This document shows, piece after piece, positions 1 to 64,000 of a DNA stretch of 64,000 nt. The translations under genes were made by a program, and so were the position numbers. The stretch spans positions 4,913,358 through 4,977,357 of the forward strand of contig JABAKD010000007.1 of NCBI GenBank assembly GCA_012845835.1, read 5' to 3'. Position 1 is the first letter of the stretch; the number at the start of each line of letters is the position of its first letter. The notes beneath the pieces are model-generated. The model was not told the origin of the DNA. It was given only the letters and a program-made list of their open reading frames with translations, and made no database searches. Source of the stretch: Undaria pinnatifida. Its lineage: Eukaryota; Sar; Phaeophyceae; Laminariales; Alariaceae.

Positions 1-2670
1 TACGGTAAAGGCACCTTGCTTGAGGAGTTACTGTATATACAAGCACATCGCACAACACTGACGTTTGAGAAAAAAAAAAGAGTAACGCCCAGCGATCAAC
101 AAAGTAATACATTTACAAAACAGATAGTATGTTGGATCTAGCTCAAAATTTCCCACCTGGCGCAAAACACCAACACCAACCACTATAGTGGATATATTAA
201 ACACTGCATGTACAAACAAATAAAAAATAAAATAACCGGACCCCTCCCATCAAGCGAAAAACTCACCCACATAGTATACTACAAGTACCAACAACGCAGC
301 TTGCAAAGATGAGTGTCGACCCAAAATTCGTCGAACTCACAGCTGACGTCCTGGGAATAATTTTATAAAATCAACTGTACTCGCAGTACATGTCACCTGG
401 TACATGATACCAGGGATGCAAAAATGAACAACCAAATAGCTAGCCGTACATAACAAAGTGTAAAAGTTGGATAGATTTACTGCTATTTACTGCTGTGTAT
501 TGATGTAGTGCTGAGTGATAGGTTGGTAGTACTTTCGGGTTTTATTAGTACTCTAATGATTTTATTAGCATTTTAATGTGCTTCCTACAACAATAGCGGT
601 AGTCGGGACGGATTCAAAAGAAAAAGCAAAGCCTATGCTCACCACACTTACTTCCACACATTTTTCATGCCTATCGTGCGTCCACTCAACTCCTCCATTA
701 CAGTAACAAAATTAGGTGCGTCACGCAGCTTGCAAAGATGAGCACGGACCCTAAATCGATCGAACTCACAGCTGACGTGTTTACTTTTTTTTTTTTTTCA
801 AAAAACAATCCCATGGCCTAGGTAATACAAAAAAAAAAAAAAACGGCCTGTTTTTCCCATGGCCTAGGTAATACAAAAAACAAAAACAACAAAAACGACC
901 AAAAAATAAACCCATTCCAACGATTTCGTCACGCAGCTTGCAAAGATGAGTATCGACCCTAAATCGATCGAACTCACGGCTGACGTGTTTATTTCTATTT
1001 TTTTTTTCATAAGACGATTCCACCGCCTAGGTAATACCAAAAAAAATAAAAATAAAAAAACGGTAAAAAAATAAACCCATTCCCACAATTTCGGATTGAC
1101 CCTTTTAGCACCGCACTCCCGACACGGCAGCGGTATACATCATTGTGTATTTTTTCAATCCCACCCCAGCGACATCGTCAGGGAGCCCTTCGACCGGAAT
1201 TTCGTACGGGCTAGGGTTAGGGACAGGGTTAGTTCCATGGTCGTGAAAAAACACAATAATGTAGGACACCCCGACATGCGGACAACAAGACTCTTGGAAG
1301 TTAGACTACGATCATTTAAGTGACAAGAGTGTTGTTAATAGTGGTACAGTTGTACATCTGTTGGTTCTTCCATCGTAGGTTCGAATCCTACCTTCCTTCT
1401 TCATTATAATGAAAAAATCAAAGTTAAAATGGTTTAACGGCATCCATTTCATTTCGTTGGGTCCTATTAACAGTCCCTGGCCTTTAGTTTTGGAGCTGAA
1501 AATGGGGTAAGAAGCCCCGAAGGCCCCGAAATTCGGAAAAAAAATCAAGACACCTGCTACGATATAGGTCGAACTTTTTGGCTATACCAGGTACAATATT
1601 TTCTGTGGGATGGATCTCCATACGCGTGACCCAAAATTGCCCAAAGATTATCCATGTTTTTTTTGGCTGCAGCATTTTTTTTTTTTTGGTACGCCTATGT
1701 CATGGGATTTTGATTGATTGATTGATTGATTGTTGATCAAACTGCGCTTCCAGATATTTTTCAAAATAGTGTTTGCGTGAGAGTTTTAGAGCTTTTCAAA
1801 TAACAAACCTCATAAAACGAACCTACCGTCGCAAGTGCTCTCGGCAAAAACAAAATGCTGCGTCTGTGATGGCATGCGCCCAGTTCAGAAATGGGTCAGA
1901 GGCCAAACAAATGGATGGAATTTCAGAAGTAGGCGTTTGGTTGAACGGGGGAGGGGAGAAAGGTGAACGGAAATGAGCGTACCGTATCACCATCCTCAAG
2001 CGGCTTGACCATTTTACCGCTAACCTAATGGACGGCATAATGGACGGCATCTGACGCGTGCTACAACAGAGGTAACACATTTCGATTTCGGTTATATTTC
2101 CTTTTTCGTCGACAGAACGATGACAACTCCTTAACGCAAAAATCTGCGGAAAATGTCGATCCTTGTTTGGCATGAAACGATTCATTTTGGACACCTGGGC
2201 CACGGGTTTGCTCATCGCATTGCGCTTGTCCGTTTTTGCTTAAAATCACTTCTCGGGGGCGGGGTGTAGCGCTCCTCAGGCAGCCACCCTCAGATGGCAA
2301 AAAAGGGCCAGTGCAGCTTCGACACATGCTATGGTAGAAGTGCGCCGTATTTTTTCTGGAACTCCCCACTTAACGCCTTCACTACTGGAAAGCCTTTTGG
2401 GGGGAAAATGTACTTGAAGTAAGTATCGGGGTGTATCAGTTTGTGCATGGCCGTGGTCGTATGACCATAGACCCTCGCATCCCATACCATGCCGGGACGG
2501 AGCACGTTGAGTTTTCACCAACCAAGCGTTTTTTCTTTTGTTTGCTTTTTTGGGGAAGGTGCTTCGTTTGTGCATGGCCGTAGTCGTATGACCATAGACC
2601 CTCGCATCCCTACTATACCGGGACGGACCGCGTCGGGTTTTCACCAACCAGGAAGTTAGCATGGGGAGGC
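1..2670. other. Non-genic left edge, repeats only
   Basis: No supported gene. Three copies of the MSFD/MSID core repeat lie at 285-350, 720-780 and 930-990 (ATGs at 309, 738 and 946), with A- or T-rich filler and CCATGGCCTAGGTA blocks from decayed M1 elements at 810-880 and 1020-1090. A tRNA-like tail is at 1366-1400. Two ~85-bp copies of a dispersed repeat lie at 2443-2525 and 2565-2650. The last exon of paralog B should lie here or beyond the window; none was recognised. Confidence 0.5.
1340..1400 (+). other. tRNA-like 3' half (T arm), degenerate
   Basis: GTAGGTTCGAATCCTAC is a perfect 5-bp T stem with a canonical TTCGAAT loop and a box B. Upstream there is an AGTGGTA motif like a D loop, but no anticodon arm or matching acceptor stem folds. 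Probably a tRNA relic or a tRNA-derived SINE head, not a working tRNA. Confidence 0.35.
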
Positions 2671-2772
2671 TCTAAAGGGGTTTAACCCCTTTACAACTGG
2701 AAACCCGTTTTCGGGGACAAAATTACGTGGATTTAGTATTGGGAGGGGTTCGGGGGCTCTAAAGGGGTTCAC
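2671..2772 (+). mobile_element. Small TTAA-type element (R7) copy
   Basis: About 100 bp starting GGTTTAACCCCTTTAC and ending CTCTAAAGGGGTT, so the ends are inverted. The interior (ACTGGAAACCC, GGGGACAAAATTAC, GGGAGGGGTT) recurs at 4388-4590, 14105-14192, 40305-40400 and 42596-42712. Confidence 0.55.
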
Positions 2773-3039
2773 AAGCTCTATATTTCCAACCCAAAACACT
2801 GTTTTGACAAAAAAAAATTCGAACGCTCAATTCGACGATCAATCTCACGTCCTCGGTATAAGCACGGAAGACAAACACGAACAAAAAAAAAACGTCATTT
2901 CAGCGATATTGTGCTAAAGGAGTCCCGAAATTGAGAAAGAAGCAACCGAAAAAGTGCTACCTCTTTTGTAGCAGGCATCCTCCGCCGTACCATGTGTCCC
3001 TGCAAAGGAGGCGTTTCGTTCAAGGGTGGGTTGTGGGTG

Positions 3040-3175
3040 TGGGGCGACGAGGGGTGTACCATCCTTCATCCCCAAGCCGCTTGGCGGTATTTCAGAGGCA
3101 TATTTTGTTTAAAGCGGGGGGGGGGGGGTATACCTTCCTATCCACGCGATTGGATGGTATTTACACGTAGGGATG
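3040..3175 (-). repeat. Partial copies of the end of paralog B exon 5
   Basis: The block ACCATCCTTCATCCCCAAGC at 3058-3077 and a shorter one near 3128-3160 echo the exon-end block at 3284-3320 (ACCTTCATCCCCATGCGGCT). Each sits beside a G-rich tract. They look like local duplications of the exon/donor boundary. Confidence 0.5.
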
Positions 3176-3288
3176 TTTCCTGGGAGGGGTGTGTGGGGGG
3201 CTTTTTCCTCCAAAATAGTGGATGATACTTTAAATAGAGCCGTTTGGTTCAGGGGGGGCGGGGGGGGGGGGGCTGCGGTGCATCGTAC

Positions 3289-3451
3289 CTTCATCCCCAT
3301 GCGGCTTGACGGAACCCCAGAGGTGGGCATTTTTTCCAAAACTTTTTGTACAAGGAAGTGACTAGCCTCCTCGATGTTGATGTTCAACTTTGCTGAGGTC
3401 TCGAACCACCCCACGAATCCATGCCTATCGCAGAACCAGTTCAGCGCTTCC
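3289..3451 (-). CDS. RAB32: Rab32 paralog B exon 5 (ETSAK)
   Basis: 163 nt between acceptor GAACAG|GGAAGC and donor GATGAAG|GTACGA. It encodes [20 protein letters not shown], then [25 protein letters not shown] is the G5 motif. Because the exon ends at a donor, the C-terminal tail is encoded further downstream on the minus strand or outside the window. Confidence 0.85.
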
Positions 3452-6400
3452 CTGTTCAAGAAAAGAAGAAACGGAAACGGGGCGAAAAAACAGCAAGGTA
3501 CACAATCAAGTGTTGTACGCATATACAACCACTCAAGCCAGACCTCTGAGTAAAGCATCAAACAAAAACCAAAAACTACAGCAAAAAACAGACGAAACAA
3601 ACAGTCAATACAACAAAAACGACCGCAACCAATGAAGAACAAATATAAGGAACATGAAAGCAAGCCAAGCAAGCCGAGCAAGCAAGGCACAGCCACATTA
3701 TCACACAGGTCAACATACACGATGTCGACACCACCATAGTTGACGATGCGTCGAATTTCCAAAGCCCTTGCGGGACTTCACTCACACGCCTTTTTTCTCA
3801 CGACACCTCGCTTGAGCTCTGTATGAATGGATTGCACATCATACTCCTACCAAACGCCAGGTAACACGGAAGAAAGCACACACCCCCACACACAGGAGCA
3901 CACCCGGCGACAAATCATATGGTTCGTTTTTCGACCGCCACTTTGTCACCGTGGGTAACGTTGAATACATCCCGCGCAAAAATCCGAGCTGGAGAGAAGA
4001 AAAAAACTCCTACCTGATGAACTATCCTCATGGCCCAGGTATACGTCGAATTGTTGCAAAAAAAAGCGCATGAAATTCCGACGATTTCCAAAGATTTTAG
4101 GTTAAGGAGCGCCCCCTTCATTCAGAAAACGTTCTAGCCAAAAAAGAGCGCATGAAATTCCGACGATTTCCAACGATTTGAGGTTAAGGAGCGCCCCCTT
4201 CATTCAGAAAACGTTTTATTAATAGCCCAAACACAAAAGCTACAAGCACGAGTACCTCAAAATAAAGCACACGTCTGCCGACGATTATGAGGCCAGCCAC
4301 GCCAAGTAATGCTAGGTGATAAGGGGTGAAGCATGGCGTCGGTAGCGGGGGGGACCGCCTGGATATTCTGAGGCTCTTCACTTGAGGAGCTCTTAACGCC
4401 TTCACCAGTGGAAACCCATATCCGGGGACACATTACCAGGAACGAGTATAGGCAGGGGTTTGGGGGCTCTAAAAGGGGTCGATTTTCTGAGGCTCGTAAC
4501 GCCTTCGCGACTGGAAACACCATCTTTGGGGACATATTACCTGGAATTAGTATAGGCAGGGGGTTGGGGTTTCTATTAGGGTTGACCCCCTGGTCCAAAA
4601 GCTAGCTTTTGAGACAAAACTGACAGGAGCAACCGCACACGCAACCACGAGTAACATCGCCAAACACAAACGGGATTGCAACGATGTTGGGCGGATCCAA
4701 TGCTGGTCATGGGGGCCGACGGTGCGGGCCGTGCTGATCTAAAACTTGTGATGCGCCCGGCCGAGAAATTTGAAACGTGACTTGGTCGGGCCGCCGCCCA
4801 TCGACTCGAATTTCATGAGCCGGGACGGGCCGCGGCCCATCGACTCGAATTTGATGAGCCGGGACGGGCCGCGGCTATGAGCTGCGGGCTATTTTTAGGC
4901 CGCGACGTTCATGGAAGTAACAAAAAGAAGAGAAAAAAAGGGGATGCCAGGGGATGGAAGGACGAGACGCGTTCAACACGTTATATCGCAAGTCTGGTGC
5001 AGTAGGGGTATCGCAATGAGGCGGTCTGAGTAAGGCGGTATCCCAATACAATGCGCTCAAAACCGCTTGGCGCGACAGGGGAATGGCACTCACAACCACG
5101 AATAAATAAGGCGGCTTCCCCCAACAACGGAGTGATATTGCTCTGACGCACCATTGCCCTACTGAGGGACACCAGCTGTAATACGATATATCGATTTTTC
5201 GATACGATATATCGATTTTTCGATACGATATATCGATTTAGCGATACGATATATCGATTTTGCGATACGATATATCGATTTTGCGATACGATCATCTATC
5301 GCGAGCGGCGACGCTCGACCTTGGCTACTGGGGCGGATCGTAAAGAGAAGATTCGTCTTGGGCTCGACTCTAGCTGCGGAAGAGTCGACGGCTGGGCTAC
5401 GCTCGGCAGTGGACACGACATTCAACAAAATTTGTAGTATCGCATAAGTTGTCTCACTTGTCGATGGCAACGTCGAGGTCGCACTTGTTGGCCAGCAACA
5501 CAACGGGAAGTCGGCTCCCATCAGGCAGTCGAACCTGCAGCAGAAGGAATGGCAGCAAACAGAAGCGTCGGTAACAAAACACGTGGCGAGAGCAATGCCA
5601 TTAGCACCACCACCAACAATGGGTACTTGCAGCAGCATGATCACGGCACCAACACCAATGGCAGCAGCCCTACAATAGCAGCACGCGTAGCGAAAACAAA
5701 AGCACCAGCAGCAATTGTCGCAGCAACAATAGCACCAGCAACAGCTCGTATGATAGCATTATCACAGGAGCAATGGAGACAGCAGCATTGAAAAAAATAG
5801 CAGCAGCGATAGCAGCTTCATCGTCAATACAGCAATATCAAGCGTAGCAGCAATAGCAGCGTCAGCATCACAGCAGCAAACTAGCAGCTTCAACGTCCCA
5901 ACAGCCAAAGCAGCCTCATCGTCAACAGCAGCAATGTCAACGGTAGCAGCAATAGCAGCTTCATCGCCACAGCAGCAGCAATAGCAGCGCCATCCTCACT
6001 GCAGCAAAATAGCAGATTCAACGTCGCAGCAACAAAAGCAGCCTCATCGTCACCGCAGCAACGTCACCAGCGTCGGCGACGGCAGAGCAGCAGCAGCAGC
6101 AGCACCACCACCCTCACCCTCACGGGATCAATCAACACCACCAACAACAACGGCAACGGCAGCAGTACCAATAGCAGCAGCGGAAAATCCAACAGCCAGC
6201 AAAGCCAAAAGCACGAGCTAGACGCCTGCCACGATGGGGGCGATCCTCGACGCGTGCCACCCACGAGGTGCTCCATTCTTGCCCTCCGAGAGGGTTGTTA
6301 CTTGAACAGCTCTTATGCCTCACCAAAAAGCTGATTTTGAGTAAACTCATAAGTGCAACCATACGAAAAAAAAACAAGGCATAGGTAGACGAGCAGTCAT

Positions 6401-9400
6401 ACATGGCGAAACCAGAATTGATATTCGGACGATTTGGGGGGAAAAAAAAGCTCCCTTATTCAGAAAAACAAAAAAACGTCGAAAAGTGCCATTTTTACGG
6501 AGATCTATTGCTAGCAGGATGGATTGTCAAACAACAAAGGGGGCAAAAAAACCACCCGGCTTTGTGTAAAAGCGCTTGGCTAAAGTTTATCTCGTTGGCT
6601 GGTCTTGCCAATTATACAGAGCCTCGATCGGACACAGTTGTAAGCGCAGGAGAGCTCGCCTATAAGGTGGCGGTGCTTGCCTCTTTTTCGTGAAATTCCA
6701 TCCTGGTAACAGTGGATCTCCGTAAAGAATCATAAGCTCTCGTTATTTGATGTTTTTCAAGGCAAAATTAGTGGGGTACCGGTTCGGTCTACCATATTGA
6801 AGTAGTAATAGGATTCGTATTTGTGTACTATTATAGGTAGTAAAAGAAAAATCCAACATACACATATTTTCTGATTTTTGTTCGTGATTTGTCGTTGTAT
6901 GCCTACATTGGCCATATATATGGGGATCGTTCATCGGGGACCCGGGCTATATCTCCAGTTTTTTTTTTTTTTTTTTTTTTTATCCTCCGGCGGATGGGGA
7001 AAAATAAAGCTTTAGCTCACCACACTTCCACGTATTTTCATACGCATCGTGTGTCGATTTAACTCAGTTGCTTTCGCAGCCCAACGCTAGCTGGCGCACC
7101 CTTCGGGTCCCATTGTTGGTATAGCGTAAGCTGTCCCTATTAGTGGTCTTCGTTACAACCCCGGTTTACAAGAACTTCATCCTTTTCGTTTTTGCCCTCG
7201 AGGGCATTTTCAACACCTCTATCGCAAGAGCGCGTCCCACACCAACACAAGGGCTACCTCTGTCTATATCGAAACCGAATTCTGCCTCGCGTGTACCAAC
7301 ACTCCACACATTGAGGGTCGTTCTTAACGTACGAAACACAAGAAACACTAATCCTAACAAAACTTTCACGATTCTTGAAAAAAAAATTAAAATTCTGAAA
7401 AGTCACTTTTTTTTCAAAAAACGAAAACACGCATTATTGATCAGGAATCCTACCATCAGTTTTTTTATGGAAAACGTCGAAACGATTCACAGTCCGAATT
7501 TACGACAAGTATCACGATTCGCGAAGACGTTATGCTTTTTGGTCCCGATTCCCGACACTTGACGTACCAGGTACTCGTTAGGAACGGCCATTAACACGAG
7601 GGTTACCGTTAACAAATAAACAGAAAATGACTGATAGCGCTGGGCTGCGGCACAGTTTCATGTACCGGCAGTAGATTACTGCAGCAGCAATCTACTACCA
7701 GGGACTTTCAGTAATTGCTGCCGCCAGGATACATTATAAACCAATGCTTGAAATACGTCAGCTGTGAGTTCGATCAATCTAAGGGTCGATACTCATCTTT
7801 GCAAGGTGCTTGGTACACCGGCCGCTCGTTTTTACAGATGTATTATCCCTGGAGTACATATGTACTTCGCTCTATATTTTTGTTACGGATGTTGTCAGGG
7901 TGAATACCAACAAAAATGTTACCGATGATAACAACGGTAGCTACTATACGTGCTTCATCCCAAGGCGTTTGACCACACTCATGTCCAACAACAACGCCAT
8001 ATTGCACCACGGAAAATGACTTACCTTATCATCTATCTCTCCCTTCCATCTAGGCACTGTCTCGAAGCTGGAGGTCCGTCCCACGTCGTACACAAGAATA
8101 GCCCCGTACGCCTCCTTGTAGTACGCCCGCGCGATCGATCCGAACCTATCCTGCATGGGATTGGTGGGAAGGTGTGATGTTCAACTTCCATGTTCCAAGT
8201 TGGATATTAGTTATGTCAAGTTTTGAAGTTGATGTTTTCATGCTCAAGTTCAAGAACGCACGCGTCTACGATATACACGTTGGGGGTTCGTTTCGTTCGG
8301 TTTCGATTTTTTTGTGAGTTCGTTTCGATTGGTTTTCTGCTCTACTGTATTATAAGTGTTATCCCGGGGGTGAAAGTAGGCTCCGTCCCCGAACCATAGG
8401 CTCCAAACTGATTATTTTCAGCTCTTTACAAAACCCGTCTCTTTGCCTCCGCCCGAGTACACTCAGCTTAACCGTGTAACGTAAGTTTACGCTTCGAACA
8501 GCAACATTTCAGCCTGTTTTTATTCGACCTCTCTGCAGTAACGCCATAAAATGACATGGAAACCCTGTTTTTCGCGCCCACAGCAGCACCGCAACCCAGA
8601 ACTCAGCACAACAGCAGTCAGCAGTACAGCGTGCAGCAGTACCCACACACGCATGCCAACCGTCGACCATACTATAGCACATCTGTCAGTGTCATACCCG
8701 GGGTAGCGAAACACAGTGACGGTGGAGTACAATAGGAAAATGGATAAAAACGCTCGATATCTGGACAAGACGACGACGACGACGACGAGGATGGCCACGT
8801 GCCGAGCCTGTTTTCCAATTTTGAGGGCAATTTTATTTACGCGTAAACTCGATTCGAGTCTGTTTTTGTTATTAATTCAGGGAAAAAATCTGGGAAAGCG
8901 TGCCCGAGGAGGCTCAGCCTATACGCGGTACGCTTTGCTCTGCTGTTTCCATACCTTTCGATTTTACTTCATTTTTTTTTTCGTTTCGTTTACTCTCGCC
9001 CACCCCTCGATGCCCCAGAGCTGAAGTCTAACCCTCGTGTCTCCCACCGACATCTACTCCAGCGCCAAGTCAACCTCCATCGTGTTTTTCCGCTCGCTTT
9101 CATTTTGTTTTGGTATGTGCCCGTTTCGTCGCGTTAACTTATGTTGCGAGTTATGTTTCATTTCTGTTCCGTTTCTGTTCGGTTTGTTTTGGTTCGGTTG
9201 GTTTCCTTTCTTTTCGCTTCTTTTCGTTTCATTTCGTTTCGTTTCGGTATGTTATGTGTCGTCTTGGTACGTTTTCTTTAGTTACGGTGCACTCCCATTT
9301 GTTTCCTTTTGATTTTGGTTTTGTTCTGTTTCCGTAGGTTACCTTGCGTTATTTACACTCCTACGCTTCGCTTGCTCACATTTATTGTTTTTCTATTTTT

Positions 9401-12400
9401 TGTTCAGTTTTTTCTCGCCTGTCCCGCAATGTCCCAGAGCTGTAGCTTAACCGTCGTATCCCCCACCAACAGCTGCTTCAGCGCGAAGTCGACCCCAACC
9501 GTCGTCTTGTGGTGCCCAGAAAAAAAATCGTGCACATATCTTCGGCGGTCGCAGCAGGGGTGGTAGTAGTAGTGGTGGTGGTGGTGGTGGAGGTAGTTGC
9601 GGTAGTAGCACAAGTAGCGGTGGTAGCAGAAACACAAGCAGCGGCAGAAGTGGTAGCGTAGTAGTACAAGTAGTCGTAGTGGCGGTAGTCCAACCAGGAG
9701 TAGTAGCAGCAGCAACAGCAGCAAAAGCAGCAGAGCAGCAGGAGAAGGAGGAAAAAAAGGGGGAGGCGGCGACGGCGGGGGCGGCGGGGGTGAGGAATAA
9801 CAGGGTGGGAAAAAAACCCAAAAAACAGGGTGGGAAAAAAACCAAACAAACAGGGTGGGAAAAAAACCAAAAACATACCGAAACATGACCGCGCAAGACG
9901 GCAGACGGACAAAAAAAAAACACCTGATTGCAGCATCGACCACACAAAACAGCCCGGTCTATCAAGGCGGAGGCCATACCCGAAATACGATGACAGGAGA
10001 TCTCCAACACCCTCGGAAGAGGGTATAATCGCAAGTACGATTTTGCGCCAAAAAGTTCTAATGGGTACAAGGGGGGCTTCATGGTCGGGAATGTGAAAAA
10101 GGCAAACAGGCTACAAAAAAGGCATTACATACTGCCAAGGGGTTTAGGAAAATAAAAAAAGTAACAGAACTTACTGCCAAGGGTTTGAGGAAAAAAAAGA
10201 AAAACAGAGTAACATAGTATGGCAACTAAACAATGGGGAGTTCAGAAGATAACGAATGGAACCAACAACCGGAATAGCTATGGCGAAGTCAAACGTGCAA
10301 GCAACCTCCAATCCGGCACAAGAGCCAAAATAACAGAGGAACGCAGCAGTGCTTCGTACAATTATTACTGCGAAAATGGCGCATGGACACGACACCATCA
10401 CCGAACACCCCCATGCGCAGCGAGGCACACAGGCGTGCGTTGACACGGCACTGCAGCTCCAACTACTTCCGCCACGACCAAAGCTGCTGCTACTTCAATG
10501 CGAGGCTATCAAAACCAAACTACCACCGCTCACTGCTGTGCCAGCATATCCCTGGGCGAAAAAGAACGGCCGGGTACTAGGCAACGATGGTGATCATCGT
10601 GGTTTGAACCCCAAATTGCCAAAAATTACGTGCTAGGGTATCCCAACTAAACAACTATACCACGGTGCCAGATATCCCATGCCCCACCGCCGTGCAGCAC
10701 GGTTCCAACGGAACCGTCAAACACTGTCATGCATGGTTCTGTGAGCTAGTGTTGTAAATAGTGCATCCCAAGCTAACAGCTGATGCGCCAGAATCCCCAC
10801 GGCCCACTGTCGCGCAGCACAGTAGTACCAATGGAACCCCAACTCTGCCGTAGTTATATGACAGTGTATATCAAGTAAGCAACTGCCGTACGCCAGCGTA
10901 TCTCAACAAAGCAATTACTGTGCAAGATTTGAGTTATGTGCCAGTGTATCTCAACCAAGCAACTGCGCAGCACGGTACTAACGAACACGGAAACTGCAAT
11001 GGGTTGGTGCCGGTACCCAAACAAAGCAACTAAGACGGATGACAATGCAAAGCCGATAGTTTGGCCAAAAAGTCTCCAAACTTTATTTTGAGGTTATTTG
11101 CTGAAAGATTCGGGGTAACGACGCTATGGGGGAAAAACGATCGAAATATATATGTTTCTGGCTCTTTTTGTGGTCATGCGGTCCAACAGGTCAATTTGTC
11201 TATTTTTCATCAAGCCTTGATCAAAGTTGTCCAACATTCGTACACGATTGACCTTCGATCTCGAGATAGAGACAACCCATGGTCACTGCTCTTCGTTCCG
11301 AACAAGGCCACATGAGTGTAGGCGACAACGCTGAAGAGTCCATCTCGATCCATGCCCTAGGGCATGTGAGGTTGCTTGTGTTGTCCTGTGGTGTTTCGTC
11401 ACACCCTCTCAAACTTCTGTTTTTCGCCTGTTGGAAGACGATAGAGAGTTTTTGTCTCAGTTTTCTACACACCAGCCGCCAAATATGTTTTTGACAGAAA
11501 CCTGATCGGCGCCCGCCACAAATCACCCCCCGTACAGTGAGCGCTCTACACCACGCGCCGGTCGGTGCCCCTAACGAGCTCGCCACGTTCAGAGTTCACG
11601 ACGCTGTCGTTGACTTTGTCGAACGAAGTGTGTGGAGAACACGAAGTCACATCGCGTCTAATCCAAGATCTGCTTGAGAATTTCTCAAGCACCTGGCCAA
11701 GATCGCCGCGAGAAATCTTTTCTTGTCCGGAATTCTGGAAAGTTTTAAAATCATACTCCACAAAAATGGGCCCATAGGCGACCGTTCGGGCAAAAGGTGG
11801 GCTGAAATCTTCGGGAATTTCAAAGTTTTGGCCTTCCATTGTCACCGGTCTAATGCTGTGCCAGATATCGTTATGTACTCCGTGTGATTTCAACAACAGC
11901 AAGAGCGGCGGCTGCGGCTGTTCGACAGCAGCAAGCAACACCTCCGGTATAATAATAGGCACAAAACGATATGTTCACTTTGCTTCGAGTCGGTGAATAA
12001 AGACCAAAAACAAGAGGGAGAAACAAACATACGCAAAAGAGCATCGAATAATGTACACACCGAGGCTTGAACTCAGAGAAAGGAAACCGAAGAAACAAAC
12101 TCAAAAACAAGAAAAAAAAATCACCGACATTCGAACTCTCTCCACCTCGATCAACAATCGTGCGGGGCTACCCCTGAAGCTACTGTTGCATGGATACTTA
12201 TGAGCCATTTTTTTGCGTTTATACACCTACGACTACGTACTTGACCTTTTGCAACAGAGCTCTTGCAAAAAACACGAATTTGCACCAACCAGCTGTCGCG
12301 ACACGATGGGAGAACGGCCGAGGCCGACCCCGGCCGGGTCGGGAGAGCCGACCAAGGCGAGGCGCGTCCAGGAAACAACGCGTCGAGAGGTGGATCTTAG

Positions 12401-15022
12401 CTTGAGTTTTCTCGGAAACAACACAAGACCTGGTCTAAATCGGAGCCTTGGGCTGCTCTCGTGCAACCTCTGGATAACCCTCCGTGTATTTACTTTTAAT
12501 GTTCGTCTCCTCCGTCTCTCCTAACCCCCCCCCCGCCCCCCACCCCTCGCCAAAAAGTAGGCACAAGGTGGCGAAGTCCGTCTTACGAGCGGTTTTTGGA
12601 GCGGTTCTTGGAAGGGTGTAGTTCACCCTTCATGCGACGCGTCGAACACCTCACGGCGCTTCGCGCTTGGTGCAAGCAATGTCTGCCTGGTCGGTGAAAA
12701 TCCGACGTGCTCCGTCCCGGCATAGTAATGACGCGAGGGTCTATGGTCATACGACTACGGCCATGCACGAACCGATTACACCCCCACACACACACCCCTG
12801 GCCTTTGATGTAAATAGGTTGGGTTGGCGCCGGTTGGCAACGACACTGTTAAACATGCCGCTCACTACATGAGCTAGACCACCAGGGTACCGTTTTTGGT
12901 TTGTTTGGGCGGTCGATCACAACTGGCGGTCGAGTTAGATCATTCATGCGGGGTGGAGACTTTCTACTCCGCACAAGGGGAATGATCGTATCACGTAGTG
13001 TTTATGGTAAGGTACCCACGAGGCAGATACGTAGGACTCCCATTGCTGTCTCTGGAAGTGGCCATACTGGAGATTAAATTAACTCATTGAAGCTGCCATC
13101 CATATGCAACTCCGCCTCACAAGCGGCTCTTAATAGGATGCAGCTCACCCTTCATGCGACTCGGCGAACACCTCACGGAGCTTCGCGCTTAGTGCAAGCA
13201 ATGCCTGCCTGGTCGGTGAAAACCCGACGTGCTCCGTCCGGGCATTGTAGGTGTAGGTAAACGAGGGTCTAATAGCTATGGTCAAACGAGTACGGCCATG
13301 CATGGATATCGAGTACACCCCCCCCCCCCCCCCCCCCCTGCCGATTACAGCTATCAGTACAGTAACCGCAAGCCGTACGAAACTATGAGTCACAGGGCGT
13401 TCTAAAATCGGGGTACCCACTGTACTTTGTTTGTTTTCCCAACCAAATAATCAAAAATTTTCGTCCCTCTTCGAGACCATGAGCTACCGACAAGCAACGA
13501 GGTAACCTAGTGTGACATCAACAGCAACAACAATCATAACTGGAATACATTTAATGGACGTAGCCGCGCCCCCCTCCCTTCCTCGTCACTTACCATTTTA
13601 CCCACCTAGTGAAACTATAGGCGTACCCCAAACATACAGGCGTCTCGACCCCCCCCCCCCCCCCCTCCCCCTGATATCTCGTCCCACATACCTCAGGAGT
13701 TCTACCATAGAGGTGGCATTTTCTTGCTTAACTATTTTCTGAACAACGGGGCTCCTTCGCCCGAAATCGCCGGGGCTTTTTTTTTATTTGTTGCTCTTTG
13801 AATTTTACGGAGATCCACCGATATCAGGACGAATTGTCAATCACAAAAAAGGGGGAAAAAAACAACAACCCGCGTTTCGTTTAATAGCGTTTGACTCAAA
13901 CGCTTATTTTGTTGGCTGGTCTTAGCAGGCTTACCGACCCCCAACCGAACACAGTCGTAGGGTAGGAGAGCTCGCCCGAAAGGTGGCAAATGCTTTCCCT
14001 ATTTCGGCTGTGTTTGTTAACAATGCATCTCCGTTCCTAGCGTGTTTTCTGTTTGGTGTACCTGGGCCATGGGTTTGCTCACCGATTTCGGCAGATGTAT
14101 AAAGACTTTTTCGAGCCCCAAAACCCCTCCCAATACTAACTTCGAGTAACTATGTCCTCAAAATGGGTTTCCAGTCATGAAAGGCGTTAAGCCAAGAACC
14201 TTGCAGGGCAAAAACAGGGCTTTTCGCGGGTCGTGACCGGGGCCCGCGGGTCGGACCAGGAGGTCTTCAAAACCTCGCGGGTCGAGTCGGGTTGGGTCAG
14301 GGGGTGTTGGAAATCTCACGGGTCGGATAGCGTCGGGTCAGGAGGTTTTCAAATCTCACGGGTCGGGGTCGGGTCACCACCGCGACCCGATCGGATCCGA
14401 CCCGCCAGACGCGATCTGACCCGTGAAAAGCCCTGAAAAAAACATGGTTCACAATTACCATACCGTGTGTCATCGTCCCATATTTTTTTTGCCTAACCTT
14501 TTCCATCCCCCCCCGCCCGCCCCCCTACCTGGTTGGTGAAAACCCCACGTGATTCGTCCCGGCATGGTAGGGATGCGAGGGTCTATGGTCATACGACTAC
14601 GACCATGCACAAATCGAGTTCCCCCCCCTTCTTAGATTGTAGAGAAAAATACCGCTTGTCCTACGAGACAGATGGTGGCCACAGACGGCCAAAAAGGAAG
14701 GAGATAAGACAAGAAAACATATATTTTTCATGGAATGCATGAAAGAAACGCACTGAGCGCCCAAATGTTGGAGATGTCTCTACAAGGAGCAGGAACGGTG
14801 CTCCGTCCCGAAAGGGATGTGTGGTCAATGGTCAAACGACTCAGGCAAGAAACAAATGAGTAACCCCCCCCCCCCCCACTCTCCTTTGCTCCCTAATAGT
14901 ACGTAAGTATATAGTTTTACCCACCTTTTGATAATGCTGGTCTTGCCGGTGGCTGGGTCTCCGAGTACCAACACCTTCACCGTCACCGTTGCTCCCCCGT
15001 GCTCCGCGCCTTCTCCGCTCAT
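3289..15022 (-). CDS. RAB32: Rab32-family small GTPase, paralog B (spliced gene, 3' exon missing)
   Basis: Spliced Rab GTPase with exons at 15022-14925, 9539-9419, 8150-8025, 5534-5458 and 3451-3289. The joined frame is open for about 195 codons. Visible motifs are the P-loop GDPATGKTS, switch I with KTTVGVDF, switch II WDIAGQ followed by DRFG, NKCD for guanine specificity, and WFETSAK. The extended LPDG loop before NKCD and the I-E-E-A/FLV-K helix after ETSAK are typical of Rab32/Rab38, which act on lysosome-related organelles and mitochondria-associated membranes in other eukaryotes. Introns are 5385, 1268, 2490 and 2006 bp in phases 2, 0, 0 and 2. All sites are GT-AG except a GC donor after the second exon. 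The last visible exon ends in a good donor, so a C-terminal exon carrying the prenylation cysteines must follow, but I could not find it. The ATG at 15022 gives a short N-terminus (SGEGAEHGG) ahead of the G-domain; an upstream exon as in paralog A is possible. Confidence 0.85.
3985..4215 (+). mobile_element. Decayed M1-type MITE with internal duplication
   Basis: It carries the M1 interior (CATGGCCCAGGTATAC, then AATTCCGACGATTTCC and GGTTAAGGAGC). The right part is duplicated in tandem (4060-4135 and 4148-4212). The terminal inverted repeats are not intact. It lies in intron 4 of paralog B. Confidence 0.5.
4388..4592 (+). mobile_element. Two tandem R7 (TTAA-type) elements
   Basis: Two units beginning TTAACGCCTTCACCAGTGGA (4389) and TAACGCCTTCGCGACTGGAA (4497), each ending in a GGGGTTTGGGGG-like stretch. 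They are the same family as 2671-2772. Confidence 0.5.
4790..4895. repeat. ~39-bp GC-rich minisatellite
   Basis: Two good units and a partial one around CATCGACTCGAATTTGATGA and GCCGGGACGGGCCGCGGC, in intron 4 of paralog B. Confidence 0.6.
5005..5135 (+). repeat. Dispersed repeat R3, copy 1
   Basis: GCGGTCTGAGTAAGGCGGTA ... GGGGAATGGCACTCACAACC ... GGCGGCTTCCCCCAACA. The same ~130-bp sequence occurs at 21580-21715 and 51637-51765, all on the plus strand. No ends or coding potential recognised. Confidence 0.7.
5176..5295. repeat. 21-bp palindromic tandem repeat, five units
   Basis: The unit GATACGATATATCGATTTTGC is repeated five times with the variants TTTTTC and TTTAGC. ATATCGAT-type palindromes make each unit self-complementary. 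It lies in paralog B intron 4, about 160 bp downstream of the exon 4 donor. Confidence 0.85.
5458..5534 (-). CDS. RAB32: Rab32 paralog B exon 4 (NKCD)
   Basis: 77 nt between acceptor GCTGCAG|GTTCG and donor GACAA|GTGAGA (phase 2). It encodes [20 protein letters not shown] followed by DVAIDK. NKCD is the guanine-binding G4 motif. Confidence 0.85.
5540..6135. repeat. CAG/CAA-rich minisatellite in paralog B intron 3
   Basis: Degenerate AGCAGCAATAGCAGC runs with a higher-order unit of roughly 60-120 bp (AGCAGCTTCATCGTCA / AGCAGATTCAACGTCGCAGC). The Gln/Ser frames it creates are by-products. Confidence 0.75.
6136..8024. other. Paralog B intron 3 remainder
   Basis: A decayed M1-like element lies at 6290-6500 (ACTTGAACAGCTCTTATGCC, ATATTCGGACGATTTGG, TTATTCAGAAA). 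A T23 tract lies at 6959-6981. A minus-strand copy of the MSID core repeat is at 7753-7806. Nothing else is recognisable. Confidence 0.45.
8025..8150 (-). CDS. RAB32: Rab32 paralog B exon 3
   Basis: 126 nt (42 codons) between acceptor CATGCAG|GATAGG and a perfect donor GATAAG|GTAAGT. It encodes [20 protein letters not shown] and continues to [10 protein letters not shown], matching the Rab32 segment after switch II (YYKEA, W-K, D-K). Confidence 0.85.
8994..9090 (-). pseudogene. Broken copy of Rab32 switch exon inside paralog B
   Basis: Minus-strand translation gives [11 protein letters not shown], a TAG stop, then [18 protein letters not shown]. This aligns with [11 protein letters not shown]...[18 protein letters not shown] of the intact exon 350 bp upstream. 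The stop and the lost DIAGQ mark it as dead. Confidence 0.7.
9419..9539 (-). CDS. RAB32: Rab32 paralog B exon 2 (switch I and switch II)
   Basis: 121 nt with acceptor CCGAAG|ATATG. It encodes [18 protein letters not shown] and ends in LQLWDIAGQ, the intact DxxGQ motif with the catalytic glutamine. The donor reads ACAG|GCGAGA, a GC donor in an otherwise good context. Reading on in frame soon leaves Rab similarity, and the next exon starts exactly at the expected DRFG. Confidence 0.82.
9541..9900. repeat. GTA/GGT trinucleotide array and 26-28-bp repeats in paralog B intron 1
   Basis: GTAGTAGTGGTGGTGG-type sequence at 9550-9740 lies directly against the switch exon. About three units of ACAGGGTGGGAAAAAAACC follow at 9798-9875. 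Paralog A has a matching GTAGTAG array in the same place (44730-44945). Confidence 0.75.
10620..11033. repeat. Degenerate GCAGCACGGT-containing tandem repeat
   Basis: Variants of CCAGTGTATCTCAACCAAGC, CGCAGCACGGTACTAACG and CAATGGAACC recur through intron 1 of paralog B. No fixed unit length could be set by eye. Confidence 0.4.
11034..11850 (-). mobile_element. H1 DNA element copy 1 (TAA target site, ~20-bp inverted ends)
   Basis: 817 bp bounded by GACGGATGACAATGCAAAGC on the left and the complement of GACCGGTGACAATGGAAGGC on the right, flanked by TAA on both sides. It is homologous along its length, in opposite orientation, to 23556-24362. A 3-bp TWA target site and such ends fit PIF/Harbinger-like elements. 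On the minus strand an open frame of about 100 codons begins [12 protein letters not shown]. No transposase was recognised, so it is probably non-autonomous. Confidence 0.7.
11546..11845 (-). CDS. Hypothetical ~100-aa frame carried by H1 copy 1
   Basis: The frame from [11 protein letters not shown] runs through [20 protein letters not shown] and [16 protein letters not shown] to a stop. The H1 copy at 23.5 kb encodes the same blocks in the same order. No known domain is recognised. Both copies stay open over ~100 codons, which may mean a captured exon or simply recent duplication. Confidence 0.35.
   Translation of the reverse strand: MTMEGQNFEIPEDFSPPFARTVAYGPIFVEYDFKTFQNSGQEKISRGDLGQVLEKFSSRSWIRRDVTSCSPHTSFDKVNDSVVNSERGELVRGTDRRVV
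11851..12590. other. Paralog B intron 1, unassigned
   Basis: No gene or clear repeat. Short overlapping frames on both strands have no recognisable motif, and a C-rich tract lies at 12525-12545. Confidence 0.4.
12595..12800 (+). repeat. Dispersed repeat R4, copy 1
   Basis: TTCACCCTTCATGCGACGCG ... CACCTCACGGCGCTTCGCGC ... CTGCCTGGTCGGTGAAAA ... GGTCTATGGTCATACGACTA. It repeats at 13140-13330 and 42390-42530 (reverse). The right half alone occurs at 2443-2525 and 2565-2650 (reverse), at 14527-14612, and weakly at 14790-14850. Confidence 0.75.
13140..13340 (+). repeat. Dispersed repeat R4, copy 2, ending in poly-C
   Basis: The same order of blocks as copy 1 (CTTCATGCGACTCGGCGAAC ... GCAAGCAATGCCTGCCTGGT ... 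CGAGGGTCTAATAGC), ending in a run of about 21 C residues at 13318-13338. Confidence 0.75.
14105..14195 (-). mobile_element. R7 (TTAA-type) element copy
   Basis: In reverse it reads TTAACGCCTTTCATGACTGG, AAACCC, then AGTATTGGGAGGGGTTTTGG. It belongs to the same family as 4388-4592. Confidence 0.5.
14215..14435. mobile_element. Small hAT-like element with GGGTCGGGTC minisatellite
   Basis: 221 bp with 18-bp inverted ends: CAGGGCTTTTCGCGGGTC left and GACCCGTGAAAAGCCCTG right (one mismatch). CAGGG ends are typical of hAT elements. The interior repeats CACGGGTCGG / AGGAGGTTTTCAAATCTCAC. Flanks are A-rich, and no clean 8-bp duplication could be read. Confidence 0.6.
14925..15022 (-). CDS. RAB32: Rab32 paralog B exon 1 (P-loop)
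   Basis: 98 nt from ATG to a donor AAAAG|GTGGG that splits an arginine codon (phase 2). It encodes a Gly/Glu-rich start and the strand-loop [18 protein letters not shown]. The corresponding exon of paralog A ends at the same codon position. Upstream of the ATG there are three short repeats of a GATGCTACCCTGTCGAT-like unit (15035-15100). Confidence 0.82.
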
Positions 15023-15427
15023 CGGCCTGGCGCTACCCTATCGATCGCCGGATGCTACCCTGTCGATGGGCAGATGCTATCCTGTCGATAGCCTGCCCTC
15101 ACAGCTCCGCTCGCCTATCCTAAATCCACCTAGAAAAGAAAGCATTGGGAGAAGAGAAGTAAGCCAACGGGCGGATAGCCTATCTGGTTTCTGGGAGCGA
15201 ATGTCTAATAATGAGAGTTGGTGTGGAATAATTTCCCGCAGTTCTTAAAGGGCTCACGCGTCGGACAGATGATCTATCGATCCCCAATTGATGATCTACT
15301 GCAGATCTTTCAGGGAAGATCTGTATGATCTAGCTCATGTTAACGGGTGGGGAACCGTGCCATCTGCATGCTCTAAGCGAACGATTCTAGGCTTAGATTC
15401 GTACCTGGTACTCCATATATACAAGTC
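15023..15427. other. 5' flank of paralog B
   Basis: It contains the GATGCTACCCTGTCGAT repeats at 15035-15100. An upstream exon equivalent to paralog A exon 1 was looked for and not found. No TATA box could be singled out. Confidence 0.35.
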
Positions 15428-15600
15428 GACGCGAGTTGACAAGGGAAGAAAATGCTGAATTGTTCTCGCGATAAAAATGAAGGCACGTACCGTAGTGGGG
15501 AGGGGGGACATTGGCCCGCTCTGTGACCCCGGATCTGAGTTATACTACTACTGGGAGGGAGCGCGAGGTGAGCAGTGCGAGGAAAATAAATGGGATGAAT
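15428..15600 (+). repeat. Dispersed repeat R5, copy 1
   Basis: GACGCGAGTTGACAAGGGAA ... TCTCGCGATAAAAATGAAGG ... CACGTACCGTAGTGGGGAGG ... GATCTGAGTTA. Other copies lie at 26853-27030 and 57648-57845 (plus strand) and at 48455-48573 continuing at 49754-49790 (minus, interrupted by element T1). Confidence 0.75.
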
Positions 15601-16260
15601 ATATAAATACCTGGTATATATTACAAAAATAAAAATACACTCCAGTTGTGAGATCGAACATTGTGTCGAAACTCATCTTTGCAAGCTGTGTGTGATACTC
15701 CGATCGCGCGTATTACGAGTTGGGTGTCCTCATGAAGGATATAGGCCGGCGACCTCCCTTGGAACTACAGTGTAGCCTGTACCAGGGTCAACAGGGTATT
15801 GTTAGCCAGTCTGTGCGCGGAAGCTAGATAACCCGTTTTTGAGGGGGACAAAGTCTGACAGCTGTGGAACGAAACGCATCAATGTATCAAGTGTATGCTG
15901 TAAGTTGTACAACCAGTAAGGAGAGGGCGGAGTGTTCGAAGGGGTGTGGGGGGGGGGGGGGGGGGGATTACCAACAGCTTTATGTCGCATAGATGTAGGG
16001 ACTTGGCTATACACTAGGTCTAGGCGATGGTTCGGGCGGTGGGGAAGGAGGGGGCGTTTGGGGGAGGGGGGGGGGGGGGTGAATTGGAGCTACGGCATGG
16101 ATGGTTAGAAATATAATGAGGTGATATCAACTACCGGGTAGTGTTTATTACTCTGGCATATTTTGATTCTAGGTGGGGTGTTTGAACAAGAGGGAGCGGG
16201 AAAAAAAAAGAAAAAAAGGGGGGAGGGGGAATTGGAGCTACGGCATGGATGGCTAGAAGG
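15600..16260 (+). repeat. G-rich composite repeat R6 (with MSFD core), copy 1
   Basis: Order: minus-strand MSFD core (15640-15690), CGATCGCGCGTATTACGAGT, ATATAGGCCGGCGACCTCCC, CAGGGTCAACAGG, GTCTGTGCGCGGAAGC, GACAGCTGTGGA, G18, then GGAGCTACGGCATGGATGG with a second G tract. Further copies are at 18420-18990 (reverse), 51820-52900 (reverse) and 55480-56940 (plus). Confidence 0.7.
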
Positions 16261-16404
16261 TATATACCAGGTATATATGTACTATACATGCTAATCCCGC
16301 ACAACACACAGCAGTATGTGACACCAGTTAAGAATATCTTATTTCTGGCCCCGAGGCTGGAATTGTCATGTAAGGCAGGGTGTCCCCTACACTGTTTTCA
16401 ATAC

Positions 16405-16925
16405 AAAAGAGGCCATGTTATTATTTCTTGTCTAAAAACTCAAGCCCAAAAGTCTTGACCGCAAAATCCGCAGCCCGATTTCCGTTCAAGTGCTGTATCG
16501 CAAACGGCATTAGAGCGGAAGGAACTTTTTTCAGTACAGCAGAGGCCGATATTACAATTCTCGTCCAAAAAACTCGACCCTGAAACACATAACAAAAAAA
16601 TCTTTCGAGTGCTGTATCGCTAACTCTGTTAAAATAGCAGACACCGTTTTTCAGTACAGCAGAGCCCACGTTATTATTTTCGCCTAAAAACTCGAGCCTG
16701 AAACACTTGACCATTAAATCCTATCAAGTTTTGCATCGCGAACTGCATCATCAATAGAACGGCAGATACTTCACCCCGTACAACAGAGGCCATATTCTTA
16801 TTTTCGCCTAAAACTCGACCCTGATTATCTTAACTCGAGACTGAAATTCTTGACCGCCAAATCTGTTACGTGCTGTATCGTGAACTGTACTATAAAGAAC
16901 ACTACGGCTGATACAGGACCTAAGG
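16405..16925. repeat. ~130-bp tandem repeat, about four degenerate units
   Basis: Units contain CAGTACAGCAGAGGCC, TTATTTTCGCCTAAAAACTC, GACCCTGAAACAC and GTGCTGTATCGCGAACTGC. The last unit is partly re-duplicated. No coding frame persists. Confidence 0.7.
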
Positions 16926-17370
16926 ACCTACTGCTCTAGGTGATCTAGGTGATCTACACCAGTAGATCGTGATCTGTCGGTGTTTGTGAAAGGGTGGACT
17001 CATCACACTTCTACGTAGGTGTCGCGTGTCAGCTTGAGTAACCCTTTCGAATACCCCCCTCCCGCCCCCCCCAAAAAAAACGATCGCACTAGCCGGATGT
17101 ATGTGCGGCCTTTTCGATCGGATATGAACAGTGCGGGCACGCGCTGCCGGATGCTTACCATCATGTTAAGAGCATCATGCATGCAAGAGTCATCCCTCTA
17201 TAGTGCGGTGTAGGGGCTGAAGTTTTGGGGCGCTAAACATAAAAGTGTCATGATGGAGTTGTAGGTGGCAGCGGCGTTGTTGGTGTGATACACGTCACGG
17301 TATAGGTGCACCGTTTTGCTGCTGAAGCTCCTCACAAGTGAGGAGCAGCTCTACACCCTACCCAAAAAAT

Positions 17371-18215
17371 CAGGGTAGTCCTCGGTACCGTTTTTTTTTA
17401 CGGTACCAGATCGGACGGTATTGCGAAATGACGGTACTTTTCAAACGGTTGACAGTATTTCGATTTCTCACGGTACCACTTTTGGCGGTACACGGTATCG
17501 CCGAATTTGACGGTACTTTTTCGGCGGTATCGAAAAGTGACGGTATTTTCTAGACGGTAGACGGTTTTTCGACATTTGACGGTACTTTTTTGGCGGTACT
17601 GCAAAACGACGGTACCGGTCCCGGTACTGCCAAATTTGACGGTACTTTTTTGAGGGTACTGAAATATGACGGTTCCGCCACTGAGAAATACAGAATTACG
17701 AATGACGAAATACTTGACAGTACCTGCCGGGCGGCGATCAAGCATGCCGGCACCACCCCGCTGATGTTCCTGCATACCTATATAGAACGGACGAATAGAG
17801 GCTAGACTAATCGTCGAACCGTCAAGCTGACAAACTCACCAGCCTCACGCGAAACAACATTTAGACATTTAGCACCAAAATAAGACAATAAAACAATACT
17901 ACTACTGTAAACAATAAAACAATAAAACCTAAAACATGAAAACATTCAATGAAAACCATCACCTTACAATCTTTGACGGTTCTGAATATGACGGTTTTTC
18001 TAAACGGGAAACGGTACTTCGCTTATTTGACGGTACTTTTATGGCGGTGCTGCAAAATGACGGTACTTTTTAAACGGTTGACGGTTTTTCGATTTTTGAC
18101 GGTACCGCCTTCGGCGGTACACGGTTTGCCCAAATATGACGGTATTCCGCCGAGTACCGGGACCGACGTACAGCACGGGAAAATTACCTCGGTAATTTTC
18201 CCGAGGACTACCCTG
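17371..18215. mobile_element. Non-autonomous hAT-like element (845 bp)
   Basis: Perfect 15-bp terminal inverted repeat CAGGGTAGTCCTCGG, flanked by an exact 8-bp duplication CAAAAAAT (17363-17370 and 18216-18223). The 8-bp target duplication and CAGGG start are diagnostic of hAT elements. The interior is mostly a 30-36-bp minisatellite around TTTGACGGTACTTTTTTGGC in two blocks (17390-17690 and 17975-18150). No transposase frame is present. Confidence 0.85.
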
Positions 18216-18419
18216 CAAAAAATGGCTTAGAGAAAAACGCTTGCGCAACTCGATCAACGATCCCATGTCCCGGTATCTGTAGCTAGCATGCAGATATAAT
18301 ATTTTGCTCCTATCTCCCCCCTCTTCCCCCCCCGCCGCAGCTCCAGCAAAAATATAAAACCACCAGAATTATCAACACTATCCGACAGTTGATATCATCT
18401 CTTAACATTTCAAGCCATT

Positions 18420-18990
18420 CATGCAGTACTTACATCCAATATATTTATACGGTCTTCGAGTTTCACCCCCCCACACCCACATCGTCGCCTTCAACCTAGC
18501 TAGCACCACGCGCGCAGGAAGCTTTTATTCATTTATGCGACCTAAAACCGTTGAAAAATCCCCCCGTGACCCACCCCCCCCTCCCCCTCCAACCCCCCCG
18601 CCCTCCCCTCACCGGTCATACGACTATAGATCTATATACATCATAAACTGGTGCCACAGCCGTCAGATTTTGTCCCTCACAGGCTTTACGGGGTTTTGGT
18701 TTGCGCGCACAGATTGATTGACATCACCCTGCTGACCCTGGTACAAGCTAGACTGTAGTGCTAAGGGGAGTCGCCGACCTGTACTATATATCTGTGACCA
18801 CGGACCTGATTATGCGAGTTAATGTGAGAACAACAATAGCAACAGCAACAGCAACAACAACAATAACAATCTTAGTGAGGACACACACCAAGTAATACGC
18901 GCGATCGGAGTAACACACACAGCTTGCCAACATGAGATTCGACGAAATCTTCGATCTCACACCTGTACGAGTAGTGCATTCTTAATTTTT
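18420..18990 (-). repeat. R6 composite repeat, reverse copy with CAA-tailed insert
   Basis: It carries reverse-oriented R6 blocks (CTCACCGGTCATACGACTAT, GTTTGCGCGCACAGATTG, CTGTAGTGCTAAGGGGAGTC) and an MSFD-type core with ATG at 18932. It is interrupted by a LINE-tail fragment (18792-18875: GACCACGGACCTGATTATGC, GTTAATGTGAGAACAACAA). Confidence 0.65.
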
Positions 18991-19880
18991 AACAATATAC
19001 ATACAGTAGCCACGGTAGTCAGTGTGTCAGGGAGTGCTACAATAAATACCGCAGTGAGTGGTACAAGACAGGACACCTTATAATACCATACTTTGAAGTA
19101 TCACACAAGCCGCGTGTTACGATAGAGGCGGTACGTTTTGGCGGAAACGGTTTCGGAACGACGGGGCTCCTTAAGCGACGAGCAAAGGTCATTCTTGCTT
19201 CCTTTCGCAACATTTACATTTAAAAAATAACTAGGCCACAGGGTTGTCGTTTGGGCTACGATAGCACTATTACTGCTACTGTTATTCCCCCCCCCCCAAA
19301 TTTTTTTTACGATATGTATGAGGATATGTATACAGAGCTCTTCACGCGAGGGGCTTCAGATACAACACGTACGGGGCACCTCCATCGCAGCAAGCGCCGC
19401 AAACGAGGAACTAAATAAGGCCAGCCAGAAAATTACAAGAATTGTAGAAACAGCTGTTTGTTGCGGAGTCATTTTACTAAACGGAAAAAATCAAGAAAAA
19501 ATCACCATGGCGCCCAATGCACAATGCACCCATAGGCCCAAATCCAGCCGGGACCAGCCCTGCTGTTCCTTGCTAATTGCTACCGGTATAAATAGTCAGT
19601 ATCCTGAGGCAAGCATGATCAAGCACAGGTGCCCTGTGCGGCTGGGGTAAATAACAACACAGTCGGTGTCCTTTACTTACTGCTGAGCGCAGATATAAGC
19701 AAGTAAACTGCGGGAGATGGTTGTGCTAAGCACAGCAGCAGCAGCTGCTGCTGCGATAGCGATCGAAACCTGGAAATAAAAGCAGTGGTGGTTCCCACGG
19801 TTTCGTTTAGCGCGGGCCCTCAGTTTTTGGTGGGGCGAAATGTGCTCGCCACGACCTCGTCATGCAGAGTACCTAGTTGC
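18991..19880. other. Unassigned stretch
   Basis: No gene or repeat end recognised. There is a T/C-rich patch at 19287-19310, and a 110-codon frame at 19318-19650 without recognisable features. Confidence 0.35.
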
Positions 19881-20380
19881 TGGTGTTCTGACATAACTCG
19901 CATAATCAAGTACGTCGTTACAGGACAGGCTCCAGTGACGCTGGAGTGGAAGAATATCCCAGGGCAGAAAAACAAAGAAAAACAGAAGTGGTGTACTTCG
20001 AAGTATACACGCACGCATCACAGCCAAAAAAGCAATTCGTGCATCCGCCAATTACAAAAAAGAAATGGAATCGGAAGTCAGTACCTGTTGTTGTTGTCGT
20101 CTCACATTAACTCTTGTCAAACATCTAGAGTCCATGGCCACACAGAGATGCTGGAGCCCTACGAGGGAGATCCGAAAAACCAAATGAAATCAACATTACG
20201 TCCGGGAAATACTACGCTTTCCCGCCTAAAAACGCACGATACGAAGAAGGCGCACAAGTGAAATGATGTAATGTGCAAACTGAACTCACATAGCCGCGGG
20301 TATCCACTCAACTACAGCATAGAGTCCCCCCGTTCCCACAACTAACCAACTCGAGGCTACAAACTACAGCGGTTGGGCTG
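19880..20380 (-). repeat. LINE-tail related repeat, reverse copy
   Basis: In reverse it carries the blocks found at 59040-59430: CTCCAGAGTGACTGGAGCC-like, GATTATGCGAGTTA, GTTAATGTGAGACGACAACA, then AACCGCTGTAGTTTGTAGCC, GTTGAGTGGATACCCGCGGC, CGTATCGTGCGTTTTTAGGC and GGATCTCCCTCGTAGGG. Confidence 0.7.
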
Positions 20381-20779
20381 CCTGCACCGTACGAACCGCA
20401 CGGTAATCGTGAGCACAGACGAACGCGCATGCTGTGTGAAGTGCTGTCAGAGTGACGATCCGCGGGCATGCAGTGAAAAAAGAGCAATCGAACCAAAACC
20501 ACCGTACGAATATCAATGATCGCTCCGTCTTCCCGGGTTATCTGACAGGTTGCAGCGCAGCCACGATGCCCGTGCCTGAAAATTCAAAATTGCGGGAGGT
20601 CCTTCCCCATGAAGGGTATACAACTCTACCAACTCTACAAAAATCAGTGACGTAAGGAACATGTTGTACTATTGCCTCGTAAAAAACCCTGAAAAAGGAC
20701 GATCGCTGCTCTCGTGATGATGGTGTGCGTGCGGGTCGTGGGTCTCCGTGTGCCATCCTCCTACTGTGGTTCCCTATGG

Positions 20780-21420
20780 CCGCCTCATCGCCTTAGCTCA
20801 CTCAGCCCGCTCCTTCGCAATTGCTCTCGTTGACACTCAATTCCAATCGGTTCCCCTTCTCCCCCGTCCCAAAAAACAAAAAGCTCCTCGCAGCTATCGG
20901 TGCTGATCTGAAAAACAAAAGTTCACGTTCAGGGAGAGTTCATTCCGTCTCTTCCCCGCTTGTCGACGCTCAGTCGCCCTCCTCCTTCGTCGTCGAATCC
21001 TACCTCCTGCCGGCGCAGTTCCCTCCACGCAAACCGAGACTGCGCCGTAGTGTGGTTCGTGGTGGCACCTGCCTCCGCGCACGAGCATCCCAATTAAGCA
21101 TTGCTGCTCCGCCGCTGCTGCCTAAAAAGACGCGCGAATCGTAGGTGACCATGCCTAACGCACCACGTACGACCCAATTCTACCGTCACGCCTAAGCCTC
21201 GCGGCCACACGCGGCAGCAAGAAGGTATCACTCCTTGAGGGTGAACGCGGCCTTACACCCGCCAGAAAGACCCCCCCCACTCGTTACAAGCTTGCTAAGG
21301 CATACCTCGCAGCATGCCTTACCGAGGCGGCAAGGGGAACGGAGGTATCAGTACCTATCAGCTACCAACTCGTATCCCGGGATAATTTAGGGTCTCATTA
21401 TACTTCAGTCGTATGATACG
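20780..21420 (+). other. Possible decayed coding region, unknown
   Basis: A 107-codon frame (20821-21144) is followed, in another frame without ATG, by an open stretch of about 87 codons ending at the TGA 21415-21417 that includes PTRYKLAKAYLAACLTEAAR. Composition is GC-rich and looks protein-like. No family recognised. It could be an exon, a gag-like relic or chance. Confidence 0.25.
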
Positions 21421-21579
21421 GGGCGTGTATTATCATCTGGTACCGAGGGACCACATGTAACGCTTAGCCGTAGGCACGCGAAGGCAGACACGTACCGGGT
21501 GCGTTATACGATACCAGGCACTTGTTCATGTGCTGCTGTAGTCTACCTGTGGTAGCTTCGTATACAGCAGTGGGAGTTC

Positions 21580-21715
21580 CCCAGTAAGGCGGTCTGAGTG
21601 AGGCGGCATCCGATATAAGGCGGTCAAAATCGCTGGTAGCGACTGGGGAATTGCACTTATAACTCAGGTTGACAAAATGCGGCGTTCCCCACATAAGGCG
21701 GCTTTCTCGAAATAA
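21580..21715 (+). repeat. Dispersed repeat R3, copy 2
   Basis: GGCGGTCTGAGTGAGGCGGC ... TAGCGACTGGGGAATTGCAC ... GCGGCGTTCCCCACATAAGG; same family as 5005-5135. Confidence 0.7.
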
Positions 21716-23480
21716 GAAATAAGACGGTCATACACTGCAAACACCCAGTGGCTTCCTGTGAGCCCCCTACGGTGTGTAAAAGGTAGACCCTTGCATCGTC
21801 GTACATAGCACGGTCATCGAAAAAGACAACAATTGGATCTCGACCTAAAGAATCAATAACGGCAGGCTCGTTTGCCTAGCGGTTCGTCTACCCGCGGGTC
21901 GCGAAGAGCACCGACAGTCACTACAGCAGAGTGGTGGGTGCGTCTGCTGTGCACGCAATGCAACGCAGTGCACACACACAAGCCGTGCTGGTACATGTTG
22001 TGTGCAGTGCGTGACGCGCGCGGTAAAAATTGGGATGTAAATATAAGAATCGTTTACATATTAGTTCAGAGATAAAACGGATCTTATATTTAAGGTTAAC
22101 GTGGATGCAAATGTAATAACCGGATGGTGTTAATATTATTACAAAAACACACTTACATTTCCGTCTGCATTTCAGATCATACATATTGTACAGCTGGAGT
22201 GCATTTTATTTTTTATAATATTGTACGAAGACCGATGGCAGATCATCTGTTCTGTTAGTATAGTATGGGCCACTGCTAAATATACATTGACTGCTGTGGA
22301 CTGGCAGCATCAGAACCCAGAAAAATTGCATGCGTGTGATTGACATTCCTCCACCCCCACGCTGACCTGTTCTCTGTATCGGGAAGGCAACGAGAAGCCA
22401 GCCGGAGAGTTTTGGGTGCCTCTTCCTCTTCTTGCTCTTCTCCGGTTTGCTTCTTCGCTATTGCTTTAGGCTGATGTTTGCTTGCGCGCATATAAGAAAT
22501 GATCCTACTACTCTGCACCTCTGTGTGGTGATGCTGCGATGAAAGCAATGAACGTCGTGCAGCTGGTGCGGTGCTTGGGCAACAAGAAAGCGTGCACAGC
22601 AGTGCACAACCTTGGGAGCTGTTTTCTCAAAGGGTTTCCATAAAATATAGCGGCATTATTACTCGGTATACTCTATCTTTTTAACGAGATTCCCCCGCCG
22701 GAAGAGCAAGGCCAGCAGTCAAGCAGCCGGCGGCCAGCAGTCAGCACTTACCGCAAACCACGCAAGACGACGAAAACCCTCGAACAACGTTCCAAGCTGT
22801 GTTTTCCCTACTGTGCAGAGACTGCGAACGCCAAGTGATGCGTCGACGGAAAGATCTCGAAACAAATTTTCGAAAGCCAATGCCGTTTTCGTTATCTGTT
22901 GTGCCACCTTGTGTGCTACCTGGTACAGCAGTACCTAGTACACGGTAGGAGCCAGCACAAGCCGGCAACTAGGTAGCCAGCAGCCACAAGCCACCGCCAG
23001 CATCGGAGCAGAAAGTGATGCGAAGAGTCGGTCGCTGTTCGTGAGATCACCTGCACAGAGCCGACCCGGTGGGAGGTGAGAAACGTTTTCCATTCCTCGG
23101 GAGCCAGCGCGCTTTCTCATGTATGCTGTACGGGGCACTCACAGCAAAGATCCCCAGACTCTCACATGTGTACACCCTTCAACCCTCGTCCATTCCAACA
23201 AGTGGTTCGGTTTCTCATATGTAGTTCATATAGCAAGCAACAACAGCGCTGGCGGTAGGCACGTATACACGTATATACGAAGTACTCGCAGTGGGGCTGA
23301 AAATGCCTGGAAAAAACTGGAAACTATGCCACAGGCTTAAAAGTATGCCACAGGCAACAAAACAGCAGTTGCGCCCGTGTTAGTATTTTGAAGTGGTACC
23401 GATCGTGGTTCCGAACGTGCTGCAAAACGAACGAACAACGAGGTCCATCGAGCAAACTATCTGTTCATGAGCAGATTACG
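21716..23480. other. Unassigned stretch
   Basis: No supported gene. AT-rich sequence at 22030-22240 has short direct repeats of ATATAAG/TTTACAT. Small frames at 22276-23340 show no motif. Confidence 0.35.
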
Positions 23481-23555
23481 TACCAGGTCACGCATGCTAC
23501 ACGATAGAGGTAGCACTTTTGGTCTGAAATGGTTTCTGAACTACAGGGCTCCTTC

Positions 23556-24362
23556 GACCGGTGACAATGGAAGGCCAAAAGTTTGAAATTCCTGAAGATC
23601 CCAGCCAAACTTTGCCTGAACGGTCGCCTATGGACCCAATTTATTTGGTGGATTTTTCTTTTTGCAACTTTCCAGAATTCCGAAAAAAAAAGATTTCTCG
23701 CGGCGATCTTGGCCAACATCGGCCTGAGAAATTCTCAAGCAGATCTTGGATTAGTCGCGGCGCAATTCCGCGTTCTGCATACACTCCGGTCGAAGAAATT
23801 AACGACAGCGTCGTGAACTCTGAACGTGGCGAGCTCGTTAGGGGCTCCGACCCGCCCTTGGTGTGCAGCGCTCACTCTACGGCCGGTGATTTGTGGCGGG
23901 CGCCGATCAGGCTTCTGTTAAAAACACATTTGGCGGCTGGTGTGTAGAACACTGAGATAAAAACTCTATCGTTTCCCAACGGGCGAAAAACAGAATTTTG
24001 AGAGGATGGGACGGAACACCACAGGACAACACAAGCAACCTCTCACGCCCTAGGGCATGGATCGAGATGAACTCTTCAGCGCTGTCGCGAACGTTCATGT
24101 GGCCTTGTCCGGAACGAAGAGGAGTGGCCATGGGATGTGTCTGTCGAGATCGAAGGTCAATCGTGTTGGGTGGGCAGGGTTGATCAAGGCGTGATGAAAA
24201 ATAGACAATGTTACCTGTTGGACCAGATGACCACAAAAAGAGCCAAAAAATATATTTTAGCCATTTTCACCCCATAGCGACGTTTTACCCGGAATCTTTC
24301 TGCAAACAACCCCCAAAAAAAAGTTTGCAAACTTTTTGGCCAAACTGTCGGCCTCGCATTGC
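23556..24362 (+). mobile_element. H1 DNA element copy 2, nested in M1
   Basis: It starts GACCGGTGACAATGGAAGGC. The right end GGCCTCGCATTGCATTA is eroded relative to copy 1 at 11034-11850. Across ~800 bp the two copies align in opposite orientation. It sits at a TTA in the M1 body, consistent with a 3-bp TWA target. Confidence 0.7.
23567..23947 (+). CDS. Hypothetical frame carried by H1 copy 2
   Basis: An open frame starting MEGQKFEIPEDP, with [20 protein letters not shown] and [16 protein letters not shown], ending at 23947. It shares these blocks with the frame in H1 copy 1. The function is unknown; it is not a recognisable transposase. Confidence 0.35.
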   Translation: MEGQKFEIPEDPSQTLPERSPMDPIYLVDFSFCNFPEFRKKKISRGDLGQHRPEKFSSRSWISRGAIPRSAYTPVEEINDSVVNSERGELVRGSDPPLVCSAHSTAGDLWRAPIRLLLKTHLAAGV

Positions 24363-25469
24363 ATTACCCCAAAATCGTTGGAAATAGGTCATTTTTTGTG
24401 CACGATTCTCTGTGTGTACCTCGGTGATGGGATTTTCATCCAGTACATTGAAACTTTATTTTTCTCGTGAATTTGGGAGATGTCTCAAGCTCCCAAATTG
24501 AGAAAACCCAGAAAAAAAGCGGTGCACATCTGTCATAGCACGCGTCAGGTATGCATGTGATTATGTGTAACATGTAACATATCACACCCCCTCGGATGAT
24601 TGTCCGATAATGTTTTAATAAGATACAATATAGCTGTGGCTAAAACGAGCGACAGCTGATAGATGTAACTGTCGTCAGACGTGTGCGCCCACGGGCCATT
24701 GGTTCGTGTGATTGCGAGGGGCACCACAGGTGGAATAGCGCCGATGTGACGTTTGGCCCAGCAGAGCCTCAACGGCAGTTGCGTCCTGATCTGCGTTCCC
24801 CCGTCCTACCAAGTAGTGTCTACGGGAGAAATCGGCACACACCCTCTATATCTCTCCTGAGACGACGATTCCCCCCCTGAGTACCCTCTGAACTTGACGA
24901 CAACGTAAAGGGGGAGGTTGGGCGGGGGCGCGTCGTCTGCAAACACCAACTCGACGACTTGGCCTCGAATGCCGTTCACGAGTCCAACTTATTGGTACAG
25001 GTTCTTCGTGAGCATGACCTTGGCTCCCTAAGCTAGGTAGAGGTCCCATTCAAGCCCCTCCGCCGTGTCTGCTGTCGCCCTTCTGGCGTTGGCGCACGGA
25101 CCGAGTTTGGGTCAATCGCCCCCAACGGACGTCTCTCCATGACGACCTACTCTCACCACTAGACAGCAGTAGATACACTCAGCGGTTACACCCCTAGCGG
25201 GCACACACTCTCCATGCCCGCTCTCCGCTGGCCACTATTGTCGCCCGCTGCGCCCGTTGTCTGTGTGCTGCTGTTTTTGCCCGTGTGGTCTGCTGTGTGT
25301 GTGTTTTGTGTGTTTTGTTGCTCCGTGGTGGTCTAGACCTGCAGTCTGAAATCATATGATCCCACACTAAAATCAAGTTTAGTCGAAGACACGCACGCAA
25401 ACTATTTATTTTTCATGGGAGCCTGTATTGCGAGGCCCAGGGGTAGATTAGAAACTCGCTTCGCTCGAA

Positions 25470-25660
25470 AAATATTTTGAGGACGTCAGCCGCGAGTTCG
25501 ACGAATTTCCGGGTCAATACTCATCTTTGCAAGGTGCGTTGTTGGTACTTGTAATATACTATGTGGGTGAGTTTTTCCTTTATGGGAGGGTTCCTATTAT
25601 TCTGTTTTAATATACACCTGGTATATATCTACCAGGTATATTTTATTTTTCTCCACTATA
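25470..25660 (-). repeat. MSID core repeat with extended flank
   Basis: The minus strand matches 230-370 over about 140 bp (GGAGGGGTCCGG-like region, ACTCACCCACATAGTATACT, AAGTACCAACAACGC, GCAAAGATGAGT). It shows that the core belongs to a longer element. Confidence 0.6.
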
Positions 25661-26852
25661 ACGGTTGGTGCTGGTATTTTATAATATTTCTCCCAAACGA
25701 CGGGGGTGGCGCACATATTATAATTCGGACAGATCGCGTGGATATCTCCCCGCAGACACATCGCTCGGTGTTCGCTTTCTCCGCGATGTGGTCGAGAAAA
25801 TCAGTTTACAAACTCGTCCGAGGGAGAGTGATGTCTGTGTGGGCGTCTGGGGACAGACCGCCGGCTCCGGGGAGTGATAATCACGACTACGGGGGCGTTT
25901 AGGAGCCATCCCCGGGTTTCAGATCTTGCATTCCGCATGTTTCTGCGCCGCACCCGTCCTCTCCAGCGCACCAGCCAACTCCCACAGACCAATTTGCAAC
26001 GATAGCGAAGTCCTGCAGCAGTGTGTTTACATCCTAACCCTAGGTGTATATCACGCCTCAAGAACTTGGCAAATTTGGTCGCCGCAGCTCTCATGGCCCT
26101 CGAAACAGACCCCAATAACCTTTTGTGACCCCAACCCAAAGCCGAAACACAAGGCCTGAAAAATAGGGATTTTTCCGACGCTCGAAACAACGCGAGGGGA
26201 GGATCTCCCTGACGACGGAAAACGACCACCCAAGTTTGGATATGTTTTGCGCGTACAGCACGCCTGACAGCTCACGCACCGGCGCAGGCAACGTCAGAGG
26301 TAGCACTTTTCGCCTGTTGTATTTTCTGAATGACGGGGGCACCTAAACCCAAAATCGTCAGAAAAAGGCCATTTTTTTTTGCACTATGACTTTTGTTTTG
26401 GTATGCCCCTGGCACGGGTTTGGTCGAACTTTGAGATTTTCTCCAATTGAGTTCACCCAACATCTGTTTTTTGTGAGAAAAATACAGTTCGTCAATTGAG
26501 GAGCCTCAGGGAACAATGGTGCAAAGGCCTCTATCGTATATTGTGTCCAATGCACGTTATCAAACTCCGGGCCCCGGTTTTTCTCTACAGCACAATAAGG
26601 GCGCGTGGCGGGCATACACAGCATAGAGGTTGATTGTATAAGTATCGCTTCGAAGCATTTTGTCGTGGCGGTAGAAGCGTTTCGAGAGCTTTTCCCGTCG
26701 ACACACCGCTCGGTGTTTTACACCCACCCCGCCGTTTGAAGAAACTATTAGGTTGGCATTTCGCCCGGGGAGGCGTGTTGTCTTCTGTGTTCCACTGCGG
26801 TGCTACACAGTATTAAATAATACAGGACACCTATTACTGCTATGCAATTCGA
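25661..26852. other. Unassigned stretch with M1 relic
   Basis: A reverse, end-less M1 relic lies at 26285-26520 (GTAGCACTTTTCGCCTG, GAATGACGGGGGCACCTAAA, AAAATCGTCAG). Overlapping frames at 25561-25902 are open but unrecognised. Confidence 0.4.
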
Positions 26853-27030
26853 TGCGAGTCGAAGAGGGAAGAAGTAGCTGTAATCTTATCCCGCGATAAA
26901 AAATGAAGGCACGTACCGTAGTGGGGGAGGGGGGAGAATAGCCTGCTTAAGGACCCCAGATCTGAGTTACGCTTATTCGGGAGGAGAAGGAGAAATTAAA
27001 AGTGCGACGACAATAGTAGGGGATGAGCAA
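26853..27030 (+). repeat. Dispersed repeat R5, copy 2
   Basis: GATGCGAGTCGAAGAGGGAA ... CCCGCGATAAAAAATGAAGG ... CACGTACCGTAGTGGGGGAG ... GATCTGAGTTACG. Confidence 0.75.
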
Positions 27031-27476
27031 ATACACATACGATGATAAGAAACGGGATGACAAGAAAAATCAGGCGGATACTCGCAGGAACATGCGAATT
27101 CCCGGAGCCTTTATACCCAAAGTTTTAGTAGTGTGAAACGCACCCTCTCCCGAGTAATTGGAAACCCACCCGTATTTGGTGTCCTGTACCGTAAACTGCA
27201 ACCATTTCCCCGGTCAATCCATGACCAACCATACATCACAATGACCCACGAACCACGAAGAACCATCCAACAGGATGGAGCTGTAAAACAACCATAAAAA
27301 GAAATCGCTCGTAAAGTGTGCGGACGCAAAAACTCCGCAAGTAGTCGCTCCTTCCTATCGGCCAGAACTCACAAACATTGCGCACTACCCCCACTATGCA
27401 GCATGTGAGAGGCGCATAGCAGCATCAAGAATCAATCACGCCAACGAACTCCAACGGTTTTTTTTCTGAGGATAGC

Positions 27477-27582
27477 AGTTCAAGTCGACTGGAAGGTGCA
27501 CGCAAACGTGGGCACGGCGACCGTGCAGGCCAAGGAGGACGAGGACCTATTCGGAATGACGCAAATAACCGCCATGTGTTAA
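27477..27582 (+). CDS. Possible terminal exon of an unknown plus-strand gene
   Basis: A pyrimidine run and acceptor TTTTTTTTCTGAGGATAG| are followed by an open frame AVQVDWKVHANVGTATVQAK, then EDEDLFGMTQITAMC and TAA. The composition is protein-like, unlike the surrounding repeats. No upstream partner exon was found, so this is a lead only. Confidence 0.3.
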
Positions 27583-27789
27583 GGTATTAGTGGGGCATTA
27601 GTCCGTTTTACCACAAGCTAAAGGTTAACCAATAGCTTACCCAAACTAGGCCTTACAGAACTCTCCCCCCCTGAAACGTCGGGATAGCAGGTCGGCCGGA
27701 TATACGGGCAGACCTTTCAACATCCAAGCCGTTCCATTTCCTGGGGATACCAGGGGGAGTATTTTTCAAGTTTGACATGGGAAAAGTCT

Positions 27790-27870
27790 GGAGAAGTTTA
27801 TTATGGCGGATGTGGGGTTTGGACCCACGACCCAAAGGTCCTGCCGACGACGCCACATGTAAAGTTATAG
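27790..27870 (-). other. tRNA-like fragment
   Basis: On the minus strand GTGGGTCCAAACCCCAC forms a perfect 5-bp T stem with a 7-base loop, followed by ATCCGCC. The loop lacks TTCGA and no matching 5' acceptor or anticodon arm could be folded. Confidence 0.25.
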
Positions 27871-28104
27871 GGGGGACACAGGTGCCCCCTGTAGGTCTGC
27901 CAATTGGGCAGGTCCTCGGAGAGTACTCACTTTCTTTTCCTTCGTAGAGGCGTTGCTTTGTTCGATTCCACCAGAGCCCCCGATAGCTTCTGAGATCGGA
28001 GGCGCGTCTTCCGACCTATTCCCTAACTTTCTCGGATATAAAACGCCAACCTTATCATACGAAACCCATCAAAATAATCTCAAATTCGGATAATTACAGG
28101 CCTT

Positions 28105-29060
28105 TCGAGGCCGTATCTTAACACATGGTCCATGCAATTAGTGTCGCAATTCAACTGAGCGCCGCTGGCATGACGGCCCCCTTCGCCTATCGCACCGGCA
28201 AGGTGATAACACGCAGCCTGCTAGGTCGAATCCGAACGGGAAAGTCTTTTGCATCTCTCATGCGTGGTGCACCCAAGTTCAGACAATCACGGGAAAAAAC
28301 AATATAGAGAGGTTTGGGTTCGTCGATGACGGCGAGATTGGTCCACTAGCTTCCGGGCACATGCCGGTGCAGGAAGCACCGGACGCAGCGAGGCACGATG
28401 AGGTCGCTGCTGCTATAAGCAAACCAGGGGCGGTGCAGGAGTACATGGAGACCGCTCCCGCCTTCCCAGCAATGCTGGAAATTGGACGCGGCAAGCTCAC
28501 CGGTGACACCATTAAAATCGACATACAGCAGCATCACATCATATGGTAACCGCCGAATCTCAGGTTGCAACGTGTGGTCAACAAGGCCGACTGCTGTGTA
28601 CGTATCAAAGGAGCGTGCGACCGATCTACGGCAAGGATAGGAGGTATACTCGCATTTCATGTACGGAATGACCGAGGTGAATTGGCACTGATCCACCTGG
28701 AAGGGTTAATTGCTCCCTATCTAGGAGCAAACTCTAGTGTCGGTCGGAGCGCTTCACGAGAAGGGGTGAAGCTCGATCCAATGGCTAAACTTCCTTTTTA
28801 CGCGACGGTAACAGCGCGTTTCCCGTTTCAAGTTTCCCGTTTCAACGCAATGTCCACGGAAGTTCATCCTATGTGTGCTATTGAACGGAAAACATATAAA
28901 TCACCTGACGGCATAGTATCCCACACGGCGCTGAACACTGACTCGGCGCGCCGAAGGATGCTTACCTGTCGACCTGGCGCCTTGAAACATCTAGAGGAGG
29001 AGCTTACAACAAGGACGGATGCTATTTTTGACAGCTCCGGACTCGGAGAGCCGAGTTAGT
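28105..29060 (+). other. Candidate coding region of unknown function
   Basis: One frame without ATG is open for about 130 codons from 28147 to a TAA at 28549, including KVFCISHAWCTQVQTITGKN and GFVDDGEIGPLASGH. A second frame, 28565-29059, is open for 164 codons from ATG. Both have balanced amino-acid composition and no simple repeats. They may be two exons or halves of a frameshifted gene. No domain was recognised. Confidence 0.4.
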
Positions 29061-29394
29061 TCGGGTATTCGTCAGCTGAGCTGCGAAAAGACAAGACGGT
29101 GGACCGCGGAAGCGTGGAGCACGCCCCACATGAGGGAATGAATCAAAACGCTCACGCAGGTACTTTTTTTTTTCACAGGAATGACTACCAAGACAATGCC
29201 CGGAACGTATGGTATTGCACATGCTTTTCCCGACGGGTTGGCCTTCTGAAGGGAGACCCGTGCAGATAGCGGAAGACACAATTTTGTCAACAAAGGACAC
29301 TTCGATGCAAAGGTTTGCGAGCAAGTATCTCTTCCTTGTTTTGAAACAGGTGTGTGACGATGGAGGAGTCTACATTATATGTCTTTTTGGCTGA

Positions 29395-29825
29395 GCACCG
29401 CGGCAGTGTCCACGGACCTCCACGGCATTCCACGGCCGTGTCCACGGCGTTCCACGAACAATCGCGGACACTCCACGGGCTACCGTGGGCTTTCCATGGG
29501 CTTCCACGGACATTCTACGAGCCTCCACGCACTGCCGCGGCAAGTGGCAGAACACCGTGGAGGACCATAGCACTAGCCAATACAATTCCACAGCAATCTC
29601 CAAGGCAAGGTCCACGGCAATCTCCACGGCAGCACCCACGGCAAAAGCCGCGGTCACACAGGGAAACGTCCGCGGACGCACCCACGGCAATGCCCACGGA
29701 CACACCCACGGACACGCTCACGGAAACACCCGCGGACTTGTACATGGAAACGCCCGCGGACATCCACGGATAGGTCCACGGAAACACCCACGGCAAGAAC
29801 CACGGCCATGCCCGCGGACACCGGG
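29395..29825. repeat. CCACGG array, left arm
   Basis: Dozens of CCACGG or CCGCGG hexamers spaced at multiples of three (mostly 9-15 bp), e.g. TCCACGGCAATCTCCACGGC. The spacing keeps frames open on both strands, which explains the Thr/Pro- or His/Gly-rich ORFs here. Confidence 0.85.
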
Positions 29826-29959
29826 TTATTGTGCTTTTCAAAACCAACTAACCCTAACGCCAACCCTAACCCATTCGAATTACCGGTCGAGGTGCCCCCT
29901 AATGACATCACTGGGGTAAAATGGTTGGAAGAGTGTCAGATAACGTGTATCACTACCCG

Positions 29960-30395
29960 AGGGTTGCCGTGGCAATGGCCGCGGACGGCCGTGGATGGCC
30001 GTAGGAAATTTGCTGCATTTGGACGTCCGCGAAAACTGCCGTGGCAATTGCCGCGACTTCCCCGGACTTCCGTGGCGATTGCCGCGCTACCGTGGAAATG
30101 GCCACGGATGGCCGTGGAAATCACTACGGCAGTTCCGCGAAAAATACCGTGGCAATTGACGTGGACTTTTGTGGGTTGCTATGGTTGGTACGACGGAGTT
30201 TGCCACGGACAGAACCGTGGTACGTGCCGTGGCCACAACCGTGGCATTTGCCGTTGATGTGCAATGAGCCTTGGCACTGGCCGTGGAAATGACATGAGCC
30301 GTGGCGCTTGCCGTGGAAACCCGCAGATTCCCCCGGTAGCCCGTGGCAATACCCATGGAAGTCCACGGGAGTTCCGCAGTCATTGCTGCGGACTT
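29960..30395. repeat. CCGTGG array, right arm (inverted relative to left arm)
   Basis: The same hexamer in the opposite sense, e.g. TTGCCGTGGCAATGGCCGCG. With 29395-29825 it forms a large imperfect inverted repeat around a ~135-bp centre that contains AACCCTAACGCCAACCCTAA. Confidence 0.85.
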
Positions 30396-30679
30396 CCGCC
30401 AAGAAGTCAACTAATGTGCATCCGTGTGACGATGGGGCTAATTTACAGCGAAGCCGTGCGGAAGACGGAAGGGGCCGCTCTGCGACAGGAGTCGCGGTGT
30501 ACATGCCAGGAGCAGGAGCACCCCCCGTAGACGAGAGAACAATAGAAGATGGGATGTTTGTGTTGAAATGCAATCTTCCGTGGAACTGGTTTATTCTGGA
30601 GCACTGTTGTTGGAGGCGTGTCTGCTGATACCACACCTCATGTGATAAATTAACCGTTGGCACAAAATCAAAACGATAT

Positions 30680-31048
30680 GCAGTGCGCAAACTAGGGCGA
30701 CGTTGGATTTTTGAGGACAACATGGGTGCCGCATGCGCCTTTTTCGCTGCGGGGGACACTAGCCGCTCGTGCTCGCGAGTGATTCCGTGCTCGGTTGAAA
30801 AGGACCTTGAATGTATTTTTTTCGGGCGCAGCGTATCAACAAGCAATGCCATGGCGATTGTGTGTACCGTGAAAGACCCACGCTACGGTGGGGGAGCCAT
30901 TTGTTTGGAAGTGGGTTGCATTGGCTCGGGGTCACTTTCCTTTGCTATCTTGAGCTTTCGTGCTGTTGATATTTTGGGATGTGAATCCGCAATGGAACGA
31001 TGGGTTACGCTGCGACAAAAAAGAAAAGAAGAAAAAAAACTTGTCTGA
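30680..31048 (+). CDS. Hypothetical 121-aa frame
   Basis: ATG at 30683 to TGA at 31048, with Cys/Gly-rich centre and basic end RQKRKEEKKLV. No motif recognised. An overlapping minus-strand frame is as long, so coding status is uncertain. Confidence 0.2.
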   Translation, partial: AVRKLGRRWIFEDNMGAACAFFAAGDTSRSCSRVIPCSVEKDLECIFFGRSVSTSNAMAIVCTVKDPRYGGGAICLEVGCIGSGSLSFAILSFRAVDILGCESAMERWVTLRQKRKEEKKLV

Positions 31049-31069
31049 CATATATTTCTTGTCCGTGAG

Positions 31070-31250
31070 GTAAAGAGTCACTCGCGCGAGTGGCTCAAAG
31101 CCGGCAGTGAAAATAGGGTATTAGCATGTTTTAACATCCCACATCCCCCCTGTACTGATACCCTACCGTGGCCTTGGTCACATGCTACGATAGAAGTAGC
31201 ACTTTTCGTCTGAAACGGTTTTCTGAATGACGGGACGCCTTAAACCGTGA
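31070..31250. repeat. CTCGCGCGAG-containing repeat and M1 end fragment
   Basis: AGAGTCACTCGCGCGAGTGG ... GTGAAAATAGGGTATTAGCA ... GATACCCTACCGTGGCC recurs in reverse at 34160-34280 and in part at 53255-53440. An M1 end (CATGCTACGATAGAAGTAGC) follows at 31182. Confidence 0.6.
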
Positions 31251-31400
31251 CACATAAAAATGGTGACGACCTCCACCTTCACCCTGTTTCTAGGTCGGCC
31301 GCTTCAAGAAAATAAACCGTGACGCACATGAAAATCGTGACGACCTCCACTCATATCCTGTTTCCAGGTCGGCCGCTTCTAGACGCCCTCGCGTTAATCA
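31240..31400. repeat. Tandem duplication, ~70 bp
   Basis: GTGACGACCTCCACCTTCAC ... GTCGGCCGCTTCAAG is repeated once as GTGACGACCTCCACTCATAT ... GTCGGCCGCTTCTAG, each preceded by AAACCGTGAC. Confidence 0.75.
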
Positions 31401-31779
31401 GAGTAGGTGGGGCCCGCGTAAAATAAAAAGGAAAAGTAACGTCTATCATATATCCGTTGCCAAATGAACACCCAAACATCGAAATGGAATGGGGGGGGGG
31501 GGACTTCAAGTTACCGCGACACCCCACGCACCCGATGGTGGCGGCTCCGTGTCAAGCCTTTACCTGTCGTACATCTCCATGTGCTTCGACGTGTGCTCTC
31601 GCCTCCTGGCCCCCAAACGTGGTCGCCTTAGAAAGAAAATCAAATGAGGGTCTGTCTACTGTTCCTCCGTACGAAGACGGCGAAAAAAGTACCCGTGGAA
31701 AAACCATTGTTCCTCGGCACCATCATGGAAGCATTTATTTATGCTGCATAGAGTGTCATCAAAGGGGAAGTACAAGTGA

Positions 31780-32040
31780 AACTGAAAGTGTCCCCACCAA
31801 CAGTGCCATCACATATAGAGCACCGCTACCTACCCGTAGTGCCACAGCACATCGTGCCAAGTGCCACCGCCCAGAGTGCCACCACATGCAGTGACACTAA
31901 GAAAAAACAAAAGGCGTTAGGGAAGGTGACACCCACCACCGTGCCACTGCCCATGGTGTCACGATACATAGTCTCAGCACCCATAGTGCCAAAGCTCATC
32001 GTTCCACCACACACAGCGCCTCACCACCCATATGGAGAGA
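31780..32040. repeat. AGTGCCAC minisatellite
   Basis: Degenerate ~15-21-bp units such as GTGCCACCGCCCAGAGTGCC and GTGCCAAAGCTCATCGTTCC. Proline/histidine-rich frames here follow from the repeat. Confidence 0.6.
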
Positions 32041-32096
32041 CATGGGTTCGATTAGAAAGAAAACCAAGGGCATTAGGGAAAATATTACCACCCATA

Positions 32097-32360
32097 GACG
32101 CGTGCTACGACAGAGGTGCACCACTGTTTTTTCTGAGGTTCCTCAATTTGGGAGCTCAAGACCTCTCCCAAAAAACTGATACGGTAGGAGAAACGTTAAG
32201 CTGCTACCGGATGAAAAATCCCATATGGCCTAGGTACACGACGAGAATCATGCAAAAACAAATGGTCAATTTTCCGACGATTTGGGGTTAAGGAGCCCCG
32301 AAATTCAGGGACCATTTTCGCCAAAAAAAGGTATACCTCTAGACTATCGTAGCATGCGTC
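32097..32360 (+). mobile_element. M1 MITE, intact copy
   Basis: 264 bp; left end GACGCGTGCTACGACAGAGG, right end CTATCGTAGCATGCGTC; CATA duplicated on both sides (32093-32096, 32361-32364). Confidence 0.85.
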
Positions 32361-32479
32361 CATATGTGTATAGAACGGAAGGGCATACAAGAAAAAACAA
32401 AGTAATCACACGCGGGCGCACGTAGTTCGGTATTAATGCTCACGTGCACGAACGAACGCGCGGTGCGCTTGCTGCAAAA

Positions 32480-33170
32480 GGCAATCGAGTTATCTCCCCG
32501 GCTCAACGGGGAATCGCCCTCTCAATCGAGGGCGCTTGGTCCCTGTATAGTGGGCCTGGGCATTGAGAACGCATCCGTGTTACGCTGGTCTTACCCTCCG
32601 CTCCCACCCACCCCCGCTCTCCTTGGCACGTGATGCCGGTTGAGCGGGGAATCGCTCTCTCAATCGAGCGCGACCAATCCCTGTTCGATGGGAGGAATCT
32701 CCTCCATTACCATGCCGCCCCCCCTCATCAATCGTACCTCCGTCCCTATGCTTCCAGTGGCGACGAAGCCAGGGGTGCTGCCGGGCAAGAAACCCAACTG
32801 GAGATACCGTCGGTACTCTCCAAATCTGCCGGGACAATGTCGAAACCGATCGTTCTATCGCGCTTCTTCTTTCCCCCGAACTGCGGCACAACCCCTCCTT
32901 GAAGTCATTACCTCCCAAGAGTATTTGTGTATTGAATATCGAAGAATTGCCGCAGGGCAAGAAACACAACAAGAGGTTCATCCCTTGCACTACCGGTGCC
33001 CCCCCCCCCCCCGGTCCTGAATAAGCAAGGGGGGCAAGAAACGCAAAAAGAGGCACCATCTGTCTCGATATGCCTGCCTGCGTATTACCGTACCCGCTCG
33101 TTCGACCGAAATTTTTATTTCCCCTTTACCTACTACGGTACAACCCCCCCCCCCTCCCCCCATCCCCCCC
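32480..33170. repeat. Local tandem duplications (GGGCAAGAAAC family)
   Basis: Two units around GGGGAATCGCCCTCTCAATC (32507 and 32647), and three of GGGCAAGAAACNCAA-type (32781, 32957, 33036) each followed by GTTCTATCGC / GTTCGACCG and a C tract. Overlapping 80-160-aa frames on both strands are side effects. Confidence 0.6.
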
Positions 33171-33240
33171 TTTCTTCCTTCCGAGCCTTCTTGTGCCGAA
33201 AGAGTAAGAGGTGCCGCCGAAGGTCGAGACACGCAATATG

Positions 33241-34640
33241 ATTCACCGCCTGTGTTCTCTAATTGTTGCTCTATCTCATTTAGTCATTTGTCAAGATTGT
33301 TCTGTTGCCATCTCCTCGGCAAGCTATGGTGTCGCTCCTTCTCCCCCCCGGTAGGTTCATTACTCCTGTCTGCTCTACCTCTCTGTCAGAACACGACCTT
33401 CATCTATCGGTCCGCCTCTGCCAGCTATTCACCTAACGACTAGGCCGTGGGTCCGCTGGACTCGACAGCTAGGTACTCTAGTTTGGTGGTGAACTATCCA
33501 ACCGGCTGAAGTTGGTCTTTTGCGATGCTAAACAGAGCGCGAACCACAAACATATCTAGTAGTCTGCTAAAAAACCCTACGAGTGAACAGCGCAATTATA
33601 ACCTAGTCGGCGACTTAATATTGGTTTTGTATCAGCCAATTGACAGCCTTCTAGGGTGTGTGGCTGATAAGACACATTCTACGGCGTACATTATCTAGTA
33701 CTAGTCCACGAGCGTCACCACTCATGCGTTTCGTGCTTCCTACGCAATACCTGGTATACCAGTACAACACTTCGAAGTACGCACGAGAACATACGTATAC
33801 AGGAGTGTGCGGTCTACATCGGACTGAAATACGCGCTGCACATCCCACTGCTGAACGACAAGAAAAAAACGAACCTGACCGCTTTTGCAAAGGCCGTAGT
33901 ACCTCATTGAACTAAAACAGTCCAAATCCAGGTGGTTTGTCGGCCACAACGTTGCTGCAGTTTCAACCGGGCCAACACGACGTATCTCATTTCAAACGAA
34001 CAGATTCATACGAGCTCGAAGACACAATTACCAGCACAAGGGGGGTGCAGATATTTTTCCCGCAGCCTGAAACCTAAGCTGCAGGGGTCCCTTTCGAGCT
34101 GGGCTGTCCTAAGCCCTAGCCGTGGATCCCCAGCCGCGGACATGTGCGCCGTCCAGACACATGCTATTACAGACCAAAGCTACGGTAGGGTATCGGTGGG
34201 GGGGGGTGTTAATACATGCTAATACCTGCATTTTCACTACCGGATTTAAGCCACTCCCACGAGTGACACTGTACCTCGCGGACACAAAAGACTTTACCCG
34301 ATTGTTTTTGGCGCAGTGTTGCTCACCATGGCATTGCGAATACATGTCGAATACATATAAAAAAAAACAGCATGATCTCGAATGAATAAGATCGCAAAGA
34401 AACGGGTGGGTCACTCCCGCGAGTGACCCCTAGCCACTGCCAAAGAATGCCGCAAAGGTGAACCCCTTGTCGCAGCTGTGGTCCAAGAGTAGAGGTGTGC
34501 GCCATTTTTGATGCCTCCTGAGGGTGGTTGCTTAAGGAGCTCTACTGTACCTCGCCCAAAAAACTAATTTTAGAATAACCTGAAAGTTCGACCCGATGAA
34601 CATCAAGTCCATGGCCTAGGTATACAAAAACATCACTAAT
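33241..34640. other. Unassigned stretch
   Basis: It holds the reverse copy of the CTCGCGCGAG-type repeat (34160-34280), a second palindromic GTCACTCCCGCGAGTGAC at 34410-34427 and an end-less M1 relic at 34525-34635. No gene. Confidence 0.4.
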
Positions 34641-34644
34641 ATTG

Positions 34645-34904
34645 GACGCGTGCTACGATAGAGGCGTCATCATCACTTTCCTTTTCTGAGGTTCTTCAGT
34701 TAGGGAGCTTAAGACCTCCCAAAAGATGATTTGGAGAAAAAAAAGCTGCTACACCGGATGAAAACATCCCATGGCCTAGCTAGGTAATGACGATAATCAT
34801 GCAAAAAAAAAAACCATTTCCGACGACTTTGGGTTAAGGAGCCCCGTCATTCAGAACCCATTTCAGACCAAAAGTGCTAGGTACCTCTATCGTTAGCACG
34901 CGTC
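34645..34904 (+). mobile_element. M1 MITE, intact copy
   Basis: 260 bp; left end GACGCGTGCTACGATAGAGG, right end TATCGTTAGCACGCGTC; ATTG duplicated (34641-34644, 34905-34908). The interior has CCATGGCCTAGC and GACTTTGGGTTAAGGAGCC. Confidence 0.88.
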
Positions 34905-34943
34905 ATTGCAAATCAAGGATGGCGTTCCGACGATTTTGGGTAT

Positions 34944-35209
34944 GACGGGTGCTACGACAGAGGTGCACCACTTCTGTTCTTAGGTCCCTCACGTTCAGAG
35001 CTTAATCCTTGACCTCCCCGAAAAACCGATTTGCACAAAACTAAACCTGCTACCGGATGGAACATCATCCCATGGCCTAGCTATTCAACGAAGAATCATG
35101 CAACGAAAAAAAAAATGACCTATTTCCGACGATTTTGGGTTAAGGAGCCCGGTCATTCAGAAAGCATTTCAGACGAAAAGTGGTAGGTACCTCTATCGTA
35201 GCACGTGCC
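34944..35209 (+). mobile_element. M1 MITE, intact copy
   Basis: 266 bp; left end GACGGGTGCTACGACAGAGG, right end CTATCGTAGCACGTGCC; GTAT duplicated on both sides. Confidence 0.85.
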
Positions 35210-35332
35210 GTATAAGCCCCCCCCGTCCTCCTGAACCCCCCCCCAAGAGTGCCGCCGCTACAGGATCATCCCACCATAGGGGTGCAGCGTGAGATTCTGA
35301 TCTCCTACCACGAGGAGCTCAATACCTCACCC

Positions 35333-35597
35333 GAAACGTGCTACGATAGAGGCGCATCACTTTTTTTCCGAGGTTCCTCAATTTGGGAGCTTGAAGACCT
35401 CTGACCAAAAATACTGATTTTGGAGAAAAAATAAAAGCTGATGCCGGATGAAAAAAAACCTTGGAAGCTCCGGTACACAACGAGAAAAGCATGCAAAAAA
35501 AAATGTGGTCTGTTTCCGACGATTTTGGGTCAAGTAGCTCCATCATTTCAGAAAAACAAATAGCTAAAAAAGTGTTACTTCTATCGTAGCGTGCCCC
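35333..35597 (+). mobile_element. M1 MITE copy
   Basis: 265 bp; left GAAACGTGCTACGATAGAGG, right TTCTATCGTAGCGTGCCCC; ACCC on both sides. The outermost bases of the ends have drifted. Confidence 0.75.
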
Positions 35598-36144
35598 ACC
35601 CGAAGCAAGACCTCGACGGCGTCCGTTCTCGCAATCCGACCAACACTTCTAAGCGCTAGACTAGTCCGAAAACAAACATCCCGGAAAAGGTATCCAGAGA
35701 CCAACCGGTAGTCCCTCGCTTGAGGAGCTAAATGCTCCAGAAACGTCGGACCCAAAAAGTACGACCCTCACCCTGGGATGACTCTAACACATTAATCGTG
35801 GCAGGCGTTTTCCTTCCGCCGAAAATCCCCAACAAGAATACATTTTTTTTTTTTTGCGTGGTGTGGCTTCCAGCAGCAGTGCGCACGGCAGTTAGCGATA
35901 GTTTTCGACTACCAACCAGTGCGCAAGTGTGCGCACTTTCGCTACCTGTCATGGCCAACTGGACAAGTATGGCTCTTCCCTTTTTAGGGTGGGTTTAAGC
36001 CGGAGAATCTGTGCCGCCGTCCAACCGAGAGTCTCCGTTTTCTTGTGTTTGTGGTGTCGTTTTCTATGCCTTGAAAGTTCACCGACGCACGCCGTTGGCA
36101 ACGGTCGCACGCAACGGTAGACGAGGTACACGCCATTCTTCTCT
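35598..36144. other. Unassigned stretch
   Basis: No gene or repeat end recognised. Confidence 0.35.
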
Positions 36145-36600
36145 GCAGGCTCACTCACTTGAGGTGCTCTAGTACCCCATGCAAAAAAAAAAGAGTGGGG
36201 GACAAAAATAAAACCGATACAGTACATACCTCCGAGAGGTCAACAATCCCAGGGCCACAAGAAAAAATAAAAAAAATAATAAAATAAACACGCATGTGAA
36301 TATTCGGACGAATTGGAGTTAAGGAGCCTCTGGTCATTGACTCCCTCACTTGAGGAACTCTATATCTCCCACACGCAGAATCTCTGAGTTGGAGAAAAAT
36401 AAAATGCCGCCCGAACGAACAACCCCCATGGCCTATATTTGGTATACCACAAGAAAAATATTGCAACCCCCCCCTCCCCCCCCCCCCCCCCCCCCCCCCC
36501 CCCCAGACGATTTGGGGGTCAAGGAGCCCATGGTCATTCGGAAAACGTTCGAGCCAAAAAAGGTTACCTTTCATCGTCCGTAGCTCACCCGTCACAAGCA
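36145..36600 (+). repeat. Two decayed M1-like bodies, one with a long C tract
   Basis: CACTCACTTGAGGTGCTCTA / CCTCACTTGAGGAACTCTA and TCGGACGAATTGGAGTTAAG / CAGACGATTTGGGGGTCAAG mark two bodies in tandem. A run of about 38 C (with one T) lies at 36468-36504. Inverted ends are missing. Confidence 0.55.
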
Positions 36601-36784
36601 TCCACCACCGCGAGTTTCTAGCGAGGGCTATCCTCTACAACTCCGGACGAGAATGTAAGGACCGTCTCGGATTATTGCGTATGAATACACGCTACATGCA
36701 CCACCTGAAGCAAAAGAAGTCCGCGCAACCGCTTTCAGCCTTTCGTGAGGTTTTGGAGCAGGGCATATCGCATGGCATTGCGTG

Positions 36785-37055
36785 GGAGAGGGAACGGTCA
36801 AGGAACAGGACAGGGTGGGAGGGTAGGCAGAGAGTGGCGGGCGCGTGAGTGGGGACGGTTAAGGAACAGAACAGGGTGGGAGGGTAGTCGAAGGGGGGCG
36901 GGGTCAAGAGGGGACAGCGGACGGGTAAGGAACCGAACAATGTGGGAGGGTAGACAGAGGAAGGCGGGGTAAAGGGGGGAGAACGGACGGATAAGGAACA
37001 TAACGAGGTGGAACGGTAGGTGGCGGGGAGCGGGGGAAAGGGGGGAGAGGGGTTA
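36785..37055. repeat. ~60-bp G-rich minisatellite, four units
   Basis: Units of ACGGTTAAGGAACAGAACAG GGTGGGAGGGTAG plus a variable GGCGGGG segment. The pyrimidine strand gives repeated Pro/Leu-rich frames. Confidence 0.8.
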
Positions 37056-37692
37056 TCGTTATACTTTAGTCGTTTAAACGACCCGAGCTGCTCGAACACA
37101 CTAGGGGTACGAAGCACGCTCAACAAAGAATATTTTCAAGACGTCAGCTGTAAGTTCGATCAATTTGCGGGTCGGTACTATCAAATAGCCCATCTTTACA
37201 AGCTGCATGATATTTCTGGACTGCGCGTTTCACAGATGTATCGCCCTTTGAAGACAAAAGCCAATGACCCACCTGGATGCTGCCAGGATCAACACGATGC
37301 TGTCACCAAGGGCAATGTCTAGCGCTGTATGTCGGCAAGATTGGAGAACTTTATAACTAATCGGTAGGTGCGTTTAGCCGACTAACTGACTGTAGTCGGC
37401 GAGTGGGCTCGTGAAACCGTCTGATGGCCAGGCGAATGAAGCGGGCCAAATCAGCTCCCACCGGCCGAGAGGGCCCCGCTCTAAAATGAAAGAATACATC
37501 CCATATAAACCTTTCTTCCCGCAAGTATGCAAACCCAATGAGTCGGATAGCCGGCACCTGAGGGACACGACTAACAATTAGTTCGACCAACGACTTGTTG
37601 GTTACTGAAGTCGAGCCGACTCACAGGGATCTAGTGACGTCGGTCTATGATCATTCTGCGCAATGATAGCATACTTCCTATACCCCTTATTA

Positions 37693-37947
37693 GACGCATG
37701 CCACGATAAAGTTGCGTACCTGTTTTTTGTTTTCTTGAGAATCCTAGCCCCTTGAGGAGGTCGATTCCCCACACAAAACCAAGTTTTGAGTGCAAGTGCA
37801 AGTGAAAACCGACGAACAACGCCATGGCCTAGGTATATAACAAAACATAAAATTTATAAAACAAATGTGATCTATCCAATCGGTTTTGGGTTTATACCAG
37901 GAGTTTCGCCGTCAGAAAAATGCGCTACCTCCATCGTGGTACGCGTC
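37693..37947 (+). mobile_element. M1 MITE, intact copy
   Basis: 255 bp; left GACGCATGCCACGATAAAG, right CATCGTGGTACGCGTC; ATTA duplicated (37689-37692, 37948-37951). Confidence 0.85.
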
Positions 37948-37951
37948 ATTA

Positions 37952-39305
37952 ACATCAATAGTATTCCTGTGTAACCGCGCAGCCCCTCAAGAGAGGGGAA
38001 AGCCTACAAGTACTATCGAACACATGTTGAGGTTTAAGGGATGATCCCACCTTTGCCTGCGATTCCATAGTTGAACAGAGTCAGCCCACCATTGTTGAAT
38101 AGAATCAGCCCACGACGGCAGGCGTTTCACCTTTCGGGCCCAACGTTTTCTGGCCGGTTGAGGCTCACTCATGCGTGGAACTATCGGTTACTAGGATAAC
38201 TTTTACGAGTGCAATGCTTGTTTTTAGGACCAGCGCATTGAAACGTTGGTCGGGTTGCGCAAACGAATGTCTTCCTCGGTCATGTGCTCGCCGGGTGAGA
38301 TATTGAGCTCCTCATAATGTCAGAAGCTCAGAGCCATCTGCTGCACCCCGTAGCGTTGGACGACCCAAGAGGTCTACATATACCCTACGAATATATACCC
38401 AGATCGTGGACTTTTGAAAAAACAGTGAAATTGAAACCCGATGAAGAAAATAGTTTTGCTCAAAATTTACCACCTATAGTACCCAAGTACCCTATTACTA
38501 CTTTAATAAGGTAGACCAAACCGGTACCCTACTACTACCTAATAAAACATCAATTAATGAGAGTCTACTTGTACGTATGAGTGCATCAAAGTGTTCAGAT
38601 AATTACTGGTATGTTAATTTGTTATACATGATAGGTGATAGAATACAACGCTATCTTGTGTTAGGTTTTGGTCTATGAAACTTACTAAAGGCGGGCGATC
38701 GGGGATAATAGTACGCAGCTTGCATAGATGAGTATCGACCCTTCGTCGAACTCACAGCTGATGTCGTCACAATATTTTTATTAAATAATCCCCATGGCCT
38801 AGGTGTACAAAAAATAACACACTACAGCACAAAACGAAAATTAACAATCATTCATGCGATAGCTTTGGGGTAAAGGAATGTTTGTTATTCCCGAAAAACA
38901 AAACACCACAAAAAAAAATATATCTCAAAACACTAAAAAACAATAAAACAATCGCATGACAGCACGCGTCTAAATCGTTATAATCCGGTTTGTGTTCTGA
39001 TATGTATGTATGTTTCGTGATATTTAGAGACAGGCATGCTACGGTAGGGCTTGCATGTTTTGGCAAGCCTTTTTCGGGCGGACGGGTCCCCGAAACTACC
39101 TGATGCGGTTACATTTTACGTTGGAGTTTCGCAACATTTTTGGTGGTACACCTACTTCGCCGTATCTGACGTATGTACCAGTATGGGCCTTGTCACGTAC
39201 GTTCGCTGATTTCGGGCGTCACTGTTACTTGTTTTGGCGCATGTACGACTTGGACTTGCTCCAGCTATGATGCATTATGCGTTCACCCCTTCTGTTTTTT
39301 TTTTT
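37952..39305. other. Unassigned stretch downstream of paralog A
   Basis: The missing C-terminal exon of paralog A would be expected in or below this stretch; no Cys-Cys stop was found on the minus strand. An MSID core copy lies at 38706-38762 and decayed M1 sequence at 38780-38960. Confidence 0.4.
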
Positions 39306-39309
39306 TTAA

Positions 39310-39550
39310 TTTCGTCCCTAGGGAATACCCCACTCCAGAGTGGCTGGAGCCAGCTCTGTGACCACTGACTTGGTTATGCGAGTTAATGTGAGAACAACAG
39401 CGACGACAACAAGACTACAACGACAACAACAGCAACGACGGAACAACAACAACAACAACAACAGCAGCAGCAGCAGTAAACAACGACACCACCACCACCA
39501 CCGCCACCACCACCAACAGCAACAACAACAACAACAACAACAACGAGATG
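39310..39550 (+). repeat. LINE-tail fragment with expanded CAA repeat
   Basis: GAATACCCCACTCCAGAGTG, GACCACTGACTTGGTTATGC, GTTAATGTGAGAACAACAGC, then CAA/CAG/CAC triplets to 39545. The same tail ends the LINE copy at 59.1 kb. Confidence 0.75.
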
Positions 39551-39798
39551 TTTCATCGGGTTGCGGTTTCGTATTTGGGTACATGAGCTCGTCGAGCAAG
39601 GAGCCTAGCCAAAAATGGCGTACCCCTGCCGTAGTATGCCTGTTTACCGAGGCCACGGAAGCGTTCCATCGAGATAGCAAGCGTTTACCACTTTTCGAAC
39701 GTCAATGTTTGGGTGATGTGTAGAGCTGCTCAAGTGGGGAGTCTGTCTCAAACGGTACGAGTAGCAGGCGTTGGAAGGTAGGGGACGCCTGCACACAC

Positions 39799-39961
39799 CT
39801 TCGCTACCCCCCAGCAGCCCGGAGTTCCAGCGGGTGGCATTATTTCCAAGATTTTCTCCACAAGGAAGCGGGTGGTTTCTTCGATCTTGAAGTTCAACTT
39901 GGCCGAGGTCTCGAACCACCCCATGAATCCGAATCGAAGGCAGAACGAATGTAGCGCCCTC
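39799..39961 (-). CDS. RAB32: Rab32 paralog A exon 6 (ETSAK)
   Basis: 163 nt between acceptor GGGTAG|GAGGGC and donor GCGAAG|GTGTGT. It encodes RRALHSFCLRFGFMGWFETS, then AKLNFKIEETTRFLVEKILE. The length equals paralog B exon 5. Four broken copies of this exon lie upstream in the preceding intron. Confidence 0.83.
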
Positions 39962-42900
39962 CTACCCATTTGACGGTAAAAAACACACACATGCACATGT
40001 GGGCGCGGCGCCATCACAAGTTAGTGCCGGATATCGTATGGATATCTTCGATTCACGCATGAAGCACTTTTGATATCGATTTGGAAGTACAGCTTGACCA
40101 GTCGAGTGTCTCGAACAAGCCCATGAACCCGTGGCGGAGGATGCAAGTGCTACGAGGTGGGCAGAACCAACTTCTTTATTGGGGTGGCACTACTTTCACT
40201 GTTATCGAAATCGATTTGTGGGTTATAGAGCTCCTCGGGTCAAGAACCTTGCAGGAGAAAAAAAAGTGGTGCATCTCTACCGTACTATTATTAGCACGGG
40301 TCTCCTAACGTAACCCCTTTACAGCTGGAACTCCTTTTGAGGGACAAAATTACTTGGAATTAGTATAGGGAGGGGTTTGGGGGTTCTAAAAGGGGTTAAG
40401 GAGGCCCGTCAGTCATACGTAGTTTTGTCATTTTTTTGGCTAAATATCTTTTTTAATCACGAGGCTTCCGAACCCGAAAATCGTAAGAAACTAAGTGCCG
40501 CTCTTATTGTTCAGGATAATCATTGATATGTAATATTTTGTGTACCTGGCCACGGGCTGTGTTCACCGGATTGCGGTATGCTTAACCCATTTCCGACTCC
40601 CGAGATTTTCCTAGTCCAACTCCAAGTGTTTTGTCCCCATGTCGCGAGTGCCGTGCTAAAAGGGTTAAATGTCGGTTTTGGGTGAGGTGTAGAGCTCCGC
40701 AGGCGAGGAGGTCCAGAAAAAAAAAGAGCGGACACCTCTACCGTAGCATGTGTCAAATTCCTACTGGTATTGCATAACGCCTCCGTATCAATTATTTTCA
40801 TCTGTTTCAGGCCGAGGTCTCGAACCACTCGATTAACCCACGGCAAAGTCTATCCCAATAAATCGCCTCTGATCGGTGAAAAAGCGCCATGCGACGAAGT
40901 CACAGGTTGGGTTTGGGCTTAAAAGCATCAGCCGGCAAAATCGCAAGTTTGTGTGCAGGACGTGAAAGGCGACAGCGGGAGAAATCACAGGTTGGTGCTG
41001 GATTTGAAAAGCACCAGGGGGCGAAATCACAGGTTAGCGCTGGACTTAAAAAGCACCAGCCGGCGAAGTCACAGGTTAACGCTGGACATGACATTGAACT
41101 TTCCATAGGGTTAGGGGTTTTGCTTCTGGATAACCGAGGGCTCGAACCACCCGATGAACCTGTGGCAAATACTCCATAGTAGCCCTATTTATCGCCTCGG
41201 ATCCCTTCTAAACGCACCAGCGGGCGAAATCACAGAGTAGGGTTTGACTTGAAAATCACAAGCAGGCAGAATCACATGATGGAGCTGGATTGAAAAAGCA
41301 CCAGCGGCCGAGGTCACAGGTTGATGCTGGACATCATATCGAATTAGTCCGCATGGGGTAAGGATTTTTTTGTATGGGGTGAACGAGGTATCGAACCACC
41401 CCATGAAGACGTAGCTCGACAAGGCAGAACGATTTTAGCGCCTCCATGCGTGATCGAAACAAACTGCAGTAGCATATTTTAGCTGCCGCTGAACTCGTGC
41501 GACAAGAGGTTTGTACCTGTAAATTGTGTGCACCGGTGTATGCTGTGATAGCAGCAAGACGCAGTGAAAGTAAGAAGTTAGGTTTCGGCAGAGTACGCTT
41601 CTGGGCTCCTGACACGAGGAGAGGAGCAACAATACCTCGCCCGAACACATGACTTTCCAAGGTCTTATTCGTTCGCGCAACCCGATCAACGTCTCCATGT
41701 GCGTTACTAGCCCTAACGCAAACATGCTCGTAAACCTATCACACTAACCGACGGTTTCGCGCTCTTGAGAAGCTCAACCGGTAACACGTAGCAGGTAACA
41801 GGTAAAAAACGTTCGGCCCTAGAGAGTGCAACCCGTACAGTGAGATGACTACAGGGTACAGTGAAAACAAGAAGAAGAACACAGACGCGTGCTGCGATAG
41901 AGTTGCACCATTTTTTTTCCAACACTACCCCTCAATTCTCGGGAGAGCTTAAGACCTCTCCCAAAACCTGATTCGGAGAAGAAGAAAAAAACTGCTGCTA
42001 CCGGATGAGACATCTTTCGGGGCCTAGATACACAACGAGAAGCATGCCAAAAAAACAAATGGCGTATTTCCGACGATTTTAGGTCAAGGCGCCCCGTCAT
42101 TCAGAAAAAAATGCCAAAAAACGGTATACCTCTATCGTAGTACACGTCAACAAGTTACCTGTCGACGACCGAGGCTAGATCACACTTGTTGGCCACTATC
42201 ACTACAGGCAGTCGGGTACCATCGGGCAATCGAACCTGCAGCACAGGCGTAGCATGTGGCGGAAGGTGGAGAGAGTAGAATGAACGAATGGCGTTGATGT
42301 TTGAGTTGAACAGACGAATGAAACGTGAGGCGGGAGAACATTCAATGAAGGAGACAAAGGGGTGCGCTGCCGTCATCTACGGGAAGGGAGGCGGTGTATG
42401 CTCATTTAACGCATATAGCCGAAGCCGTGAGACCGTGGACTCCTCACCGACCGGGCAGGCATCGCGTGCGCCAAGCGCGATGCGCCGCGAGGTATACGGC
42501 GAGGCACACGAAGGAGGGGGGTTATCATGAGGAACAGCGGACGGCCGGGTGCACAGCCACACGCCTGCTGCGATTTAGGTGGTCTGAATGACGGAGCGCT
42601 CTTTAACCCCTTTAGAGCCCTTAAACCCACCCCTACGCTAATTCCAAGTAACGCTGTTCCCTAAACGGGGTTCCAGCTGCAAGAACCCCGTAGGCGTTAA
42701 GACCAAATCGTCGAAACGTCGTTCTTATTTCGCAACATAAACTGATTTATCTTCTATACCCAAGCCATGGGATGTTTTTTTCATCGAGGCTGCACATTCA
42801 ATTTTGTTAAAAAGCAGTTTTCGGGTGAGGAACGGAGCTCCTGACGACACTACTTCCAGAAGGCAAATGGTTAACCTCTACCGTCAGCACGTGTCGTCCG

Positions 42901-45900
42901 CCAATCATTAAACACACGGCGGCGGCGGCTGCGACACGGGCAGTGGTGAAGGGGAGAAAGGGGCAAGCGCGGGGGGTATCGGCGCTAAGAAGGGTCAGTT
43001 GAAATGCGAAGAAAGAGACGAATCCGGAGTGGCGAGAGGGGGAAAGGGGCACAGGGGGGGGGGATGGCGGTAAGAAGGAGTGATATGAATTACGAAGAAA
43101 GAGACAAATCTGGCTCAAGGACTGATTCATGCCGTACACACGTACGGACCATCTTGTCTATTGCTCTGTTACGTCGAGGCACGGCTCCGAAGCAAGAGCT
43201 CCTCTGCCCAAAGGAGGCAAAACATAGTCGCTCGTGTTGGTCCACCAAGCCAGAACCCTAGGTTGACTATATCTGAAGGGTTCTTTTTTCAATATCTGAA
43301 TTTTCTTGTCATTATATCACGTTCTTGTCTTTTGTTTCTTCGCCCACGCTGCCCAAGGTCGGATGGCTAGTGATGGTTTGTAACGATGCAATTCCCAAGA
43401 CATACGAAAAAATAGCAGCACACAGTAGGGTCCCCCAGGAATGAAGTGGTGTGCCAGAGCAATGAGGTCGCAGCCTTATTCTCGTTCCAGGTTATGAGTG
43501 CTATTCCCAGACGCGCCAAACGATTTCGAATCGGGAGACGGCACGTTGACGGCTTAACCGACCGCAATTTGCCAGGAACATACTTTGACTGACGCCAAAC
43601 TACTAGACTAGGTCTTTTAGTGTGGAATGATCGGTTTTACACCCTTTACCGCGGGATGTTTCCCTTGGCTGGCCGTCTCCTGACGTGTTTGACCAAAACA
43701 GGCAAAAAACAGCGTGATTACGAAAGATGCACGAAAAAGACAGCAGTGTCGCACTGACCATGTCATCTATTTCTGTTTTCCATCGTGACACGGCTTCGAA
43801 GCTCGCGGCGTTTCCCACTTCGTACATCAGGAACGCGCCCAACGCGTTCTTGTAGAAAGCCCGCGCGACCGGCCCGACCATAGCCTGCATGGAACGATGG
43901 GAGAACCAAAGTTTGTTTTAGTGTGTCGGTGCCATTCTCAACTGGTTTCGTTTCCGTTCGTTTCGATTTGTTCGGTTTGGTTTGGTTTGGTTTGGTTTGA
44001 TTTCGTTTGGCAGTGAGGTTTGGGTTCGTTTGATTTGTTTTTGGCTTGGTTCGGATTGGTCTCATTTCGTTTTTTTATGTTCCGTTTGGTCTCATTTCAG
44101 TATGATCGTAGCACAACGCTGCGTTTGATTTTGATTTAATTTGGTTTGGTTGGGGTTAGGTTGGGTTGGGCTGGGTTAGGTTGGGTTGGGTTGGGTTGGG
44201 TTGGGTGGGTTGGGTTGGGTTGGGTTGGGTTGGGTTGGGTTGGGTTGGGTTGGGTTGGGTTGGGTTGGGTTGGGTTGGGTTGGGTTGGTTGGGTTGGGTT
44301 GGGTTGGTTGGGTTGGGTTGGGTTGGGTTGGGTTGGGTTGGGTTGGGTTGGGTTGGGTTGGGTTGGGTTGGGTTGGGTTGGGTTGGGTTGGTTGGGTTGG
44401 GTTGGGTTGGGTTGGGTTGGGTTGGGTTGGGTTGGGTTGGGTTAGGTTGATTTGGGTTAGGTTGGGTTAGGTTGGGTTGGGTTGAATTGGGTTCGGTTGA
44501 GTTGTTCTGATTTTGGTTGTATCGTTCGACTCCGTGTTGGGTATTGATTGTTGTCGTTTCGCTTCGTTTCGTTTCAGTATCGATTGTATTGCTTTTCCCC
44601 TGACCTTCTTAGCGATGTCCCAGAGCTGGAGCTTGACCGTCCTGCCTTTCACCGATATCCGCTTCCGCAAGAAGTCGACCCCAACCGTAGTCTTGTGGCG
44701 CTCTGAGAAGTAGTCGTGCATATATCTGGTGCAATTGTAGAGGTAGTAACAGTAGTACAGCAGTAGAGGTAATAGTGTAGTGCTATTATTTGTAGTAGCA
44801 AAGCAGTAGTGGTAGTAGCAGTGGTAGTAGTTATAGGAGTAGTAGTAGCAGTAGTAGTTGTAGTAGTGTAGTAGTAGCAGTAGTAGAAGTAGTAATAGTA
44901 GTATAGTAGTAGTGGTAGAAGTAGTAGTATATTCGTAGCAACACATAACAGTACTCGTAGCAGGGGCGTGAAGCAACGGTGGGAAGGGGGGCGAAAGTAA
45001 GGAGAAGGGAACGACGTGGGCGGGGCGGCCAAGGAGGAAGACATGCCCGCATCAGGCCAGGCCAGGCCAGACAGCCGACGAGCAACAAAGGCGGCTCCAT
45101 CGAACTAGGTTGCCAAAGACGGATAGCCGCCCCTCGTTGGTTTATCAATGAAGCCTGCCTGAATAACAGCAACGGCCAGGTTCAATCCTTTCACGCATCC
45201 CGTGTCCTCCTCGCAGGCCTATTTCATCATCTCTATACGTTTTCGTGCAACAGGGGAAAAAAAATACATCTGGTCGCCCCCCCCCCTCCTCTCGACGAGT
45301 GTACCTTGCATTGATGTACGAGACTAATGGGACCCCGCCGCCCCCTCTCCCCGCTGTTGTCTATTGGTCTGCCCACCTCTTGATAAAGCTGGTTTTGCCG
45401 GTGCCTGGGTCACCGACGACCACGATCTTCACGGTAACAGTTGGCCCATCACTCTTCGCAGGGTCTTCGCTCGAAAAGATCCCGATATTGAATTGAAAGA
45501 TTTGAATCAAAGATTCGACATTAGGAGATCCGCAGGGGAGAAGATGCGAGCGTTTGAAAAATTACGGAAGATTAGTCGATTGGAAGATTTGATGACCAGG
45601 AAACGTCAAAGATTTGACGACAACTTACACTGTGGAACGTTTCGAGCATTCGAAGATTCGAGCATTCAAGAGTACACCACCGTATTCGAACAGTCGAAAC
45701 ATGGAAATTACTAACAATGGAACATTTAGGGGTTTGACAACTCAAAAGGAGGGGGGGTCCATCTCCGGCGTACCCTGCGCTTCTCTGACTTCGTGACAAA
45801 ACGACATCAACATAAAGCAGAGCGCATCTTTTGTTTTCCACGGCAACATGACACTCGTAACAACAACGAAACCAACACCAAGCGCGATTGCAACATCGCC

Positions 45901-46159
45901 AACGAAAACAACAACGCCGCCACCAATACCACCAACACCCACACAACTGTAACATAGAACTCCGAGGAATTTCCCACTTTTGATCATGAGAACGCTCCTC
46001 GAGGTGGGGTGTGAAGTCGATTAACTTTGGTTGGTCAGCCAGGCCCTGCCCGGCGGGCCCTACCACGCACCTTAACAACAGCAACAACAACAACAACCAC
46101 CACAACGACCACCACAACCGCAACCACCACCACCACAACAACGACGACGACAACAACAA

Positions 46160-46207
<48 letters not shown>

Positions 46208-46814
46208 CGACAGCAACAACAACAACAACAACAAAAATAACAACAACAACAACAGCCACCTCAAAAACAACAACAACAGCCACAACAACAACAGCATCCT
46301 ATTTCTGAGGCTCCTGACATGAAGAATAGTACGCCTCACCCCCAAAACTGCTTGTTATGAGAAAAATGAAAGCGCAACACCCAACTCACAATTGCACGGC
46401 CTTGGAAAATACACAACGCATACACAATGCAAAACTAGGCAGGCACGTCCGCTAATTTTGGGATAATGAGCACCGTCAATCAGGAACGGAATCGTCAATA
46501 AGAGAAGAAATGGTCGAAAATTGCCAACCCGGTCGAAGCAAGCACCATTGCTCACCTATGATGGTGAGAGCTCTCCTCGGAGTTGGGGTCAGATCGATCA
46601 ACTGCAGCTCGTCAGGCAATCCGTGTCCCGAGGGCTCTACAGCCCACTTATGCAAATCCGGTGTTCTGAACGGTCTGTAACCAGCCGCACCTTTGGCGTT
46701 ACCGGCTTCTTTTCCGTCGATCGCCGCATCAGCCCCTACCGCCGCACCAGCCCCCGGCTTTTTAGGCGCAGACGTGCCTCCGGGCGAGCTTTCGGGCGAC
46801 GCGGCCATCGTCAT
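39799..46814 (-). CDS. RAB32: Rab32-family GTPase paralog A with altered switch II (spliced gene, 3' exon missing)
   Basis: Six exons on the minus strand: 46814-46556, 45464-45377, 44725-44605, 43884-43759, 42235-42159 and 39961-39799, open throughout (about 280 codons) in phases 1, 2, 0, 0 and 2. Exons 3-6 match paralog B nucleotide for nucleotide in length. The P-loop is GDPGTGKTS, switch I has KTTVGVDF, G4 is NKCD and G5 is ETSAK. Switch II is abnormal: WDIAKK followed by AMVGPVARAF replaces WDIAGQ-DRFG, so the glycine and catalytic glutamine of DxxGQ are gone. An N-terminal extension of about 86 residues, rich in Ala/Gly/Pro, precedes the G-domain. It could be a GTP-locked or non-hydrolysing Rab, or a young pseudogene. 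Intact splice sites and frames favour a gene under some constraint. Confidence 0.78.
40065..40165 (-). pseudogene. Broken copy 1 of the ETSAK exon
   Basis: The minus strand reads ...RHGFMGLFET, then diverges where SAK should be; VKLYFQIDI resumes nearby, recalling AKLNFKIE. It lies in the intron just upstream of the intact paralog A exon at 39961-39799. Confidence 0.6.
40305..40400 (+). mobile_element. R7 (TTAA-type) element inside an M1 relic
   Basis: GTAACCCCTTTACAGCTGGA ... TTAGTATAGGGAGGGGTTTG ... CTAAAAGGGGTTAA; the following AAGGAGGCCCGTCAG is M1 body, so R7 sits at the GGTTAAGG site. Confidence 0.55.
40800..40862 (-). pseudogene. Broken copy 2 of the ETSAK exon
   Basis: The plus strand shares the block GGTCTCGAACCAC with the intact exon; translated, it gives a GLIEWFETSA-like string followed by a stop. 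The left half (FIGIDF) is eroded. A ~40-bp minisatellite follows immediately (40890-41090). Confidence 0.55.
40890..41340. repeat. ~40-bp minisatellite in paralog A intron, two blocks
   Basis: Units look like GCACCAGCCGGCGAAATCAC followed by AGGTTAGCGCTGGACTTGAAAA. About five units lie at 40890-41090 and three or four at 41215-41340, separated by broken exon copy 3. Confidence 0.75.
41128..41205 (-). pseudogene. Broken copy 3 of the ETSAK exon
   Basis: The minus strand gives CHRFIGWFEPS in one frame and an AINRATMEY-like lead in another, so it is frameshifted. It sits between two blocks of the same ~40-bp minisatellite, so exon copy plus minisatellite were duplicated together. Confidence 0.55.
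41375..41442 (-). pseudogene. Broken copy 4 of the ETSAK exon
   Basis: The minus strand begins EALKSFCLVE like the intact exon (RALHSFCLRF), then a four-base difference shifts the frame; the other frame reads FMGWFDTSF. This copy best preserves the exon start. Confidence 0.6.
41884..42148 (+). mobile_element. M1 MITE in paralog A intron, next to a splice donor
   Basis: 265 bp; left GACGCGTGCTGCGATAGAG, right CTCTATCGTAGTACACGTC; flanks CACA and AACA (one mismatch). Its right end is about ten bases from the exon 5 donor of paralog A. Confidence 0.8.
42159..42235 (-). CDS. RAB32: Rab32 paralog A exon 5 (NKCD)
   Basis: 77 nt between acceptor GCTGCAG|GTTCG and donor GACAG|GTAACT. It encodes VRLPDGTRLPVVIVANKCDL followed by ASVVDR. 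A MITE (41884-42148) ends only about ten bases into the following intron. Confidence 0.82.
42560..42895 (-). mobile_element. M1 copy (reverse) carrying an R7 insertion
   Basis: Reverse M1: GCCTGCTGCGATTTAG ... GAATGACGGAGCGCTC | R7 42596-42712 with TTAA on both sides | GACCAAATCGTCGAAACG ... CCAAGCCATGGGATG ... ACCTCTACCGTCAGCACGTGTC. Confidence 0.6.
43759..43884 (-). CDS. RAB32: Rab32 paralog A exon 4
   Basis: 126 nt between acceptor CATGCAG|GCTATG and donor GACATG|GTCAGT. It encodes AMVGPVARAFYKNALGAFLM and continues to SRWKTEIDDM. It is colinear with paralog B exon 3, but the first residues, AMVG, replace DRFG and extend the switch II change. Confidence 0.8.
43920..44500. repeat. TTGGG array with GTTTC/GTTTG flank in paralog A intron 3
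   Basis: From 44155 to about 44490 the plus strand is almost pure (TTGGG)n with a few 4-bp slips. It is flanked on the left by GTTTC/GGTTT repeats at 43945-44060. Paralog B has GTTTC repeats at the same intron position (8287-8330, 9100-9260). It is not a TTAGGG telomere repeat. Confidence 0.9.
44605..44725 (-). CDS. RAB32: Rab32 paralog A exon 3 (switch I; altered switch II)
   Basis: 121 nt between acceptor ACCAG|ATATATG and donor AAGAAG|GTCAGG. It encodes [20 protein letters not shown] and ends [11 protein letters not shown]. The last two codons, AAG AAG, stand where paralog B has GGA CAG (Gly-Gln). The donor is weaker than the others. Confidence 0.78.
44730..44945. repeat. GTA triplet array in paralog A intron 2
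   Basis: GTAGTAGCAGTAGTAG-type triplets abut the acceptor of the switch exon, in the same place as the array at 9550-9740 in paralog B. Confidence 0.85.
45377..45464 (-). CDS. RAB32: Rab32 paralog A exon 2 (P-loop)
   Basis: 88 nt between acceptor GCGAAG|ACCCTG and donor AAGAG|GTGGGC. It encodes DPAKSDGPTVTVKIVVVGDP then GTGKTSFIKR, an intact P-loop. The donor position and the split arginine codon match paralog B exactly. Confidence 0.78.
45985..46077 (-). pseudogene. Decayed copy of paralog A exon 1 end
   Basis: The minus strand reads GPAGQGLADQPKLIDFTP, close to EPSGHGLPDELQLIDLTP of exon 1, then continues out of register (HLEERS versus TPRRAL). It lies in intron 1 of paralog A next to a CAA repeat. 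It could be an alternative exon, but no matching donor is visible. Confidence 0.45.
46078..46295. repeat. CAA triplet array in paralog A intron 1
   Basis: About 215 bp of CAA with CAC, CAG and CGA variants. Poly-N/T/Q frames here are artefacts. Confidence 0.9.
46556..46814 (-). CDS. RAB32: Rab32 paralog A exon 1 (N-terminal extension)
   Basis: 259 nt from ATG (a second in-frame ATG lies at 46808) to donor ATCATAG|GTGAGC, phase 1. The product begins MTMAASPESSPGGTSAPKK, is low-complexity Ala/Gly, and ends LPDELQLIDLTPTPRRALTI. It joins in frame to the P-loop exon at 45464. Paralog B has no equivalent that I can see. Confidence 0.6.
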
Positions 46815-48440
46815 TGGTCACTGGAAACGGATTGCGTCGTTTTCATTGTTTTATGCGAAAAAACATCAGTAGTGGACAAGTCGCGTGGGCGTACTCACGA
46901 GCCCGTATTCGAAGGCAGCTTGCGCTGCTGGACTAGTGACGGTGACCGCCGGTAGGGACAACTCGCGACGCCTAAACTTCGAGGACACACTAGCTAGCGC
47001 TGGATTGCGATGACAATAAAGTTAAATCGATACACGACACACGTACGGAAATACGTTAGAGTTCAAGTGTGGTGAGCATAAGTATTATGGTCCCCGCCCA
47101 CCGGAGGATACAAATACAGAAGGAAACCAAAAGTAATGGACATAGCTCCCGGCGATGAGGGTGGCATGCCGCTTGTTCGTTAGGAGAGGCCAGGTGCACG
47201 TGGGGGATCAGGTCGGGGTGGCAATAGGGTGAAAAGCGATATCAGGTCAAAATATTGTGTGTGCGTCTGTTGACCGACGAAACATCGTGAAAATCAGTAG
47301 TTGGCCAATGAACGGCATTTTCGAACATGCGCGGAAAACTCTACTGACCGGGGGACGCGGCTTATGCCTTTCGTGGAATGCAGCGTTGCGATTGGCGGAC
47401 GCGAAGAAAAAAAAGAAAGAGCGGTGTGTAACCCTGTGTTCCGTTACCAGCTGGTTTGTATGATCACCATGCAACCGGCAGCTAGCCGTTACCGGCTAAA
47501 ACTTAGGAATCCACGGCTGAGTCGCCCCACCTTTAGAACGTGGACATGCCTCCGGGCAATACAGCCACACCATTGGTTGCTGGAAAATGAATGCATGGCT
47601 GCGAGTGGCAGACGAAATGAGAATGCGGCGTTGTGACTGGCCGACACGTGAACCAAAATCTCTTCATTGGGTTCACTGCGCTACTTACAAGTAGTGTGGC
47701 TCGATCTCCTCGTACTTCGTACGTGCTGTAGAGAAAACGCAATTGCATAGTCTAGGTCTGTGTTTCTGGTGTAGACTTTTGCGTTGTATCATAGGGCATC
47801 ATGCTGGACTCCACAAACAGGTTGATTCCGTGACACATCGAAACGGGGCCATGCCGATTCTTTGGCAAGGCAGATCACGATACCTATTACCACGACTACA
47901 GCAGTAGATGCATGCTAAGTACGGGTAGAGGCTCGCGCACCACGAAAAAAAAACATGGCCTTAATTAGATACCCATCGATTGATCTTGTAAAAATCAACG
48001 ATAATATCATGCCCGGTAGTTGCTCAGTTCCATGGTCAGTTGAGAAGCCAAGTCAGCCAGGAAAAGGTCTAGCCTGAAAACGCTTCCCCTATCGTAGATC
48101 GTGAGCAATCTGGGGTGTGTGGAGCGGGAATGGATCCGGAAGGCATGATTGATTAGGGGATACATACGAGAAGCAAATGAGGTGAGTTTGGTGGAGATGC
48201 GCTGTCATTCAGGAGAGAGACAAGGACACGGCAGCTAGTAGACAAGCGCTGGAAGTATATACGGCAGAGCACAGGAAACTGGTGGGGGTATCTGACTCGT
48301 ATCTGGTCAGCAACTGCAATGTACGAAACACCAATGAATAGGCCTCGTCGTGCGTACCAGGCATGAAGGATGCTCGAGAGATCCCCCTGTCAACGGCAGA
48401 TGGCTCAGTACTAAGCCAAAAAGTGTTGTTGTTATTGTTT
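46815..48440. other. 5' flank of paralog A and unassigned sequence
   Basis: A degraded copy of the exon 1 start lies at 47528-47595 (minus strand ...LPGGMST, compare SPGGTSAP; ATGCCTCCGGGC shared). No other gene feature was recognised. Confidence 0.35.
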
Positions 48441-48734
48441 TTCCTTCATCCCATTCATTATCCTCGCGCTACTCTCGCGCTCCCTCCCAGTAGCAACTCA
48501 GATCCGAGGTTACATAGCGGGCCCTCCTCCGCCCTCCCCATTACGGTACGTGCCTTCATTTTTATCACGAGAATAGAGTGTTTGCGAAAATACGTTTCTA
48601 AAAATTTACTTGCCTTCCGCTAAAAAAAGTGAATTGCCTTCCCACCGAGTTTTTGGTGTGTTTGCGCTAGCGGTAAACAAAATCCTGCAGGCGACGCCTC
48701 CGAAATTTAGTAGGGAAACGGGGATGTGCGCGAT

Positions 48735-48835
48735 TGTAATATACGTACGAGTACAGCAGCAGCAGTACGAGTACTCGTAGTATTATACGATATAATTATA
48801 CGATATACGAGTACTCGTTGTACGTACTCCAGTCT
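48735..48835. repeat. ACGAGTACTCGT palindrome cluster in T1
   Basis: TACGAGTACTCGTAGTATTA and ATACGAGTACTCGTTGTACG flank TACGATATAATTATACGATA, making a compound AT-rich inverted repeat of about 70 bp. Confidence 0.6.
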
Positions 48836-49092
48836 CGAGCCTCTCGTTTCAGGTGCAGCAGTACCTGGAACACGGTACATGCAAGCACCCAACAGACTAC
48901 AAATCAGAGGTATGGCGGTCTGTCTCGCGCGTAAAAAACTCCTTGTGAGCAGGGACTACCTCATTACACGTGCTACAAGCAGAGCAACGCCTTCCTCATG
49001 CGACGGAAGGGAAGGCGAAGCGCAGTTTCCCCATGGAACGTGGACCTGTTATTGCGAAGCACCACCCTGCGAAGAATCCGCAGTGAACGCAG

Positions 49093-49134
49093 CGGTTTAG
49101 GGCAGAGGAGTTTCCGCTCCTCTGCCCTAAACCG
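49093..49134. repeat. Perfect 18-bp palindrome inside T1
   Basis: CGGTTTAGGGCAGAGGAG, six-base loop TTTCCG, then the exact complement. No T run follows on either strand, so it does not look like a terminator. Confidence 0.85.
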
Positions 49135-49790
49135 AAAGTCATGCCACGCTTCAGTCGCGGTGATGTTGGAGAAGCGCGGTGGCTGCTGTCGCACAGATGG
49201 ACCGATACGAGTCCTATCTTGCCAGATGCGGCACACGATAGCCGCAACCAAGGCGCGTGGTGTCGCTCTCTGCGTTGAGGCTCCTCTCCGCGTGCGTGCG
49301 TTCGACCCCGCCAGCTGCGAGAAGTTCACCACAGCTTGCAGCAAGCGCTGAACCCTTGGTCACGGACGCAGAGGGCAGCAACAGACGGTTCATCACCGGC
49401 CTGCTGCATATCTCTGATGTTACGCCTGCGCGTCGTGCTCAGGGTACTACCCTCTCAATCCTCCGTGCGTTCGTATTAGTAGCTTGTGTTGTGTCGTGAC
49501 AACAGCGTGGTGCTTCAAACTGGTCCTGCTTAGGGCGCTATAGACCCTTGCAGAGGCGTTCTGCCTCGGACAAATGCTCGGTGTGTTGTAGGCCAATGAA
49601 ACAGAGAGACAAAATTTACCGTAACTTTTGATCAAAACCTACCTTCGACAAAGTACATTTTTGCCTTTTTTTCAAAAATTTACCGCAAATATTGCCTTCG
49701 GGACAATTTTTGAAGAAGTAAATTTCTAAAAACGTACTTTCGCAAACACTCTAATAGTTCAGCATTTTCTTCCCTCGTCGACTCGTCGAC

Positions 49791-51480
49791 TTGTACCTAC
49801 CCACGCTGCTAGGCGCTCTCAGTAGTAATTGATCCTGCTTCATTTTCATTTATGCATTTTTGCAAATAAAATAACATCTGATCACGGTGGTAATTGAACT
49901 TAACGATGTAGGAGTATTCGAAGGGAACGACTAGACCACCGGAACGACTAGACCACCAGGGCGGTCGTCGTGTATGGAGAGTACTGGGGAAAAAATGTCG
50001 AAACATGGGTTTCATTAGATGTTCATTGCCTCGAGTATGGAAGAGGACACGTAAATTGGCACGACGTTCCACCAAGTAACGCGTTGGTCGAGTAAGATCA
50101 AGTGCGCGCGCACAAAGGTTGGCATACCATGTGGGTGTGTCGTATGTAGTGAACGTTACTTCTACGAGGTGAATGTTTACCGTAAAGAGTAGAGAGGAAT
50201 GACGCGGTAGCAGGACGTCGTCGCAAGGAATAGGAGGAGCAGAACAGGGGAGCTTACACACAAGGGTAAACTCTTCACACCTGCATCTGAACGTTGGACA
50301 GTAGTCATCGTGCCTTAAGCTATGGTTGGCCCAACAACCAGGGTACCTTGCCGCTTTTTCGAGTAAATGCTGGACATTCTCTCAAAAATATTATACCTGA
50401 GGTATACCTTAAACCTCCAACCCTAACCGAATGAAACGCAACCGACCATTGTATCATAGGGTGAAACCCCCTTCGTCTCGTCCATAGTTTGCATCAACCA
50501 TCGTGTCGAACAAGTGGTACGCTCTACAGCAGTAATGCACCCCGGACAAGGGGTAAGCTCTACTGCATTCCAGACGCCAAGATAACTAAAAAAATCGGAG
50601 CATAGGGATTTCTGTACGAATCAAAAAAATGACAGCTATCTCCAACTTTCTTTTCAATCGGTTTTGCTCCAGCTGACATGTATATACAACCGCCCGTGTC
50701 TGGGCTTTCGAAAAGATGGACGTGACGTTCGAAAAACAAAACTCGTGCTCCCCTTGCCCCACGAGCGCCCATTTCAAGCGATCCACCATCTTCAAAATCA
50801 TCATCGGTCAGGCTCGAGCTCGTCTCGCCACGACTCTGCGTTAGCCGGTCGAAGACAAGTCATCTGCCAATCATTTGAGCGCACAGTCATCCCCTTCTAA
50901 TAGTGTATACCCACTATACAGGAAATACCCGTACTGACTGCGAGGCTGTCCGGGGGGAAGGGAAGAAAGGGGGCTCTCCCGTTTGGCGGCGAGTACTTGT
51001 TCATTTTTATATACCGAGGACGAGCAAATGATCAAAACAACAATAAACTAATCGAAGGTGATGATGATGTGATTGTTTCTCGCATTTCTTTATTGACCAA
51101 CATGATCACATTAACTATTTTATTGACCAACATGATCACATCAACTATTAACCAATCAAAGGTGATGATGATGTAATGTCATTGTTTACCGCGTTTTTTA
51201 ATGAGCAACATGATCTGTCAACGATCAACTAACAACACATGCCAACGACCAACATTTTTTTTTTTTCTTCACACACATCTACTTTTTCAGTTTCTGGACA
51301 AGCCGTGGTCACAGGTGTCGTCCCTTCTCCCCCCCGGTTCTTGCCTTCAATTTAAATCTCGAATAGGGTTCAGAAATCCCACTGCTCCTCGATTTCTCAT
51401 CCAGCGCTGCTAACTCACGCTCTCGCGCTTTCCGCAAGTCAATTTGTGCACTAGAAAAAGTCCCCACAAATTTATACGAG
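49791..51480. other. Unassigned stretch
   Basis: It includes tandem repeats at 51035-51235 built from ATTGACCAACATGATCACAT and CAAAGGTGATGATGATGT. No gene recognised; the 150-codon minus frame at 49809-50261 has no motif. Confidence 0.4.
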
Positions 51481-51486
51481 TATGCA

Positions 51487-51570
51487 CTCGGGGGGATTCG
51501 AACTTGCGAGACTGACCTATGCCAGGCTCGAAGATAACCTGATACGCCACCTGGGCGACCGGCCTATGAT
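51487..51570 (-). other. tRNA-like sequence (degenerate or SINE head)
   Basis: The minus strand reads GCCGGTCGCCCAGGTGGCGT ... CAGGTTATCTTCGAGCCTGG ... GCAAGTTCGAATCCCCCC. The D-arm style, an AGGTT/AGCCT stem and box B are tRNA-like with a long variable part (Leu/Ser type), but acceptor and T stems do not pair. Confidence 0.35.
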
Positions 51571-51636
51571 ACATTACTATGTAGGGTGGAGTTGCACCGG
51601 CTGTTCATGAGGCTTCCTCGCTTGAAAAGCTCCATA

Positions 51637-51765
51637 AGAGGCGGTCTGAGTGAGGCGGTATCCCGATATAAGGCGCTCAATATCGCTAGGAGCGACTGGG
51701 GAATTGCACTCATAACCCAGAATCAACAACACGGCCTCCCCCCACAAGGCGATCATATGGCCCTT
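51637..51765 (+). repeat. Dispersed repeat R3, copy 3
   Basis: GGCGGTCTGAGTGAGGCGGT ... AGCGACTGGGGAATTGCACT ... CACGGCCTCCCCCCACAAGG. Confidence 0.7.
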
Positions 51766-51819
51766 CCACACACCACCGCCTTGCTCCGTGGGGATCCCTA
51801 CCGTACCGGTATTTCGAAT

Positions 51820-52900
51820 ACATGTGCCCTGTTTCCCCCCCCCCCGTTCCCTCTTTTGTTCAAACGACCCACCTAAAATCGAAATCGGCCATAGTAATCA
51901 ACACTTCTACGCAACTGATATACGTCATTATCTTTCTAGTCATCCATGACGTAACTTTCATTCATCCTCAACGCCCCCCCTCATTCCCCACCACCTGCAC
52001 GATCGCCTAGACCTAGAACCACGTGTACAACAAGCCCCTACATATACCTAAACCTATTAACCCCCAACCCCCCCCCAACCCCCCCTCCTTTCCCACCACC
52101 CGCACCATCGCCTAGACCTAGCACCACGCGTATAGCAAACCCCTACATCTACGCGACCTAAAGCTGTTAAAACCCTTTTGACCCCCCCCCCCCCCCGCCA
52201 CCCCCTCGAACACTCCGCCCTCTCCTCACTGGCTGTACGACTTTACAGGATATACATGAGAAACTGGTGCATTCCTTCCACAATCGTCAGATTTACCCCC
52301 TTGAAGGATTTATAGTTTCCACGCAGAGATTGAATTTCCCCGCCCGTCCGCCCCCCGCCCCGCCCCCGCCCCCCCCGGCTCCCTCTTGTTCAAATCCAGG
52401 CCCCCACGCCCTTGAAAACTCCACCCTCCCCTCACCGGTTATACGACTTACAGGATACACTTGATAAACTGATGCATTTCCTTCCACAGCTGTCATAGCT
52501 GTCCGTCTCAAGAACGGGTTTCGCGCACAGACTGACAAACATCACCCTGTTGACCCTGATAGCTACACTGTAGTTCCAAGGGGAGTTGCCGACCTATATC
52601 CTTAATGAGGACACACAACCCGAAATACGCGCAATCGGAGCATCACACACAGCTTGCAATTATGAGTTTCGACGGAATCGTCTATTTCGCAACTGCTGTA
52701 GTGTATTTTTTTTCTCTTCTTATTGCGACAAAATCTTCGATCTCACTGCTGGAGTGTACTTTTATTCTAATAACATTATAAAAAATGAAAACATACTATA
52801 TAACATATATTGCGATCGGAGTATCACACACAGCTTGCAAAGATGAGTTTCGACGAAATCTTCGATCTCACAGCTGGAGTGTATTTTCAATTTTTATAAT
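51820..52900 (-). repeat. R6 composite repeat, reverse, partly duplicated
   Basis: Two reverse G-rich modules (as C tracts at 51835-51846, 52065-52085, 52180-52203 and 52345-52378), then two plus-strand MSFD cores with ATGs at 52662 and 52843. It mirrors 55480-56940. Confidence 0.65.
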
Positions 52901-53843
52901 ATTGTACAACCCGATGACCAAAACGCATGGCCTAACTCAAAGTGAAAAAAGCATTTTCATATTGCGAAACCGAAATTCCATCCCGACGAGTTTAGGCGCA
53001 GGATCCCCTTCATTCAGGGACGAAATTTTTGCCGAAACGTGATACTCACTACAACAGCAGTAGCACCGCAGTGCGGTGGTCAAATCAAGGTAGTCAAGCG
53101 CAACACGAAAATCAACCAAAATCAACAACAGCCAGGTAGAACTATCTACTAGGCTGTAAATTAGCGAGAAAAACGCTCGAGAGTCTAGGGAAGGGATTTT
53201 CTTTCGGACCCAGGCTACGGTACCATAAGGGTCCCTTTTTTGGGCCTTTAATTTCAGAGGCGAGGGGTCACTCGCGCGAGTAAACCCTTTGGTTCCTTTG
53301 CGATCTTACGTTTCCTTCAGTGATTTGTTTTGACGAAATCAATCCGCAGCAATGCAAACGTAATCTAAGCTGCGCCAAAACAACTGCCTAAACCATTTTC
53401 ATCGGTTTGGTAAAGAATCACCCGAGCGAGTGGCTCAAACACATGTATGTACCGCTGCTGTGGTCGTAACATTGGGCATTTTACCTTACATAGAATGGTT
53501 GTTTGATACATTTTGTCAGAGAGTTCAATTGCCATTATTGGCGTTTCTCGTGAGCTCTCTCGAGATCTTGAGATACGAACGAGAAGGTCACATGGCCGAT
53601 GGCATGTCGCTTCCCACTGTGATAACGAACGAACTATTGCATTGTGGACAAACGCACTCCGAGCCTACGAGGGGAAGTCCGCGGAGCTGATACCACCGGG
53701 CCCACGGTCGCGCGAGTCGGTACACGCACCAGTGAAGATGAGGGTACCCCGCCGGTGCCGTAGCCTTGGTCTTCGCCAGCCGGACGCTTGCTATAATATA
53801 CGGCAAAGGTGTCGCCTTTTGGTGGCTTTCCGTTTCTGGATCA

Positions 53844-54080
53844 GATCAAGGCTACGGTAGGGGGGTACCTCCAATTTTCACTCCCGGGTCAAAGCCAAAA
53901 AAAAGGTATACCTCTTAGATCAAGGCTACGGTAGGGGGGTACCCCCAGTTTTCACCCCCGGGTCAAAGCCAAAAAAAGGTATAAAAAAGCCAAAAAAGGG
54001 TGTACCTGTAGTAGATTACCCTTTTTTGGCTTTGACCTGGGAGTGAAAACTGGGGGTACCCCCCTACCGTAGCCTTGATC
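53844..54080. mobile_element. M2 MITE with 25-bp inverted ends, left arm doubled
   Basis: 237 bp; left end GATCAAGGCTACGGTAGGGG, right end its complement; ATCA on both sides. The left arm is present twice (from 53844 and from 53918) and the right arm once (54010-54080). The ends resemble M1 ends (GCTACG-TAG-GG-GTACC), so M2 is probably a relative. Confidence 0.75.
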
Positions 54081-54599
54081 ATCATTGGGCTCCTTAACGC
54101 AAATTCACCGGAACAGATCATTCTGCTTGTGTGCGATATGAATATTTTAGCAAGTTGTCCGGTAATCGTGTAAAAATTTCATTTCGCTTTTTGAAACAGA
54201 GGTTTATGGGTGGGGAATAGAGGTCCGGTCCTACAGCAGCGGTCCTCGGAACGAAAAATGGTGAATCTCCACCGTTGCAGGTGTCAGCGGCCGCTTTATC
54301 AAGCTTCACATGAGCGGTGCAGTAGTACAAGAACAGGGGTATATATGGCCATTCGTTCGCCAGCGGTCGAAGTTCTTAAGCGCAGCATGCCCAATCATCA
54401 ATCTGCCGTCTAGCAACCAGCGAGGAGTCTTTCGTTCATACATAGAGGGGTCTAGCAGCGGGTGCTCTCTCCTACTTACGGCAACGCCAATCACGCCAGC
54501 TCAATATCCCTGTTCCAATGCAATACCATCGGGACGGACACTGGTTGTGGTGGATGTAGATGATTAAACACATATACAAATATCAATTTAATGTCATAA

Positions 54600-54841
54600 G
54601 ACGCCAGCTACGTTGATAGAGGTGCACCACTTTTTTTCTGGAGTCAACCTAACTCTTGAAGATTAAGAGCTCTCCCAAAAACTGATTTGGACAAAAATAT
54701 AACTTCTACAGAACGAGAATCCCACGGCCTAGGTATAAAACGAGAATCATGTAAAACAAGGAAAATGATTTTGGGTTAAGGAGCCCCGTCATTCCGAAAC
54801 CCTTTCAGACGAAAAGTGATACCTCTATCGTAGCATGCGTC
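54600..54841 (+). mobile_element. M1 MITE, left end damaged
   Basis: 242 bp; left GACGCCAGCTACGTTGATAG, right CTCTATCGTAGCATGCGTC; interior CCACGGCCTAGGTATAAAAC and TTTTGGGTTAAGGAGCCCC. Target duplication unclear. Confidence 0.75.
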
Positions 54842-55054
54842 GTCAATAGAGCACACACAAAACCATACCCGCAGGTGGTGACGGGAGCCTGTCCTGTGAT
54901 GAGCGATCTCACGGTAGTGGTGCAGCGGAAGTTTCTAAGAAGTTTCTGAGTTCATAACATGAGGAGCTCAACATCTCACCCGACACACGACTTCGAAGGC
55001 ATTCGTTCGCGCAACCCGACAATGCCTTTATGTCTTAGTCCTGAAACAAATGAT

Positions 55055-55169
55055 ACAACAACAGCAACAGCAGCAGCACCAAAACCAACACCAACACCAA
55101 CACCAACACCAACCACAACAACAGCAGCAGCAACAACAAAAACAACAACAACAACAGCACAACAACAGC

Positions 55170-55218
<49 letters not shown>

Positions 55219-55222
55219 CGCG
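55055..55222. repeat. CAA/CAG triplet array
   Basis: CAACAGCAGCAGCACC then CAAAACCAACACC and a pure CAA run to 55217. Poly-Q/N frames are artefacts. Confidence 0.9.
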
Positions 55223-55224
55223 GA

Positions 55225-55380
55225 ATAAACACAAAACCGCGCGAAAAGTCACCATTCCTTGGACTACGAGTATACGCCTGGAAATAAGCGTACATCGCAT
55301 TCGCGCGAAAAGTCACCCTTCCTTGGACTACGAGTATACGCCTGGAAAAAAGCGTACACCGCATTCTCCTGTCGTCTGCC
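55225..55380. repeat. ~60-bp tandem duplication
   Basis: GCGCGAAAAGTCACCATTCC TTGGACTACGAGTATACGCCTGG is repeated immediately with one or two changes (55235-55285 and 55298-55348). Confidence 0.8.
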
Positions 55381-55419
55381 ATTTTTGATCATTTTTTTTT
55401 TAAAACTAATTTTCAAGGA

Positions 55420-55889
55420 CGTCTGCCGTGAGTTTGACGAATTTCAAGTCAATACTCATCTTTGCAAGCTGCGTTGTTGGTACCCGCAATATACTATAAA
55501 AATTAAAATACACTCCAGCTGTGAGATCGAAGATTTCGTCGAAACTCATCTTTGCAAGCTGTGTGTGATACTCCGATCGCGCGCATTACGAGTTGTGTGT
55601 CCTCATTAAGGATATAGGTCGGCGACTCCCTTACAACTACAGTGTAGCTATCAGGGTCAACAGGATGATTTTAGTCGGTCTGTGCGCGGAAACTATAAAA
55701 CCCGTTTCTGAGGGGGATAAAATCTGACAGCTGTGAAGGGAAAGGGGGGCCTGGTTTTGATCAAAAGCGAGCGGGTTTGGAGGGGGGCGGGGGGGGGGGG
55801 GGGGGGAAAGGGGCAATTTGTGCATGTAAGCTATAAATCCTTTCGAGGGGATAAATCTGACGGTTTTGGCAGCAGTATATTATTGGGGG

Positions 55890-55925
<36 letters not shown>

Positions 55926-56940
55926 ACGGCTTTTGGTGAGGGGTTTGTTATACGTGTGGTGCCAGGTCTAGGCGAAGGTGCGGGTGATGAAGAAGAAGGG
56001 GGCGTTCGAGGCGGGGGGGGGGGGGAAACACAGCGGCATGGATGGCTCTCGAAAGATAATGAGGTGATATCCTGTGCGTGAAGTGTTTATTAATGTGGCG
56101 GATTTCGATATTTGGTGGGGCGTTTGAGTAAGGGAAAGCAAGAGGGGGGGGGGGGGGGGGATTTTTAGGAGGTGTAGGTTACAAATAATATTCAAATACA
56201 CTTCGGCTGTGAGATCAATGATATGTAGCAGCTTGTTATACGCGTGGTGCTAGGTCTAGGCGATCGTGTAGGTGGTCGGGAAAGAGGGGGCGTTGGAGCG
56301 GGGGGGGGGGGGGGAGGGGGGGGGGGGGGGGGGGGAACACAGCGGCATGGATGGCTCTCGAAAGATAATGAGGTGATATCTTGTGCGTGAAGTGTTTATT
56401 AATGTGGCGGATTTCGATATTTGGTGGGGCGTTTGAGTAAGGGAGAGCAAGAGGGGGGGGGGGGGGGGGGGGATTTTTAGGAGGTTTAGGTCACAAATAA
56501 TATTCAAATACACTTCGGCTGTGAGATCAATGATATGTAGCAGCTTGTTATACGCGTGGTGCTAGGTCTAGGCGATCGTGTAGGTGGTCGGAAAAGAGGG
56601 GGCGTTGGAAGGGGGGGGGGGGGGGGGGGGGGGGGTTGGGGGGAAAAATAATTGAAAACTACGTCATGGATGGTCAGAAAAATATTAATGACGTGATATC
56701 AACTGCGTATAGGTGTTTATTACTCAGGCCGATTTTGATTGTGAGTGGGGCGTTTGGACAGACTACGCGGAAGGGGGGGGGGATCGGGGGACGGAGGGGC
56801 GGGGGGGGGAAGGGTCGGGGTTTGTTATGAAAAAGAGGTCAGTGGAGGGGGAGGGGAGGGGGGGGGGGGGGGGGGTCGGGGGGCGGGACATTTCAATATG
56901 TGCGCGGAAACTATAAATTCTCAAAGCGGACAAACCTGAC
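55420..56940 (+). repeat. R6 composite repeat with 311-bp tandem units and long G tracts
   Basis: Two minus-strand cores (55420-55470, 55510-55560) are followed by R6 blocks. About three tandem units of ~311 bp follow (CAGCGGCATGGATGGCTCTC at 56030 and 56341; a diverged unit at 56660). Units contain pure G tracts of 18-38 bases at 55887-55924, 56143-56160, 56298-56334, 56453-56472 and 56609-56636. Confidence 0.8.
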
Positions 56941-57645
56941 GATTGAAGCAATAAGACATTCCTTTATATCATCTGGCTTGTAATGTTTACTATTCTAGAA
57001 GGTTTGATGTTAGATGCAGCATTCAAGCCAGTGTTTAAGTGTAGTCAATAACGTGTTAAATCTTTATAGTTTGTTGTTGTATGATACATCGATCGAAAGC
57101 TAGAATATTTTATAGAATATTTGTAGGTACCATTATTTTCTGACATTGCTAATTATAAGAAAGAGATACGTATTGTCAAATGCAACAGGCGAGGTGATGT
57201 GGTCATGCACTGTTTGTCACCATCATACAGTTACCATTATTATCGACTATATGAACGAGTTTTGTTTTTTAGGTGTCTTATTTTTTGTCCACTATAATTG
57301 TAAGTATTGACATTGTGCGTTTGTGAAATTTTGGATTTTGCCCCCTGAACTTTCGTACTTGAATATGTCCCCACATCTATATGATACATTTTCATTGATA
57401 TTTTACGCGCATGAACATACGTGTCTGGTATCAGGTATATGAAATGCCGGTCCCCCAGGTGGTCATTTTAGTGCCGTGATTTCTTAGCTTGGTTACCCTC
57501 GAATGCTACTAATACTACTAAAACTGTCCTGTTGATTCTGGCGTTCGAATCCCACGTGGCGCGGACTCTTGATGTTAGCAAAATAAAAAAAAATAGAAGG
57601 AATCAGCTCCTGCAGAAAGAGGGCGCCTAGCAGCGTGGTTGGGCA
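56941..57645. other. AT-rich unassigned stretch
   Basis: No gene. A tRNA-like tail GCGTTCGAATCCCAC lies at 57541-57556. Confidence 0.4.
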
Positions 57646-57647
57646 CA

Positions 57648-57845
57648 ATTCGATGCGAGTCAACTCCTAATAGCAATGAAGAAATAGCTGGATTCTTCTC
57701 GCGATAAAAACGAAGGCAATGTACCGTAGTCAGGGGAGCCGGTGGGGGGGGGAGAGGCTGGCCCCGGATGATCTGAGTTACGTCTAGGGAGGGAAAAGGA
57801 AAAAGGAAAAGTGCGAAAACAATAGAAGGGAGACGAGCGAAAATA
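57648..57845 (+). repeat. Dispersed repeat R5, copy 4
   Basis: GATGCGAGTCAACTCCTAAT ... TCTCGCGATAAAAACGAAGG ... GTACCGTAGTCAGGGG ... GATCTGAGTTACG. Confidence 0.7.
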
Positions 57846-57892
57846 AAACTTGTGAAGACGTGCAATGGGAACATCAGTGGTGCCATAACGTT

Positions 57893-59140
57893 GTACTTAT
57901 CGTACGCCGACGCGCTTGCCCAGACAGATTCCGAGAGCGTTGAGGTGATAGTGCGCAAACGGAGGATATTGTTTGCGGGATTCGTGGCACGCATGGGGGA
58001 GGAGCGTCTGCCACAGAGGGTGATGTTTGGGGAGTTTGTTGGGGGTAAGGGCTACTCAGGGGGGCAAGAGAAGGACTGGCTGGCTCATCTGAAGGAGGAT
58101 ATGTCGGTCTTTGGAATGAAATTCGAAGGATGGCGAAAGGCTGCTCAGAACGCTGGCAGATGGTTTCGAAGAGTAGAGGAGGGAGCCGAGTTGTTCATGC
58201 GGAATTGGCATGAAACGGAGAGACGCAAAGCTGCAGAGCGACGCGCAAAGGCTGCGGCAGCGTCATCCACCGTTGGCATCTCTAAGCGGCCGGGGGGAGG
58301 GGGAAGGGGGAGGGGCGGGGAGGGGACTGGGGGAGGGGGGGAGGGGACTGGGGGAGGGGGGGAGGGGGGAGGGGGAAAGGGAGGAAGGGGGGAGGGGCGG
58401 AAGGGGGAGCGTCATGCCCAAGAGACTGAAGTCTGGGTTTGGCCATCATCGTACTGAAAGTTGTGGGCCTTCTAATGGCCGTCACAAGATAGCATAAGAC
58501 CGCCCTGACTTCTTCGCCATGTTGCGTTCTCTCCCAGGTGCCATTGATGATGGACGTGATACCCTCTGTTAGCCCAATGCCATCCTTAGCCAGTTCCTAA
58601 GGTCTGCTAGTATGACATTTTTCTTTCTTTTCTTTTTCTATTTCTTCTTTCTTTTTTTTCTCTTTTTCTTTCCTTGCTTTCTTGTCTAGTCTTTTCTTTC
58701 TTTTCTTGTCTTTTTCTTCTCTTTGCTTGCCTTTTTCGTCTTGTTTCGGTTTTCTTCTCTTTTCTTTCCTTTCCTTTATCTTCTTTTCTTTTCTTTTTTT
58801 CTATTTCTCCAATTGACTTATGCCTGTCGTGCGTATGCGTAGTGATATATACGTGGTAGTCTTACTTGGGTGGCAATCGGAATATTTGGTTCCTCCAGGC
58901 GTGAGAAGTGAGACGTATGCACCGGCCTGGACCTGGCACATCGTAGACTGACTCCCGATTTCACTTTTATATGTTTCTGGTGGAGGCATGAATTGCGTCA
59001 GCTGTGATATATGCGTGTACCACCTTGGGTTGTGTGTGTGTTTTCCCTGGCGTATTCCTCAGCTCCAGAGTGACTGGAGCCTGTCGTGTGACCACGGACT
59101 TGATTATGCGAGTTAATGTGAAAACAACAACAACAACAAC
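57893..59140 (+). mobile_element. 5'-truncated non-LTR retrotransposon (LINE), copy 1
   Basis: It begins abruptly at LSYADALAQ and keeps the C-terminal block (MVRKRRILFAGF-like, MGEERLPQRVMFGE, GGKGYSGGQEKDWLAHLKED, GWRKAAQNAGRWFRRVEEG), a G-rich stretch, a TTTTC/TTCTT-rich 3' UTR and the tail CTCCAGAGTGACTGG ... GTTAATGTGAAAACAACAAC. It matches 62920-64000 throughout. 5' truncation is the usual LINE insertion scar. The frame 57852-58457 is open for 201 codons. Confidence 0.85.
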
Positions 59141-59700
59141 TTGCCCAACCGCTGTAGTTCGTAGCCGCGAGTTGGTTAGTTGTGGGAACATGGGAACTCT
59201 ATGATGTAGTTGAGTGGATACCCGCGGCCATGTGAGTTCGGTTCGCACATTGGATATTTTCATATGTGCGCCTTCTTCGTATCATGCGTTTTAGGCGGGA
59301 AAGCGTAGTATTTACCGGACGAATTTATATTTCTTTTGGTTTTTCGGATCTTCCTAGGGCTGCGGTACCTTTGTGTGACCACGGGCTCTAGATTATTTTA
59401 CAAGAGTTAATGTGAGGAAATAACAACAACTTGTCTACTGATCATGCGTACCGCACTCGTTCGTGCTAGGTGCTATGATAGGTGGGCCGATGTCCAGGAG
59501 CATCATAAGAATACGGTACTCCGACGTAATGGTATTGACACTCACTGGCTGTACTAAGTACTGATGATACAGCAGTACTGGCGAATGCTGACTGGCGAAC
59601 AAATGCTGCCACGATTGGGTACTCCTTATGAAGTAGCTGAGCAACTGACACAGCAGTACAGTAGTACAGCATCCTGCTTGATACCCACGAAGTTAAAGTG
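59141..59700. repeat. LINE-tail related repeat and flank
   Basis: AACCGCTGTAGTTCGTAGCC, GAGTGGATACCCGCGGCCAT, ATCATGCGTTTTAGGCGGGA and a second GAGTTAATGTGAGGAAATAA. It is the plus-strand counterpart of 19880-20380. Confidence 0.65.
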
Positions 59701-59951
59701 TGGTGCTATCATGCGTAAGGCAGCCTTTCTTCGCGCAAAGCTCTTGGTATTACCGGTACCCCGGGGAGGCGGTATACGTATCGAACAGAGAAGAGAGGAT
59801 CGAACCTACGTAAGTAAGCACCAAAGTCGGGAAGGAGATGGACGTGGCGTGTCGGGACTGCTGCCTCCTTCACGTTGGCAATTAGGCAAGAACCGGGCTG
59901 CGCGAAGGGAGACGGAGGGGGGGAAAATACTCTGTCTGGGAAAAACGGAGG

Positions 59952-60875
59952 GTGGACGGGAGGAAATCGGATGCTCGGAAGAATAGGAGACGCAGGAGGA
60001 TTCGAAGGGCTGCTCAGAAAATTCGCACAGCTGCAAGCGCTGGGTCGAGAGCAGGGAAACTCATCGCGGGTACGTACAACGTTCGCACACTTGCTTTCAA
60101 GGGCACGAACGGCATAGGCCACGCCGAGGTGATACTGAAGACTTGCGAGGACGCAGGTTGTGATATCATAGGGTTGAAGGAGGTGAGGCGCAATGGACAA
60201 AGTGCTTCTACGGCGGCGGGGTATGTTGTGTTTTGCTCAGGAGCAGACAGAGAAACGCACGAAAATAAGGGGAACCACGGGGTAGGCTTAGCTGTTAAAG
60301 AGTCTATCGTGGCAGGGATGGATAAGGGCGAAGTCGCGGTTGAGTGCATCAGTGCTAGAATGATGAAGGTTCGCATCCAACTCAAATGGAAATCTAACGG
60401 TGTGTCTTTCATTGTAGGCTATGCTCCCACTCTCGACAAGAGCACCAGCGGAAAGGATTACTTTTGGAGCTCACTTGACGAGGTGGTCAAGGGGGTACCC
60501 AGTAGGGACCACCTCCTTGTCCTGATGGACGCAAATACTCCTACAGTCATGAGAGGGGTCGAGTGGACCGACAGCAAGGCATTGGGTGCATACGGACGTG
60601 ACGAGCTGAACGACAACGGAGAGCGACTATTGATTCAGGCAATTGATAACAAACTCGTCCTCCTCAACACGTATTATGCTACACCTGCTCGTGGTATATC
60701 GTACACGTTTCAGAGTCCTAACAGAGGAAAGGCCCAGTACAGGCTTGACTACATACTGACACGCCAAGTAGATAGACGATTGGTACTTAATGTCACTGTG
60801 CGGACCCCACCCAGGGAGAAACGTTAAGTCGGACCACAACCTCGTAATCGGAAATACTCGCCTTTTGGGCCGCAT
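59952..60875 (+). pseudogene. LINE APE-type endonuclease domain
   Basis: The frame from 59952 has a basic start, then GTYNVRTLAF (~60070), IIGLKEVRRNG with the catalytic Glu (~60170), GVGLAVK, VGYAPTL, LVLMDANTP and RLDYILT. The frame is lost near 60820, and the expected C-terminal SDHNLVIGN with the catalytic His continues in a different frame at 60829. That frameshift splits the active site. Confidence 0.82.
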
Positions 60876-61169
60876 CGCACCAAATCGTCCAAAGAGAGTT
60901 ATCAAAAACCGGCGAGCTATTGATCTACCAAGATTAAAGGCGGACCCGCGTCTCCGGATGAATTTGCGAAACGCGATAGCAGCCAAGCTTGCCCCCCCGA
61001 TACCCGGTAATAATACCGGAAGCGTTAATGACATGACCTCATTACTGACCGAGACGCTACTGTCGAATGCGGCCGACTTGGCGCCCCCTATTCGGCGCAA
61101 ACGAGTACCGAGGGGCTGGTGTGCGACCGAGGAGACGAAAGCGGAGTTGAACGCACGATGGCAGGTTAG

Positions 61170-62470
61170 ATAAGACGCGAGGAAACGGGTCCGTCCTGCT
61201 CCAAACGATCGTGGTCTACGGCAAGCCTTCAACGCGACCATCAAACAGCTGACACGCACGCGGGCGGAAGCTGCACCGAGGTGAAGATTGAGTTTGCCAA
61301 CTCGAAGGGCGTATCCGAGAAGGTGATCAATTTGGCTTCTACAAACACCTCAAGGGGATGGATGTGGAAGGGAAGAGGACATTCAACAGAGCATCAAAGA
61401 CGAGGAAGGTCCATTGCTGCGGGATAATGCCCTCACCCGCGAGCGGTGGGTGGGGTGGTTTCACAAACTGCTTAACGCCAAGTTGCCGACCCTTGACCCG
61501 AGCACTGTGGACGAGCTTACGCAGTGGCCCCCTTGCGGACCACTGGACGATGTCCCGTCTAGGTACGAAGTAAAGGAGGCGATCCGTGCGTTGGCGAACC
61601 GAAAGGCGGTAGGGGCCGATGGTCTCCCTGCCGAGCTCTTGAAGGTTTTGGCAGACGAAGGAGAATTGAACACTCTCGGAACGTTCCACGATATCATCGT
61701 CGCTGTGTGGACGGGAGGTAGCGTGCCGCACCAATGGAAAGATGCAACGATTAAGGTGCTTCAATAGAAGAAAGATCGGACTGAGTGTGGCAATTATCGT
61801 GGCATCTTCCTCGTGGCTCACGCCGGCAAAGTACTCCTCAAAGTCATCGCGGGTCGCCTGAGTGACTACTGCGAACGCGAGAACATTCTGCCGGAGGAAC
61901 AGAGTGTGGGTTCAGATCCCAACGCTCGACGGTTGACATGATTCGTAGTACGACGACTGCAGGAGCTGGCGCGGAAGAAGGACACCCCCTTGTACTTGTG
62001 CCTTATCGGCCTCACCAAAGCATATGACTCCGTCGACCGAACCCTTCTGTGGAGGATGTCCTTGCTCGTTTAGGCGTGCCACCGAGAATGCTCACCGTCA
62101 TCCGCCAATTCCACGACGGCATGCAAGCGTGCGTGCGGTTGGATGACGGGGAGTGCTCGGATAAGTTCGACATGGGTCAAGGTCTCAGGCAAGGATGCGC
62201 GCTCGTGCCACTGCTGTTCAACATGTTTTGCATGGCGGTACTGCGTGTGGCCCCGAGAAACGCTTCCTCGCTGATGCAGCCATCACGGACAACATGGTGC
62301 AGCTCCAACGAAAGGAGAAAGGCAATAAAAAGTGCACTTCACGCACAGAGAAAGCCGACGGGCGGAGGGGGAAGGAAGGGGAGGAGAGGCCGAGATTGTG
62401 GAGTATGCTGTACGCGGACGATGCGGGCATCGTATCCGATCATCAGAAGCTCTGGAGAGGATGATGACGG
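61170..62470 (+). pseudogene. LINE reverse transcriptase domain
   Basis: RT blocks in order: EAIRALANRKAVGADGLPAE (61580-61640), [46 protein letters not shown], and [11 protein letters not shown] (62407-62440), the YxDD active site. Stops at 61171, 61765 and 61938 and frame changes near 62055 and 62265 show it is inactive. Confidence 0.85.
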
Positions 62471-62560
62471 TGATCGTGACTGCGTGCTCGTCGTTTGGGC
62501 TTACGGTCTCCGAGGCAAAAACAGAGATAACGTGCCTGGAAACCAAAAGGCGGGGAGAAG

Positions 62561-63376
62561 GTGTCCTTCACAATCAATGCCGCCGGCCAGGTATACAAAC
62601 AAAAAATCGAGTTTGTGTACTTGGGTGGGGCTATCACCGCAGACAGAGACCTTAGCGTTGAAATAACGCGGCGTCTTCAGAGGGCCTGGGCGTGCTTCCA
62701 GCGGTACAAGATGGAAATCTATGATCGCCCGGGTGTGCGCTTACGGTTGAAGGTGCGGTTGCTGAAAGCTGAGGTGGTCGAGACACTGCTTAAGGGTTGC
62801 ATGACGTGGAGCCCGAACAAGCCTGACGATGACAGGCTAAGACGGGTTCACCACTATATGCTCCTCCGTTGCCTCGGATGGCGGAAACGAAAGCGCGACG
62901 ACCACACCCTATCGTACGCCGACCCGCTTGCCAAGGCAGCTTCCGAGAGCAAAGAGGCGATGGTGCGCAAACGGAGGATATTGTTTGCGGGATTCGTAGC
63001 ACGTATGGGGGAGGAGCGTCTGCCACAGAGAGTGATGTTTGGGGAGCTTGTTGGGGGTAAGGGCTACTCAGGGGGGCAAGAGAAGGACTGGCTGGCTCAT
63101 CTGAAGGATATGTCCGTCTTTGAAATGAAATTCGAAGGGTGGCGAAAGGCTGCTCAGGAGGCCGGCAGATGGTTTCGACGAGTAGAGGAGGGACCTGAGT
63201 TGTTCATGCGGAATTGGCGTGAGAAGGAGAGATGGAAAGCTGCAGAGCGACGAGCAAAGCTGCAGAGCGACGCGCAAAGGCTGCGGCAGCGCCATCCACC
63301 GTCGGCGTCTCTAAGCGGCCGGGGGCAGGGGGGAGGGGGGGAGGGGGGAGGGGGGGCGTCATGCCCAAGAGACTGA
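62561..63376 (+). pseudogene. LINE C-terminal region
   Basis: An open 271-codon stretch with [48 protein letters not shown] and MGEERLPQRVMFGELVG. These are the thumb and post-RT motifs seen in many LINEs (YLG..I, LL.....L.G...W). The end becomes Gly-rich from GGGGA repeats. Confidence 0.8.
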
Positions 63377-64000
63377 CGTCTGAGTCTGGCCATCATCGTC
63401 TTGAAATTTGTGGGCCTTCCAATGGCCGTCACAACATAGCGTAAGACCGCCCTGACTTATTCGGCATGTCGGGTTCTCTCCCCAGCGCGATTGATGATGC
63501 ACTTGATACCTTCTATGAGCCCACTGCCGTCTGTAGTCAGTTCCTAGGGTCTGCTAGTATGACATTTTTTTTTCTCTTTTTCTTTCCTTGCTTCCTCTTC
63601 TGGTCTTGTCTTTTCTTGCTTTTCTTGTCTTTTCTGTTATTTCCTCTTCTTTTTCGTGTTTTCGCTTACCTTGTCTTTTTCTTTCCTTTCCTTCATCTTC
63701 TTTTCTTTTCTTTGTTTCTTTTTGCCAATTGACTCACGTCTGTCGTGCGTATGCGTAGTGATAGGCGCTACGTGCAATATACACGTGGTAGTCTTTTTTG
63801 GGTGGCAAGCGGTTCAGTCGCGCGAGTAGTTAGACGTATGCACCAGTATGGACCTGGCACATCGTAGGCTGACTCCTGATTTCACTTTTATATGTTTCTG
63901 GTGGAGACATGAATTGCGTCAGCTGTGATATATGCGTGTACCACCTTTGGTTTGTTTGTGTTTTTGTCCCTAGGGTATTTCTCAGCTCCAGAGTGACTGG

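Follow-up and report, generated by a model that had tools for sequence, protein, structure and literature searches.

Few elements of the Ras superfamily are conserved as strongly as switch II of the Rabs. Within it, the glycine of the DxxG motif contacts the gamma-phosphate, and the Gly-Gln element helps hydrolysis. Departures from this arrangement have been described in the RGK proteins, which are not Rabs, and in certain Rabs of Entamoeba. The RGK proteins Gem, Rad and Rem carry DXWE instead of DXXG, a signature that is reported to be weaker outside vertebrates (PMC4081519). By that description they resemble paralog A, the gene considered here, as members of the Ras superfamily in which the G3 glycine is replaced. 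In Entamoeba, EhRabX10 is called a pseudoRab, with G1 kept and DTQDME at G3, and EhRabX3, a non-canonical Rab without G2, is called a functionally active hydrolase (PMC8514894). Both are like A in combining a Rab fold with degenerate G motifs, but EhRabX10 is also without canonical G2, G4 and G5, whereas A has lost only part of G3.

One study describes the consequences of losing the switch II glutamine for Rab35, Rab1 and Rab5 with the glycine intact, and not for Rab32; it calls Rab Gln mutants "a trap for the unwary" (PMC3919270). As reported there, once the glutamine is mutated DENND1 no longer activates Rab35 and DrrA no longer activates Rab1, but activation of Rab1 by TRAPP and of Rab5 by Rabex is not blocked. 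Basal hydrolysis changes less than about 1.5-fold in the Rab35 and Rab1 mutants and drops more than fivefold in the Rab5 mutant. TBC GAPs supply a glutamine of their own, but GAP-stimulated hydrolysis of the Rab35 and Rab1 mutants still falls greatly.

We describe a gene pair in a 64-kb window of a eukaryotic genome, probably that of a kelp-like brown alga. One member of the pair, A, is most likely a Rab32-derived pseudo-GTPase that binds nucleotide and would no longer cycle. As judged from its motifs, A differs from the RGK and Entamoeba precedents in that only switch II is lost, within an otherwise well-kept Rab32. In the titles and abstract beginnings of the papers found on brown algal, kelp, Ectocarpus or stramenopile Rab32 and Rab GTPases, such a Rab32 is apparently not described.

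Two linked Rab32-like genes

The window, by which we mean the whole 64-kb stretch of DNA that was analysed, contains two Rab32-like genes, A and B, both on the minus strand and with about 25 kb between them. Their located exons are as follows.

46814-46556, minus strand: A exon 1, N-terminal extension MTMAASPES...RALTII; donor gtgagc; start at 46814 read directly
45464-45377, minus strand: A exon 2, G1/P-loop GDPGTGKTS; acceptor ..gcgaag; donor gtgggc
44725-44605, minus strand: A exon 3, G2 TTVGVDF and altered G3 WDIAKK; donor gtcagg
43884-43759, minus strand: A exon 4, acceptor atgcag, then AMVGPVARAFYKNALGAFLMYEVGNAASFEAVSRWKTEIDDM; starts AMVGP; donor gtcagt; AMVGPVARAFYK
42235-42159, minus strand: A exon 5, G4 NKCD
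39961-39799, minus strand: A exon 6, G5 ETSAK; donor gtgtgt
15022-14925, minus strand: first located exon of B, P-loop GDPATGKTS; 5' boundary as located only
9539-9419, minus strand: B equivalent of exon 3, canonical WDIAGQ; GC donor gcgaga
8150-8025, minus strand: B exon starting DRFGS, equivalent of A exon 4
5534-5458, minus strand: B exon with G4 NKCD
3451-3289, minus strand: B exon with G5 ETSAK

The four introns that separate the P-loop exon from the ETSAK exon lie in identical places and phases in the two genes. All five introns located in A are GT-AG; in B three of four are GT-AG, and the one after WDIAGQ is GC-AG. The sequence-only reading had proposed that all exons are spliced alike, which holds for the place and phase of these four introns but not for the donor after G3, which is GC (gcgaga) in B and GT in A.

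An in-frame TGA stands immediately 5' of the ATG of A exon 1. Our model of the A gene begins at an inner ATG, at 46808, which gives an N-terminal exon of 84 codons. By this extension exon A differs from the Rab32/Rab38 subfamily, and tblastn found no match within the window for a B counterpart. A C-terminal exon ending in prenylation cysteines was also sought. Downstream of A exon 6 nothing convincing was found in the window; the two candidates of CC type, which overlap each other near 23,050-23,095, about 16.7 kb further on, and end in CCTR, are not convincing. The bases remaining in the window beyond B hold no candidate for a cysteine-ending exon; an exon candidate recognised by eye starts at 2999 after ctttgcag (GHMVRRRMPATKE...) and ends without cysteines.

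The closest PDB sequence for each paralog is Rab32 (2.7e-50 for A and 7.6e-64 for B), and in both rankings the best five are Rab32, followed by Rab38 and Rab7L1. The Pfam Ras model matches A with 127 bits and B with 143 bits, and the two paralogs are identical at 117 of 183 residues. On these matches A and B are both Rab32 homologues, and GKTSxIKRY and the TxGVDF region are common to them and the Rab32/Rab38 subfamily (human Rab32, 5oed). Among the five Rab32 chains in the alignment, GLERFG stands in three (4cym, 4cz2 and 6ff8), which are taken to be engineered Gln mutants.

The switch II change in paralog A

Reading of the exons confirmed that exon 3 of A ends in WDIAKK and exon 4 starts with AMVG, where B has WDIAGQ followed by DRFG, as had been noticed from the letters alone; the junction given for it, 44605|43884, is the exact boundary of exons 3 and 4 in the DNA. 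In a three-way comparison, A reads WDIA-KK|AMVG, B reads WDIA-GQ|DRFG and human Rab32 (5oed) reads WDIA-GQ ERFG, with KKAMVG in A at the place of GQERFG in the human protein. A keeps G1, G2, the Asp of G3, G4 and G5. Specifically, the canonical Rab forms of G1, GxxxxGK(S/T), of G4, NKxD, and of G5, SAK, are present as GDPGTGKTS, NKCD and ETSAK. At G3, A has DIAKK in place of the canonical DxxGQ, and WDIAKKAM in place of the Rab32 form WDIAGQ(E/D)R. It has the sequence marks of a pseudo-GTPase, with one essential G motif (G3) lost and the Pfam Ras match kept. Taken at the level of motifs and matches, A descends from Rab32 yet lacks the G3 of a canonical Rab GTPase.

The direction of the change was read from an MAFFT alignment of partial sequences, with human Rab32 and two Rab32-like genes from elsewhere in this genome as outgroups. 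On this alignment, KKAMV in place of GQDRF is a derived state of A, because wild-type human Rab32 and the two further Rab32-like genes read GQ(E/D)R. Among 103 sites with an outgroup majority, 60 are unchanged, 19 are derived in A, 4 are derived in B and 20 are changed in both. Five of the 19 A-derived residues are consecutive (G153, Q154, D155, R156 and F157, in the numbering of the A model), a cluster with P = 5e-4 if the block is regarded as chosen beforehand (79 sites at which B is ancestral) and 0.03 if five in a row at any place would count. When only residues conserved between B and human Rab32 are considered, four of five in GQxRFG are changed in A, compared with 22 of the other 95 (Fisher P 0.016). 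None of the 23 such residues in G1, G2, WDIA, G4 and G5 is changed, as against 22 of the remaining 72 (P 0.0013).

A different donor that restores Gly-Gln had been named as evidence that would speak against a lost motif, and none was found near the end of exon 3. The last 24 bases of the exon contain no GT, and at the junction the open frames that continue past exon 3 or lead into exon 4 encode no Gly-Gln. Within this check, which covered donor shifts and the adjoining frames, alternative splicing back to GQ is not supported; for the same two reasons, no simple donor shift would restore the motif.

One could envision an origin of the change in a single step. If five bases were inserted ahead of an ancestral GGTCAG, encoding Gly-Gln, splicing could have been forced to a cryptic donor within that GGTCAG, such that KK replaced GQ at once and GQ is now intronic. 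A free alignment opens a gap of exactly 5 bases and places the intronic GGTCAGG of A opposite GGACAGG of B. However, 21% of shuffles fit equally well, which is why we offer this origin only as an idea, and it leaves unexplained how DRF became AMV in exon 4. We regard it as very doubtful.

Other Rab and Ras genes in the genome

A single Pfam search of the assembly (511 Mb in 68 contigs), in which the window is C56:4913358-4977357, gave 66 Ras-family matches, three of them from the window itself. In 34 stretches fetched from this genome, a G3 in Ras context was recognisable in 22; all 22 read DxxG and 21 read DxxGQ. The other 12 stretches showed no G3, the pattern may miss very divergent motifs, and matches to the pattern that lacked a Ras context, for instance WDLSD in L047, were left out of the survey. 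The sole other visible G3 without Gln in the fetched set is DLSGH, in a Ras-like exon (FWDLSGHPDFFEIRNEFYKDSQG) of L039.

The two further Rab32-like genes lie on contig C13 (L050:7797-7997 with L051:1703-3399) and contig C2 (L048:1727-1894 with L049:4500-7394). Both read DIAGQDR, and they are 34-69% identical to B over the matched pieces. Among the 46 loci fetched from this genome on the strength of the Pfam search (L006-L051), there was no third close copy, the best scoring 59 bits to A and 65 bits to B. Pattern searches gave 132 matches in contigs of other genomes, with five distant loci at 27-33% identity (L001-L005) that were left aside, and 20 matches in viral contigs, with no relatives among them.

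Selection on paralog A

Comparison of A with B by three methods gave dN of 0.24-0.27, dS of 0.71-0.84 and dN/dS of 0.29-0.35; the ratio is an average over both lineages and comes from an experimental Biopython routine. We count this ratio in favour of purifying selection on the A-B pair. In neutral simulations that started from B and applied 85-213 substitutions, a mean of 8-16 of 29 motif residues changed, as against one observed, and at each of five settings none of 2000 runs combined an open frame with so few motif changes. A has a GC3 of 0.70 and B one of 0.69, while window GC is 0.45-0.54 per 4-kb block. Derived residues number 26 in A and 8 in B (P 0.003), which makes A about three times faster. 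The simulations, the dN/dS and a GC3 equal to that of B support, without proving, the claim that A is a Rab and not junk. Judged by its dN/dS, its five GT-AG introns and the absence of change at the 23 conserved motif residues, A is not simply decaying.

A recent death of A is nonetheless possible because an open frame often survives 20-40 neutral substitutions, as it did in 50-25% of our simulations. A would then be a recently inactivated or dying duplicate, in which switch II was simply lost before any other conserved element and too little time has gone by for the frame to be broken. The threefold faster change of A is what relaxed constraint would give too, the search of the window yielded no C-terminal exon for A, and the partial exon copies around A (see below) suggest a turbulent locus. 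Such a duplicate would not, however, be expected to spare the other G motifs so completely when 22 of 72 conserved residues elsewhere have changed, to hold its GC3 at 0.70, to have all its located splice sites intact or to gather its changes in one block instead of spreading them. We consider death of the gene unlikely, if a real contender.

What paralog A may do

We lean, by a little, towards the reading that A is a duplicated Rab32 descendant near its sister B, with its Ras match and nucleotide motifs kept and its switch II lost, which binds nucleotide and does not cycle. Retention of the P-loop, the switch I threonine region, the Asp of WDIA, NKCD and SAK suggests that guanine-nucleotide binding would be kept. 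The lost residues are also part of RabF3, a surface that partners read. Lacking both the DxxG glycine and the glutamine, and with its RabF3 surface altered, A would have no normal GTP/GDP switch and would probably not be served by the usual GEF and GAP of Rab32. It might instead act as a non-cycling Rab32 partner, that is, as a static effector-binding or sequestering Rab and not as a timer. More tentatively, with somewhat less confidence than belief would demand, we propose that A is a lineage-specific Rab32 pseudo-GTPase in which nucleotide binding is kept and the whole catalytic and effector block of switch II is replaced, and which may be a non-cycling regulator of Rab32 traffic beside its sister. 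If this is true, the linked pair would amount to a natural separation-of-function experiment, in which one copy binds nucleotide without switching and its canonical neighbour in the genome serves as control.

The sequence-only reading had suggested a Rab that may be constitutively GTP-bound or independent of nucleotide. Retention of GDPGTGKTS, TTVGVDF, NKCD and ETSAK speaks against the latter. The former would make A an active Rab32 that is unable to hydrolyse the GTP it binds and so recruits Rab32 effectors without end, and with G1, G4 and G5 intact and the Gln lost it has some appeal. In the mutant study, mutation of the Gln prolongs the active state of Rab5, and Gln-mutant Rab1 is activated by TRAPP; DENND1, however, fails to activate Gln-mutant Rab35, as does DrrA with Gln-mutant Rab1 (PMC3919270). 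Loss of Gln can thus block activation by a GEF, and A has also lost the DxxG glycine and some of the partner-facing RabF3 surface, which makes an active conformation doubtful. Permanent activity gains no support over its rivals from these points and seems to us improbable. The basal hydrolysis of the Rab35 and Rab1 mutants, together with the active EhRabX3, suggests by analogy that degenerate motifs need not abolish activity, which counts against the reading of A as a pseudo-GTPase (PMC8514894, PMC3919270).

Exon copies and other features of the window

Partial copies of Rab32 exons, mostly decayed, lie in or next to introns of A and B, as though exons were copied again and again by short tandem duplication.

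9083-9004, minus strand: decayed exon 3 copy in a B intron, with an in-frame stop; 77.5% to B exon 3 and 71% to A exon 3; followed by gcgaga
43193-43150, minus strand: partial exon 4 copy in A intron 4; 44 bases, 75% to A exon 4; no stop in the matched piece
41442-41384, 41158-41134, 40839-40810 and 40140-40076, minus strand: four partial exon 6 copies in A intron 5, each nearer to A exon 6 than to B exon 6

Because the decayed exon 3 copy carries the same gcgaga, the GC donor of B looks old and probably predates the duplication of exon 3. The first and last of the exon 6 copies have frame-breaking gaps. The copies of exons 4 and 6 resemble A over B across only 25-65 bases, and so are a rough guide to what unconstrained copies look like. 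A weak copy of exon 1 was seen at 46063-46007 (E 0.04), and 35 bases at 3098-3064 copy the end of B exon 6.

A intron 3 consists, from 44470 to 44160, mostly of an AACCC repeat tract, one frame of which is open as (QPNPT)n. By eye, 57777-63376 holds remnants like those of a non-LTR retrotransposon, with a tail piece present twice, at 57777-58457 and 62531-63376; one of the pieces gave a weak Pfam match to Exo_endo_phos (E 0.0015, below the curated cut-off) and the other four gave none. The open frames at 11546-11974 (minus strand) and 23540-23947 (plus strand), which have no Pfam match, share a similar peptide, PVTMEGQ.FEIPED..., and are probably a dispersed repeat.
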